42,344 nt of DNA, taken from positions 1 to 42,344 of IMG/VR virus record IMGVR_UViG_3300027728_000024; one strand, given 5' to 3'. A program made the translations under genes and the position numbers. Below the pieces are notes generated by a model. That model was not told the DNA's origin. It saw nothing but the letters and a program-made list of their open reading frames with translations, and searched no databases. The DNA is from a virus. Position 1 is the first letter of the stretch; every line of letters starts with the position of its first letter. Shown here in pieces: positions 1 through 42,344 of the stretch.

Positions 1-1059
1 AGATGCCACTCCAGCAGCATTTAAACCACCTTCTGGATTTTTACCTTCTTTTCTTTGCCAGGCGGCGGATGCTTCGATCATAAACTGAGAAAATGATTTT
101 GGAGTATATGAGTTTGCAAGTGGAACACAATTTGGAACCATTTTTTTACCCTTTTTCTTCATACCTTTTACAGTATATCCGTCCCAACATGCCTCATCCA
201 CATTCGTTTCATCACTATCAAGATAATCTGAAGCAGTATCGATATAATCTGTTGCCTTTGTTATTTTTGATTGAACCCAGGCGGGAAGTTGTTGATTTCC
301 TTTTTTTATATTTTTTCTCAATAAAGAAACTGCCTTCATAATCGTATCAAACTCACTTCTTGCCATGTATCCTTCATCGTCCTTTTTCTTACCACTTGCA
401 ATTTCTTTGTGGTCCTCTTTGATCTGTTTATATTCTTTGGACTCATTTGCAGGATGAACCTGAGCAATACTAAACTTTAGTTGATTTGGAGAAAGACTCG
501 AAGGAGATGAAAACATATCCCAATATTTTGGACCATATTTACACTCATCTCTGGTTTCATCTTTTTCACATTTAGGACAATATCTTATTCCCATTTCTTC
601 TGACAGTGGGTCTTTTGAAATCAAATCAATCGACTCTGATTTATTTCCCCAATTTGCGGCACCAACCTTACGGCATTTTACAAGTGCCCCTGAGGCATAG
701 GCAGAAGGCCAAACATCATATCTTGACTTTACTTTTGTGTAACAGGCATCTTTTTTGCCACTACCCTTACCATTTTTATCTGTTTCTTCGTTCATTTTTG
801 GGTTATCCGTGGAAACATAAGTTGGTTTTGCTGCACCAGATTTTTTTGATTGATTTGGATCGGCAGCACTTTTTCTTCTCTGTGCAGATATTCTTTCTGC
901 TTTAGTCATACTTGCCCTTTTATCAGACGAAACGCATTTTGGAGTTTCATCTTCATCATCTTCTTCACGAGCACAGGGTTCTCCGGAAATCACTTCTACC
1001 CAACCAGGTTTTCCATCAACTGATTTTGATCCCTTAAACCATTTATGAAGAGAACCCAT
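1..1059 (-). CDS. Conserved multidomain phage protein, DUF5872-like N-terminus (partial, runs off left edge)
   Basis: The reading frame is open from ATG at 1059 to the window edge (353 codons, no stop), so the C-terminus is missing. The N-terminus (MGSLHKWFKGSKSVDGKPGW) and the stretch around residues 45-80 resemble the DUF5872-type module of marine viruses. Around residues 100-140 lies a second recurrent module (DACYTKVKSRY, WPSAYASGALVKCRK). It is followed by a CPKC pair, a CWDGY/PNCVP cysteine module and the start of a KNPEGGLN segment. I recognise these modules from cyanophage and algal-virus hypothetical proteins, but no activity is known to me. The gene starts 14 nt after gp16 stops, a place where T4-type phages usually carry gp17 (large terminase). 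A virion or packaging role is therefore possible but unproven. Confidence 0.85.
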   Translation of the reverse strand, partial: MGSLHKWFKGSKSVDGKPGWVEVISGEPCAREEDDEDETPKCVSSDKRASMTKAERISAQRRKSAADPNQSKKSGAAKPTYVSTDNPKMNEETDKNGKGSGKKDACYTKVKSRYDVWPSAYASGALVKCRKVGAANWGNKSESIDLISKDPLSEEMGIRYCPKCEKDETRDECKYGPKYWDMFSSPSSLSPNQLKFSIAQVHPANESKEYKQIKEDHKEIASGKKKDDEGYMARSEFDTIMKAVSLLRKNIKKGNQQLPAWVQSKITKATDYIDTASDYLDSDETNVDEACWDGYTVKGMKKKGKKMVPNCVPLANSYTPKSFSQFMIEASAAWQRKEGKNPEGGLNAAGVAS

Positions 1060-1073
1060 TTATAAAATATGTT

Positions 1074-1496
1074 TTATTCTTTATTATTTAGAAAACCTTG
1101 CTTTAATAATTTTGAAAGTTCAGAAGTTGAACCCACAAACACGGCATTATTTGTTACATTATTAGCAATCTTAGTATTATTTTCCTGAACATCTTTAATT
1201 TTTTTCTGCAAATCAATCAGTTTATCTGTTGTGTCTGCAACACTTTTAATCAATTGACCGGCAACCTCATAGGCTCTTGGACTACCTCCTTCACCAGCAA
1301 GTTCCATAATTCCATTAATTGCCTGTTGCCCCTTTTCAATTAATGAATATAAATTCGCTCTTGTATATTCATAATCTTTTTTTATATCATCCGGTTGAGT
1401 CGGAACAATATTGATCGGTTCAATATCTTTTTCAACCTCTACGATACTACTTTCAATATTTAATGCACTATCTAAATCTTCATAATTAGTTTTCAT
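1074..1496 (-). CDS. gp16: Small terminase subunit (gp16-like)
   Basis: A 140-aa protein, slightly shorter than T4 gp16 (164 aa). The central helical segment at about residues 45-105 (ANLYSLIEKGQQAINGIMEL, then SPRAYEVAGQLIKSVADTTD) matches the conserved core of T4-type gp16. That core forms the oligomeric ring which helps gp17 start DNA packaging. The N-terminus is acidic. It follows gp15 after 6 nt, matching the gp13-gp14-gp15-gp16 order of T4-type phages. Identification rests on the motif and on gene order. The usual partner gp17 is not the next gene downstream. Confidence 0.9.
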   Translation of the reverse strand: MKTNYEDLDSALNIESSIVEVEKDIEPINIVPTQPDDIKKDYEYTRANLYSLIEKGQQAINGIMELAGEGGSPRAYEVAGQLIKSVADTTDKLIDLQKKIKDVQENNTKIANNVTNNAVFVGSTSELSKLLKQGFLNNKE

Positions 1497-1502
1497 CTTA
1501 TA

Positions 1503-2303
1503 TTAAATATCCTGTTGTTGAGTCGGACTGTAAGTTTTACTATCAGAAAAAATTTCTAATGTTTCATTAAATCCAAAATCATCATCAGGATCTGCATCAT
1601 ATGGATCTGGAGTTACTGTATATCTCATTTCTCGTTTCGCAATAGATGTATCTGTTCCTGTATAGAAATCAACCTGAACCTTTCTGATAAGACCATCTGT
1701 GCTGTCTGCAATAGGTCCGAATAGATATGTTTTTGCGGTAAAAGTCAGAGTATAGATAAGTGCTCTTCTTGTTGAGAAATCTCCCTCATAATCATCCTGA
1801 AATGAAATATTTTCCAAAATCATTGGAATATCTCTTTTTTCTCCAATTGACTCAACTAAATCAACAGTAACATTAAATGCTGGTTGAAAATAAGGTAAAA
1901 TTTGTTCTATAATTTGCAATGCATCATCATTTAATTTACATAAAATATTAAGTTGAAATCCAATATTATATGGGACAGGCATAAAAACTTTTTTAATATT
2001 ATTCCCATCGGAACAAGTCTTAAAAGTTTGGACTATACTTGATTTTCTGGTTGGATCATATGTAATAGAGTTCATCTCAAATGACATTCTTGGTAATGAA
2101 ATTTGAGTTGCCTTATTTAATTCAGGTTGTTGTTGAATTCTTGCTAAAAACTTTTGTTTTGGACCATATGAAATTGGAACTCTTATTTCACCAATATTAT
2201 TTTGATCTTTGTCAGAGTGTCGAATATGAATTTGATTGAATAAAGTTCCAAAAGAAATAATAGTCTTTCTTATGATCTCGTGATAATAGTAATTTCCTAA
2301 CAT
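1503..2303 (-). CDS. gp15: Tail terminator / sheath stabiliser (gp15-like)
   Basis: A 266-aa protein (T4 gp15 is 272 aa). The N-terminus MLGNYYYHEIIRKTIISFGT and the LFNQIHIRH, QISLPRMSFEM and VFMPVPYNIGFQL segments are typical of T4-type gp15. This protein caps the contractile tail and joins it to the neck. The start codon overlaps the gp14 stop by one base (TGATG), which suggests translational coupling. Its place between the neck proteins and gp16 agrees with the assignment. Confidence 0.93.
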   Translation of the reverse strand: MLGNYYYHEIIRKTIISFGTLFNQIHIRHSDKDQNNIGEIRVPISYGPKQKFLARIQQQPELNKATQISLPRMSFEMNSITYDPTRKSSIVQTFKTCSDGNNIKKVFMPVPYNIGFQLNILCKLNDDALQIIEQILPYFQPAFNVTVDLVESIGEKRDIPMILENISFQDDYEGDFSTRRALIYTLTFTAKTYLFGPIADSTDGLIRKVQVDFYTGTDTSIAKREMRYTVTPDPYDADPDDDFGFNETLEIFSDSKTYSPTQQQDI

Positions 2304-3772
2304 CAGTAATTTCCAAATGGATTTGATTCTGAAAAATCTAAAATGAGATCGGCTTCCTCCTCAATCTCATCATTTTGACTATATTTATCATATGTATCCA
2401 TTTGATCAAAAGTTTCAACCGTATATAGTGCTCCCGATTCTGTTCCGGTAATTGTTTCTCCTGGAAAAAATCCAAGTTGTGTAACACCAATTCCAACATT
2501 GGAAATCTTAAGAATATTTGCATCCTTGTCCCAATTCTTAACTCTGGCTCTTGTTTTTGATCTAGAACCAATTACAATTTCATTAAATAAATATGTTCCA
2601 AATCCAGTAATAGTTTCTGGACTGGAAATAGTAACAGTTGGAGCCGATAGATATCCAAATCCAGGATTGGAAACATAAATTGATTTTACTGAAGGACTTG
2701 CATTTGAACCAACATATCCAATTGATGCAATACCAACCGCAGTTTGACCTACTCCATTGATTGCGAGTTGTCCTGGTGCAGATACCGTAACAATTGGTGC
2801 TGTTCCATATCCAACTCCACCACTTATAGATCCATAACTTGTAATTGTAAATCTAACCACACCTTTGTATGTTGTTTCTATCGAACAAGTTGCCGCAGCA
2901 CCAACTCCACCACCACCAGAAATTGTTATGATTGGGGGAGTTACATATCCTGCACCGGCATTTGTCAAATATATTCTTTCAACAGAACGAATACCTCCTC
3001 TAACTGTTGTGATTGCCACTGCCGTTGCTCTATCACCACTTAGTCCTGTTGGAGAACTACTTATAGCAACAACCGGAGTTGATGTATAACCACTACCATC
3101 ATTGTTTATAAAAATTTGTTTTACATAACCAGAATTCACTGAACCAGAAATTACTGCCGTTGCTAATGCTGTTTCACCAACCCCAATCAAATTTAGTGTT
3201 GTGATATATCCTTCTTCTTTGACTTGATTATCAATCTCATCAATAGAAGTATCGATAATTTCATCCTCGTATTCGAACAATTCACACTTTAATTCATAAA
3301 TATAATTTCTTCCCAACTGATAGAATGGATTTTCGTGTTCTACAAATTTAACTTCAAAAAGTCTTTCGCCTAATGGAAAATATATTAGATCTCCTTCTCT
3401 TGGTCTAGATGAAAGTATAATATCACTGTCTTCCGTTCCATCATCGAATGCTCCCAAAAATGGTGCAATAAAATCTTCAAATCTTTCTTTTGAAATTGTG
3501 ATTAGCAATTCGTCTTTTAGACTTACACCAAATTTTGTAAGAATATCTCCCTGACCACCATACCCATCATAATTATTTACATATGCCTCAATGGCAAAAT
3601 TATCATCAAATCTTGAAGAAGTCACTTCTTCAATGATTGTTTTTTTATTTACAAACTTTCTTGGAATATAAACAACTTCGACACCATACATTCTCAATTG
3701 TTCATTTATAAGATCTTGAACCAATCTTTGTTCAGATGAAGTTCCGTGTAAAAAGAAGGGATTGAGTGCCAT
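2303..3772 (-). CDS. gp14: Neck protein gp14 with an inserted beta-repeat domain
   Basis: A 489-aa protein, nearly twice the length of T4 gp14 (256 aa). Residues 1-185 carry the gp14-like neck core (MALNPFFLHGTSSEQ, NNYDGYGGQGDILTKFG, the PREGDLIYFPLGERLFEVKF region). Residues of about 195-400 are an insertion with four copies of a GxGYxxxPxVxIS-type unit (GSGYTSTPVVAIS, GAGYVTPPIITIS, GVGYGTAPIVTVS, GFGYLSAPTVTIS). The C-terminus returns to an acidic gp14-like end (ILDFSESNPFGNY). The insertion may expose a decoration or adhesin-like domain at the neck. ATG overlaps the gp13 stop (TAATG). Confidence 0.92.
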   Translation of the reverse strand: MALNPFFLHGTSSEQRLVQDLINEQLRMYGVEVVYIPRKFVNKKTIIEEVTSSRFDDNFAIEAYVNNYDGYGGQGDILTKFGVSLKDELLITISKERFEDFIAPFLGAFDDGTEDSDIILSSRPREGDLIYFPLGERLFEVKFVEHENPFYQLGRNYIYELKCELFEYEDEIIDTSIDEIDNQVKEEGYITTLNLIGVGETALATAVISGSVNSGYVKQIFINNDGSGYTSTPVVAISSSPTGLSGDRATAVAITTVRGGIRSVERIYLTNAGAGYVTPPIITISGGGGVGAAATCSIETTYKGVVRFTITSYGSISGGVGYGTAPIVTVSAPGQLAINGVGQTAVGIASIGYVGSNASPSVKSIYVSNPGFGYLSAPTVTISSPETITGFGTYLFNEIVIGSRSKTRARVKNWDKDANILKISNVGIGVTQLGFFPGETITGTESGALYTVETFDQMDTYDKYSQNDEIEEEADLILDFSESNPFGNY

Positions 3773-4614
3773 TATCCAATAAAATCATATGGTGGAAGTT
3801 CATAGTCCATTGCCATTCTTTTTTGAATTTCATCAAGTTCTCTTTGAGCATCCTCATATAATTCTCGACCATTTAATTCAATTCCACCTGGAAGTTTAAC
3901 TCCTCTAAATTTAATCAAATTCTGACCCCACTGTCTTTTGATAAGTGCAGTTAAATATCTTTTAAGAAAACTGTCATTATAAACTTGTGAAAATGATTCT
4001 GGATCAAGTGCCCTATAACAGTCTAAAACTATAAAATTTCCAACAGATTGTGATCCCCAATCAATATCCAAATATAATCTATCTTGCCTTTTATTAAATC
4101 TAATTTGTTTATCTGTTGTAAGTAAGAAATCAATATCCTCCAAATAACTCTTAACCATCGAATACTGTAAAAGTTCAACTGAATTGAAATAATATAAATC
4201 ATTTAAAAATAACTGATATTTAATACTGAACATTCCTCCAGAAATTGAACTAGTATCAAATCTAAATATTTTTTCTATTCCAATAACTGAATCTGGAACT
4301 TGAATATAATTTGAAGTTTCATAAAAATTAAATGTCGTAGTTCCATATCCTGTTATGTTAGAAGTTCCTGTTGTTGTGACAATTCCAACCCCATTCGTAT
4401 TTTTTGCACTTCCTCTATCAATATCATTCTGACTTATTTTATATTTTAAATACATTCTTTCAACACCATCAAAATGGCGCTCATTGAAGTGTTGAATGGC
4501 ATCATCTACTAAGTCATCTATTTGGTCATCATCAATGTTAATCTCCAATACAGGGGCACCTAGACGCCTTAGGCAGTAATCTATAAGTCCTTGTCGAGTT
4601 GATGGTTTTGCCAT
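3772..4614 (-). CDS. gp13: Neck protein (gp13-like)
   Basis: A 280-aa protein (T4 gp13 is 309 aa). The N-terminal segment TRQGLIDYCLRRLGAPVLEI followed by DDDQIDDLVDDAIQHFNERH is diagnostic of T4-type gp13 in cyanophages. The C-terminal half has the conserved YNDSFLKRYLTALIKRQWGQ and the GVKLPGGIELNGRELYEDA region. gp13 acts with gp14 in closing the filled head and preparing it for tail attachment. It starts 12 nt after a small coiled-coil gene and overlaps gp14 by one base. Confidence 0.95.
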   Translation of the reverse strand: MAKPSTRQGLIDYCLRRLGAPVLEINIDDDQIDDLVDDAIQHFNERHFDGVERMYLKYKISQNDIDRGSAKNTNGVGIVTTTGTSNITGYGTTTFNFYETSNYIQVPDSVIGIEKIFRFDTSSISGGMFSIKYQLFLNDLYYFNSVELLQYSMVKSYLEDIDFLLTTDKQIRFNKRQDRLYLDIDWGSQSVGNFIVLDCYRALDPESFSQVYNDSFLKRYLTALIKRQWGQNLIKFRGVKLPGGIELNGRELYEDAQRELDEIQKRMAMDYELPPYDFIG

Positions 4615-4626
4615 TGTTCTATTTTT

Positions 4627-4824
4627 CTATTTTTTAGAATTTTTTAATTCATCGTATTTATTTTGAAGATTTAAATTTTCTGTTAATAAAACATTTTTTT
4701 GTTCTTCGAAATCTTTAGTGAGTGATTGTAGTTTTGCCTCTAATAAAATATTTTGATTTGTTAATCCTGAAATTTTTTGATGATATAGATTAACTAATAC
4801 ATTCACATCAACTTCACTATTCAT
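4627..4824 (-). CDS. Small coiled-coil protein
   Basis: A 65-aa protein. Residues of about 10-62 have the heptad-like spacing of Leu, Ile and Val expected of a single coiled coil (ISGLTNQNILLEAKLQSL, NLNLQNKYDELKNSK). There is no membrane segment or signal peptide. It starts 2 nt after the stop of the 641-aa fibre-like gene and precedes gp13, so it is co-transcribed with virion genes. Short coiled-coil ORFs in this position are familiar from T4-type cyanophages. A scaffold, chaperone or minor structural role is inference. Confidence 0.75.
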   Translation of the reverse strand: MNSEVDVNVLVNLYHQKISGLTNQNILLEAKLQSLTKDFEEQKNVLLTENLNLQNKYDELKNSKK

Positions 4825-4826
4825 AA

Positions 4827-6752
4827 CTAAAATGTCCCTCCGTCAAGAGTATCAGTCCATACCGGAACATTGGATGCATTCGTAGTCAAAATAAGATTTG
4901 AAGTACTTGCGGTTCCAACTTCTGGACTATTTGTACTTATGAGTTTTCCATTTGTGTCGAAATATGCAGATCCTCTGGTACTAATTCCTGATGTGGTGAA
5001 ATTGAGATATAGTGCTCCAATATCAAGAGATCCCTTCGTTCCTGTTACTACACTATTTGAAATACTAGCATCTGGAATATAGGTAAAATATCCTGTACTA
5101 TCATCAAATCCAAAAAATCCTGTTTTCTGATTTGCTAACCCTACACCGGTATTATAATCAAAAGCAATACCTCTATCAGTATTTGTATCATAGGCATGAG
5201 TTACAATTAATTGAGTTGTTGAAGCAATTCCAGAACTTGTGGTTCCAGTAATTGTAACAATCTTTGTTAATGTATCATATGTAGTAATCGTAGTCAGTCC
5301 ACTATTAGGTAAAGCAGCATTCCCTGAAATAATATCACCAGTATTAATTCCAACAACGGAATCCAAAGTAATTGTACTAACACCGGATGCAACTGTTGCA
5401 ACTACGGTTCTATTGCTGGTTACATCTCCTAGTGATATAATTGCACCATTTACAGTAACACTACTTGAGTCTACTGTGGTTGTGGTTCCATCAACTTGAA
5501 GACTTCCTTTAACAACAACAAGACCTTCATTACTCAATCCATCAGGATATGGATCGATGTATAATACATTTCCGCCACCAGATCTAGTTGAAATTACATT
5601 TGAACTAATTCCAATATTATCAATCGTAACCCCACCAATATTGGTAAGAGGTCCAGTATGATTAACTGAACCTGTAATGGTTACAACATCGCCTGGGGCG
5701 TTTCCTAGAGTTGTATTACCATCAACTTGAAGGTTTCCTGTGAGCGTTAAGTTTGTACCTGTTTGACCCCCAGTTACATTTAAAGATCCACCAATATAAA
5801 CATCACTTACAATACCAACACCACCGGCAACTCTTAATGCACCAGATGTTGTAGTTGTTGCATTTGTAGTTGCGGCAATCGAAACAAAGGAAGTGTTTGG
5901 AGTGCTTGGGAAAGTAACACTTGTTGCAGAAGATGTTGCGCCAAGATTTAATGTAGTCGCATTTGGAACACTTAAAGTCGCATTACGAATAGTTGCAATA
6001 CCAGTTGTTGCTCCTATGTCCAGTGCCGTAGCAGCACCGAAAGCATTAATATTAGTTGCAGTTGCATTTAGTAGATTAAATGCTGTTAGATTTGTGGTTA
6101 TATCACCACCATCAACATTTAAATCTAAATCAATATCTACACTTCCGCCAACATTTAAATGAGTAGCAAAACCAACACCACCAGTAACTGTAAGTGCTCC
6201 AGTTGTAGGAGTTGTTGAAGCAGTAGTATCGCTAATACTAATTGCAACATTATTTGCAAAATTCCAATCAGCACCTTCAATTTCAAATCTATTGTCGGTT
6301 GTTTCATCATATCTTAATTTTACATCTTTATCATTACCAAAAGATAAATAAGTATCATCAACAATATTAATTTCACCTGTACCATTTGGATCAAGTACAA
6401 TATCACCATCAGTGTTTTGTGATGAAAACGTATTACCATCAATTCTTAAATTATCTACATTCCACTGATCAACTTTACGATTACTATCAAGAATAACAAC
6501 AATACCACCATCACTATTTCTAGTATTAGTGACTCCAGCAATTGCTCCTGGAGAATGCTCCATCATAGAAGCATAGTAATATCCTCCAATAGGATTTACA
6601 TTATTCCCATCATCTCCAAGAAAAACTCTATCTTTATATTGATTTAATCCACCATAACTTCCAATACCAGTTACATATCCTAATTCTCCCCAATTTAGAC
6701 TGGCTGGTTTGTTAGTACCAGAAGATCTTTTGATCCTGATAATACTTGCCAT
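4827..6752 (-). CDS. Fibre-like virion protein with GGVG beta-repeats
   Basis: A 641-aa protein. The N-terminus (MASIIRIKRSSGTNKPASLN, then WGELGYV) is a common attachment segment of cyanophage tail-fibre or whisker-like proteins. Residues of about 180-345 contain repeated units of the type GALxVxGGVGxxxxLNVGGS (near residues 185 and 305), a low-complexity Thr/Gly/Asn-rich beta pattern typical of trimeric fibres. The C-terminal part is also Thr/Ser/Gly-rich with no enzyme motif. It follows the 75-aa gene after one base; that gene's end supplies a GGAGGAAA ribosome binding site. It could be a neck whisker, a collar fibre or a short tail fibre; the sequence does not decide. Confidence 0.82.
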   Translation of the reverse strand: MASIIRIKRSSGTNKPASLNWGELGYVTGIGSYGGLNQYKDRVFLGDDGNNVNPIGGYYYASMMEHSPGAIAGVTNTRNSDGGIVVILDSNRKVDQWNVDNLRIDGNTFSSQNTDGDIVLDPNGTGEINIVDDTYLSFGNDKDVKLRYDETTDNRFEIEGADWNFANNVAISISDTTASTTPTTGALTVTGGVGFATHLNVGGSVDIDLDLNVDGGDITTNLTAFNLLNATATNINAFGAATALDIGATTGIATIRNATLSVPNATTLNLGATSSATSVTFPSTPNTSFVSIAATTNATTTTSGALRVAGGVGIVSDVYIGGSLNVTGGQTGTNLTLTGNLQVDGNTTLGNAPGDVVTITGSVNHTGPLTNIGGVTIDNIGISSNVISTRSGGGNVLYIDPYPDGLSNEGLVVVKGSLQVDGTTTTVDSSSVTVNGAIISLGDVTSNRTVVATVASGVSTITLDSVVGINTGDIISGNAALPNSGLTTITTYDTLTKIVTITGTTSSGIASTTQLIVTHAYDTNTDRGIAFDYNTGVGLANQKTGFFGFDDSTGYFTYIPDASISNSVVTGTKGSLDIGALYLNFTTSGISTRGSAYFDTNGKLISTNSPEVGTASTSNLILTTNASNVPVWTDTLDGGTF

Positions 6753-6753
6753 T

Positions 6754-6981
6754 TTAGAAATTTCCTCCGTTGATGTCTAAATTCTGTGTTGCACCTGGGG
6801 TTAATGTTAATGTCGCATCCCATTTGCTTGTGGCGCCATTATAAACAAGAACCATACCATCAGATAAATTTGTGGCATTGACATCAGAAAGTTCAGACAA
6901 AGAAAGACCTTGAGCTCCAGCAAGTGAAGATATGACTTTTATTGCTGGTTGTTGTCCTACTCTGACCTTTATTTCTGCCAT
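6754..6981 (-). CDS. Small fibre-like structural protein
   Basis: A 75-aa protein starting MAEIKVRVGQQPAIKVISS. This N-terminal signature (xxIKVRVGQQ) heads several cyanophage fibre or whisker-like proteins and probably docks the protein on the virion. The following LSELSDVNATNLSDGMVLVY with WDATLTL is the 'SDV..L.DG..L.Y....W' segment seen in such fibres. The protein ends soon after, so it looks like an N-terminal docking module without a shaft. It is first in its transcript, with an exact late promoter at 7008-7015, and leads directly into the 641-aa fibre-like gene. Confidence 0.8.
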   Translation of the reverse strand: MAEIKVRVGQQPAIKVISSLAGAQGLSLSELSDVNATNLSDGMVLVYNGATSKWDATLTLTPGATQNLDINGGNF

Positions 6982-7007
6982 TTATAAACAGTTCAGGATC
7001 TAAAATA

Positions 7008-7015
7008 TATTTATA
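7008..7015 (-). promoter_or_regulatory. T4-type late promoter for the 75-aa / 641-aa fibre-like genes
   Basis: The minus strand reads TATAAATA, the exact T4 late promoter -10 motif (recognised by gp55-RNA polymerase with gp33 and the gp45 clamp). It lies 26 nt upstream of the ATG at 6981. The stop codon of the upstream 58-aa gene (TAA, 7011-7013) is inside the motif. Confidence 0.8.
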
Positions 7016-7187
7016 AAGGATTAAATCCAAGAGAACAAATAGTCTCCTGTTGTTTTAAATATAATTTGCAATATAATTTACAAAAAGTTTTTAACTGATC
7101 CTCATCTAGATTATCAATTATTCGAGTTTGTTTTTCATATTCAAATAATTTATTGATAGTTTTTAACTCAATTTCATTTGGATCCAT
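7011..7187 (-). CDS. Small conserved cyanophage protein (58 aa)
   Basis: A 58-aa ORF, MDPNEIELKTINKLFEYEKQ then DNLDEDQLKTFCKLYCKLYL, ending SLGFNPL. It is predicted helical. The pattern 'MDP.E.ELKTINKLFEYE...I..LD.DQL' is one I associate with a short conserved protein between large baseplate genes of T4-type cyanophages. Its function is unknown. The start overlaps the end of the 66-aa gene by 14 nt in another frame, so coupled translation is likely. Its stop codon lies within a late promoter. Confidence 0.8.
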   Translation of the reverse strand: MDPNEIELKTINKLFEYEKQTRIIDNLDEDQLKTFCKLYCKLYLKQQETICSLGFNPL

Positions 7188-7374
7188 TAATCAACTCCTT
7201 TAATAGTGTTTTAATTTCATCAATGTCCTGTTTCATTTTATCAAGTTCTTTTTTTTGAAAATCTTTATTATGTAGAGTATTTAGATATTGATTATATGCA
7301 ACAGAATCACAATTTACTATTGCACCTGTATTTTCATCTCTATAAAGATTTTGGTGACCCTTTACTCTTATCAT
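7174..7374 (-). CDS. Small conserved cyanophage protein (66 aa)
   Basis: A 66-aa protein starting MIRVKGHQNLYRDENTGAIV, with a helical coiled-coil-like C-terminus (LDKMKQDIDEIKTLLKELIN). The N-terminal KGHxNLYRDxxTGAIVNCD segment recurs in T4-type marine phages in the same setting. The start codon overlaps the stop of the 2,460-aa gene in ATGA form (4-nt overlap). A virion or assembly role is inferred from position only. Confidence 0.82.
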   Translation of the reverse strand: MIRVKGHQNLYRDENTGAIVNCDSVAYNQYLNTLHNKDFQKKELDKMKQDIDEIKTLLKELINGSK

Positions 7375-10300
7375 CGTATTGCAATTGTTCTGAGTTCCTT
7401 TATTCTTGGTGAATATGCCTGATTAGTTCCGGACATTACTATTTTAATAACATATCCGTTAAACAAACTAAGATTATCAGCAGTAAATTCATATTCTTTA
7501 AATTGATTATCTAAACTTGAAGATACAAAATTATCTGGCCTTCCACTATTTTTAGATGAATCTAAAACAGAATATCCTGCAGCAGTTGTATATGTTAAAT
7601 TATCATATCCAGGAAATAGTTCAAATGATTGATCAATCTCACTCGAATCTGGACGAGATAAACTATAAAGAACTCTAAAGTCGGCAGATTCGTGACGATA
7701 TGCTGATAGAATAACCTTTAAAGAGGTTGCTGGTTGAACTAATTTAACTGCTTTCGAGACATATACTGCAGCATGTGGATCATCTAATATCAAATTACTT
7801 CTATTATCTGATGAATAATCTGAAATAGGACTATTTAAACGACTTGAAATAAATTCTGTGAATGCAGTATCTAGAAATATTATTGGAGATAAATTTGGAT
7901 CCTTTGTGCTTAATGTAATTCCTGTTGTAAATGATTTATTTCGAGGAAGACCACTTAAGTACTCTGTTTCATTTTCTTTAGAACATACAACTCTTATTGA
8001 TTTGAGAGTATTTAAAGAATTTAATTGAATTGGTTCAAATCCATTATCCAAAAATGATGTTTCAATTCCATCAACACTTGTTCCGGTTATGGATCTAATG
8101 TTTGCGGATACTGATGTAGATGAACCTGGGGTGATCAGATCATATGTTGGTACTATAGAACTGTACAGGATATTTTCTGTTGCAGTAACTTTAGAACCAC
8201 CAAATGTTCCTTCTGATGTAAATTGTAACTGTGGAGTACCTGCTGGGTTTCCATCTGTGGTTCTATCAATTTCGAGATAATATCCGTCCATACCAATATC
8301 AAAATCACTAATATCGTGAGTTTTATTAATTCTTCTCAAAGAAACTCCATTTAATTCGTACTTATATACCAGAGTAGATGTATCATGATCAATTGCAAGT
8401 GTTGAATCAATACCTCTAGTAATACCAGTTAAAGTTCCACTTCCAACACCATCATACTTAATAATCTCATTTCCAATTTTTACATAACCAGATTTATTTG
8501 GACTTGGACCTACGGAAACTCCCTCAAAAGTTCCAAAGTTTGCTGTATCTCCAACGGCAACCGAAATCGATGCAGATGAGGATGTTAGGGGAGATATTAA
8601 AGGAACAGGTGCCGTGCTAGACTCAACATTATTAAGTCTAATCTTATTGGTATTCGAATACATTCCGTGATCAAAATGATTTACTCTCATATAATTTCCA
8701 GAATTTTGATTTGAACCATTTACTGGATTCGTTCTAATTGTGGTGCTTGCAAGAGAAACTAGTGATCCGTTATCTGCATAATAGGTTAATGCCACACCAA
8801 CTGATGTAAATGTTTCTCCCTGAACATTTCCAAGATATAGTGTATCTAATCCTGAAATTGACAAAATTGTAATTCTTGCATCTCTACCACGCACCGAAGT
8901 TCCGGTTCCAACAGTGGCAGTTACAATTCCAACAACATCTCCAACCTCATATCCATTTCCCGGATTTACAATTACTGGTGTTCCAGTAATTGTTCCAGAT
9001 GATGCCGTAATATTTAAAACAAGGCCAGAACCATTTCCGGTAATATTATAAGTATCTACATTAGAATCTGTTACATAATTACTTCCTCCAGTAGTTAATC
9101 CTACAGTTGACACAGAACTTCCGGTTCCAACTACATATCCATAAGAATTATTTGCTCCTGCAATTTTTCTACCTTTACCTAAAACAGTTATTAATGCTGT
9201 ATTTGAAGAAGATATTGTTGTAATTCCAAGTGTTACTGTTTTTGGAAATGTGGTGATTGGATTATTTCCTAATCTTTGTACATATCCATTACTTTCATTT
9301 AGTGTTGGATTATAGAAAAATGCAGTCCCTGTTGGGGATGTAAAATTTGCCTTGTATAGTTTAAATTTTAAATCTTGTTCTTGACTTGCAGTCCATATTG
9401 AACCGTTTTGTGATTTAAACAAACTTCCCATTGAAAATTGTTTTGAATATGTAACAGAGTCTGCATCTGGAAGTTGTTTTGTATTTACTGTTTTTTCTCC
9501 CATGACAGCAGTCCACATTTCATACTTATCACTATTTTCTGAAATAATTACAACGGCATATTCTCTTCCTGGTGGTAAATAAATTGGTTCATCAAAAGTT
9601 ACTTTTGTTGCAATTGATGCATCATCTGAAACACTAACCTCAGATGGTCTTAATGTAACCGAATTTCCAATTACAATTCTTGTTGGTGTTCCTAACTCAA
9701 CCGTTCGTATTTCAACTTTTACCGGAGCATTTGCATCATCCTTTTTAGCAAAAAATAAGTCGACCGCAGTTAAAAATGCTCCATTTACATCGTCATTTGA
9801 TGATGTTGGTGATGGAGCTTCTACATTTCCACCGACAACAAATGATTGAGCAAGAGGATCAACAAATCTCTGAACTGTTGTTGTTGTATGTGTGTTTATT
9901 GTTGTAGTTGAAGTTGTAGTATTTGTGGTTAAATTTGTTACTGTATTTGTAGTTAAATTTTTAGTCGTTGCCGTAACTGTATTTTCCCATTGCTCTAATG
10001 TACCATCTGAATTATAATTTGTTTCTGCTGAGGAAGTGTCTGTGCTTCCTGGAAGACCCGGATTATTAGTTGAACTTGATGTTAGTTTGAATGTCTTAGT
10101 TCCTGTAGAAATTCTAACGGTTGGTGTTGGAATTGAATTTGGATCTCGGATAAAAAATGCTCCGATTAAATCTCCAAAATTATCAGAAATCAACCTAAGA
10201 TCTTTTACATAGGCAACCGAACCACTGGTTTGACCAACCAATTGCATACCAGTAATCAAGTATCCTGAATATTTTCCCTGAGCCTCTTCAGATAATGAAA

Positions 10301-13300
10301 TGGTATCAATATTTAAAACTTTTGATGATTGACTATATGCAGATGGTATGGTTTCTGATTTAAAATACGGATTTACTGTATATGTTGTGGAAGGAGAATT
10401 ATATTTTCCATATTTATGATTTGGAGATGCAACCCTAAAAGAAATTAAATTATTCCCTCCATAAGTACCAATAACAGTTTCTCCAATAGAAAATGCTCCG
10501 GATGCACCATAATTTTCTAATGTTTTTGAATTTGATATTTCAATTAGTTTTGGGATAAAATCAACACCACTATTTCCATCAAGAAATTGATAAAATTGTG
10601 TGGATGGTTTTAAATTAGATGCAGAAAATCCAGTATTTCTAGATCTCATAAATGATTCACTTGATGAAGAAATTAAAACATTTCTTATTGTAGTATCAGT
10701 ATTTCCTACAGTATCTGATACAGTATTTGAAGTAATTGTGGATGTTGTGTTTGTAGAAACCGATGATGTTATCGAAGTATCTGTTCCTGCAACTTGTTCG
10801 AAATTACCTTGACCTAAAATATCTGGTAAAAACGCAGTACTCGATGATTGTGTTTGAACTGGAGTTAGTTCTACAAAAACATTACTAGTTAAATTATTCG
10901 TAAGAGTTCTGCTTGAGTTTAATGTTATATCTACATTTTTGTCAGGAAGTTGAACTGTTCTAACCCAATTATCAATTTCTGGACTTAGTTTAATATCTCC
11001 AGAATAAACAATTACATTAAATGGATTTACATTTTCAACTTTTGTTGCAAATGCCTGTTCTATCCACCCAACTGATTCATATTTAAGAGTTACTGCCTTT
11101 CCTGTTTTTTGAACATTTGAATCTAGTAATTCAAAATTTTCAGAAAAATCTAGTTCTTCATCAATTATTGAAATTGCCGGAGCAATCTGTGATTTTAAAG
11201 AATTTCGACTTAAAATTGGAGTTAATTCCTGTGCTTCGGGATTAACTCTAATATTAGATAATTGATTGTTGAGCAATTGATAATTTTTAAAATCATCTAC
11301 AAAAAATCCACTCTTAAATCTAGTATTTCCTTCAAAATCTTGAATTTGTAAAGTCTGAGTATTTACTTCCAATAGAGAAAGTGAGGTTAATCTTTCTAGA
11401 GTTTCAACTCTATCCTCAATTAATCCAATATCTCTCATTGTATATCTTCTATTGTCCATTAAAGTGATAATAGCATTTTGTGGATTGTAAAGATATGGTG
11501 GTAATTTAATTGTTGCTATTTCCATTACAGCATCATTTTTATTCGATGCCTTTGGATTTTTGGATGATATTCCTTTTTCTAATATAAAATTTCCAATTTT
11601 ATCCAAATATAGTTTATCAATTCTTGCCAAATAATAATCATATCCAATTAAAGAACTTTCATTTGGTGTTAAAGTTAAATATGTGCTAAAAGTTCTTGCT
11701 GATGAATCAAATGGAGATTTATCATTAGCAGAAAATGTAGAAACTCTTGGTCTAAAATCTAAAGTATCCGAAGATCTTACTGATCTTGGTCCAATAGAAG
11801 GTACATCATGAGTGAATCTTTCTTTATCATAACTTAAAACAGTAAAAACATCTCCAGAATCATTTGATGGAACTGAATAATAATCAAATATAATCAATAA
11901 AGATTTTGATGGTTCTGGAGTTCCGGCATTCCTAACAATTTTAGAATAATCATAATATTGATTTTTTTGACCCTTATTAAGAGTAAAAGAATTGGTGATA
12001 TCTTTATATTTTCCTAGAGTAATTTTTTCTATTTCTGTTTTTATATTTGAATCTGAAAATACGACTGATTCTGATTCTAAAAATCTTTCAGAATTTAAAT
12101 ATACAATTTTCAAAAAATTTGATTCTCCTGGTATATTTGAAACAACTCTTGCCACTGCTTTGCTAGTGTTTCCAAGAATATTCTCACCAATGATGGCATT
12201 TGTTGTTACATTAGCACTTGCACCAAATTGAATTTTATCTAATACTGGTGCAGAAGAATCAAATGATTCATATACTGATATTATCTTTACTACATCAGGA
12301 TTATTTAATGATATTTCTTCATCTTGAACTCTTAGTCCGTAATATTGATTATATGTAAGACCATCACCAATAGATGAACTTATACCACTTCCAGATTGTG
12401 GATATTTTGATTTGTCTACAGTTAAAGTTTGACTTCTATTATAAATTTTTATTTTACTTTGAATTCCATTTTTGACTAAAGTTGTATTTACTATAACATT
12501 ACCATTAGGTAATCCACTAATAGTTACTGTTCCAGAGTTCAAAACAAATTGATCTGAAGTTATTTTGGCAATTGTTCCATCAACAGTGTAATGCACAGAA
12601 TATCTTTCTTCATCAAATGCCGCAAAAAATGCACTACTAATTCCTGTAATATTTGCTGGCGTTAATGTTAATACATTATTACTTACCGATAGACCAGTTA
12701 TTTGATGAGAGATTGTCAATAAAGAATCTGATAGATTTACTGAAGAAATATTGGAATCTGGTAATCTTGAATATAAAAATCCCTGAGATTCATTTCTTAT
12801 AATAGGATCGCCAATAAATGCGTTATAATTTCCATCTACATGAGTACCACTAAATATTCCAGAAATTCCTGTAATATCTGCAATTGTTAGTGATGTTCCG
12901 GTCGGAGAGACTGCAGTTACTCTATTAAATGTTTCATCAATATTAGTAGATTGATATCTAATAATTGATCCAACTTTTACTCCAGTAAATAATTTTCCAG
13001 GACTACTCACAGTGGTTGTGCCAGATAAAGTGCTGATTGCAATTCCAACAACACTATTTGGAAATCTAAATCTTTCAAGTAAGCAATCTGAAGTAAATGC
13101 TGTAGATAATCCTGATATTGAGGTTGGTTGTTGTACTGATTTAATATCCTCTGCGGAATATGTTATTACAGATTTGATAGATCTTGGAAAATCTAATCCA
13201 TTGATAATTAATTGCTCACCAACTGAAAATGTTCCAGAAGTTTGTTTTAATCTAATTATGGAAGAATCTCCACCGGCAACTACCGCAAATCCACTGGCTC

Positions 13301-14753
13301 CACTACTTTTACCCTTTACATATGATGTTTCCGGTAATTCGGTATTAGAAATTGCTTGATTTATAGTAATGTGTGTATGTGTTTGAATATCAAACAAATA
13401 CAAGTCCCAATTAGTAGTATTTCCAGTATAGGCAGAATCAGTTAGATTAAAATTATATACTTTTGCGGTTCCAATAGTTGTAATACCTGCTTCAGACTTA
13501 AATCGATCTACTAAATTTATATTAAGTCCGCTTTTGGGTGTTCCAGATACATTATTAACTCTTATACTATTTCCCATTTCAAAAGGAATATTTACCTGTT
13601 TAACAGATTCAGTATCTCTTGATTTATCAACATCAATAATTGTAGTTGAAATTTTATCTATATCATATCCCCTAACATAAGCCTTTCCTGGAGATATTTT
13701 TAAACACATCAAATCTTCTGATGGTTTATTATTCTGTTCTGTTGTTTCAGTATCAAAAAACAAACCATTATTACCCAATCTGTCATTTAAAGAATTATTA
13801 ACAGACACATTAAACGGAGAAACGGTATAATCACCGGATTCGTCGTATGTTCTTTGTGCCATATAATCTTTAATTATATTATATTGAGTTTTTGACTCAA
13901 TTATTTTAATTTTTCCATTTTCAACTCTCAATAACTCAATAAAATCTGTATCATTAAAATCCGTCAATAATTTTTTAGTTAGAGTTAAATTTATTTTAAA
14001 TCTATCTGCGCCCGGTGCCGCATAATTTGTAAATCCTTTGGAAGGATCATATAATGAAGAATCGTCCTTTGATCCGATAATCAATTCATCAATTTTTAAT
14101 CCAACCCTATATGATGGTAAATTTGTATAATTATCTAATATTATGGTTTGTTTCGAAACATTAACAAAGTAACCTCTAATAAAATATACACCGTCTCCAA
14201 TAGATGCTGCAGAACCTATAGATGTTGCATTCGATGACAATAAGGATGCAAATGGTGTTCCGGCATTAATTGTAGTATTTCCATATGTTATATTTTCTTC
14301 TGCAATTAATGATTCACCATTCTCAAATGGGTTAAATTCGAAATTATTGTCAGAATCTATATATTTGACATATATTGTTAAGTCATCAACATTAATATCA
14401 TCAGGAAAAGCAATAAATTGAATTGTTGCAGTTGTTCCTGATATTTGACCTGTTACTTTCTTACCGATAAAATTTTTAATATAAAGAGAAACATCAACTC
14501 CAAAATTTCTTGAATTTAGTTTGACCGAATTAAAATTTCCATCATATGCAATATTTCCAGGAATCACCATTGATCCTTCTTTAAAGATATGTCCCCCAAA
14601 AGATTTTACTTGATCTTGTAAAAGAGATTGTAATGTTGTTAGTTCTCTTGCCTGTACTGGATATCCAGGTTTAAATAGAACTTTGTAAAAATTACTTTCA
14701 GAATCAAAATCATCATAATATGGACTAATATTTAAATCTGTTTTTTGTGTCAT
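7371..14753 (-). CDS. Giant baseplate/tail-fibre protein with DUF4815-like N-terminus (gp9/gp10 region)
   Basis: A 2,460-aa protein. The N-terminal 75 residues (YYDDFDSESNFYKVLFKPGY, PVQARELTTLQSLLQDQVKS, FGGHIFKEGSMVIPG) match the DUF4815-type head of large cyanophage baseplate/fibre proteins. The middle is a long Ser/Thr/Asn/Gly-rich beta region. Near residues 1620-1760 there is a conserved block (DPLAQSFVVGG, GAFLTAVDLFFAKKD, VKVEIRTVELGTPTRIV, YLPPGREYAVVII) typical of these proteins. Two GxxY-type beta units follow. It sits where T4 has gp9/gp10, after gp8, and ends with a 4-nt overlap into a small gene. It probably joins the baseplate to long tail fibres or forms them; the exact T4 counterpart cannot be fixed from sequence alone. 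Confidence 0.88.
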   Translation of the reverse strand: MTQKTDLNISPYYDDFDSESNFYKVLFKPGYPVQARELTTLQSLLQDQVKSFGGHIFKEGSMVIPGNIAYDGNFNSVKLNSRNFGVDVSLYIKNFIGKKVTGQISGTTATIQFIAFPDDINVDDLTIYVKYIDSDNNFEFNPFENGESLIAEENITYGNTTINAGTPFASLLSSNATSIGSAASIGDGVYFIRGYFVNVSKQTIILDNYTNLPSYRVGLKIDELIIGSKDDSSLYDPSKGFTNYAAPGADRFKINLTLTKKLLTDFNDTDFIELLRVENGKIKIIESKTQYNIIKDYMAQRTYDESGDYTVSPFNVSVNNSLNDRLGNNGLFFDTETTEQNNKPSEDLMCLKISPGKAYVRGYDIDKISTTIIDVDKSRDTESVKQVNIPFEMGNSIRVNNVSGTPKSGLNINLVDRFKSEAGITTIGTAKVYNFNLTDSAYTGNTTNWDLYLFDIQTHTHITINQAISNTELPETSYVKGKSSGASGFAVVAGGDSSIIRLKQTSGTFSVGEQLIINGLDFPRSIKSVITYSAEDIKSVQQPTSISGLSTAFTSDCLLERFRFPNSVVGIAISTLSGTTTVSSPGKLFTGVKVGSIIRYQSTNIDETFNRVTAVSPTGTSLTIADITGISGIFSGTHVDGNYNAFIGDPIIRNESQGFLYSRLPDSNISSVNLSDSLLTISHQITGLSVSNNVLTLTPANITGISSAFFAAFDEERYSVHYTVDGTIAKITSDQFVLNSGTVTISGLPNGNVIVNTTLVKNGIQSKIKIYNRSQTLTVDKSKYPQSGSGISSSIGDGLTYNQYYGLRVQDEEISLNNPDVVKIISVYESFDSSAPVLDKIQFGASANVTTNAIIGENILGNTSKAVARVVSNIPGESNFLKIVYLNSERFLESESVVFSDSNIKTEIEKITLGKYKDITNSFTLNKGQKNQYYDYSKIVRNAGTPEPSKSLLIIFDYYSVPSNDSGDVFTVLSYDKERFTHDVPSIGPRSVRSSDTLDFRPRVSTFSANDKSPFDSSARTFSTYLTLTPNESSLIGYDYYLARIDKLYLDKIGNFILEKGISSKNPKASNKNDAVMEIATIKLPPYLYNPQNAIITLMDNRRYTMRDIGLIEDRVETLERLTSLSLLEVNTQTLQIQDFEGNTRFKSGFFVDDFKNYQLLNNQLSNIRVNPEAQELTPILSRNSLKSQIAPAISIIDEELDFSENFELLDSNVQKTGKAVTLKYESVGWIEQAFATKVENVNPFNVIVYSGDIKLSPEIDNWVRTVQLPDKNVDITLNSSRTLTNNLTSNVFVELTPVQTQSSSTAFLPDILGQGNFEQVAGTDTSITSSVSTNTTSTITSNTVSDTVGNTDTTIRNVLISSSSESFMRSRNTGFSASNLKPSTQFYQFLDGNSGVDFIPKLIEISNSKTLENYGASGAFSIGETVIGTYGGNNLISFRVASPNHKYGKYNSPSTTYTVNPYFKSETIPSAYSQSSKVLNIDTISLSEEAQGKYSGYLITGMQLVGQTSGSVAYVKDLRLISDNFGDLIGAFFIRDPNSIPTPTVRISTGTKTFKLTSSSTNNPGLPGSTDTSSAETNYNSDGTLEQWENTVTATTKNLTTNTVTNLTTNTTTSTTTINTHTTTTVQRFVDPLAQSFVVGGNVEAPSPTSSNDDVNGAFLTAVDLFFAKKDDANAPVKVEIRTVELGTPTRIVIGNSVTLRPSEVSVSDDASIATKVTFDEPIYLPPGREYAVVIISENSDKYEMWTAVMGEKTVNTKQLPDADSVTYSKQFSMGSLFKSQNGSIWTASQEQDLKFKLYKANFTSPTGTAFFYNPTLNESNGYVQRLGNNPITTFPKTVTLGITTISSSNTALITVLGKGRKIAGANNSYGYVVGTGSSVSTVGLTTGGSNYVTDSNVDTYNITGNGSGLVLNITASSGTITGTPVIVNPGNGYEVGDVVGIVTATVGTGTSVRGRDARITILSISGLDTLYLGNVQGETFTSVGVALTYYADNGSLVSLASTTIRTNPVNGSNQNSGNYMRVNHFDHGMYSNTNKIRLNNVESSTAPVPLISPLTSSSASISVAVGDTANFGTFEGVSVGPSPNKSGYVKIGNEIIKYDGVGSGTLTGITRGIDSTLAIDHDTSTLVYKYELNGVSLRRINKTHDISDFDIGMDGYYLEIDRTTDGNPAGTPQLQFTSEGTFGGSKVTATENILYSSIVPTYDLITPGSSTSVSANIRSITGTSVDGIETSFLDNGFEPIQLNSLNTLKSIRVVCSKENETEYLSGLPRNKSFTTGITLSTKDPNLSPIIFLDTAFTEFISSRLNSPISDYSSDNRSNLILDDPHAAVYVSKAVKLVQPATSLKVILSAYRHESADFRVLYSLSRPDSSEIDQSFELFPGYDNLTYTTAAGYSVLDSSKNSGRPDNFVSSSLDNQFKEYEFTADNLSLFNGYVIKIVMSGTNQAYSPRIKELRTIAIR

Positions 14754-14759
14754 TTTTAG

Positions 14760-16310
14760 TTAGAATTCCAGAATAATTTTAATGTCTTCTTTTTGGTGAA
14801 TATCCCTTGTTACCAAAGGACGATTATCAATATAAATTATTTCTCCCGACTTTATATTTATCTCAGGATTTGAAAGACCTCCAGTGAAGGTTGCTCCTAA
14901 ATCTATAACTTTTCCACCAATAGTTACTTTATTACTATTATTTGCGAATGAAGTATCAATAGATGTAGAGTATGGTAAAATATTTACTCCAGAAGATTCG
15001 AAAGCATAAACTTTAGATTCTGAAGATACCTTATTATAATCAGTTTGATCTAATTTATTTCCAAAATATGAGGATCTATCTCTAAAGTATTTTAAAACTT
15101 TTGTTTCTTTATCATAAGATGCAACATATCCTTTTGCAGTTCCGATTCCACCAGATACAATTTGATTTATTGTATCTCCTATTGTTGGAGATCCGGTAAA
15201 TCCTGAAGTAAATGCAATACCAGAAAGTGATGAATATTGATTTTCAGTAAAAACAACAGAATCTGAAGAAGGTATTGTTGGATTTTTTATAATACCAACC
15301 TGCGAAAATATCGTATCGGTTGGAAAATCTTTTGTTGAATCATCAAATCTTGCATATATTAGAACTTTATCAGTTCCCAATTCTGTGTAAATATCATATC
15401 CGTGCCCTTTTGATGGTGGAATGATTGGTATTAATTTTGCAGGAGTTAAACTTCCTGTCGGTTGGAGACTACCCAAATCAACTATTGCCCACGTATATCC
15501 ATAACCTCCTGCAGTAACTTGTGTAGAAGTAATTTTTCCAGTAGTATCAACAGTAATTGATACCCTTGCCCCAGTACCATCCCCAATAATATCAACAATT
15601 CCTGATTTATATCCTCCTCCACCATTTGCAATATATACCTGTTTAATTTGATTTGGGTTTGTAGAACTTGAATATCCATTTTCCCGAATACTTACAATTT
15701 CACTATTTGTAGATGTTTTCCAGTCATTCGGAACAACAATATATTCTGTTGAATCAAATTTTATAATATCACTTGGTGAAACTGAAAATAAATATTTCCA
15801 ACGATATCCATCTCCACTTTCACCTGCCACAGAAGGTTCTAAATCAGTAAAAGTTGGTTCATCTAGTGATTTTCCACCCTTTGGACTTGTTACTGAAGAC
15901 CCATTATCAATACAAATATAAACTCTATAATCACTATTAATTACATAAAAATTTGAATCATATAGTCTAGAGAGGTTAGAATTTGGAGCAGGATTGTAAA
16001 TACTATAATCGTGCCTATACATATCATATGATGTATTAGAAGTCCAAGTAACATTTCTTATAACTCTTCTAATATTACTACTTGTAATTTTTTTCCCGAA
16101 TAATGCAGTATCTCTGTAATGTGAAGAATATTCAAGATTATCAACTGGATTTGGAATATTTGTATTCCAATTTGATGTTCTTCCAAACCCGACGATTGCT
16201 GGATTAGATAGTCCTAAAAAAACATAATATGAATTGTTACTGTCTAAAACAGAGTCTATAAAATTACTAGCATTTAATATTCTAAATTGATCTGTTACGA
16301 TTGCTGCCAT
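14760..16310 (-). CDS. gp8: Baseplate wedge protein (gp8-like)
   Basis: I choose the ATG at 16310, giving 516 aa starting MAAIVTDQFRILNASNFIDS, the standard N-terminus of cyanophage gp8. The frame is open 35 codons further upstream, but that part overlaps the end of gp7 and lies upstream of an exact late promoter. Conserved segments are NSYYVFLGLSNPA, FGKKITSSNIRRVIRNVTW, YRVYICIDNG and GDGYRWKYLFSVSP. A GGGGYKSGIVDI unit near residue 245 is a relative of the beta unit inserted in gp14. gp8 is a wedge component that binds gp7 and gp10 in T4. No good Shine-Dalgarno is visible. Confidence 0.93.
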   Translation of the reverse strand: MAAIVTDQFRILNASNFIDSVLDSNNSYYVFLGLSNPAIVGFGRTSNWNTNIPNPVDNLEYSSHYRDTALFGKKITSSNIRRVIRNVTWTSNTSYDMYRHDYSIYNPAPNSNLSRLYDSNFYVINSDYRVYICIDNGSSVTSPKGGKSLDEPTFTDLEPSVAGESGDGYRWKYLFSVSPSDIIKFDSTEYIVVPNDWKTSTNSEIVSIRENGYSSSTNPNQIKQVYIANGGGGYKSGIVDIIGDGTGARVSITVDTTGKITSTQVTAGGYGYTWAIVDLGSLQPTGSLTPAKLIPIIPPSKGHGYDIYTELGTDKVLIYARFDDSTKDFPTDTIFSQVGIIKNPTIPSSDSVVFTENQYSSLSGIAFTSGFTGSPTIGDTINQIVSGGIGTAKGYVASYDKETKVLKYFRDRSSYFGNKLDQTDYNKVSSESKVYAFESSGVNILPYSTSIDTSFANNSNKVTIGGKVIDLGATFTGGLSNPEINIKSGEIIYIDNRPLVTRDIHQKEDIKIILEF

Positions 16311-16326
16311 ATTGTTATTTTTTAGA

Positions 16327-16334
16327 TATTTATA
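16327..16334 (-). promoter_or_regulatory. T4-type late promoter for gp8
   Basis: An exact TATAAATA on the minus strand, 16 nt upstream of the gp8 ATG at 16310. It contains the TAA stop of gp7 (16330-16332), in the same phase as the stop inside the late promoter at 7008-7015. The leader would be only about 10 nt. Confidence 0.8.
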
Positions 16335-19300
16335 AGAGTTTAGAAAGTGCTCCAGTCTTTCTAAGACCGGATATTCTTCTTTGTATTGTTGGGAATGTTG
16401 ATAATCCAACATCAATAGTATTTCCTGTTACTCCTATAGAAATTGGAGAACCTGATCGACTAAATCCAGATAATCTTCCCCAAGAGTATTTTCCAACAGG
16501 ATTTGATGTGCTTCCAGTTGATGCCAATCCAACCACAGAGGTTGATGATAATATGTTACAAGTAATAATTCCAACAGTTCCACTTGAAGAAAATGCAGAG
16601 ATAATGTAAATATTATCTAAAAATGTTGTTCCTATTCCAACTATTGAAGAATTTGAATTGTTAATAGAAGTTAGACCACTTCCAATTCTTGTATCAAAAA
16701 TATAAATTGGATATCCTATTTGCAATTGTGAATATTTTTCTGATGGACCGGTTAAGATAAATTTAAGTGCCAATGGATTTCCATTAGTACCAGTTGTAGT
16801 AGAAATTCCTGTAATAATTCCACTAAATCCATTAACTGTGGTAATTGTTGATATATTTTCATATATTGGATCTGGGAGTGGTGCAATAACTTTTGGTGGT
16901 GTATTTAAAGTTGTGTAACCAAAACCAGGATTAGTGATTGTTATTGGTGTTGTTAATGTTCCACCGGCACCAACTGTAACTGTTGCGGTTGCAGTAGATC
17001 CTACTGTAACTATTACATCTCCTATTTTTTCTAGTATTACTGGAGGTGGAGAAATTTTTAATGTTACTGAATTTCCAGTATATCCACTACCTGGATTATT
17101 AATAATAAGTGATTGTACTGTTCCTAACCCAGAAACAACCGCTGTTATTCCGGCCGATACTGGATCAAGAGAACCAGAAACAATTAGGGCATCTGTAAAT
17201 CCTGGATTCCCGTACTTAAAGAAATCTGCATTATCCACAAATATATACTGATCTGTGGTTGAAAAATCTCCAATAATTTTTGCAGTCGGGAATATTAAAG
17301 ATTCAAGAGAATCTCGACTCTTATAGAAGAAATCTCCATTAATTTTTTGATCGACTTTCTGTTTAATCCAACTTAATGGTTTGTACTCTTTAGAATCTAC
17401 TCCTTGTTTAGAATATAAATTAGTTTCAAATCTATCCGATCCAGATATATCAAATACTGTTCTTTTATCTTGTGATATTGTGTCTCGAATTGAATTATTT
17501 TTTAAAACCTGTACAACATCACCTCTTTGTAAAGTTTCTTTTATATCATTAATTTCAGAAATATCATCACCGGCAGTACCTTTATAGAAAAATATTGCAA
17601 CATTATCTTCGGTTTTTGGTGCAGTTGTGAAAGCAAAACTTGTTCCACCATCAAATACATATGCTGTTTCTGGATCTTGAATAACCCCATTTATAACAAT
17701 TAATAAGGCATTAGACAGATTAACTATAGAACCCTCTAATTTTTCAAAACTCAATAATTCATCATTATAAAATAATGGAAATCTAGTTCTAACACCGTCT
17801 TGATAGTTTTTAATAGAATCAATAAAATCAAATTGCCCAAATTGCCATGCAGAGAAAGAGTCAGAAAATGTGTCAATAACTGTCAATTTAAACTCTGATA
17901 TTGGAGAATTTAATCCCTTTGCAGTCACCAATCCAACCGGTTTAAATACATCACCTCTTTGGAATGAGTATCCTTGTCTTGAAATACTAAATTTAGATAC
18001 TTCAAAATATGTTGATCCAATTCCTGTAGTTGAACTTGCACCAACTTCAACATTTAGTAAAAGACCTATTCCAGTTTTTGTTGTTGCACCAATTCCTAAT
18101 CTTGATACACCAACAACATTTAAATTTTCATAAGATGGTTCTGATACAAATATTTGTGGATTTGAATAACCAGTACCTCCAGCACCAATTGTAAATCCAA
18201 GAGTTCCTCCAGCACCAACAGATGCAGTTATATTTGCAGTGTCTCCAATATGACCACTTTCATATACGGAAACTCCTATTGCAACAATACCATTATATCC
18301 AGATCCTGGTGTAAGGTCACCATAAAAAGAAAATACAGTTCCTTGCCCAACATAATTATGAGGAATAGTAGATATACCGGCATCGATGGTAAAGGATGTT
18401 GTAGTACCAATTGCTTTTATTGTAAATGTTTTTCCTATACCAGTAACACCTTCTGGAAATATAGTTGTAGTAATTCCCGAATAATGAGTACTAAATGTAA
18501 CAGCAATACCGGAACCAATTGTTGATCCAATCGTGGATGATGTACCGATTCTTACAAAGGTATTTCCAACAGAAACAACAGGAATATTTGTAAGTTTTCC
18601 AGTAATCGAAATAGAACTTCCTATAGAAACATCTGATACAGAATCTACAAAAATTACAGTTGATCCAATTCCAACAGTTTGTCCAGTAGTAGTTAAAGTC
18701 GTTAGAAATGGGTCATTTACCGGACAAGAAAAATTAAGACCAATTAATGTAACTTGCTTTACATTTGTATAATCAAATTTATGCGGAGTTGTAGTTGTAA
18801 CATCTAACAATCCTGTTGTTTTGTGATATGTTGCAGTACTAATCGCAAATGCTGATCCAGTAGTTGCTGTGCTTACGATACTAGTAATTGCACCAGATCC
18901 ATTAATTCTTGGTAGTATTTTTGCTCCAACAAGAGGTGCATACCCAAGACCAGTAGAAGAACCCAAAGAAATAATTATCCCACCTCTAGGAATTTGATTT
19001 TGATTCACATCAAATTCAGAAGTAATTATTATATCAGAATTTGAACTAGCAATTCCCGAAAATACTACACTTGATATTCCAGAATTTTCAATAATTTTAA
19101 AATTGTTTTCTGTATTATTTAAAGTTGTTGGAGTTTGAAAAACTCCATTTATGAATAGAATTCCATTTCCACCAGTAGTTCCTAATCCAACGGTATTTGC
19201 ACCACCTACAGTTAATGTAAATGTCCTACCAATTCCTGTAAATTGGGATGAAATATCATCATATATTTGATTTGAGGTATAATTATTTCTTAAGAAAACT

Positions 19301-22300
19301 CTTCCTGTAAAATCTGAGGTTTCAAATCTTAAATTACTTGAATCTCTTTCTATTTGTGGATTTCCTCTTGGAGATTCTGAAAAGAAAATCTTATTATCAA
19401 CAATATTATATGAACCCTTATAAATTCTTGCTTCCGTAGAATCTGTATGTGATGTTGCAGATGATCCGACAAATCCTCTTCTGACTTCAACTAGATTAAA
19501 ACTTCCATTATTAGTAATTGGTCCAACATTTGTTGTCCCTAAACCAACATTTATAATTCCCATATACTCGTTATCAATTTTGAGAATATCTCTTGGAACT
19601 ATTGTTGATATTCCACTTAAAGAAAATATTGAAGATACTGCACTAATTTGACCACCATTTCCAGATAAAGTATGAGATGTTGGGGTAAATAATAATGGAT
19701 ATTGAACTACATTATCGATTGTAATAAGTACTTTTTCATTTTTCTTTTTCATTTCGAGTTGGTGTGCATTACCTAAACCAACTGAGGTGAATGTAACTCC
19801 AATTCCTAAAACAGCATAATCCTTTCTTGTTGATAATTTAAATTCATTTTCAGATATTTTGATAACATAAACATCTGAAGGTAATAATGTAGTCACAATT
19901 CCTGCAGAATTTAAAGTTGATCCAATTCCAACTGAACTTGCACCGACTCCAATAAAAGTTGATTTTGGTGTATATATAAGTTCTTCTAAAGGACTGAAGA
20001 AGTGATTTTTTATTGTAAATTTCCCAGTAGAAAGATTTAATATTGAAGAATTTGGTGGATCAAATGTTTTTGCAAAAATTGGAATGTTTTCATTTTTTAA
20101 ATCAAAATCAAGTCTATTAATTCTATCTCCATTAATTGCATTATAAAAAATAAGATCAATAGAATCAGTTACGGTTCCGTATGTAAGATTTGGTGCAATA
20201 TTAATGGAATCTAAAGTTGAATATAAGCACTGATTGAAGGAAAGAATTTTTATTTGAGAATTTATTCCAGAATCTGGGTAGAATTTTAATTGTAAGTTAT
20301 CACCAGAATATTCCCCACCAAAAGTTCCAATTCCAGATGTACTTCCTATTGAAAGAAAGGGAGATTGTTGAACATATATGTCATTATTATCATGAATCAT
20401 CATAACTTGATGAAGAGCACTAGTAGATCCTACACTTACCTCAACCAAAGATTTAATTGCATTAAAATTAGATTTATTCAATGATATTATCGTAGATGCC
20501 AAAGAAACAGTAGATGAATAATTTGATTGATATATTGCACTTCTTTCATTTCCTGCAATTTGATTTGGTAAAATAAATCGATGTGCTCCAACCCCAATCG
20601 CAGTTGTTCCGAACCCAACAATCCTTGATCTAATATCTACACTATTTGATGAATTGTTTTTATAATTTAGTGATAAAGTTCCAGAAGAAATGTTTGCTCC
20701 AAATGTTCCAATAAAATTTCCAGAATAATTACTTGAAGATTCTGAATCAAAATAATATTCTGAAATATAAGTATTTGTTCCATCGTGATTTAAATATACC
20801 TCAACAAAATTGATTGAATTTGCTGTTGAATCAATAATTTCAACATTAGCAAGCAATGATGAAAATTTAGATGAGTCAACTGAAATAATTGAAGTTGATA
20901 TCCCTGATGATGCTTTTTTATTAGATCCAGTTAAATCAATAAATCCAATTGAAGTTGTTCCAATTCCAACATCTGTAGAATTAAAATTACTTTTAATAAC
21001 TTTAATATCATAATCTGTACTGTAAGGATCATCGGGTATAAATTGTAAATAAGTTTCTCCAGAAGCATTCTTAACTATAGAAAAATTTCCATATTGTTCT
21101 CCAGATATGTGAGTAAGACCTATTCCGGAATTTACAAGTGTTGATTTTTCTGCTACAACTGAATCAGTTTTATCATTTAAAATGATAAGTTCTGATAATT
21201 GAATTTGTGAATTATCATAATTAGAAACTCTAACTAAAATATTATTATAAGATTCTGTAGAATTTAATTTGATTAAATTTATAAACTCACTTGGTTCTCC
21301 GTCTAAATTTGAAAATTGTCTGCTTATATCATCTACCTTTAAAACAACATTAGTTTTACACTCAATATAATCTGCTAATTTTTTAGTTTTTAATTTTAAA
21401 AATTTAGATGAACTTCCAACAACATCAATATCAAGCGCCAAATCAAAATCATAAATCGTATCTACTCGGTTTTCTTCAATAATATCATAAACCACAGACA
21501 TTGCATTGGTAGAAGTTAATATTCCAGACTTTGAAGTTGAGGTAATTCCAGTGTCAGAAAAATTTTTAAGACCACTAGTATGGAGTAGGCTATTAATTGG
21601 AGTTTTTGAATCTTGGTATTCAATTGGACTTTTTACGGTATATGAAAGATTTTGATAATAATCATTATCGGGAATTACTTGATTGTCTTGACTTAATTTT
21701 CCAATATCATCAGACCATCCAAGATTTTTTTCAACAGAATAATCAACTTTAAATTTTCCAACACTATATTCAATTTGATCTATTGTTGCGATATTTCCAG
21801 TTTCATTTCCAACTATAATTTCTTCAATCGATGGATTATAAGATCCAAATACTTTAATGAAGGAATTATTAGTTGAAATAATTTTTAAATCTCTTGAAAC
21901 TCCTTTTGAAGAGAGTTTCTCACCAATATTAAAAAATGAAGAAGTTTGTGAAACTTTAAATTCTGGATAATCAGTACTTTTTATAATATTTGCAATAGAA
22001 TCTTGAATTGTTTTGGCAATTCCGGTGTTCGTGGTTAAACCAGTTATATCAATAGTAACTTTATCAAGAATTCCTGAATTATTATAATTATCTACAGTAA
22101 AAAATTTATAATTATAATCTTCAGAATTAAAACCAGAACCATTAGATCCTATTTTTTCAATTCCTTCGACAAATACTAGGTCACCTGCACTAAATGGTGA
22201 TGTAATAAATGTTGATATTCCATTTATCGTCGGAGTTGTTATGTAACAGGTAAAAATTCCACTAGAAGAAGATTCAATTCTTTGAATACTAACTCCATTT

Positions 22301-25300
22301 GTATTATTTTCTGCAACTAATTTTACAGTTTTTTCAGGAAGACCTTTGGGATATTGGATAATATTTACAGAATCTATGGAATTTCCTGATAATTTTGCAT
22401 TCAATATTCCACTATTAATCTTTTGCCCAGTTGTGGAATTTACAATCGAAATATTGGGAGCATTAGTATATCCCTTTCCACCATTAGTAACTATAATGCT
22501 ATCAATTGTATTTGAATTTTTAATTGTAATAAGTGGAGATATGTATGCAATAGGTTGTAAAGTTTTATCAGAAGAATATTCAAAACCTTCATTAATAATT
22601 CGTAGTTCTTTAATATTACCTATATTTTTTGATTTTGGAACAATATATGCATCTTTTCCATTTTTTGTATTCAATCCATTGAATATTGGAAGTTTTTTAT
22701 ATCCAGATCCTCCAGAGACAATGTTAATTTTATGAATAGGTCCTTTTGCTGAAATTGAATTTGTATTATATCTTAAAATATCACATTCATTTTCCGAATA
22801 TATTAATTTTTCTGGTATTTTTGTTAAAGAAATACTAAATGTTGTTGATCCAATACCTGAAATATTATAAGTTGAATTATATTCACTATTTTCAAATAAT
22901 ATCTCCGAATAATTATTTACTGAAGTATCAGTTGTACTAATACTTCCAGATTTTTCTAAATTATAATACAATTTGGTTGGAAGTTCTTCATTATAATTGA
23001 CAGTAATAGATGCCGTTGAAGAAACTCCAACAGTTCCTATTCCTACTAATGTAAATGTTGATGTTGATGCAATTGATACAAATTCATTTTTATAGTTTTT
23101 ATCATAGTAAAGTTTAAATTTGTATCCAGAAAGTGATGAATCTGACAAATTAAATACTAAATTATTATTTCTAATTGTCTTAATTTGAGGATTTACGAGT
23201 GAAATCGATTGATTTGATCCCCCTGTACTTGCTATACTCACTATTGATGGTGGAATATTTTTAGAATCAAGATAAGTCTGTGAAAGTTTTATACTATTAT
23301 CATTGACTTTATAGACATAATAAAAATCTGTAGATAATCCAGAAGGAAGTACATTGGAAGAATATAATATTTTATCTCCTGTTTTTAAATTATGAGAATT
23401 AATCGTAATTATATTCGTAGATGTATTAATCCCGGTGGAATTAAATCCTATTGGATTAATTAAAATATTTCCAGTATTTGAATCTCTTTTAACATATATT
23501 GAAGTCGATGTTCCAATTCCAACCGAAAGATTTGGTTTAACCTCTAAATTTATAACATCATTATTCGCTAATTCATGATAAGTTGATACTGAAACTATGG
23601 ATTTAATTCTATCCACTCTTCCCTTTATTTGAGAATATTGACTTTCAATTGAATAATTATTATTATTAGATCCATTATTTGTAAAATAAACTTCTGATGA
23701 ATTTAAAGTTGTTTTGATTCCAATAACATTTATATTTTTATTAGTTACATATACATTTGTAGGTATATCAAATGGAGTTCCTGTAGAAGAAGTTGATATT
23801 GAAATTTTATCTGGATTATCATTTGCTAAGGTTAATAATACAGATTCATTATTTACAAATGGGTGATTTTCAATATAAATTCCTTGAGTTGGAACAATTC
23901 TCGTAACATTAGAATCTCCAAATTTAAATGTGATTGAATTTGTAATTCCTGCGGTTGTTCCGACTCCAACAGATTGTTTTGGATTAAAAAATACTTTATT
24001 ATTAACTTTGGAATCAAAATAATCTATTTTTTGAGAAATTATAAATGAGTCTGGAATAAAATTTATGGGTGTTGTTGCTGTATGTGATATTCCTGTATAT
24101 CCTCTTTGTACTTTAATTATATTCAGATTTTCAAATACTTCTAATATCTTTAATGTTTCTGAACCAATTGTAATACTACTTCCTACCGATACCTTGGTTG
24201 GAATTTGAGTAACATAAATTTCTGTCGAAAATCCTGCAGTTGAGCTTGGAATATTTTTTAAAACATTTGAATAATAAGATGATACTCCAATTTTATAATA
24301 ATTATTTAATTTATTTAAACTTGTTGAAAATCCTGAAATTACAACAAAATCTCCATTTAATAGGTCATGATAAGGTAAAATTGTAACCTTTACTTGATTG
24401 TCATTATTCCAAGTAAAAATTGAATTTTCATAAGTTTGTACAGTTGTATCTAATTTAACAATATCTTTTCCTGATATGGAGGAAACTTTTGCAATTAGTC
24501 CTCCACCACCAGTATTTTTATCATCAAAGTTTAAGACATCATTTACTTTATAATCCGATCCGGGATTTATGATGTTAAATTCATTTACATTTCCACTTGT
24601 TACAGATTCGACAACAGATTCTTGATTTGTAAATTCACTTGTTTCGATGATAAAGTCATTATCTGCATAATTATCTGAAATTTTATATGGTAAAGTGTTT
24701 CGAAGTAAATTTGAATTATTAAAATCAAATGATTGATTGAGTATTGAATTTTCTGATAATGTATTAGATCTGTAGGTATTTCCAATAAAGTATGGAAATT
24801 TTGGATTTAAGGTAACTGAATCTAGAGTTGCAAAATATGCATAAACACCATTTGGAAATTCTGGAGTTTTTCCAAATCTACCATTATTTTCATCTAAATC
24901 TCCAGAATTTGTATAAGTATAATCTTCAACAAAAAATTCTTCTGGAAATTGAGGTCTATCGATAACATTATTTACTTTTAATTCATATCCAGAAGATAAA
25001 AGTTTTGGTGGTGAATTTGAATTTTCTGGATCAGTATAACCATATGGTCCGTATATTGGATTTCCGTCATATGCCCATCCAATTATTTTAGATACATTTC
25101 CATTATCATTAAATGATGTTCTTAACTGGTCAAAATATCTAGAAATAGAATATTGTAATTGACCATCTTTTTCGAATAAAAACTCATCTCCAAATTTTTT
25201 ATTATGATTAACTGTTAGTGATCTAATTTTAGTATCAAAAACAGCATTTGATCCTGAAGATTTAACTTTAATTATTGTTGATGTGGAAGAATATCCTATT

Positions 25301-28300
25301 CCACTATTAACTATTTTAATGTCTGATATTTTTCCATTAATAATCACTGGTCTTAAATCTGCACCAGATCCAGAACCAGAAGAATCTTCTATAATTAAAT
25401 CTGGAATTGAATAATATTCTTGTCCACCATACTGAATATTTACAGAATTAATTTCGCCATTGATAATTATTGGTTTTAATTGTGCTTCTCTACCATTTTT
25501 TATTGTTATTATCGGTTTTTTTTCAAGATTTAGAATTGATGATCCGTATCCTGTTCCGGATTCGTAGAGATAAGCGTCAATAATTTTACCTTTGACTACT
25601 GGAGTTGTTATTAAGGACTTATACTCTTGTGTTGTAGTACCGAATCCGACCGGAGAATATGTTATAGAAACAGATATATCTGGATAACTAAAATATTGAT
25701 ATCCAGATCCAGTTGAAGAAAATCTGACATAATTTTTTCTATCATAGTTGTCAGTATTTGTTCCACCAATTCCGGCATCACATAATTTAAATGAATTTTC
25801 ATTTTCATTTAGAATATAATATTGCGGTAATGTTGAAATTCCAATTGTGGATGTCTGATAATTGTAGTTTACCAATTCTCCGTCTTTAAATCCATGATTT
25901 TTAAAAGTTACATTATTATAAGTTGTTGATATTCCTGTTGGTGAAACAATTAATTTTCTATTAGTATATTCACCACCATTAAGTACTTTAATTTCTGATA
26001 CTGTATTTTTATATGATGCTGTTCTAAATCTATGAATTCCAGAAGTATTAACTGCATTAAAACTTACAGTATTAATTCCAGAATTATAATCTAAATTAGA
26101 TTGATAAAGTCTAATGGTTTTATTATTATCAACTTTAACATAATAGGTTGTTTCATTAATTAAAGTTCCTGGAGTAGTTCCTATGCCAATTCCAAGATTT
26201 CCGTTTGAATTATATATTATTTGTTCGCCATTATTTAAATTATGATTGTTTATAAATGTTAATTGTCTTGTTGTTGAACTAATTCCACCAGAATTTTCAA
26301 TAAGTCTTCCATCAAACAAAATACTTCTTTGCCTTTTTGTGACAATTGGTTGTAAAAATGCACCAGAACCATTTCCACCAGATACCCCAATAGATACAAT
26401 TTTATCAATATCATAATCTTGAGAATCAATATAAACTTTTTGAATTGATCCACTGATTACAGGATGAACTAGTGCTGTTATTCCTATTCCAGAAGAAATT
26501 GATATTATTGGTGGATTTATAACATCAAAATTGCTTCCACCATTCAATACATTAATAGATTCTAATGGACCATAATAAATTTTATCATTAGATTTATAAT
26601 TACTAATCTCTACTCCATTAATTAACATCCCAATCGGACCTGGAAGAGTCGGTTCTCCATTTCCGGTATCAATGTTTCCTATTAATGGAAATTTTTTAAG
26701 TAATTTCTGTGGACCAATAATTCCTGATTTTTGAGAATATAATGTAAAAGTATGAATGCCAGCATTAAAGTTAGAATCCGCAAATGTGATGTAATTATCA
26801 CTACCAATAAATGATTTTGAAAAATAAAGTCTTATTCCTTTGGGATTGGATATATTCTCGACATAGTAATCACCAGTTCCCAATCCAACTATTGGAGTAC
26901 CTGAAGGTTGATAATAAACTCTATCTCCAGTAATAAATGGTGAACTGTCGGGGTCATATTGTATTAAAGTATAATTTGCTGTTAATCCTGTCCCAACTAA
27001 TGATTTAATTTTAGTTGTTATTTGATATGTATATGAAGTATTTCCATCTGATGGTAATGAATTTGAAGCCACATATGCATAGTTATCATCCACATATAAA
27101 TTTTGTATGTCTGATAAAACAGTATTATTTCCAAATTTTATGGGAACATTTAGACTTGATGCGGTATTCAGTTTTCTTCTTATATCATATTTTTGATTAG
27201 CATCTAAAGTACCTAAATCCGTGGTAATACTATTTTCAGAAGGGTTTATTGTGGCAATAGTTCCAGTGGATATTCCTACATTAGATTCTCTATTTAAGAG
27301 TTCAAGTTTATCTCCAATTTTTAAACTAGATCTATCAATTGGACTTACAAGAGTATAATTTATACTACCATCCTTTATTTGATATCTTGATCTTGTATTA
27401 TAAATCCAAGAATTTGCAAAAATTTCTTTGTATGTTTGATTAGTTTCTGGATTTTGAATTAAATCTCCAATAGTTTTAACTGAAATAGTTTCGCCTTCAT
27501 CAAGGTTTAAAGAATCTGATGTTTGTACAAATTTTGATAATACTCCAGTAAGTCTTAATTCGACTTTTTTTGTAATATCTCCATTTTCATATCCATAATA
27601 AAATTCATCTGATCTTATATCATCTTTTGTTGAGATTGTGTATTGAATTCCTGAACATTCAAAAAACTGATTAATACTTTTACTTTGATATGTAATTGTA
27701 TTTTTTCCGGATATAATTTTTCCATTTTCAGGAAATCCAATTGTAGAATCTACTGAAATTACAGAAGATCCAATATAAACTGTTTCAAGGCACCTGGTAC
27801 TTGGTGTAATTGTAAAGTTACCTTCAACGGCAGATATATCATCATATCCAACAAAAAGAGAAATTTTATAATATTGTCTATTATTTCTTAAAAATGGTTC
27901 AATTTCTGAAATTGATGCACCGGTAATTGTGTCTGAAGATTTTCGAATTGTCTGTCCAATTAATTTGGAAGGATCTCCAGAAATTCTTTCGGCAATTACA
28001 ATTTCTCTTCTGATAAATTGTGCTGATGATGGTTTGATTAAAAATTCTTCAAGATTTACAACTCTTGGATTTACTCCATATAGAACATTAAACAAAATTC
28101 TAAATGATTCATTCGTTCCTTTTGACTGATAGAATGATTTTGCCTGTCTTATAAAATTTCCAACATTTAAATTTGAAACAAAGTCAACTTCTTCTAATCC
28201 GGGAACAAATGTATATTTGAGTTTTTTATAAAATTCCTTTAAAAATAAGGAACTTAAATTTTGTATTGAAGATTTATTCTTATGATCTGATGATGTTGTT

Positions 28301-28731
28301 TTGGAAAAAATTAATTCTTCTTGATTCAAATCGTTATGATAATTTGTAATTCCACTAAATCCACGAATACACCCGGTGAATGAATTTGTTGTGATTCCTG
28401 TATATGTTATAACTTCATCATCAACCTTTAATAACCCATATTTTTGTGGAAATCCTTTCGTACTTGTTACTGTTATGATTCCAACAGTTGAATTAATATC
28501 ATTTTGTAGAAATGTATTATCAACAACAACTTCTGGAGTTAGATTATCTAACTTTAAATATTGATCTAAATTTTCTGCAATATCTACAGGTCCACCTTGA
28601 TATTCTTGAGAGATATAATATTGTTTTAAAAAATCTATGACCTTTGGACTTTCGTCCAAAATAAACTCTGGTAGTTGATTTTCAATAATTTGTTGAATCT
28701 TGACTCTGGATTCGAACCCTGTTTGTATCAT
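16330..28731 (-). CDS. gp7: Giant gp7-like baseplate wedge protein (4,133 aa) with YHYH-type domain
   Basis: A single uninterrupted 12.4-kb ORF, about four times T4 gp7 (1,032 aa). Residues 1-280 hold the conserved cyanophage gp7 head (LPEFILDESPKVIDFLKQYY, the FTGCIRGFSGIT unit, FLKEFYKKLKYTFVPGLEEV, FIRQAKSFYQSKGTNESFRI, LFNVLYGVNPRVV). The rest is very AT-rich DNA coding Ser/Asn/Ile/Gly-rich beta repeats. Around residue 1215-1235 lies a YHYH-type signature (GWAYDGNPIYGPYGY). Toward the C-terminus there are several GxGYxxxP units (GKGYTNAPNISI, GSGYTG, GFGYTT) and, near residues 3690-3760, an 'FDGGTSFAFTTAP...FFYKGT' beta unit. Its place between gp6 and gp8 fixes it as the wedge-initiator position; the large middle may extend outward as a host-contact structure (inference). 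Confidence 0.92.
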   Translation of the reverse strand: MIQTGFESRVKIQQIIENQLPEFILDESPKVIDFLKQYYISQEYQGGPVDIAENLDQYLKLDNLTPEVVVDNTFLQNDINSTVGIITVTSTKGFPQKYGLLKVDDEVITYTGITTNSFTGCIRGFSGITNYHNDLNQEELIFSKTTSSDHKNKSSIQNLSSLFLKEFYKKLKYTFVPGLEEVDFVSNLNVGNFIRQAKSFYQSKGTNESFRILFNVLYGVNPRVVNLEEFLIKPSSAQFIRREIVIAERISGDPSKLIGQTIRKSSDTITGASISEIEPFLRNNRQYYKISLFVGYDDISAVEGNFTITPSTRCLETVYIGSSVISVDSTIGFPENGKIISGKNTITYQSKSINQFFECSGIQYTISTKDDIRSDEFYYGYENGDITKKVELRLTGVLSKFVQTSDSLNLDEGETISVKTIGDLIQNPETNQTYKEIFANSWIYNTRSRYQIKDGSINYTLVSPIDRSSLKIGDKLELLNRESNVGISTGTIATINPSENSITTDLGTLDANQKYDIRRKLNTASSLNVPIKFGNNTVLSDIQNLYVDDNYAYVASNSLPSDGNTSYTYQITTKIKSLVGTGLTANYTLIQYDPDSSPFITGDRVYYQPSGTPIVGLGTGDYYVENISNPKGIRLYFSKSFIGSDNYITFADSNFNAGIHTFTLYSQKSGIIGPQKLLKKFPLIGNIDTGNGEPTLPGPIGMLINGVEISNYKSNDKIYYGPLESINVLNGGSNFDVINPPIISISSGIGITALVHPVISGSIQKVYIDSQDYDIDKIVSIGVSGGNGSGAFLQPIVTKRQRSILFDGRLIENSGGISSTTRQLTFINNHNLNNGEQIIYNSNGNLGIGIGTTPGTLINETTYYVKVDNNKTIRLYQSNLDYNSGINTVSFNAVNTSGIHRFRTASYKNTVSEIKVLNGGEYTNRKLIVSPTGISTTYNNVTFKNHGFKDGELVNYNYQTSTIGISTLPQYYILNENENSFKLCDAGIGGTNTDNYDRKNYVRFSSTGSGYQYFSYPDISVSITYSPVGFGTTTQEYKSLITTPVVKGKIIDAYLYESGTGYGSSILNLEKKPIITIKNGREAQLKPIIINGEINSVNIQYGGQEYYSIPDLIIEDSSGSGSGADLRPVIINGKISDIKIVNSGIGYSSTSTIIKVKSSGSNAVFDTKIRSLTVNHNKKFGDEFLFEKDGQLQYSISRYFDQLRTSFNDNGNVSKIIGWAYDGNPIYGPYGYTDPENSNSPPKLLSSGYELKVNNVIDRPQFPEEFFVEDYTYTNSGDLDENNGRFGKTPEFPNGVYAYFATLDSVTLNPKFPYFIGNTYRSNTLSENSILNQSFDFNNSNLLRNTLPYKISDNYADNDFIIETSEFTNQESVVESVTSGNVNEFNIINPGSDYKVNDVLNFDDKNTGGGGLIAKVSSISGKDIVKLDTTVQTYENSIFTWNNDNQVKVTILPYHDLLNGDFVVISGFSTSLNKLNNYYKIGVSSYYSNVLKNIPSSTAGFSTEIYVTQIPTKVSVGSSITIGSETLKILEVFENLNIIKVQRGYTGISHTATTPINFIPDSFIISQKIDYFDSKVNNKVFFNPKQSVGVGTTAGITNSITFKFGDSNVTRIVPTQGIYIENHPFVNNESVLLTLANDNPDKISISTSSTGTPFDIPTNVYVTNKNINVIGIKTTLNSSEVYFTNNGSNNNNYSIESQYSQIKGRVDRIKSIVSVSTYHELANNDVINLEVKPNLSVGIGTSTSIYVKRDSNTGNILINPIGFNSTGINTSTNIITINSHNLKTGDKILYSSNVLPSGLSTDFYYVYKVNDNSIKLSQTYLDSKNIPPSIVSIASTGGSNQSISLVNPQIKTIRNNNLVFNLSDSSLSGYKFKLYYDKNYKNEFVSIASTSTFTLVGIGTVGVSSTASITVNYNEELPTKLYYNLEKSGSISTTDTSVNNYSEILFENSEYNSTYNISGIGSTTFSISLTKIPEKLIYSENECDILRYNTNSISAKGPIHKINIVSGGSGYKKLPIFNGLNTKNGKDAYIVPKSKNIGNIKELRIINEGFEYSSDKTLQPIAYISPLITIKNSNTIDSIIVTNGGKGYTNAPNISIVNSTTGQKINSGILNAKLSGNSIDSVNIIQYPKGLPEKTVKLVAENNTNGVSIQRIESSSSGIFTCYITTPTINGISTFITSPFSAGDLVFVEGIEKIGSNGSGFNSEDYNYKFFTVDNYNNSGILDKVTIDITGLTTNTGIAKTIQDSIANIIKSTDYPEFKVSQTSSFFNIGEKLSSKGVSRDLKIISTNNSFIKVFGSYNPSIEEIIVGNETGNIATIDQIEYSVGKFKVDYSVEKNLGWSDDIGKLSQDNQVIPDNDYYQNLSYTVKSPIEYQDSKTPINSLLHTSGLKNFSDTGITSTSKSGILTSTNAMSVVYDIIEENRVDTIYDFDLALDIDVVGSSSKFLKLKTKKLADYIECKTNVVLKVDDISRQFSNLDGEPSEFINLIKLNSTESYNNILVRVSNYDNSQIQLSELIILNDKTDSVVAEKSTLVNSGIGLTHISGEQYGNFSIVKNASGETYLQFIPDDPYSTDYDIKVIKSNFNSTDVGIGTTSIGFIDLTGSNKKASSGISTSIISVDSSKFSSLLANVEIIDSTANSINFVEVYLNHDGTNTYISEYYFDSESSSNYSGNFIGTFGANISSGTLSLNYKNNSSNSVDIRSRIVGFGTTAIGVGAHRFILPNQIAGNERSAIYQSNYSSTVSLASTIISLNKSNFNAIKSLVEVSVGSTSALHQVMMIHDNNDIYVQQSPFLSIGSTSGIGTFGGEYSGDNLQLKFYPDSGINSQIKILSFNQCLYSTLDSINIAPNLTYGTVTDSIDLIFYNAINGDRINRLDFDLKNENIPIFAKTFDPPNSSILNLSTGKFTIKNHFFSPLEELIYTPKSTFIGVGASSVGIGSTLNSAGIVTTLLPSDVYVIKISENEFKLSTRKDYAVLGIGVTFTSVGLGNAHQLEMKKKNEKVLITIDNVVQYPLLFTPTSHTLSGNGGQISAVSSIFSLSGISTIVPRDILKIDNEYMGIINVGLGTTNVGPITNNGSFNLVEVRRGFVGSSATSHTDSTEARIYKGSYNIVDNKIFFSESPRGNPQIERDSSNLRFETSDFTGRVFLRNNYTSNQIYDDISSQFTGIGRTFTLTVGGANTVGLGTTGGNGILFINGVFQTPTTLNNTENNFKIIENSGISSVVFSGIASSNSDIIITSEFDVNQNQIPRGGIIISLGSSTGLGYAPLVGAKILPRINGSGAITSIVSTATTGSAFAISTATYHKTTGLLDVTTTTPHKFDYTNVKQVTLIGLNFSCPVNDPFLTTLTTTGQTVGIGSTVIFVDSVSDVSIGSSISITGKLTNIPVVSVGNTFVRIGTSSTIGSTIGSGIAVTFSTHYSGITTTIFPEGVTGIGKTFTIKAIGTTTSFTIDAGISTIPHNYVGQGTVFSFYGDLTPGSGYNGIVAIGVSVYESGHIGDTANITASVGAGGTLGFTIGAGGTGYSNPQIFVSEPSYENLNVVGVSRLGIGATTKTGIGLLLNVEVGASSTTGIGSTYFEVSKFSISRQGYSFQRGDVFKPVGLVTAKGLNSPISEFKLTVIDTFSDSFSAWQFGQFDFIDSIKNYQDGVRTRFPLFYNDELLSFEKLEGSIVNLSNALLIVINGVIQDPETAYVFDGGTSFAFTTAPKTEDNVAIFFYKGTAGDDISEINDIKETLQRGDVVQVLKNNSIRDTISQDKRTVFDISGSDRFETNLYSKQGVDSKEYKPLSWIKQKVDQKINGDFFYKSRDSLESLIFPTAKIIGDFSTTDQYIFVDNADFFKYGNPGFTDALIVSGSLDPVSAGITAVVSGLGTVQSLIINNPGSGYTGNSVTLKISPPPVILEKIGDVIVTVGSTATATVTVGAGGTLTTPITITNPGFGYTTLNTPPKVIAPLPDPIYENISTITTVNGFSGIITGISTTTGTNGNPLALKFILTGPSEKYSQLQIGYPIYIFDTRIGSGLTSINNSNSSIVGIGTTFLDNIYIISAFSSSGTVGIITCNILSSTSVVGLASTGSTSNPVGKYSWGRLSGFSRSGSPISIGVTGNTIDVGLSTFPTIQRRISGLRKTGALSKLL

Positions 28732-28732
28732 A

Positions 28733-30616
28733 TTATGATCTTATAAAATTTCCGTTTGAATAACTTGAGGTATAATAGTCTTTTACAAATGATGTTCCAG
28801 ATATTTCATCACCAGAAGCAATTACGTCTCTTACCATATTTATTGTACTTTTTGAAATGCTAAAATTCAAATACAAATCATTTAATCCAACAATATCATT
28901 TGATTCTGGAAATGCCTGAATTTCAATCGTATTATCTGCGAGAGAAGTCGCGCCAATTTTAATTGTCCCTAGTTTAATTTCCCCCTTTGAGTAATCAATT
29001 GTTCCGGCAGATTTTACAATCACTTTCTTGGAAGCATTTATAACTGCAATAATTCCATTTGTTCCGGTAGAATCAGGAACATCTGTGAGATATACCGTAT
29101 CTGATTCATTTGATATTTTAAATCCGGTGGATTTGATATTATAACCCTCTCGATTAATGTGAAATTTATTTCCAAAGCATAATTCATATTGAGCAAATTG
29201 TCCGGTAATTGCCTTTAAGTCTCTTCGAATTCTAACTTTTGTGATATTTGAAGTTATAGAATCGTCTGTATTGTCAATCACCTGAAGAACTTTACTGTAC
29301 TTAAATCTTCCGCCAAATTTATTTAAATCTATAGAATTTGAGTATTGAGTCAGTGAATTAGTAATTCTGGTTTTGAGAGATTCAACCGTAGAAACTTGAG
29401 AGTAATTATAATAAATTGAAGAATCAATTTCGACATATAATATTTTAAGATCGATTATTTTTTGATTAATTCCAGAAATGCTATATTGTTTAAGATCGGA
29501 TAAAATTCTTGATTTTTGGAAATCTGAAACATATGTTCCATTTTTTGGTTTAATTGCAATTGATACTGTTCCAAATTCGGGGGGATCCAGTTCTTCTCCA
29601 CCAATAATAGAAACGGATTCTGTTTCTGGGTATATTTTTTTAATGATTGCCTCATAATCACGAGAGGTGACCGCTCTGTACTGTGAAGAATAAATTCTTG
29701 GAGCAAAATAACGAATTGAATCTATTGACTCAATTTCGGCACCATTTTGAGATTGCTGATTTGTTGTAATTGAAATCGCACTTGAAAAGTTACTTGCAAT
29801 CACATCAGTAGAGTCTTTAAGACTTCCGGCAAAGGAAAATGAAGATGCTCCGTTTCCTGATATTCCGTCTGTAACAATATAAGTTACGGTGATTACTGAG
29901 TTATTTGACAATTTTTGACCTATTAATCCATCACCAAAAAGAAGTTCGTACTTTTCGTCCTGAACTTCCTGTAACAAATAAATCTTTGAGGTTGAATTTA
30001 CATTTAAAATATTATCCACAGAAAAGTATTGAACTCCAGTACCACTTTCATTACTTTCTCTTACATAAACAGAAATTGTTGAAGTATCTATAAATGAATT
30101 ATTTAAAATAAATCTTTGATCCAGTGATCCATCGACCGTAAATTCCTTTTTTAAAAATGTTCCTTGATATACTGTGATTTGATTAAAATCTGCAATACCA
30201 TTTACCAGATTTGCCGAAATATTATTTGGAATTGAGAATGTGTATGAAGTATCATTAACTGTTCCTATACACACCAGTCCTGCTTGTAGAGTGAGAGTTG
30301 GAGTGTTTTGTGATGTAGATACCTTAAATGAAATTTGCGCCTTTGATGCCTCTCTGGATCGTGGTATATAACCAATATTTCCTGCCAGTGAAACTACATT
30401 TTGACGAATGGTTGCCGAATTCAAAAATGATTCGTTCACAACCATGTTTGAATTAAATGCCGTGATATAGGTATTATATGCCAGAGTATCAATTAAAACT
30501 GAAAAGTTAGACCCTTCGAAATCAAAATCCGTAAATGTTGAATTCGCACGAAGATAATCTTTGATCGAAGTTTTGATTTGATCGAAATCTAAATTGGCAA
30601 ACTTTGTAAAAGGCAT
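28733..30616 (-). CDS. gp6: Baseplate wedge protein (gp6-like)
   Basis: A 627-aa protein close to T4 gp6 (660 aa). The N-terminus MPFTKFANLDFDQIKTSIKD and the ANSTFTDFDFEGSNFSVLID, LAYNTYITAFNSNMVVNESF, LAGNIGYIPRSREASKAQIS segments are hallmark gp6/baseplate J-like sequence. Later SQYRAVTSRDYEAIIKKIYP and GEELDPPEFGTVSIAIKP are also typical. gp6 forms the inner baseplate ring and binds gp7, gp25 and gp53 in T4. It starts 4 nt after gp25 and ends 1 nt before gp7. Confidence 0.96.
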   Translation of the reverse strand: MPFTKFANLDFDQIKTSIKDYLRANSTFTDFDFEGSNFSVLIDTLAYNTYITAFNSNMVVNESFLNSATIRQNVVSLAGNIGYIPRSREASKAQISFKVSTSQNTPTLTLQAGLVCIGTVNDTSYTFSIPNNISANLVNGIADFNQITVYQGTFLKKEFTVDGSLDQRFILNNSFIDTSTISVYVRESNESGTGVQYFSVDNILNVNSTSKIYLLQEVQDEKYELLFGDGLIGQKLSNNSVITVTYIVTDGISGNGASSFSFAGSLKDSTDVIASNFSSAISITTNQQSQNGAEIESIDSIRYFAPRIYSSQYRAVTSRDYEAIIKKIYPETESVSIIGGEELDPPEFGTVSIAIKPKNGTYVSDFQKSRILSDLKQYSISGINQKIIDLKILYVEIDSSIYYNYSQVSTVESLKTRITNSLTQYSNSIDLNKFGGRFKYSKVLQVIDNTDDSITSNITKVRIRRDLKAITGQFAQYELCFGNKFHINREGYNIKSTGFKISNESDTVYLTDVPDSTGTNGIIAVINASKKVIVKSAGTIDYSKGEIKLGTIKIGATSLADNTIEIQAFPESNDIVGLNDLYLNFSISKSTINMVRDVIASGDEISGTSFVKDYYTSSYSNGNFIRS

Positions 30617-30620
30617 TTTT

Positions 30621-31022
30621 TTATCTGGTTGCCTCTAGAATGAATGAAAATTGTTGTGTTGGAATTTCTTGTCCGATAATATCAAATATAATGGTAATTT
30701 CAAATTCATTTTCATCTGGTCTTGGATCTACCTGAACATCAACATCATTCACTCTGGGCTCAAAGTTTGAAATTGTATTCAAAATTTGATCACGAATGAC
30801 CGAGGCAGTACCAAAATCGACGAATTCAAACAAACTTTGACGAACATCAGATCCTAAAATTGGATTAAAAAATCTTTCTGTTGGAATTGTTTGAACTAAA
30901 TTACGAATTGAACGACGAATTGCCTGCTGATTCACCAGAACCGGCAGGTCTTTTGTGCTTGGATGGGGGTCAAAGGATAGACTAATGTCTTTAAATGATC
31001 TTGATATCCTTGTAACAGACAT
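30621..31022 (-). CDS. gp25: Baseplate wedge protein (gp25-like, lysozyme-family fold)
   Basis: A 133-aa protein, identical in scale to T4 gp25 (132 aa). The GPW_gp25 core is clear: KDISLSFDPHPSTKDLPVLV near the N-terminus, AIRRSIRNLVQTIPTERFFN, the GSDVRQSLFEFVDFGTA block and the FEPRVNDVDVQVDPRPDENE segment. gp25 sits at the sheath/baseplate junction and nucleates sheath assembly. It is the first gene of the tail module here and has an exact late promoter 21 nt upstream (31044-31051). Confidence 0.97.
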   Translation of the reverse strand: MSVTRISRSFKDISLSFDPHPSTKDLPVLVNQQAIRRSIRNLVQTIPTERFFNPILGSDVRQSLFEFVDFGTASVIRDQILNTISNFEPRVNDVDVQVDPRPDENEFEITIIFDIIGQEIPTQQFSFILEATR

Positions 31023-31043
31023 ATGACATGATATTCGTCATAT

Positions 31044-31051
31044 TATTTATA
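31044..31051 (-). promoter_or_regulatory. T4-type late promoter for gp25 and the tail module
   Basis: The minus strand reads TATAAATA, starting 1 nt after the TAG stop of the upstream 58-aa gene and ending 21 nt before the gp25 ATG. It probably drives gp25-gp6-gp7. Confidence 0.85.
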
Positions 31052-31052
31052 A

Positions 31053-31229
31053 CTATTTACAAGAAGTTCCGTAGTTTGGTTCTGTTCCATATTCCCAGTC
31101 ATCATAGTCTTCATCATTACGAATTTTTTCATGAAGATCAGATTGTTTTTTAAAATTATATTTTGGTGCTCTGTCATGTACGACTTCTTGAAGAATTCTT
31201 TTTTGATTGTCTTCTGATTCGAATAGCAT
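31053..31229 (-). CDS. Small acidic-tailed protein of unknown function (58 aa)
   Basis: A 58-aa ORF (MLFESEDNQKRILQEVVHDR, ending YGTEPNYGTSCK) with a very acidic middle (IRNDEDYDDWEY). A good ribosome binding site (AGGAGTTT) lies 7 nt before ATG. A perfect 8-bp hairpin abuts this site (31241-31260). The gene lies between speD and gp25. I do not recognise a family; short acidic ORFs are common at this place in cyanophages. Confidence 0.75.
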   Translation of the reverse strand: MLFESEDNQKRILQEVVHDRAPKYNFKKQSDLHEKIRNDEDYDDWEYGTEPNYGTSCK

Positions 31230-31240
31230 TTGTGAAACTC

Positions 31241-31270
31241 CTGTTTTAAGAATAAAACAGAACTTTTATA
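31241..31270 (-). promoter_or_regulatory. Late-like -10 and leader hairpin overlapping a ribosome binding site
   Basis: On the minus strand a late-like TATAAAAG (31263-31270) is followed by a perfect stem CTGTTTTA/TAAAACAG (31241-31248 with 31253-31260) and a 4-nt loop. The 3' arm runs into the AGGAG of the 58-aa gene, so the hairpin could mask the ribosome binding site. There is no U-tract, so a terminator is unlikely. Confidence 0.5.
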
Positions 31271-31297
31271 ATGGAGGTTTCTATCTCCTTATACTAT

Positions 31298-31624
31298 TTA
31301 ACGATTTATTTCTTTTATACTATAATTATATGAATTTAAGTATTTTAACAATTCAATGGCGATTAATTTTGGTTTTCCATCACCACATGTATAAATGTCA
31401 ATCGCAATACAACCTTCCTCCGGCCAGGTATGGCAGGATACATGACTTTCTGAAAGAGCAATTACGATTGTGATTCCGTGTGGAGTAAAACTATGTTTAA
31501 AAATATTAAGTATTTCCATTTTTGCACGATTAATTCCGCGCACCATGATTTCTTCAAGAGAATTTAAATCGTCTAATAGATTAAACTTGACATCATATAC
31601 TTCAATTAGTATATGAGTTCCCAT
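31298..31624 (-). CDS. speD: S-adenosylmethionine decarboxylase proenzyme
   Basis: A 108-aa protein from ATG at 31624 (MGTHILIEVYDVKFNLLDDL); a TTG 15 nt further upstream is possible, but it sits at the predicted transcription start. The pyruvoyl-enzyme signature is intact: LSESHVSCHTWPEEG. Self-cleavage is expected before the Ser of ES|H, giving the pyruvoyl group; the following His and the Cys of YTCGDG are the usual processing and proton-donor residues. The enzyme decarboxylates SAM to the aminopropyl donor for spermidine. The gene is a known auxiliary metabolic gene of T4-type cyanophages. It is followed by a 67-nt gap with the leader hairpin of the next gene. Confidence 0.93.
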   Translation of the reverse strand: MGTHILIEVYDVKFNLLDDLNSLEEIMVRGINRAKMEILNIFKHSFTPHGITIVIALSESHVSCHTWPEEGCIAIDIYTCGDGKPKLIAIELLKYLNSYNYSIKEINR

Positions 31625-31644
31625 TGAAAATTGTTTCAATTCAT

Positions 31645-31652
31645 ATTTTATA
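31645..31652 (-). promoter_or_regulatory. Probable late promoter for speD
   Basis: The minus strand reads TATAAAAT, a near-match to TATAAATA, 20 nt upstream of the speD ATG at 31624 and 9 nt after the stop of the 48-aa gene. The spacing copies that of the exact late promoters of gp25 and the fibre-like gene. Confidence 0.5.
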
Positions 31653-31661
31653 AAAATCTAT

Positions 31662-31808
31662 TTATCCTTTACCCTGACCTCGATATTTCTTTTTTGCTTT
31701 ATTTCTGGATGTTGCCGAATATTTGGTATGATCTCCGGAACCCTGACTTGTGTTTTTTGGATGAGATTCGATTGTTTGATTCGAATTCGATGATTTTTTA
31801 ATTGCCAT
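31662..31808 (-). CDS. Small basic conserved cyanophage protein (48 aa)
   Basis: A 48-aa ORF: MAIKKSSNSNQTIESHPKNT, then GSGDHTKYSATSRNKAKKKY and RGQGKG. It is strongly basic, Ser/Asn/Lys-rich and probably disordered, with a C-terminus like a nucleic-acid-binding tail. I recognise the pattern (MAIKKSSNS...SHPK.T.QGSG.HTKYSATSRN) from T4-type cyanophages. Its function is unknown. It overlaps the preceding 58-aa gene by 11 nt. Confidence 0.8.
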   Translation of the reverse strand: MAIKKSSNSNQTIESHPKNTSQGSGDHTKYSATSRNKAKKKYRGQGKG

Positions 31809-31974
31809 CTAAAGTTTCTCCTATAATTTCAGTTTCAATTTCATTTGGATGTGGAGTACCCGACAAATAGAAATCATTTGCCAGATCCTCCATAGTATTG
31901 AAGTATTCTTCTTCTGTAAGATTGGAATAAATTTTACGACCCTTACATAGTATGTTGTAAAATTCTTTAGACAT
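31798..31974 (-). CDS. Small conserved protein (58 aa)
   Basis: A 58-aa ORF: MSKEFYNILCKGRKIYSNLT, EEEYFNTMEDLANDFYLSGT, ending IIGETLDGN. It is acidic and mostly helical. The start shares a base with the glycosyltransferase stop (TAATG) and its end overlaps the 48-aa gene, so three genes form a coupled set. The pattern 'GRKIY..LTEEEYF..M.DLA..FY..G.P.P' is familiar from cyanophages but has no assigned function. Confidence 0.78.
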   Translation of the reverse strand: MSKEFYNILCKGRKIYSNLTEEEYFNTMEDLANDFYLSGTPHPNEIETEIIGETLDGN

Positions 31975-32732
31975 TAAATCACTCTAGTCTTCTCATGACC
32001 AACACGAATACGAGGATCACACCAAATTTCAAATCCTGCTTCTTTTGCATCTAAACAGAATGATACGTCTTCACCACACATATCCTGAACCTCACCGGAT
32101 TCAAAGACTTGCATCTTAGGTGCAAACCAGGGATACTTCATTTCTTCGTGTTCAAAAATACCTTTTTTAATGAGTAACCAACCAAATCCTGCATAATCAA
32201 CAGTGAATGGTTTGCGGCGCTTTGAAATACTTTCTGTGGTTTCGTGATTCATGACTCCACCATTATTGCGGAAATCATCTTCTTCCATCCAATGAGCAAC
32301 TGATGTGGTTACACCATCTTCTGTTGCATACCATCCAGAAGCAATATCCTTATCCATGAGAATTAGTTGCCAAAACTTCTCAGAATTAAAGACAATATCA
32401 GAATCAATCCAAAGTTGCCAATCATAATTTAGTTTACCATCCCAGGGAAGTTGATTTGGTCCTCTGAGAACATTTGCTCCTAGGCATTTGCAACGGGCAA
32501 AATTAACCATGGATGAATAGTCTTGAGAAATTTGAATACTTGCTCCGGCCTGAACAATATCAAAACATAACTGAACAAAACTTTTGAGGTAAGTATAGGA
32601 GACTCCTCTTCCAGGAAGACAAAAGACAATTGATTTTCCTTTTATCATTTCTCGGGCAAGATTGTAGTCCCATTCTTCTTGAGATTGGCCTGTGACTGGT
32701 GCTTTTGCTTTTACTGTAAATCCTTTTGCCAT
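31974..32732 (-). CDS. GT-A-like glycosyltransferase
   Basis: A 252-aa protein. A SIVFCLPGRGVSYTYLKSF strand-helix start (about residues 33-51) is followed by a DSD metal/nucleotide-binding motif in WQLWIDSDIVFN (about residues 105-116). A C-terminal CGEDVSFCLDAKEAGFEIWC and VGHEK complete the GT-A pattern; the GED acidic pair and the late His are typical of such enzymes. The length suits the short glycosyltransferases of cyanophages. The donor and acceptor cannot be read; roles in modifying virion, host-surface or DNA sugars are all possible. It starts 47 nt after an AbrB-like gene. Confidence 0.8.
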   Translation of the reverse strand: MAKGFTVKAKAPVTGQSQEEWDYNLAREMIKGKSIVFCLPGRGVSYTYLKSFVQLCFDIVQAGASIQISQDYSSMVNFARCKCLGANVLRGPNQLPWDGKLNYDWQLWIDSDIVFNSEKFWQLILMDKDIASGWYATEDGVTTSVAHWMEEDDFRNNGGVMNHETTESISKRRKPFTVDYAGFGWLLIKKGIFEHEEMKYPWFAPKMQVFESGEVQDMCGEDVSFCLDAKEAGFEIWCDPRIRVGHEKTRVI

Positions 32733-32779
32733 AATTTCAATTCATTACTGAAGTATCATACAACATTATATATCATCTG

Positions 32780-32953
32780 TCAATCTATATGTTCGGTGAG
32801 GATTACCTCATCTCCTTCAACTTTAAAACTAATTTCAGTATCTTCATACCATGAGAGTTCATTTGCAATACTCTCTGGAATAATTACATAATAGTCTCCG
32901 CTGATTGGATCGACTTGTATGTTCTCAAAAATTTCGCCGGAATTTTTTTTCAT
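32780..32953 (-). CDS. AbrB/MazE-like small protein (57 aa)
   Basis: A 57-aa ORF, MKKNSGEIFENIQVDPISGD, then YYVIIPESIANELSWYEDTE and ISFKVEGDEVILTEHID. The 'G.YYV.IPE.I..EL.WYEDT...F.V.GDEVILTE' pattern fits the swapped-hairpin AbrB/MazE fold used in antitoxins and transition-state regulators. No toxin gene is adjacent, so a solitary phage regulator is more likely. It is the last AT-rich gene before the GC-rich array. Confidence 0.75.
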   Translation of the reverse strand: MKKNSGEIFENIQVDPISGDYYVIIPESIANELSWYEDTEISFKVEGDEVILTEHID

Positions 32954-33091
32954 TTGAGGTGTTTATAAAACTTAATTTCATTTTGTATATATTCGAAAAA
33001 ATTTTTGTATTTGAGTGTTTTATCTTTATGCCTTCCGTAACACTTTGTAGGTTAGGGTAGTGTTGCGTTTTTCATACGGCCCCCGCCATCA

Positions 33092-33229
33092 CGATAACGA
33101 CATAACGACATACTGCCGATCACGAACGACCGAATCACTGCCGCTCACGAACGGATGGGGATAGCGTGTGCCACCCCCCGAACCGTCACGTCATGCTGCC
33201 CGATCTGCCAGTCGTTCGTGGGCGGCAGT
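33092..33229. repeat. Short repeats at the junction with the GC-rich array
   Basis: actgccgatcacgaacgac (33112-33130) and actgccgctcacgaacgg (33137-33154) are near-identical direct copies. An inverted copy (gtcgttcgtgggcggcagt, 33211-33229) lies inside the 3' end of the first array gene. Tandem 'ataacgac' units precede them (about 33092-33111). They mark the boundary between AT-rich late DNA and the GC-rich array. There is no ORF in 32,954-33,190 that I can support. Confidence 0.65.
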
Positions 33230-33409
33230 GATACGGTCAACGCGGTGAATTGCCTTAGCATTGGCGATGGCAGTCTCAAGGTCGGCGACCATCACGGCAC
33301 CCAACCCACGGGCAGGGGTCATTGTGCTGCCACGTCCGCTGCTGACGCGGATCGACTGTCCTTGCACGTTGAAGTCTGAGGAGCGAACTGTACCGATTGC
33401 ACGGGTCAT
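33191..33409 (-). CDS. Array gene 1, small unknown protein (72 aa)
   Basis: A 72-aa protein (MTRAIGTVRSSDFNVQGQSI start; ADLETAIANAKAIHRVDRIT near the C-terminus), Ala/Arg-rich and with no recognised family. It is the last gene of the cassette array in transcription order. Its upstream cassette keeps the stem-loop and TTGACA but has lost the -10, so it may depend on read-through. Its 3' end contains an inverted copy of the boundary repeat, so the C-terminus (ITAAHERLADRAA) is partly repeat-encoded. Confidence 0.6.
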   Translation of the reverse strand: MTRAIGTVRSSDFNVQGQSIRVSSGRGSTMTPARGLGAVMVADLETAIANAKAIHRVDRITAAHERLADRAA

Positions 33410-33466
33410 AACGAATGGGGGTCGGTTTGCTCAGGGGCAGGTGTCAACCCTGCCCCCCCGTAGGGG
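33410..33466 (-). promoter_or_regulatory. Decayed type A cassette of array gene 1
   Basis: The stem GGGGCAGG/CCTGCCCC with TTGACA in the loop (plus coordinates 33442-33447) is intact, but the position 17 nt downstream reads CGACCC instead of TATAAT/TAAGAT. The AAGGAAC site is also missing. This looks like a degenerate copy. Confidence 0.65.
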
Positions 33467-33634
33467 TCACCAGAGGAAATCTTCTATCGCTTGCCTACGC
33501 TTGGCACGGGTTGCCAGTTCCTTACAGATTGCCCGCTCCTCTTTAGGGGTGGGGTTGCCTACCCATAACCACTCCTCCAATTCAAAGGTGGTCAACTCTG
33601 GGAACTTGGTGGCGATGGTGAAGGTTGCGGTCAT
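33467..33634 (-). CDS. Array gene 2, small unknown protein (55 aa)
   Basis: A 55-aa ORF from ATG at 33634: MTATFTIATKFPELTTFELE, EWLWVGNPTPKEERAICKEL, ending RQAIEDFLW. It is helical, with a mixed-charge C-terminus. It is preceded by a complete strong cassette and AAAGGAAC ribosome binding site. Family unknown. Confidence 0.75.
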   Translation of the reverse strand: MTATFTIATKFPELTTFELEEWLWVGNPTPKEERAICKELATRAKRRQAIEDFLW

Positions 33635-33712
33635 TGGTTGGGTTCCTTTGGTACTCTTAAATTATAAGGGGTAAAGGGGCAGGTGTCAACCCTGCCCCCA
33701 TAGGGTCGGGGA
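33635..33712 (-). promoter_or_regulatory. Type A cassette of array gene 2 (strong promoter)
   Basis: Reference copy. Minus strand: TTGACA (33684-33689), 17-nt spacer, TATAAT (33661-33666), then a leader with AAAGGAACC before ATG. The 8-bp stem is 33676-33683 with 33691-33698 and its 7-nt loop is GTTGACA, so the whole -35 lies in the loop. Confidence 0.88.
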
Positions 33713-33904
33713 TTAGTACCCCATCCAGGTCAGGAACTCCCCAGCATCAACCCCACCGAATGCAGCGGTGACCCCATACTCCGTCCTGAAATCATCCCAG
33801 AGACCGTGCTCTTTTGCTGCTTGGCAGGCAGTGCTCCAACGGATCTGTCCATTGTCATCGGTGCAATTGGCGATGATCTCAGGGAAAATGGAAAACGTTT
33901 TCAT
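33713..33904 (-). CDS. Array gene 3, small unknown protein (63 aa)
   Basis: A 63-aa protein: MKTFSIFPEIIANCTDDNGQ, IRWSTACQAAKEHGLWDDFR, ending DAGEFLTWMGY. It has amphipathic helices and an aromatic C-terminus. I do not recognise a family. It has a full cassette and ribosome binding site upstream. Confidence 0.75.
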   Translation of the reverse strand: MKTFSIFPEIIANCTDDNGQIRWSTACQAAKEHGLWDDFRTEYGVTAAFGGVDAGEFLTWMGY

Positions 33905-33977
33905 TGGTTGGGTTCCTTTGGTACTCTTAAATCTTAGTCGGTCAAGGGGCAGGTGTCAACCCTGCCCGTCTTGCAGA
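33905..33977 (-). promoter_or_regulatory. Type A cassette of array gene 3 (TAAGAT variant)
   Basis: TTGACA (33954-33959), exactly 17 nt, then TAAGAT (33931-33936). The same loop-borne -35 on the GGGCAGG stem, with the second -10 haplotype (ACCGACTAAGAT). AAAGGAACC precedes ATG. Confidence 0.85.
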
Positions 33978-34226
33978 TTACCACTCTGGTGAATATCGAT
34001 GATCAGGCACCCCCCTAAAGGTCGGATGCCACCCGCTGATCGGGCAGGGTTTCACCTCATCAGCATGGACCTCAGCACACTGGGCGGCGATGATGTAGGC
34101 AGGAACTCCCCAGTGAATAAACATAGAGGGGCGGGCAGCGCCATTCTTAAGTTGATCCGACTGCCACAACCACTTCAGTTCTCTGGTGGCAAGGTCTGAA
34201 CAGGGTGAGATTGGCAGGTTGGTCAT
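33978..34226 (-). CDS. Array gene 4, small unknown protein (82 aa)
   Basis: An 82-aa protein, MTNLPISPCSDLATRELKWL start, then a Trp/Cys/His-containing middle (MFIHWGVPAYIIAAQCAEVH) and a Pro-rich end (GWHPTFRGVPDHRYSPEW). The spacing of Cys and His could bind a metal, but no standard finger is evident. Upstream cassette with AAAGGAACC. Confidence 0.7.
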   Translation of the reverse strand: MTNLPISPCSDLATRELKWLWQSDQLKNGAARPSMFIHWGVPAYIIAAQCAEVHADEVKPCPISGWHPTFRGVPDHRYSPEW

Positions 34227-34285
34227 TAGGTCGGTTCCTTTGGTTGGTTGCTTATGAATTATAGCATGGAAGGGGGGCGAACCCC
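34227..34285 (-). promoter_or_regulatory. Variant cassette of array gene 4 with TTCG tetraloop
   Basis: TATAAT (34258-34263) and AAAGGAAC are kept, but the stem is replaced by GGGG-TTCG-CCCC (34274-34285), an extra-stable UUCG hairpin in RNA. The -35 position (AGGGGT) is non-consensus. Confidence 0.7.
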
Positions 34286-34465
34286 TCAGATCCCGTTGAG
34301 GAAGTCTGCCAGTGCTTCGTCGTATTCTGCTTTGGTTTGAAAGGTCCGCCCGTGGATAGTGCGGGGGTAGGAGGCATCCAAACCAGCGGCGGCAACGTTG
34401 CGGCAGTCCTGCTCATCGTATCCCATTTTGATCAGGGTGGCAACGTAGGGGTTGAAAGGGGTCAT
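34286..34465 (-). CDS. Array gene 5, small unknown protein (59 aa)
   Basis: A 59-aa ORF: MTPFNPYVATLIKMGYDEQD, CRNVAAAGLDASYPRTIHGR, ending YDEALADFLNGI. The C-terminus TFQTKAEYDEALADFLNG resembles short helical linkers of early phage proteins; no family is recognised. ATG is fixed by the cassette (ribosome binding site AAAGGAACC 6 nt upstream). Confidence 0.75.
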   Translation of the reverse strand: MTPFNPYVATLIKMGYDEQDCRNVAAAGLDASYPRTIHGRTFQTKAEYDEALADFLNGI

Positions 34466-34543
34466 TGGTTGGGTTCCTTTGGTTGGTTTGCTCTTAAATC
34501 TTAGTCGGTCAAGGGGCAGGTGTCAACCCTGCCCCCGTTGGGG
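34466..34543 (-). promoter_or_regulatory. Type A cassette of array gene 5 (strong, TAAGAT variant)
   Basis: TTGACA (34521-34526), 17 nt, TAAGAT (34498-34503). Loop-borne -35, GGGGCAGG stem. The leader has an added CCAACC block between the -10 and AAAGGAACC. Confidence 0.85.
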
Positions 34544-34702
34544 TCATGCCTCAGAATAACCGTCAAACCATTCGCCTGCCTTGCGGGTCTTAGGGTTTTT
34601 GCAGTGTGCCTGTGCCTGCTCAAGGGTCAAACCCCGTTGAACGATCCTATCACGCTTTTCAAGGTGAGGTGCATACATGCGAACGATGTTGAAGAGGGTC
34701 AT
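34544..34702 (-). CDS. Array gene 6, small basic protein (52 aa)
   Basis: A 52-aa ORF: MTLFNIVRMYAPHLEKRDRI, VQRGLTLEQAQAHCKNPKTR, ending KAGEWFDGYSEA. The 'GLTLEQAQAHCKNP.T' segment is a pattern I associate with small cyanophage proteins; function unknown. It is basic and helical. Confidence 0.78.
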   Translation of the reverse strand: MTLFNIVRMYAPHLEKRDRIVQRGLTLEQAQAHCKNPKTRKAGEWFDGYSEA

Positions 34703-34799
34703 GGTTGGGTTCCTTTGGTTGGTTTGCTCTTAAATCTTAGTCGGTGAAGGGGGCATTGCTGCCCCCAGTGTGCCAGTGCCTCAGGTGGGCTAAATGTTA
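34703..34799 (-). promoter_or_regulatory. Type A cassette of array gene 6 (weak -35)
   Basis: TAAGAT at 34734-34739; the hexamer at the -35 place is GCAGCA (34757-34762), again at the loop of the stem GGGGGCA/TGCCCCC. Weaker than the TTGACA copies by consensus match. Confidence 0.75.
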
Positions 34800-35051
34800 C
34801 TAACCTCTCTCAGATAAAAGTGCATATTTCAGATCATTGTTCATTTTTGCTTTATGAACAATAGAACCAAGACTCACCTCTTCAATGTTACCGCTGATGA
34901 TAAGTTGAAGAGATTCAATGAACTCAGGAGTTGAGATAAAAGTGTAAACTTTACCAGGTGAAGTTTGAAAAGCGATGTCAACGCGGTCGCCAATGATTTC
35001 TATCATTGAGATCGCGGAAGATTGAACTTTGGTGAATAGTGAAGCGGTCAT
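34800..35051 (-). CDS. Array gene 7, KTSC-like domain protein (83 aa)
   Basis: An 83-aa protein. After MTASLFTKVQSSAISMIEII it has alternating beta segments (DRVDIAFQTSPGKVYTF) and a helix (TPEFIESLQLIISGN). The layout 'SSAI..I......V.I.F..G..Y.F......F...L' fits a diverged KTSC-type domain and aligns with array gene 15 along the whole length, so the two are paralogues. Its codons are more AT-rich than most array neighbours. Function unknown. Confidence 0.75.
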   Translation of the reverse strand: MTASLFTKVQSSAISMIEIIGDRVDIAFQTSPGKVYTFISTPEFIESLQLIISGNIEEVSLGSIVHKAKMNNDLKYALLSERG

Positions 35052-35124
35052 GGTTGGGTTCCTTTGGTTTGGTACTCTTAAATTATAAGGGGTAAAGGGG
35101 GCATTGCTGCCCCCGGTTGTGCCA
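35052..35124 (-). promoter_or_regulatory. Type A cassette of array gene 7 (weak -35)
   Basis: TATAAT (35082-35087), 17-nt spacer, GCAGCA in the loop position (35105-35110), stem GGGGGCA/TGCCCCC. AAAGGAACC is present before ATG. Confidence 0.78.
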
Positions 35125-35304
35125 CTATTTCAGGTGGGCGAACTGTGCCAAACTGCTAGGGGCAATGTGGGCAGGTGATCCACAGGATTTGTAGAACTTG
35201 ACCATCCGCTCTGCCTCAGGCAGTGTAGCGAACCACTGGGAGCGCCACTCCTCAGTCAACCCTGCGGCAGGGTATGGGGTCTGGTAGCGAACTTCGATTT
35301 TCAT
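35125..35304 (-). CDS. Array gene 8, small unknown protein (59 aa)
   Basis: A 59-aa ORF: MKIEVRYQTPYPAAGLTEEW, RSQWFATLPEAERMVKFYKS, ending APSSLAQFAHLK. It begins as a beta strand followed by a 'W.ATLPEAERMVKFYKSCG' helix, a pattern common in small phage proteins that carry a strand-helix unit. The leader lacks an obvious Shine-Dalgarno. Confidence 0.76.
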   Translation of the reverse strand: MKIEVRYQTPYPAAGLTEEWRSQWFATLPEAERMVKFYKSCGSPAHIAPSSLAQFAHLK

Positions 35305-35380
35305 TGGATTGAGTTGGTTGGTTTGGTACTCTTAAATTATAAGGGGTAAAGGGGGCATCCTGTGCCCCCAGTGTGCCACT
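35305..35380 (-). promoter_or_regulatory. Type A cassette of array gene 8 (no Shine-Dalgarno)
   Basis: TATAAT (35336-35341), 17 nt, loop hexamer CACAGG (35359-35364), stem GGGGGCA/TGCCCCC. The leader is CCAAACCAACCAACTCAATC with no AGGA. Confidence 0.75.
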
Positions 35381-35620
35381 TTACAGATCGGTCAACATCT
35401 TGTCTAATGCAGCGGTGTCGATGGCAGGGTCCATCCAACGGGCACCGTCTGGGGTCATCTGACCGAAACCAGATTCAAGGTATGGAATGAGTGAATCATA
35501 ATGAGTGAATTGGCGGGCGACCTTATAAAGTGCCTCGTCATTCTGCAACCATAGTGATACATTCCAGGTTTCCCAGTTTGCCCATTCGTTGAAGGTTTCG
35601 GTTTGAGTTGAGCAGGTCAT
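35381..35620 (-). CDS. Array gene 9, NWETWNV-motif small protein (79 aa)
   Basis: A 79-aa protein. The segment NEWANWETWNVSLWLQNDEA (residues 11-30) is a recurring signature of small phage and plasmid proteins of unknown function. The C-terminus is helical (DPAIDTAALDKMLTDL). The promoter is strong (TTGACA/TATAAT) but the leader has no Shine-Dalgarno. Confidence 0.8.
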   Translation of the reverse strand: MTCSTQTETFNEWANWETWNVSLWLQNDEALYKVARQFTHYDSLIPYLESGFGQMTPDGARWMDPAIDTAALDKMLTDL

Positions 35621-35697
35621 TGGTTTGAGTTGGTTGGTTTGGTACTCTTAAATTATAAGGGGTAAAGGGGCAGGTGTCAACCCTGCCCCCCATCAAA
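35621..35697 (-). promoter_or_regulatory. Type A cassette of array gene 9 (consensus promoter, no Shine-Dalgarno)
   Basis: TTGACA (35675-35680), 17 nt, TATAAT (35652-35657): a perfect sigma70 consensus with the -35 in the hairpin loop. The leader is CA-rich (CCAACCAACTCAAACC). Confidence 0.87.
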
Positions 35698-35868
35698 TTA
35701 TCTGGGCAGCGGGGGGCAGTTAATTGCATTGTTGCTACGGTGACAGATTTCTGCGATCTCTGCCTCAAGCATGGCATCGACAGACCTGGCAACCCAGACA
35801 GCGCCGACAATGCTAACCATTGAAAAGCATAGGATCAAGATTCCGGTTTGAAAGTTGCGTTCTGACAT
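35698..35868 (-). CDS. Array gene 10, small single-pass membrane protein (56 aa)
   Basis: A 56-aa ORF: MSERNFQTGILILCFSMVSI then VGAVWVARSVDAMLEAEIAE. Residues of about 9-26 form one hydrophobic membrane segment, followed by a short soluble tail with two Cys (EICHRSNNAINCPPLPR). It could be an inner-membrane early protein (for example affecting transport or superinfection); that is inference. Confidence 0.75.
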   Translation of the reverse strand: MSERNFQTGILILCFSMVSIVGAVWVARSVDAMLEAEIAEICHRSNNAINCPPLPR

Positions 35869-35942
35869 TGGTTTGAGTTGGTTGGTTTGCTCTTAAATCT
35901 TAGTCGGTGAAGGGGCAGGTGTCAACCCTGCCCCCGTAGGGG
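35869..35942 (-). promoter_or_regulatory. Type A cassette of array gene 10
   Basis: TTGACA (35920-35925), 17 nt, TAAGAT (35897-35902), loop-borne -35. SD-less CA-rich leader. Confidence 0.85.
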
Positions 35943-36185
35943 TCAGACTGCAACCCAGTAGGAATTCACACAGTCGGGACGCTTTGCACCGATTTCACTT
36001 TGCTCGACCATAATGATCTCAGCATCGGGGCAGGATGATCTCCACCCCTGACACTTGGCATAGCAGTCTGCCAAACTTTTAGAATATCCAAAGGTGCTTG
36101 TGATCGCACCATTTACCACCTGTGCCACGGCAAAGGGGTAGTCAACGGGGCAGAGAATTGTCTTAAGGGGTTTGGGGGTGGTCAT
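35943..36185 (-). CDS. Array gene 11, Cys-containing small protein (80 aa)
   Basis: An 80-aa protein: MTTPKPLKTILCPVDYPFAV start, CYAKCQGWRSSCPDAEIIMV in the middle. Five Cys (one in LCPVD, two in CYAKC, one in SSCPD, one in PDCVN) could bind a metal or form disulfides. Family not recognised. It has AAAGGAACC before ATG. Confidence 0.74.
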   Translation of the reverse strand: MTTPKPLKTILCPVDYPFAVAQVVNGAITSTFGYSKSLADCYAKCQGWRSSCPDAEIIMVEQSEIGAKRPDCVNSYWVAV

Positions 36186-36232
36186 TGGTTGGGTTCCTTT
36201 GGTACTCTTAAATTATAAGGGGTCAGCGGAGC
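36186..36232 (-). promoter_or_regulatory. Short cassette of array gene 11 without GC stem
   Basis: TATAAT at 36212-36217 and AAAGGAACC are present, but the usual GC stem is absent. The -35 place (TGCCTA) falls in the 3' end of gene 12, whose TAG stop is part of it. Confidence 0.65.
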
Positions 36233-36406
36233 CTAGGCATCGCTGTCTGTGCCAGTCTGGCAACCGTCCTGATTGGCATAGTATTGTGCCCGATCATATG
36301 CTCTCATCTCATCGGCATCCTGCAGATCCATGTCCTGCTGAATCCAGCGGCGGTGCAGTGCAAGGGGTGACGCAGTCTTGGCACGGTAGGAGCGGGAAAT
36401 TGGCAT
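36233..36406 (-). CDS. Array gene 12, small unknown protein (57 aa)
   Basis: A 57-aa ORF: MPISRSYRAKTASPLALHRR, WIQQDMDLQDADEMRAYDRA, ending GCQTGTDSDA. It has a basic N-terminus and an acidic, Asp-rich C-terminus. No family is recognised. The leader lacks a Shine-Dalgarno. Confidence 0.72.
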   Translation of the reverse strand: MPISRSYRAKTASPLALHRRWIQQDMDLQDADEMRAYDRAQYYANQDGCQTGTDSDA

Positions 36407-36477
36407 GGTCTCGGTTGGTTGGTTTGGTCTTAAATTATAAGGGGTAAAGGGGGCATCCTGTGCCCCCAGTGTGCCAC
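36407..36477 (-). promoter_or_regulatory. Type A cassette of array gene 12
   Basis: TATAAT (36434-36439), 17 nt, loop hexamer CACAGG (36457-36462), stem GGGGGCA/TGCCCCC; SD-less leader. Confidence 0.75.
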
Positions 36478-36672
36478 TTAATCAATTGGCATACTCAAAG
36501 GTTCGGTGATCCAAATAGCACGGTCAGTTCCTACGGAAAACTGATTATCCCAGATAAAGTGACAAGATTCTTGCCGAGTCCAGTGAAACTTTTTAACGAA
36601 AAAGTCTACTGCTTCTGTCATACAAACAAACCGGTGAGTTTGTCTCATCTGAGCGGATTGAGTTTGTGTCAT
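36478..36672 (-). CDS. Array gene 13, small unknown protein (64 aa)
   Basis: A 64-aa protein: MTQTQSAQMRQTHRFVCMTE, then AVDFFVKKFHWTRQESCHFI and an aromatic C-terminal half ending PLSMPID. A compact alpha/beta fold is likely; family unknown. ATG is chosen from the cassette, though the leader (CCAACCAACCAAAA) has no Shine-Dalgarno. Confidence 0.75.
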   Translation of the reverse strand: MTQTQSAQMRQTHRFVCMTEAVDFFVKKFHWTRQESCHFIWDNQFSVGTDRAIWITEPLSMPID

Positions 36673-36752
36673 TTTTGGTTGGTTGGTTGGTTTGGTACTC
36701 TTAAATTATAAGGGGTGAAGGGGGCATCCTGTGCCCCCAGTGTGCCAGTGCC
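36673..36752 (-). promoter_or_regulatory. Type A cassette of array gene 13
   Basis: TATAAT (36705-36710), 17 nt, loop hexamer CACAGG (36728-36733). Leader with CCAACC repeats. Confidence 0.75.
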
Positions 36753-36926
36753 TCAGGTGGAACGTCCGTCGGTATATTCTCCGATAATTGTGCCATTGAC
36801 ACGCTCATAAACGCAGGCATAACCATAGTCCTCTGAGAGTGAAAAGCACAGGTCCCATGCTCGGTCCTCATCGGTAGTAGTGTTCTCCCAGGGGGCAGAG
36901 GGGCAGCGAACATCGAGTCTTTGCAT
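36753..36926 (-). CDS. Array gene 14, small acidic protein (57 aa)
   Basis: A 57-aa ORF: MQRLDVRCPSAPWENTTTDE, DRAWDLCFSLSEDYGYACVY, ending IGEYTDGRST. 'EDYGYACVYERVNGTIIGEY' looks like a beta hairpin. Open frames of 70 and 74 aa in other phases here are shadows, because the cassette and AAAGGAACC point to this ATG. Family unknown. Confidence 0.75.
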   Translation of the reverse strand: MQRLDVRCPSAPWENTTTDEDRAWDLCFSLSEDYGYACVYERVNGTIIGEYTDGRST

Positions 36927-37051
36927 TGGTTGGGTTCCTTTGGTTTGGTACTCTTAAATTATAAGGGGTCAGGTGGCAGGTTGAGAGGGGCAGTGTGCCA
37001 CCTCCCGAACTGTCACTTGATAAGGGGGGCATTGCTGCCCCCCGTGGTAGA
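36927..37051 (-). promoter_or_regulatory. Double cassette of array gene 14 (empty-cassette footprint)
   Basis: Two stem-loops lie in one 125-nt gap. Next to gene 15 is GGGGGGCA/TGCCCCCC (37024-37043), followed on the minus strand by a truncated TTATCAAG. Next to gene 14 is GGTGGCA/TGCCACC (36972-37002) with TATAAT at 36958-36963. Between them is a TGACAGTTCGGGAGGTGGCA stretch like the 3' end of array gene 1. Confidence 0.7.
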
Positions 37052-37270
37052 TCAGGCAATGGTTGCCTTGAGTGCCTCGCCACGGATGGCAAGGTTGATG
37101 AACTTACCCACTGAATCTTCGTTATTAATCACCAGTTGGAGATCGGTAACAAAATTAGCAGGATCTGCAACGTCATAGGTGTAATCGCGACCACCGTTGA
37201 AGGTGACAACAACTTGACCATCTTGAACATCTGAGATGTTGTCGATTGCGGAAGATTCGAATTTGAACAT
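37052..37270 (-). CDS. Array gene 15, KTSC-like domain protein (72 aa)
   Basis: A 72-aa protein from ATG at 37270 (MFKFESSAIDNISDVQDGQV); an upstream GTG would include the leader and is rejected. The sequence 'F.SSAI..I.....VVVTFNGGRDYTYDV.....F...LQ....S.GKFIN.AIRG' fits the KTSC-type pattern of phage and bacterial proteins. It is a paralogue of array gene 7. Function unknown; neighbours give no clue beyond an early role. Its leader differs from all others and lacks a Shine-Dalgarno. Confidence 0.78.
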   Translation of the reverse strand: MFKFESSAIDNISDVQDGQVVVTFNGGRDYTYDVADPANFVTDLQLVINNEDSVGKFINLAIRGEALKATIA

Positions 37271-37389
37271 GATAAGAAAAAAGGATACGGTTTGAGTTGA
37301 AGTTTTTTGAGCGGGATGCTTCACCCCCGCTTGATGAATTAATTATGGCACGGATCGGGGGGCATTGCAACCCCCCTTGTGCCAGTTCC
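37271..37389 (-). promoter_or_regulatory. Divergent cassette of array gene 15
   Basis: Stem GGGGGG/CCCCCC with TTGCAA in its loop (37365-37370), then 17 nt and CATAAT (37342-37347). The same geometry as type A on a different stem and leader. A second hairpin (AGCGGG/CCCGCT) lies in the long leader. Confidence 0.75.
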
Positions 37390-37584
37390 TCAGGCGGCAC
37401 ACAGTGCCGATTCTTGGCATACTTCTCTGGTTTGGATTAATACATAATCCACCCCCAGTTCATTATCTAAATCAACCGCATATTCATTGGCAGTTGAGAA
37501 ACAATCGAACAGGCGTAAAGTATTAAAATCCTGCCCCTCATAATCTCTACCGGCGATCACTGCGAAAACTTTGGTTGATGGCAT
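37390..37584 (-). CDS. Array gene 16, small unknown protein (64 aa)
   Basis: A 64-aa protein from ATG at 37584, MPSTKVFAVIAGRDYEGQDF, then LRLFDCFSTANEYAVDLDNE and VDYVLIQTREV. The pattern 'FAVIAGRDYEGQDF.TLRLFDC.STA..Y...L....DYV.I..RE' suggests a small alpha/beta fold and resembles conserved small cyanophage proteins. The frame is open 49 codons further upstream, but that part is cassette DNA. AAAGGAACC before ATG supports this start. Confidence 0.78.
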   Translation of the reverse strand: MPSTKVFAVIAGRDYEGQDFNTLRLFDCFSTANEYAVDLDNELGVDYVLIQTREVCQESALCAA

Positions 37585-37678
37585 TGGTTGGGTTCCTTTG
37601 AGTTGGTTTACTCTTAAATTATAAGGGGTAAAGGGGGGCATTTGAACCCCCCTTGTGCCACCTTGTGAATTGGCACAA
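37585..37678 (-). promoter_or_regulatory. Type A cassette of array gene 16
   Basis: TATAAT (37618-37623), 17 nt, TTCAAA (37641-37646) in the loop of stem GGGGGG/CCCCCC (37633-37652). The preceding gene end has TTGTGCCA/TGGCACAA as an extra inverted repeat. Confidence 0.8.
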
Positions 37679-38017
37679 TCAGGCAAACATACCTGATTCG
37701 AATTCCTTAAATATAAACACCGGGACCCCATTCATGGCACCCACGAACTTACGATAGAACCAATTAAAGTCCTTTTGGTAGACACATTCACCGGCATTTC
37801 CACAGGCGGAAATGATAGCATTCAACCTAGACTTAGTGGTCTTTGATTGATACCCACCGTCAAATAAACGAATGGAGGTCTCATCAACCTCGGCAATCTT
37901 GCTGCCGTGAAGATATACCAAACTGGTATCACCTTCGGTGACAACTTTAGTGTTTCCAGATGTGAAATCACGCATGTCGTGAATTGCGTCGATCATTTGC
38001 TTTTCAATCTTGCGCAT
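37679..38017 (-). CDS. Array gene 17, conserved cyanophage protein (112 aa)
   Basis: A 112-aa protein, the largest in the array. MRKIEKQMIDAIHDMRDFTS, a beta block with VYLHGSKIAEVDETSIRLFD and the segment YQSKTTKSRLNAIISACGNA with a GECVYQKDFNWF end are conserved among T4-type cyanophages. The 'G..IA.V......LFDGG..S.TTKSRLNA' core is distinctive. Function unknown; its broad occurrence suggests a useful early role. Confidence 0.85.
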   Translation of the reverse strand: MRKIEKQMIDAIHDMRDFTSGNTKVVTEGDTSLVYLHGSKIAEVDETSIRLFDGGYQSKTTKSRLNAIISACGNAGECVYQKDFNWFYRKFVGAMNGVPVFIFKEFESGMFA

Positions 38018-38098
38018 GGGGTGGGTTCCTTTGGTACTCTTAAATCTTAGTCGGTGAAGGGGGCATCCTGTGCCCCCAGTGTGCCACTAAGGCAGGTG
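38018..38098 (-). promoter_or_regulatory. Type A cassette of array gene 17
   Basis: TAAGAT (38044-38049), 17 nt, loop hexamer CACAGG (38067-38072), stem GGGGGCA/TGCCCCC; AAAGGAACC before ATG. Confidence 0.77.
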
Positions 38099-38284
38099 TC
38101 ACATCCCCATTGCCTCGCGCAGGTCGTTGTATGCTTCGTCGTAGTAGTCAGCGTCGGAATGCTTGCCAGCGGTACGGCAGTTGCAGGCAAGGCAGATCAG
38201 AGCGGTGCGGATCCTAGACCACTGGGCCTCAGTCATAGTGACGGTGCAGAGATCCATTGGGCGGACGTTGGTGCGGACGGTCAT
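38099..38284 (-). CDS. Array gene 18, small helical protein (61 aa)
   Basis: A 61-aa protein: MTVRTNVRPMDLCTVTMTEA, QWSRIRTALICLACNCRTAG, then KHSDADYYDEAYNDLREAMG. It is helical, with three Cys in CLACNC; metal binding is possible but unproven. Full cassette upstream with AAAGGAACC. Confidence 0.75.
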   Translation of the reverse strand: MTVRTNVRPMDLCTVTMTEAQWSRIRTALICLACNCRTAGKHSDADYYDEAYNDLREAMGM

Positions 38285-38354
38285 TGGTTGGTTCCTTTGG
38301 TACTCTTAAATTATAAGGGGTCAAGAGGGGCATTGGCACCCCCCTTGTGCCACC
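38285..38354 (-). promoter_or_regulatory. Type A cassette of array gene 18
   Basis: TATAAT (38310-38315), 17 nt, TGCCAA (38333-38338) in the loop region of a GGGG..CCCC stem. The end of the preceding gene has TGTGCCA/TGGCACA with its stop codon in the loop. Confidence 0.72.
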
Positions 38355-38528
38355 TTACGGATTGGCACACTTTGAAAAGAATTTGTCAAAGTTGTCTACT
38401 ACAATTTGGCACATCTTATCATTTAATTCCTGATCATCACTATCAATGAGAGTGAGAAGATCCTGCTGAATTTGTTCTCTGGTTTGGAGTAAATATCCTT
38501 CCAGAAGTCTTTGAATTGTGAGTGTCAT
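38355..38528 (-). CDS. Array gene 19, small helical protein (57 aa), operon member
   Basis: A 57-aa ORF: MTLTIQRLLEGYLLQTREQI, QQDLLTLIDSDDQELNDKMC, ending DKFFSKCANP. All-helical; AT-richer than the surrounding cassette genes. It begins 5 nt after the 49-aa gene and is the last member of a four-gene operon. No family recognised. Confidence 0.75.
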   Translation of the reverse strand: MTLTIQRLLEGYLLQTREQIQQDLLTLIDSDDQELNDKMCQIVVDNFDKFFSKCANP

Positions 38529-38533
38529 TTTGT

Positions 38534-38683
38534 TTAATCAATACAGATAAATGAGTAATCAATAAGGTCTTCACCTTCTTCAAGATTCAGACACTCATTG
38601 ATTGCTTCAGGAATAAACTTGCGAGGATGATCATTCTCATCAATCTCAATTTCAAGTCTAATAACCCAAGTTTTAGTAGTCAT
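38534..38683 (-). CDS. Array gene 20, small acidic protein (49 aa), operon member
   Basis: A 49-aa ORF: MTTKTWVIRLEIEIDENDHP, RKFIPEAINECLNLEEGEDL, ending IDYSFICID. A strand-helix-strand layout with an acidic C-terminus. 'WVIRLEIEID....P..FIPEAI...L...ED' recurs in small cyanophage proteins as I remember them. It has no own cassette; it sits 20 nt after the TM-protein gene. Confidence 0.75.
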   Translation of the reverse strand: MTTKTWVIRLEIEIDENDHPRKFIPEAINECLNLEEGEDLIDYSFICID

Positions 38684-38703
38684 TTTGTTGGGAGTTGTGA
38701 GTG

Positions 38704-38829
38704 TCATTTGTTTAGGGGCGATTTGTAGAAGGAACGAAACACTGTAACCAGAATGATCAGGGTCGAAATAACACCTAGAAAACCTAGATAGGTGATAGTG
38801 TCACCAGTGAAGTTGAGTGTGTCGGGCAT
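38704..38829 (-). CDS. Array gene 21, tiny single-pass membrane protein (41 aa), operon member
   Basis: A 41-aa ORF: MPDTLNFTGDTITYLGFLGV then ISTLIILVTVFRSFYKSPLN. Residues of about 12-31 form one membrane helix followed by a basic end, consistent with an N-out/C-in inner-membrane peptide. ATG shares a base with the stop of gene 22 (TAATG). Role unknown. Confidence 0.72.
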   Translation of the reverse strand: MPDTLNFTGDTITYLGFLGVISTLIILVTVFRSFYKSPLNK

Positions 38830-38963
38830 TAGAAATCGAGTTTAGAATTGAGTTTGGATTCAAAAGATTGTTCGAGATCTTCGTCGATCTCGTTGTCAAA
38901 GATCTCTCTGGGAGAGTCTTGAATTTCATCCCAGAGATCGGTGTCGATGGTGTCGAATTCCAT
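38829..38963 (-). CDS. Array gene 22, very acidic small protein (44 aa), first operon gene
   Basis: A 44-aa ORF: MEFDTIDTDLWDEIQDSPRE, IFDNEIDEDLEQSFESKLNS, ending KLDF. About one third of residues are Asp/Glu, suggesting a DNA mimic or a binding peptide that targets a basic protein; that is inference. The leader carries TATAAT (38990-38995) and a GGAGG-free CACACACCTCC stretch. It heads the operon of genes 22-19. Confidence 0.72.
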   Translation of the reverse strand: MEFDTIDTDLWDEIQDSPREIFDNEIDEDLEQSFESKLNSKLDF

Positions 38964-39018
38964 TGGAGGTGTGTGTGGTTTACTCTTAAATTATAGGGGC
39001 ATTGGCGGCGATTGTGGA
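38964..39018 (-). promoter_or_regulatory. Promoter of the four-gene operon, embedded in gene 23
   Basis: TATAAT (38990-38995) with TCCACA 17 nt upstream (39013-39018). Both -35 and part of the -10 lie in the last codons of gene 23, whose TAA stop follows the TATAAT core. No GC stem is present: a cassette remnant reduced to a promoter. Confidence 0.65.
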
Positions 39019-39177
39019 GGGGTCTTGTGCCACTTTCTCAACTGCCACCACCTTACCAGTTTGCCGGTAGAAATTTTCCGCGAGTTCAACTGCCTCCTCA
39101 TAGGTGTCTGCGAAGTGGTAGAAGAAATCTTTAGACTCATAAGGTGAGAAAGTTGAAACGATGAATGGTTTTGACAT
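38986..39177 (-). CDS. Array gene 23, small unknown protein (63 aa)
   Basis: A 63-aa protein: MSKPFIVSTFSPYESKDFFY, HFADTYEEAVELAENFYRQT, then GKVVAVEKVAQDPS. Strand-helix-strand layout with 'F.TYEEAVELAENFY..TGKVV.VEKV', a pattern common in small phage proteins. The last residues (NAPII) are encoded by cassette DNA (CCTATAATT). A type B cassette precedes it. Confidence 0.77.
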   Translation of the reverse strand: MSKPFIVSTFSPYESKDFFYHFADTYEEAVELAENFYRQTGKVVAVEKVAQDPSTIAANAPII

Positions 39178-39250
39178 TGGTTTGGGGTGGTGATTGATTA
39201 CTTGTTAAGTATGGCACCCCGTAGGGGTCTTTGGGGTGCCAGTGTGGCAG
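39178..39250 (-). promoter_or_regulatory. Type B cassette, copy 1 (array gene 23)
   Basis: Stem GGCACCCC/GGGGTGCC followed directly by CATACTTAACAAGTAATC, in which TACTT/AAGTA are inverted around AAC. Leader CAATCACCACCCCAAACC, no Shine-Dalgarno. The core repeat is 39189-39240. The -10 candidate is CATACT; the -35 place is non-consensus. Confidence 0.7.
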
Positions 39251-39427
39251 TTAGGCAACTGTCATACATGCTCTCCCAGTTTGCTCTACTTCGTGCTGGA
39301 TCATATCCAGGGCCCATTTCAGACCTTCCACGGTTTCCCCACAGGTCGCCAAATCGGTTCTGGTGACCCGAATGATCATTTCGATTACTTCCAGAGCAGC
39401 GAAATCAGATCGGTTGATGGTTTCCAT
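39251..39427 (-). CDS. Array gene 24, small helical protein (58 aa)
   Basis: A 58-aa ORF: METINRSDFAALEVIEMIIR, VTRTDLATCGETVEGLKWAL, ending RACMTVA. All-helical; unknown family. The C-terminal TVA and the stop lie in the repeat CAGTTGCCTAACTG that also ends gene 25 and the 88-aa gene. Type B cassette upstream. Confidence 0.75.
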   Translation of the reverse strand: METINRSDFAALEVIEMIIRVTRTDLATCGETVEGLKWALDMIQHEVEQTGRACMTVA

Positions 39428-39497
39428 TTGGTTGGTGTGATTGATTACTTGTTAAGTATGGCACCCCTAAAGGGTCTTTGGGGTGCCAGTGTGGCAG
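39428..39497 (-). promoter_or_regulatory. Type B cassette, copy 2 (array gene 24)
   Basis: Core repeat 39438-39487, same stem and CATACTTAACAAGTAATC element as copy 1, with CCTTTA in the loop. Confidence 0.7.
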
Positions 39498-39698
39498 TTA
39501 GGCAACTGGCACAGTCTTCAACATAACATTACTCATTTTGGGTAGTGAGACTTCAGTACCCTCAGGAACTGATTTTAGCAGTCGATTGAGTAATCTTGTT
39601 CTGTTAGAGTTCTTTGATAGATCTAACTCAGTGTGAATGGGAACTAGTTCTGAAACTTTATTCTCATAAGAGAATTTAACGTAAATGGTTTGTGTCAT
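39498..39698 (-). CDS. Array gene 25, small unknown protein (66 aa)
   Basis: A 66-aa protein: MTQTIYVKFSYENKVSELVP, IHTELDLSKNSNRTRLLNRL, ending MLKTVPVA. Mixed strand/helix; no known family. The C-terminal TVPVA is shared exactly with the 88-aa protein at 40837, because both stops lie in the same repeat. Type B cassette upstream. Confidence 0.75.
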   Translation of the reverse strand: MTQTIYVKFSYENKVSELVPIHTELDLSKNSNRTRLLNRLLKSVPEGTEVSLPKMSNVMLKTVPVA

Positions 39699-39761
39699 TT
39701 GGTTGGTGTGGTGATTGATTACTTGTTAAGTATGGCACCCCTCAGGGGTCTTTGGGGTGCC
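39699..39761 (-). promoter_or_regulatory. Type B cassette, copy 3 (array gene 25)
   Basis: Core repeat 39712-39761. No gene abuts it on the upstream side; between it and the terminator at 39857 I see no ORF, only a gene-end-like TGGCACACTGG. Confidence 0.7.
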
Positions 39762-39856
39762 AGTGTGCCACTTTTAGAACTGTCCACTGCTAGGGTTTTA
39801 TGAGTCGGGTCCGTGTTATAATGAAGCTAGAACCTATTTTTGATGAGGATTAAGAC

Positions 39857-39885
39857 AAAAAAAAGGAAGGGCACCACCCCTTCCC
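39857..39885 (-). terminator. Rho-independent terminator
   Basis: On the minus strand a perfect 7-bp stem GGAAGGG/CCCTTCC (39878-39884 with 39865-39871) is followed by eight T (39857-39864). It is the only canonical intrinsic terminator with a U-tract that I find here; it ends the transcript of the 40-aa basic protein gene. Confidence 0.9.
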
Positions 39886-39984
39886 TGATTATCCAACCCA
39901 CCATTAAGTTTATGATCTTATAGTATCACCACAGGAGTCACTTTTGTGTTGAAAAGTAGAGGCAAACTCATTCCTCTTTGAGTA

Positions 39985-40107
39985 TTATTTTCTGTGTTTT
40001 GCAAGTAGACACTTGAGTGCCTGTTTTCTTGCCTTGAGCCTACCCTTACAGGTGCCTCTGGTTTGTTTGCTTTTGCCTGAATTGTGTTGCCAGTTGGGTG
40101 TTTTCAT
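39985..40107 (-). CDS. Tiny basic protein (40 aa)
   Basis: A 40-aa ORF: MKTPNWQHNSGKSKQTRGTC then KGRLKARKQALKCLLAKHRK. Very basic (about a third Lys/Arg), helical at the C-terminus, probably nucleic-acid-binding. It has a consensus-quality promoter (TTGACA, 17, TATATT) and its own terminator 100 nt beyond the stop, so it forms a single-gene transcript. No Shine-Dalgarno (AAAACCACCACCGCC leader). Confidence 0.75.
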   Translation of the reverse strand: MKTPNWQHNSGKSKQTRGTCKGRLKARKQALKCLLAKHRK

Positions 40108-40186
40108 GGCGGTGGTGGTTTTGATTACCTATGTAATATAGCAGAGATCTCGATGCTTGTCAAGTGTGTGTGCCAGTTCGAGATCT
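40108..40186 (-). promoter_or_regulatory. Type C cassette, copy 1 (40-aa gene)
   Basis: TTGACA (40158-40163), 17 nt, TATATT (40135-40140), with ATTAC/GTAAT inverted around ATAG just after the -10. The -35 lies in the loop of a 9-bp inverted repeat agatctcga/tcgagatct (40145-40153 with 40178-40186). Confidence 0.82.
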
Positions 40187-40298
40187 GTCATAGTGTATGA
40201 TGCATATACTCGACGAGATGTATGTATGATGCATGATGCGCATCTCGACGAGATGTATATACTCGTCGAGAATGTATGTGCGCATCTAGTCTAGATCT
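40145..40298. repeat. Palindrome-rich gene-free island
   Basis: About 150 bp with stacked palindromes: AGATCT three times (40145, 40181, 40293), CTCGACGAG (40209-40217), CATCTCGACGAGATG (40241-40255), CTCGTCGAG (40262-40270), GATGCGCATC (40235-40244) and TCTAGTCTAGA (40285-40295). No ORF. It lies between the ArdA-like gene and the 40-aa gene. Confidence 0.75.
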
Positions 40299-40768
40299 TA
40301 CCAGTCCCTTGAGAATACATAACCATTCACAAACTCATATTCATAAGACAACTGATCCCAGGTTGCTTGCCAATCAATTACCACACACCAAGGGAACTCT
40401 GCTGTATCACAACGTTCAGTTACATATTCTTCTGCAAAATCTTTCTCAGATTCATAACAACCTATATAGGCATCTTCGAATCCGTGAAGATCACTTTCTT
40501 CCCAGATAGTTAGGAATGCTTCGATGGCATCTTCGTGATGATTTTCACAAAGTTTCTCATAGAGTTCTTGATACTCTTGAGAAATGTTTGTGGGTTCTGG
40601 TTTGTTTAGAGTTCCATTTGCATCTAACAGTTGAGTATAAAACTCAGTGTAGTGCATCTTGCCATCAGATTCATAACCACATGCCCGAACAATGTCGGAC
40701 GTTTTGATTGGTGGTTCTTGTGACCGCATTTCAGTCACTTTAGTCAAAAGAGCGGTGCCGGTGAGCAT
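40298..40768 (-). CDS. ArdA-like antirestriction protein with cyAbrB-like N-terminal domain
   Basis: A 156-aa protein. Residues 1-52 (MLTGTALLTKVTEMRSQEPP, IKTSDIVRACGYESDGKMHY, TEFYTQLLDANG) resemble the N-terminal 'LTG.ELLAKV.EL...SK.ELVRACGY......FT.FY.ALL.A' module of cyanobacterial AbrB (cyAbrB) proteins. Residues of about 79-156 (AIEAFLTIWEESDLHGFEDA, YIGCYESEKDFAEEYVTERC, VIDWQATWDQL, YVFSRDW) match the C-terminal part of ArdA, a DNA mimic that blocks type I restriction enzymes; the protein is acidic as expected. The N-terminal ArdA portion is missing or replaced. It has its own promoter (TTGCAA-17-TATACT) and an AAGGAAT ribosome binding site. Confidence 0.78.
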   Translation of the reverse strand: MLTGTALLTKVTEMRSQEPPIKTSDIVRACGYESDGKMHYTEFYTQLLDANGTLNKPEPTNISQEYQELYEKLCENHHEDAIEAFLTIWEESDLHGFEDAYIGCYESEKDFAEEYVTERCDTAEFPWCVVIDWQATWDQLSYEYEFVNGYVFSRDW

Positions 40769-40836
40769 GATGAATTCCTTGGGAACGAATGTAGTATAGA
40801 ATGAATTGGGGAGTATTGCAACTCCCCTTGTGGCAG
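40769..40836 (-). promoter_or_regulatory. Promoter/stem-loop of the ArdA-like gene
   Basis: TTGCAA (40816-40821), 17 nt, TATACT (40793-40798). The -35 lies in the loop of GGGGAGT/ACTCCCC (40808-40827). The stem sequence is unrelated to types A-C but the geometry is identical. Confidence 0.8.
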
Positions 40837-41103
40837 TTAGGCAACTGGCACAGTGTCTTCTATAACTTCTGAAATTTCAATTTGGATTTTATCCAAAATC
40901 ATCTCATAGATGTAATCACTATCACCGATGCCAATTAGCACTTCCTGAACTACCCCATCAGGATAAGTTACCTCATTATAATCATCATCTTGAGTGACTA
41001 CATCGTTGCCAGTGAATATAAACGCAGCGACTGGCGCTGCTTCACCTTGTTCTACAATCTTTTGATTGATGGAATCACGCAATTGTGAGAGAGTGTAATA
41101 CAT
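40837..41103 (-). CDS. Small acidic conserved protein (88 aa)
   Basis: An 88-aa protein from ATG at 41103: MYYTLSQLRDSINQKIVEQG, APVAAFIFTGNDVVTQDDDY, then VQEVLIGIGDSDYIYEMILD. An upstream in-frame start would place 16 codons in cassette DNA and is rejected. 'LSQLR..I...I..QGE.APVAAFIFT..DV' with 'GDSDYIYE' is a pattern I associate with small cyanophage proteins; function unknown. The TVPVA end is repeat-encoded. Type B cassette upstream. Confidence 0.78.
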   Translation of the reverse strand: MYYTLSQLRDSINQKIVEQGEAAPVAAFIFTGNDVVTQDDDYNEVTYPDGVVQEVLIGIGDSDYIYEMILDKIQIEISEVIEDTVPVA

Positions 41104-41184
41104 TGTGTTTGGGGAGGGGGGTGATTGATTACTTGTTAAGTATGGCACCACTTAGGGGTCTTTGGGGTGCCAGTGTGCCAGTTC
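41104..41184 (-). promoter_or_regulatory. Type B cassette, copy 4 (88-aa gene)
   Basis: Core repeat 41122-41171. Same CATACTTAACAAGTAATC element; the stem is shortened to GGCACC/GGTGCC by one change in each arm region. A separate copy 1.4 kb from the other three. Confidence 0.7.
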
Positions 41185-41373
41185 CTAGACTGTCAGGAAC
41201 TTGAGTTCCTCCTGAACCCTAAGCATTGCCGAACGACTATATCCCGTGGCATAGGGATAAGATTTTTCGGCATCTTCTGATCTGGACTCTACCCTGTAGC
41301 AGACATTGATTGCATCATCAAGACTCTCAATCAGAGTCTCAAGTGTGGAGACAGGAACTTGAATGGTTTTCAT
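41185..41373 (-). CDS. Small helical protein (62 aa)
   Basis: A 62-aa protein: MKTIQVPVSTLETLIESLDD, AINVCYRVESRSEDAEKSYP, YATGYSRSAMLRVQEELKFL. Helix, loop, helix; the 'PYATGYSRSAMLRVQEEL' part recurs in small phage proteins. Type C cassette upstream. Its stop lies in GACAGTCTAGGAACTG, the same repeat that ends the 134-aa gene. Confidence 0.76.
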   Translation of the reverse strand: MKTIQVPVSTLETLIESLDDAINVCYRVESRSEDAEKSYPYATGYSRSAMLRVQEELKFLTV

Positions 41374-41450
41374 TGGGGTTGAGGTGGTTTTGATTACCTA
41401 GGTAATATAACAGGGCACCAGATCGAAGTCTAGTGCCCCTGTGACAGTTC
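41374..41450 (-). promoter_or_regulatory. Type C cassette, copy 2 (62-aa gene)
   Basis: TATATT (41404-41409) followed by the perfect 14-bp palindrome ATTACCTAGGTAAT; TAGACT is 17 nt upstream (41427-41432) at the loop edge of a 10-bp stem (41413-41422 with 41429-41438). Leader AAAACCACCTCAACCCCA. Confidence 0.75.
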
Positions 41451-41464
41451 CTAGACTGTCACAG
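41439..41464. repeat. 10-bp inverted repeat around a stop codon
   Basis: ctgtgacagt/actgtcacag (41439-41448 with 41455-41464) flank a 6-nt loop holding the TAG stop of the 134-aa gene. No U-tract follows, so it may be a 3'-end stabiliser or recombination site rather than a terminator. Confidence 0.75.
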
Positions 41465-41855
41465 CAACAGGAATTTCTACCTGTTGTAGATACTCCTCAC
41501 TCCAATCTTTAGTATTATAACATACCCATTCGTCATCTTTGAATATGTAAGCATACTCTTCACCATTCGCAAGATACTTTTCCAGGTTGGAATCAAGACG
41601 TGGAGGATTATACTCTTCACCACGGGAAGTGAAATATCGTGGTCCAGAAGTTGGGAGAGTTGTCATATCCCAAGACTGATCAGTCCACAAAGAACTAATA
41701 CTACCACCATCAATGAGTTCGGCAGCAGCATCATAAGAGTTGAAATGTTCAACCAGTTTGGCACCATTGAACTCTGGAAATCCATCATAATGACAGTATA
41801 TCGAAAGAATAGATTCGTCGGCAAGTTGAATACCAATGCGGGAACGAGTTGCCAT
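41451..41855 (-). CDS. Conserved cyanophage protein (134 aa)
   Basis: A 134-aa protein from ATG at 41855: MATRSRIGIQLADESILSIY, CHYDGFPEFNGAKLVEHFNS, YDAAAELIDGGSISSLWTDQ, then a C-terminal NGEEYAYIFKDDEWVCYN. The pattern 'MATRSRIGI.L.DGSI.SIY.H.DG.PE..G..L..HYN......LI..G..S.L' is widely shared in phages of cyanobacteria and other hosts; no activity is known. An in-frame start 14 codons upstream is rejected because this M heads the conserved region. It ends AVTV, with the stop in an inverted repeat. Confidence 0.87.
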   Translation of the reverse strand: MATRSRIGIQLADESILSIYCHYDGFPEFNGAKLVEHFNSYDAAAELIDGGSISSLWTDQSWDMTTLPTSGPRYFTSRGEEYNPPRLDSNLEKYLANGEEYAYIFKDDEWVCYNTKDWSEEYLQQVEIPVAVTV

Positions 41856-42249
41856 TTGGAAGGGTGGTGTTTCAGGAACAAACCCAACATAAGACAAAAT
41901 TGCCCTCGGTGCAAGGGGTAATGTGCCAGTTCGGTAATTGGCACAGAGTATTATTGATAGACGCTAAAAACTGATCCTAAGTTATAAGAATTAAAAATCT
42001 AATTCTATCAGGAACTGTTTGTTTCTTTTGTGTCACCTAATTGATTTCAAGGATTTATTCATCCTAACGATTTTATTATGCCGGAGAACGTGTTCAAACT
42101 CCCTCTTTTTATAATATTACTTATGATGTAAAGTTCTTAGTAACTGTCAGATTGTTACGTCTGGGTCCCGTAGGAGACTTCAAGGGCTGCCCTATGTTAT
42201 AAGAATTCACTCGCATTTATTTATACAATCCAATCTTTAAACTGGCACA
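41856..42249. other. Gene-free stretch with possible promoter elements
   Basis: No ORF I can support. On the minus strand it holds TTGCAC-17-TATGTT just upstream of the 134-aa gene (about 41890-41918), two copies of a 17-nt element (plus strand cctaWgttataagaatt, 41976-41992 and 42191-42207, one mismatch) and an exact TATAAATA (42218-42225). A 31-codon ORF downstream of that TATAAATA starts too close to be transcribed from it. An untranslated RNA is possible but not shown. Confidence 0.45.
42218..42225 (-). promoter_or_regulatory. Isolated late-promoter motif TATAAATA
   Basis: An exact T4-type late -10 on the minus strand, 24 nt after the stop of the right-edge gene and with no clear ORF behind it. 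Either chance, or a late transcript antisense-free and reaching the 134-aa gene region. Confidence 0.4.
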
Positions 42250-42344
42250 CTAGAATGCGGGTTCGAGATCCTGTATGGTAGACTGAACGTCTTCATTACC
42301 TTCGAGATCTAGTATGCCTCTCCAATCGATTTGCTCGAGCTCTA
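42250..42344 (-). CDS. 3' end of an unidentified gene (right edge)
   Basis: An open frame enters from the right edge and stops at TAG (42250-42252), giving about 30 C-terminal residues: ELEQIDWRGILDLEGNEDVQ then STIQDLEPAF. It is acidic. Too little is present to assign a family. Codons GATCTCGAA occur twice, also seen in array gene 22. Confidence 0.55.
   Translation of the reverse strand, partial: ELEQIDWRGILDLEGNEDVQSTIQDLEPAF

Follow-up and report, generated by a model that had tools for sequence, protein, structure and literature searches.

Does one short stretch of DNA in the small-gene array of this phage serve both as the promoter of a gene and as the hairpin that ends the mRNA of the gene upstream? 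The window, by which we mean the whole 42,344-nt stretch analyzed (IMG/VR record IMGVR_UViG_3300027728_000024), carries an array of ~28 small genes, adjoining baseplate genes and including 16 standard units, defined by TATAAT or TAAGAT followed by TTAAGA (Table 1). We found that in 8 of the 27 upstream regions of the array a hexamer (TTGACA, TTGCAA, or TTCAAA) occupies the loop of a hairpin, with exactly 17 nt separating it from the −10 element that follows; the automated scan itself returned 7 of the 27, with the eighth (gene 9) lost solely through its G-U filter. The initial annotation had described this arrangement for the type A stem, the ArdA-like gene, and array genes 15 and 16, and each of these placements held, the type A arrangement being found also with the −10 at 33936, 34503, 35657, and 35902. 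Its further example, the promoter of a 40-aa gene, does have TTGACA within 9-bp arms and 17 nt before TATATT, but the arms enclose 24 nt, a geometry unlike that of the other units. The −35/−10 spacing of sigma-70 promoters (16 to 18 nt) is satisfied in the 8 units but not in the type B units, and matches to the sigma-70 consensus, from which activity is predicted, reach 12/12 (type A, the best) and 10/12. The GC-rich hairpins of types A, B, and C and of the ArdA-like unit have energies of −12 to −17 kcal/mol, and an Rfam search of the window gave no match.

Table 1. Promoter/hairpin units and related features of the window
Feature	Position	Strand	Parts
Type A unit, upstream of gene 33467-33634	33661..33698	−	Hairpin GGGGCAGG/CCTGCCCC at 33676-33698; loop TTGACA 33684-33689; 17 nt; TATAAT 33661-33666
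Type A unit	33931..33968	−	TTGACA 33959-33954; TAAGAT 33936-33931
Type A unit	34498..34535	−	TTGACA 34526-34521; TAAGAT 34503-34498
Type A unit	35652..35689	−	TTGACA 35680-35675; TATAAT 35657-35652
Type A unit	35897..35934	−	TTGACA 35925-35920; TAAGAT 35902-35897
Type A hairpin with TTGACA, without −10	33434..33456	−	
Type C unit (array gene 15)	37342..37376	−	GGGGGG-TTGCAATG-CCCCCC; −35 TTGCAA 37370-37365; −10 CATAAT 37347-37342
Type C unit (array gene 16)	37618..37652	−	GGGGGG-TTCAAATG-CCCCCC; −35 TTCAAA 37646-37641; −10 TATAAT 37623-37618
Type C-like unit	38310..38344	−	Loop TGCCAA; −10 TATAAT; no good −35 at 17 nt (GTGCCA, 4/6, 18 nt)
ArdA-like gene unit	40793..40827	−	GGGGAGT/ACTCCCC; loop TTGCAA 40821-40816; 17 nt; TATACT 40798-40793
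Type B2 unit, without −35 hexamer	34734..34766	−	GGGGGCA-GCAA-TGCCCCC; 9 nt; TAAGAT
Type B2 unit, without −35 hexamer	35082..35114	−	TATAAT
Type B1 unit, without −35 hexamer	35336..35369	−	GGGGGCA-CAGGA-TGCCCCC; TATAAT
Type B1 unit, without −35 hexamer	36434..36467	−	TATAAT
Type B1 unit, without −35 hexamer	36705..36738	−	TATAAT
Type B1 unit, without −35 hexamer	38044..38077	−	TAAGAT
Canonical intrinsic terminator, example of a full terminator in this phage	39857..39886	−	GGAAGGG-GTGGT-GCCCTTCC + T8
40-aa gene promoter	40135..40185	−	TTGACA 40163-40158; 17 nt; TATATT 40140-40135; arms AGATCTCGA/TCGAGATCT (40144-40152, 40177-40185)

Because the region holds many GC-rich arms and several hairpins lack a −35, the arrangement might be a chance coincidence within GC-rich intergenic DNA. 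However, dinucleotide shuffles of the array upstream regions gave a mean of 0.03 units (maximum, 1 in 300 shuffles) against the 7 to 8 observed, so that the shuffled control proposed in the initial annotation did not reproduce the coincidence, and the scan of the opposite strand found 0 loop-centered −35 units. Chance is also refuted by the viral controls described below (the blind search, the 1.5-Mb comparison, and the permuted loop), and we give it a negligible probability.

The loop-centered −35 is thus real, but it had been overstated for the window. A single geometry for the −35 was not confirmed across the array: it holds in 8 units, 5 of them copies of one cassette with a common stem, leaving ~3 independent stems, and most standard units are without a usable −35. 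Five of the 16 carry TTGACA and one carries TTCAAA, while the remaining standard units (loops CACAGGA or GCAGCAA, or different stems) offer no usable hexamer at the 17-nt distance, only weak 4/6 matches being seen at 38315 (GTGCCA, 18 nt) and 38995 (TCCACA). The near-constant trait of the standard units is a hairpin that ends 9 nt ahead of the −10. The constant feature in the window is therefore the hairpin plus the −10, implying that the hairpin is retained for a purpose other than holding the −35. In the four units lying from 39.2 to 41.2 kb, the hairpin abuts or overlaps CATACT and no −35 is present.

Whether these hairpins end the upstream mRNA depends on where one looks. Like intrinsic (Rho-independent) terminators, the composites have a GC-rich stem and a 4- to 8-nt loop, and in many relatives, including marine ones, a T-tract directly follows the stem; unlike ordinary intrinsic terminators, the relatives have a loop constrained to TTGAC. 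The 9-nt linker contains on average 2.8 T's in the window versus 7.5 in viral composites, and window linkers such as TTTACCCCT, TTCACCGAC, and TTGACCGAC have no T run directly after the stem. An independent terminator scan of the window did not pick up the TTGACA-type hairpins. We conclude that the composites of the relatives are likely full intrinsic terminators, the T-tract lying within the promoter spacer, and that the proposed role in ending the upstream mRNA is plausible in those relatives in which the stem is followed by T4 to T9. Most window units have lost the T-tract, which leaves termination unproven for them and the case for their hairpins as terminators weak.

The window hairpins might instead be RNA 3′-end caps or processing/stability elements rather than terminators, with the loop −35 a relic of a fused terminator/promoter and the promoters acting mainly through the −10. 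Such roles would fit linkers without a T-tract, the retention of hairpins where the −35 is absent, the stable type of some loops (GCAA, UUCG), and the existence elsewhere in the phage of a canonical T8 terminator. A relic, however, would lose its sequence unless the copies were very recent, and in five units TTGACA is still perfect and its spacing still exactly 17 nt; we regard this explanation as possible but on balance improbable.

Selection on the hairpin/−35/−10 arrangement has good support, most of it from sequences beyond the window. Across 1.5 Mb of cyanophage loci, a hairpin loop falls on TTGAC at 19 of the 303 sites that have a −10 spaced 17 nt away but at 11 of the 2,575 sites without a −10 at 16 to 18 nt, an ~15-fold enrichment (odds ratio, 15.6; P = 3e-12) that persisted when the window and its near copy were removed (P = 2e-8). 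The hairpin profile in these loci has its sole peak at the −35, with only ~6% of the TTGAC-17-(−10) sites having a hairpin, and the stems are unrelated among phages (CCTGCAACACC.., AACTGAGATGC.., GTGCCCC.., AGGGGTC..). A blind viral search for the pattern GGGGNNTTGACNNNCCCCTTTT, which did not include the −10 and was biased to G/C stems by construction, gave at least 120 matches. Among 63 distinct matches, 47 (75%) had a −10 at exactly 17 nt, versus 0 to 9 at other spacers, and inner stem bases outside the query were complementary in 38, versus 9.5 in shuffles. The permuted loop TACTG gave 2 viral matches. C-first stems were far scarcer, with 15 distinct matches, and their −10 signal was weak, just 4 having a −10 at the 17-nt spacing. 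The 33 distinct T-less composites, many of which were frame-shifted T-tract forms, showed inner-pair complementarity in 6 versus 2.5 in shuffles (maximum, 8), no clear excess, and so speak neither for nor against a T-less class.

The arrangement is present, with stem, T-tract, and −35 in the loop, in isolates S-CAM3, Sf-CH11, S-RSM4, and S-H34. Bacterial genomes (257 Gb) yielded 48 matches, and 11 of the 47 distinct ones had a −10 at 17 nt; the element is far rarer in bacteria, but these matches mean that it is not strictly viral. Within IMG/VR, the exact window cassette occurs elsewhere in one near-copy contig and no other, so relatives were sought through protein and degenerate patterns; one BLAST query had been assembled by hand from two units and served for leads only. 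Straboviridae lookalikes found by BLAST (Vibrio VH7D and Escherichia NHEP10) and Pseudomonas PA5oct had ordinary terminators or promoters, with no −35 in a hairpin loop.

Repressor sites typically take the form of a palindrome centered at the −35, and the inverted repeat could be a DNA operator over the −35 for a phage or host regulator. However, the stems vary among units and phages yet stay complementary, and the T-tract of many relatives is a feature of RNA, which makes an operator very improbable.

The units are also mosaic. In the window, both main hairpin types pair with both −10 blocks and with both 5′-UTR types, all four combinations occurring in each case, and the orthologues of gene 37679-38017 carry other upstream modules, suggesting recombination between units. 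The units might accordingly be duplicated recombining cassettes that serve mainly as homology for gene shuffling, as in the PeSL (promoter-early stem-loop) type, with a geometry inherited rather than selected in each unit. These combinations would be expected of such cassettes, as would the identical type A and B blocks ahead of unrelated genes and the hairpin at 33434-33456, which looks like a unit minus its −10-bearing stretch. Copying, however, cannot explain why the geometry recurs on unrelated stems in other phages, and we consider this account unlikely.

Among the closest known systems are the PeSL cassettes of T4-type phages (Arbiol 2010, GBE 2:140; Comeau 2014, GBE 6:1611, "Composite conserved promoter-terminator motifs"). 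Insofar as PMC4503421, which cites both papers, conveys them, PeSLs and the window units share a composite of sigma-70 early promoter and stem-loop, repeats ahead of the small accessory genes of a variable region, and signs of module shuffling. In RB49 and nt-1 stretches, however, the terminator lies ~10 to 29 nt upstream of the −35 without overlap and the stem-loop adjoins the promoter, whereas in the window the −35 forms the loop, with the 3′ arm and linker as the spacer; the RB49, nt-1, and T4 stretches examined yielded no convincing case of a −35 set in a loop with the 17-nt spacing. The window units are best read as a compact variant of PeSL promoter/terminator cassettes. A literature search, the founding PeSL papers lying outside its scope, found no account of a −35 within a terminator loop, so the absence of such an account is not established.

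We therefore favor, with a probability of about 0.62, a reading in which each unit is a cassette of a T4-like cyanophage that fuses an early promoter with a stem-loop, terminator and promoter being on shared DNA. Each cassette, ~60 bp long, stands ahead of one small gene and would act as DNA as a host sigma-70-type promoter and, as RNA from the upstream gene, as a GC-rich hairpin closing that transcript. Other cyanophages commonly have the complete form, as do some other phages: its loop is the −35 hexamer and its 17-nt spacer comprises the 3′ arm and T-tract, followed by the −10, placing a likely intrinsic terminator and a likely promoter on the same ~45 bp. The window form has retained the stems, the loop −35 (in 8 units), and the −10, but its T-tract has decayed; the units without a −35 probably promote transcription more weakly, with hairpins that insulate or cap RNA from upstream. 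The weak T-tract and the many standard units without a −35 mean that we do not claim a dual role for every unit. We infer promoter activity and termination or 3′-end function from sequence, as we do the spread of cassettes through recombination.

A more speculative role for the fused cassettes, which we think doubtful, is that of a polymerase-recycling device, in which RNA polymerase ending in the T-tract would rebind sigma and start the next gene without leaving the DNA. Termination would place the polymerase on the −35/spacer of the promoter that follows, and short early genes in a row would be transcribed in relay; where a polymerase was already bound, the fused element would block read-through instead. 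Several phage lineages would have reached the fused element repeatedly, with different stems. Re-initiation after termination has been described where terminator and promoter are separate, both in vitro and from E. coli and B. subtilis data (PMC6978322, PMC6978380). It shares with the cassettes a promoter sited where the terminated polymerase would be left, but here terminator and promoter would use the same base pairs.

Promoters and terminators are usually annotated separately, whereas here a single short stretch seems to be maintained for both roles, and this in many phages and on different sequences. The fused element offers a simple signature by which early cassettes may be recognized in metagenomic phage sequences, a natural part that combines stop and start in little space, and a direct test bed for asking whether RNA polymerase can restart where it has just terminated.

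The window, a virus record of 42,344 bases, encodes T4-like baseplate genes and, between 33.2 and 41.9 kb, a minus-strand array of ~28 small genes, most of them behind an upstream element of their own; the array genes and their flanks match Synechococcus myoviruses. A shared family, phrog_4357, was found for the array genes at 34800-35051 and 37052-37321, yet their upstream units differ.

The initial annotation had placed the −35 hexamer of several array genes in the loop of a hairpin, 17 nt from the −10, and proposed that selection acts on this arrangement. The coordinates were correct, both for the type A hairpin, which has TTGACA in its loop (TTGACA at 33689-33684, TATAAT at 33666-33661), and for the other genes named. 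We scanned 27 upstream regions for a stem of six or more pairs whose loop holds a hexamer beginning with TT (≥4/6), followed by a spacer of 16 to 18 nt and a −10 (≥4/6). Seven qualified, whereas dinucleotide shuffles averaged 0.03 and never exceeded 1. Gene 9 is an eighth case, excluded by the G-U filter alone. Five of the eight are copies of one cassette, type A, so that they are not independent events.

The idea of a single geometry with a −35 in the loop held for these eight units but not for the array at large, since only 6 of the 16 standard units (TATAAT/TAAGAT followed by TTAAGA) have, at 17 nt, a −35-like hexamer that begins with TT. Type B hairpins, with CACAGGA or GCAGCAA as the loop, contain no −35 and are likewise placed 9 nt before the −10, and different stems again occupy the hairpin position in the units at 36217 and 36963. 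The near-invariant feature within the window is the hairpin, 9 nt and the −10. The 40-aa gene, offered as a further example, does not fit, its repeat arms being 24 nt apart, and the geometry is not matched near 39.2, 39.4, 39.7 and 41.1 kb, where a hairpin abuts CATACT. Other features of the array are collected in the table; the palindrome following TATATT is possibly an operator.

Repeats and other features of the small-gene array
Feature	Coordinates	Remarks
Second inverted repeat, ~GTGCCAGTT-NNNN-AACTGGCAC	34760-41460	Directly before the main hairpin in most non-type-A units
Third repeated unit, GGCACCCC..GGGGTGCC hairpin joined straight to ATACTTAACAAGTAATCAATC	39200-39240, 39444-39488, 39720-39765, 41124-41170	Four copies, before unrelated genes
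Palindrome-like TTACCTAGGTAA / TTACATAGGTAA	40115-40140, 41385-41410	In two genes, immediately following the −10 TATATT
AT-rich stretch	40170-40290	CTCGACGAGATGTAT motifs repeated in both orientations
156-aa protein	40298-40768	Matches anti-restriction family phrog_36653 (E 1e-10), in agreement with the earlier ArdA-like label

Neither hairpin type is tied to one −10 block or one 5′ UTR: types A and B are each combined with CCCCTTATAAT and CCGACTAAGAT as the −10 block and with GTACC and GCAAACC as the 5′ UTR, all four combinations being present in each case. Furthermore, orthologues of the 112-aa gene (37679-38017) in other phages have different upstream modules, including ones whose loop holds TTGACT or TTGCAA. 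This mixing points to exchange both inside units and from one unit to another, as described for the promoter-early stem-loop cassettes (PeSLs) of T4-type phages. The second inverted repeat, or at least its TGGCACA half, accompanies all 11 non-type-A standard units versus none of the 5 type A units, and similar repeats precede orthologous genes in many cyanophages.

Selection on the arrangement was supported by sequences beyond the window. Cyanophage contigs totalling 1.5 Mb, picked by protein similarity, had 303 TTGAC sites with a −10 at exactly 17 nt, compared with ~80 to 180 at other spacers. The hexamer lay in a hairpin loop at 19 of these 303 sites versus 11 of 2,575 TTGAC sites with no −10 at 16 to 18 nt (p = 3e-12; p = 2e-8 once the window and its near copy were taken out). 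The stems included unrelated sequences, and when the test position was slid along, hairpins peaked at the −35, with little elsewhere.

A blind pattern that places no demand on a −10, GGGGNNTTGACNNNCCCCTTTT, matched at least 120 viral contigs. A −10 lay at 17 nt in 47 of 63 distinct matches (0 to 9 at other spacers), and the inner NN/NN positions were complementary in 38 of the 63, against 9.5 expected by shuffling; a control with the loop permuted to TACTG yielded 2 matches in the same search. Bacterial and archaeal genomes (257 Gb) gave 48 matches, with a −10 at 17 nt in 11 of 47 distinct ones. The full form, in which the stem has the −35 as its loop and a T-tract lies within the promoter spacer, is present in isolates including S-CAM3, Sf-CH11, S-RSM4 and S-H34. 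Some metagenomic carriers are not near cyanophages at the DNA level, and the element may thus be used more widely. Composites with a loop-embedded −35 and no T-tract also occur directly upstream of apparent tRNA genes in other viral contigs.

PeSLs are known from T4-type phages as gene-shuffling cassettes that combine a promoter with a stem-loop (PMC4503421), and a 2015 study judged them too sparse in cyanophage S-PM2 to account for its ORFanage. In the scanned stretches of RB49 and nt-1, the few terminators near promoters lie 10 to 29 nt ahead of the −35. Scanning ~50 kb apiece from RB49, nt-1 and T4, we found no well-matched −35 inside a loop with a −10 spaced 17 nt from it, the nearest matches being one in RB49 at 16 nt, a weak one in nt-1 and zero in T4. 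Reviews of cyanophage transcription describe sigma-70-type early promoters and, as separate predictions, terminators, and do not mention overlap. The fused element is thus probably a compact variant of the PeSL cassette in which the −35 overlaps the hairpin loop.

It had also been proposed that the hairpin ends the upstream mRNA. The T-tract of the full form in other phages is consistent with this, but termination is less plausible in the window: its 9-nt linker averages 2.8 T, versus 7.5 in viral composites, and a terminator scan of the window picked up a T8 terminator at 39886-39857 and did not detect the type A hairpins. Hence, the window looks like a lineage with a weakened terminator half. 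For the full form, the geometry and general principles of transcription lead us to propose a stop-and-start mechanism. Because the T-tract is inside the spacer, a polymerase that has transcribed the preceding gene would let go of its RNA at a point where it covers the next promoter; if that promoter were already occupied, the bound enzyme would block the arriving one. By both routes, the upstream message would end at the element and the next gene would get its own start.
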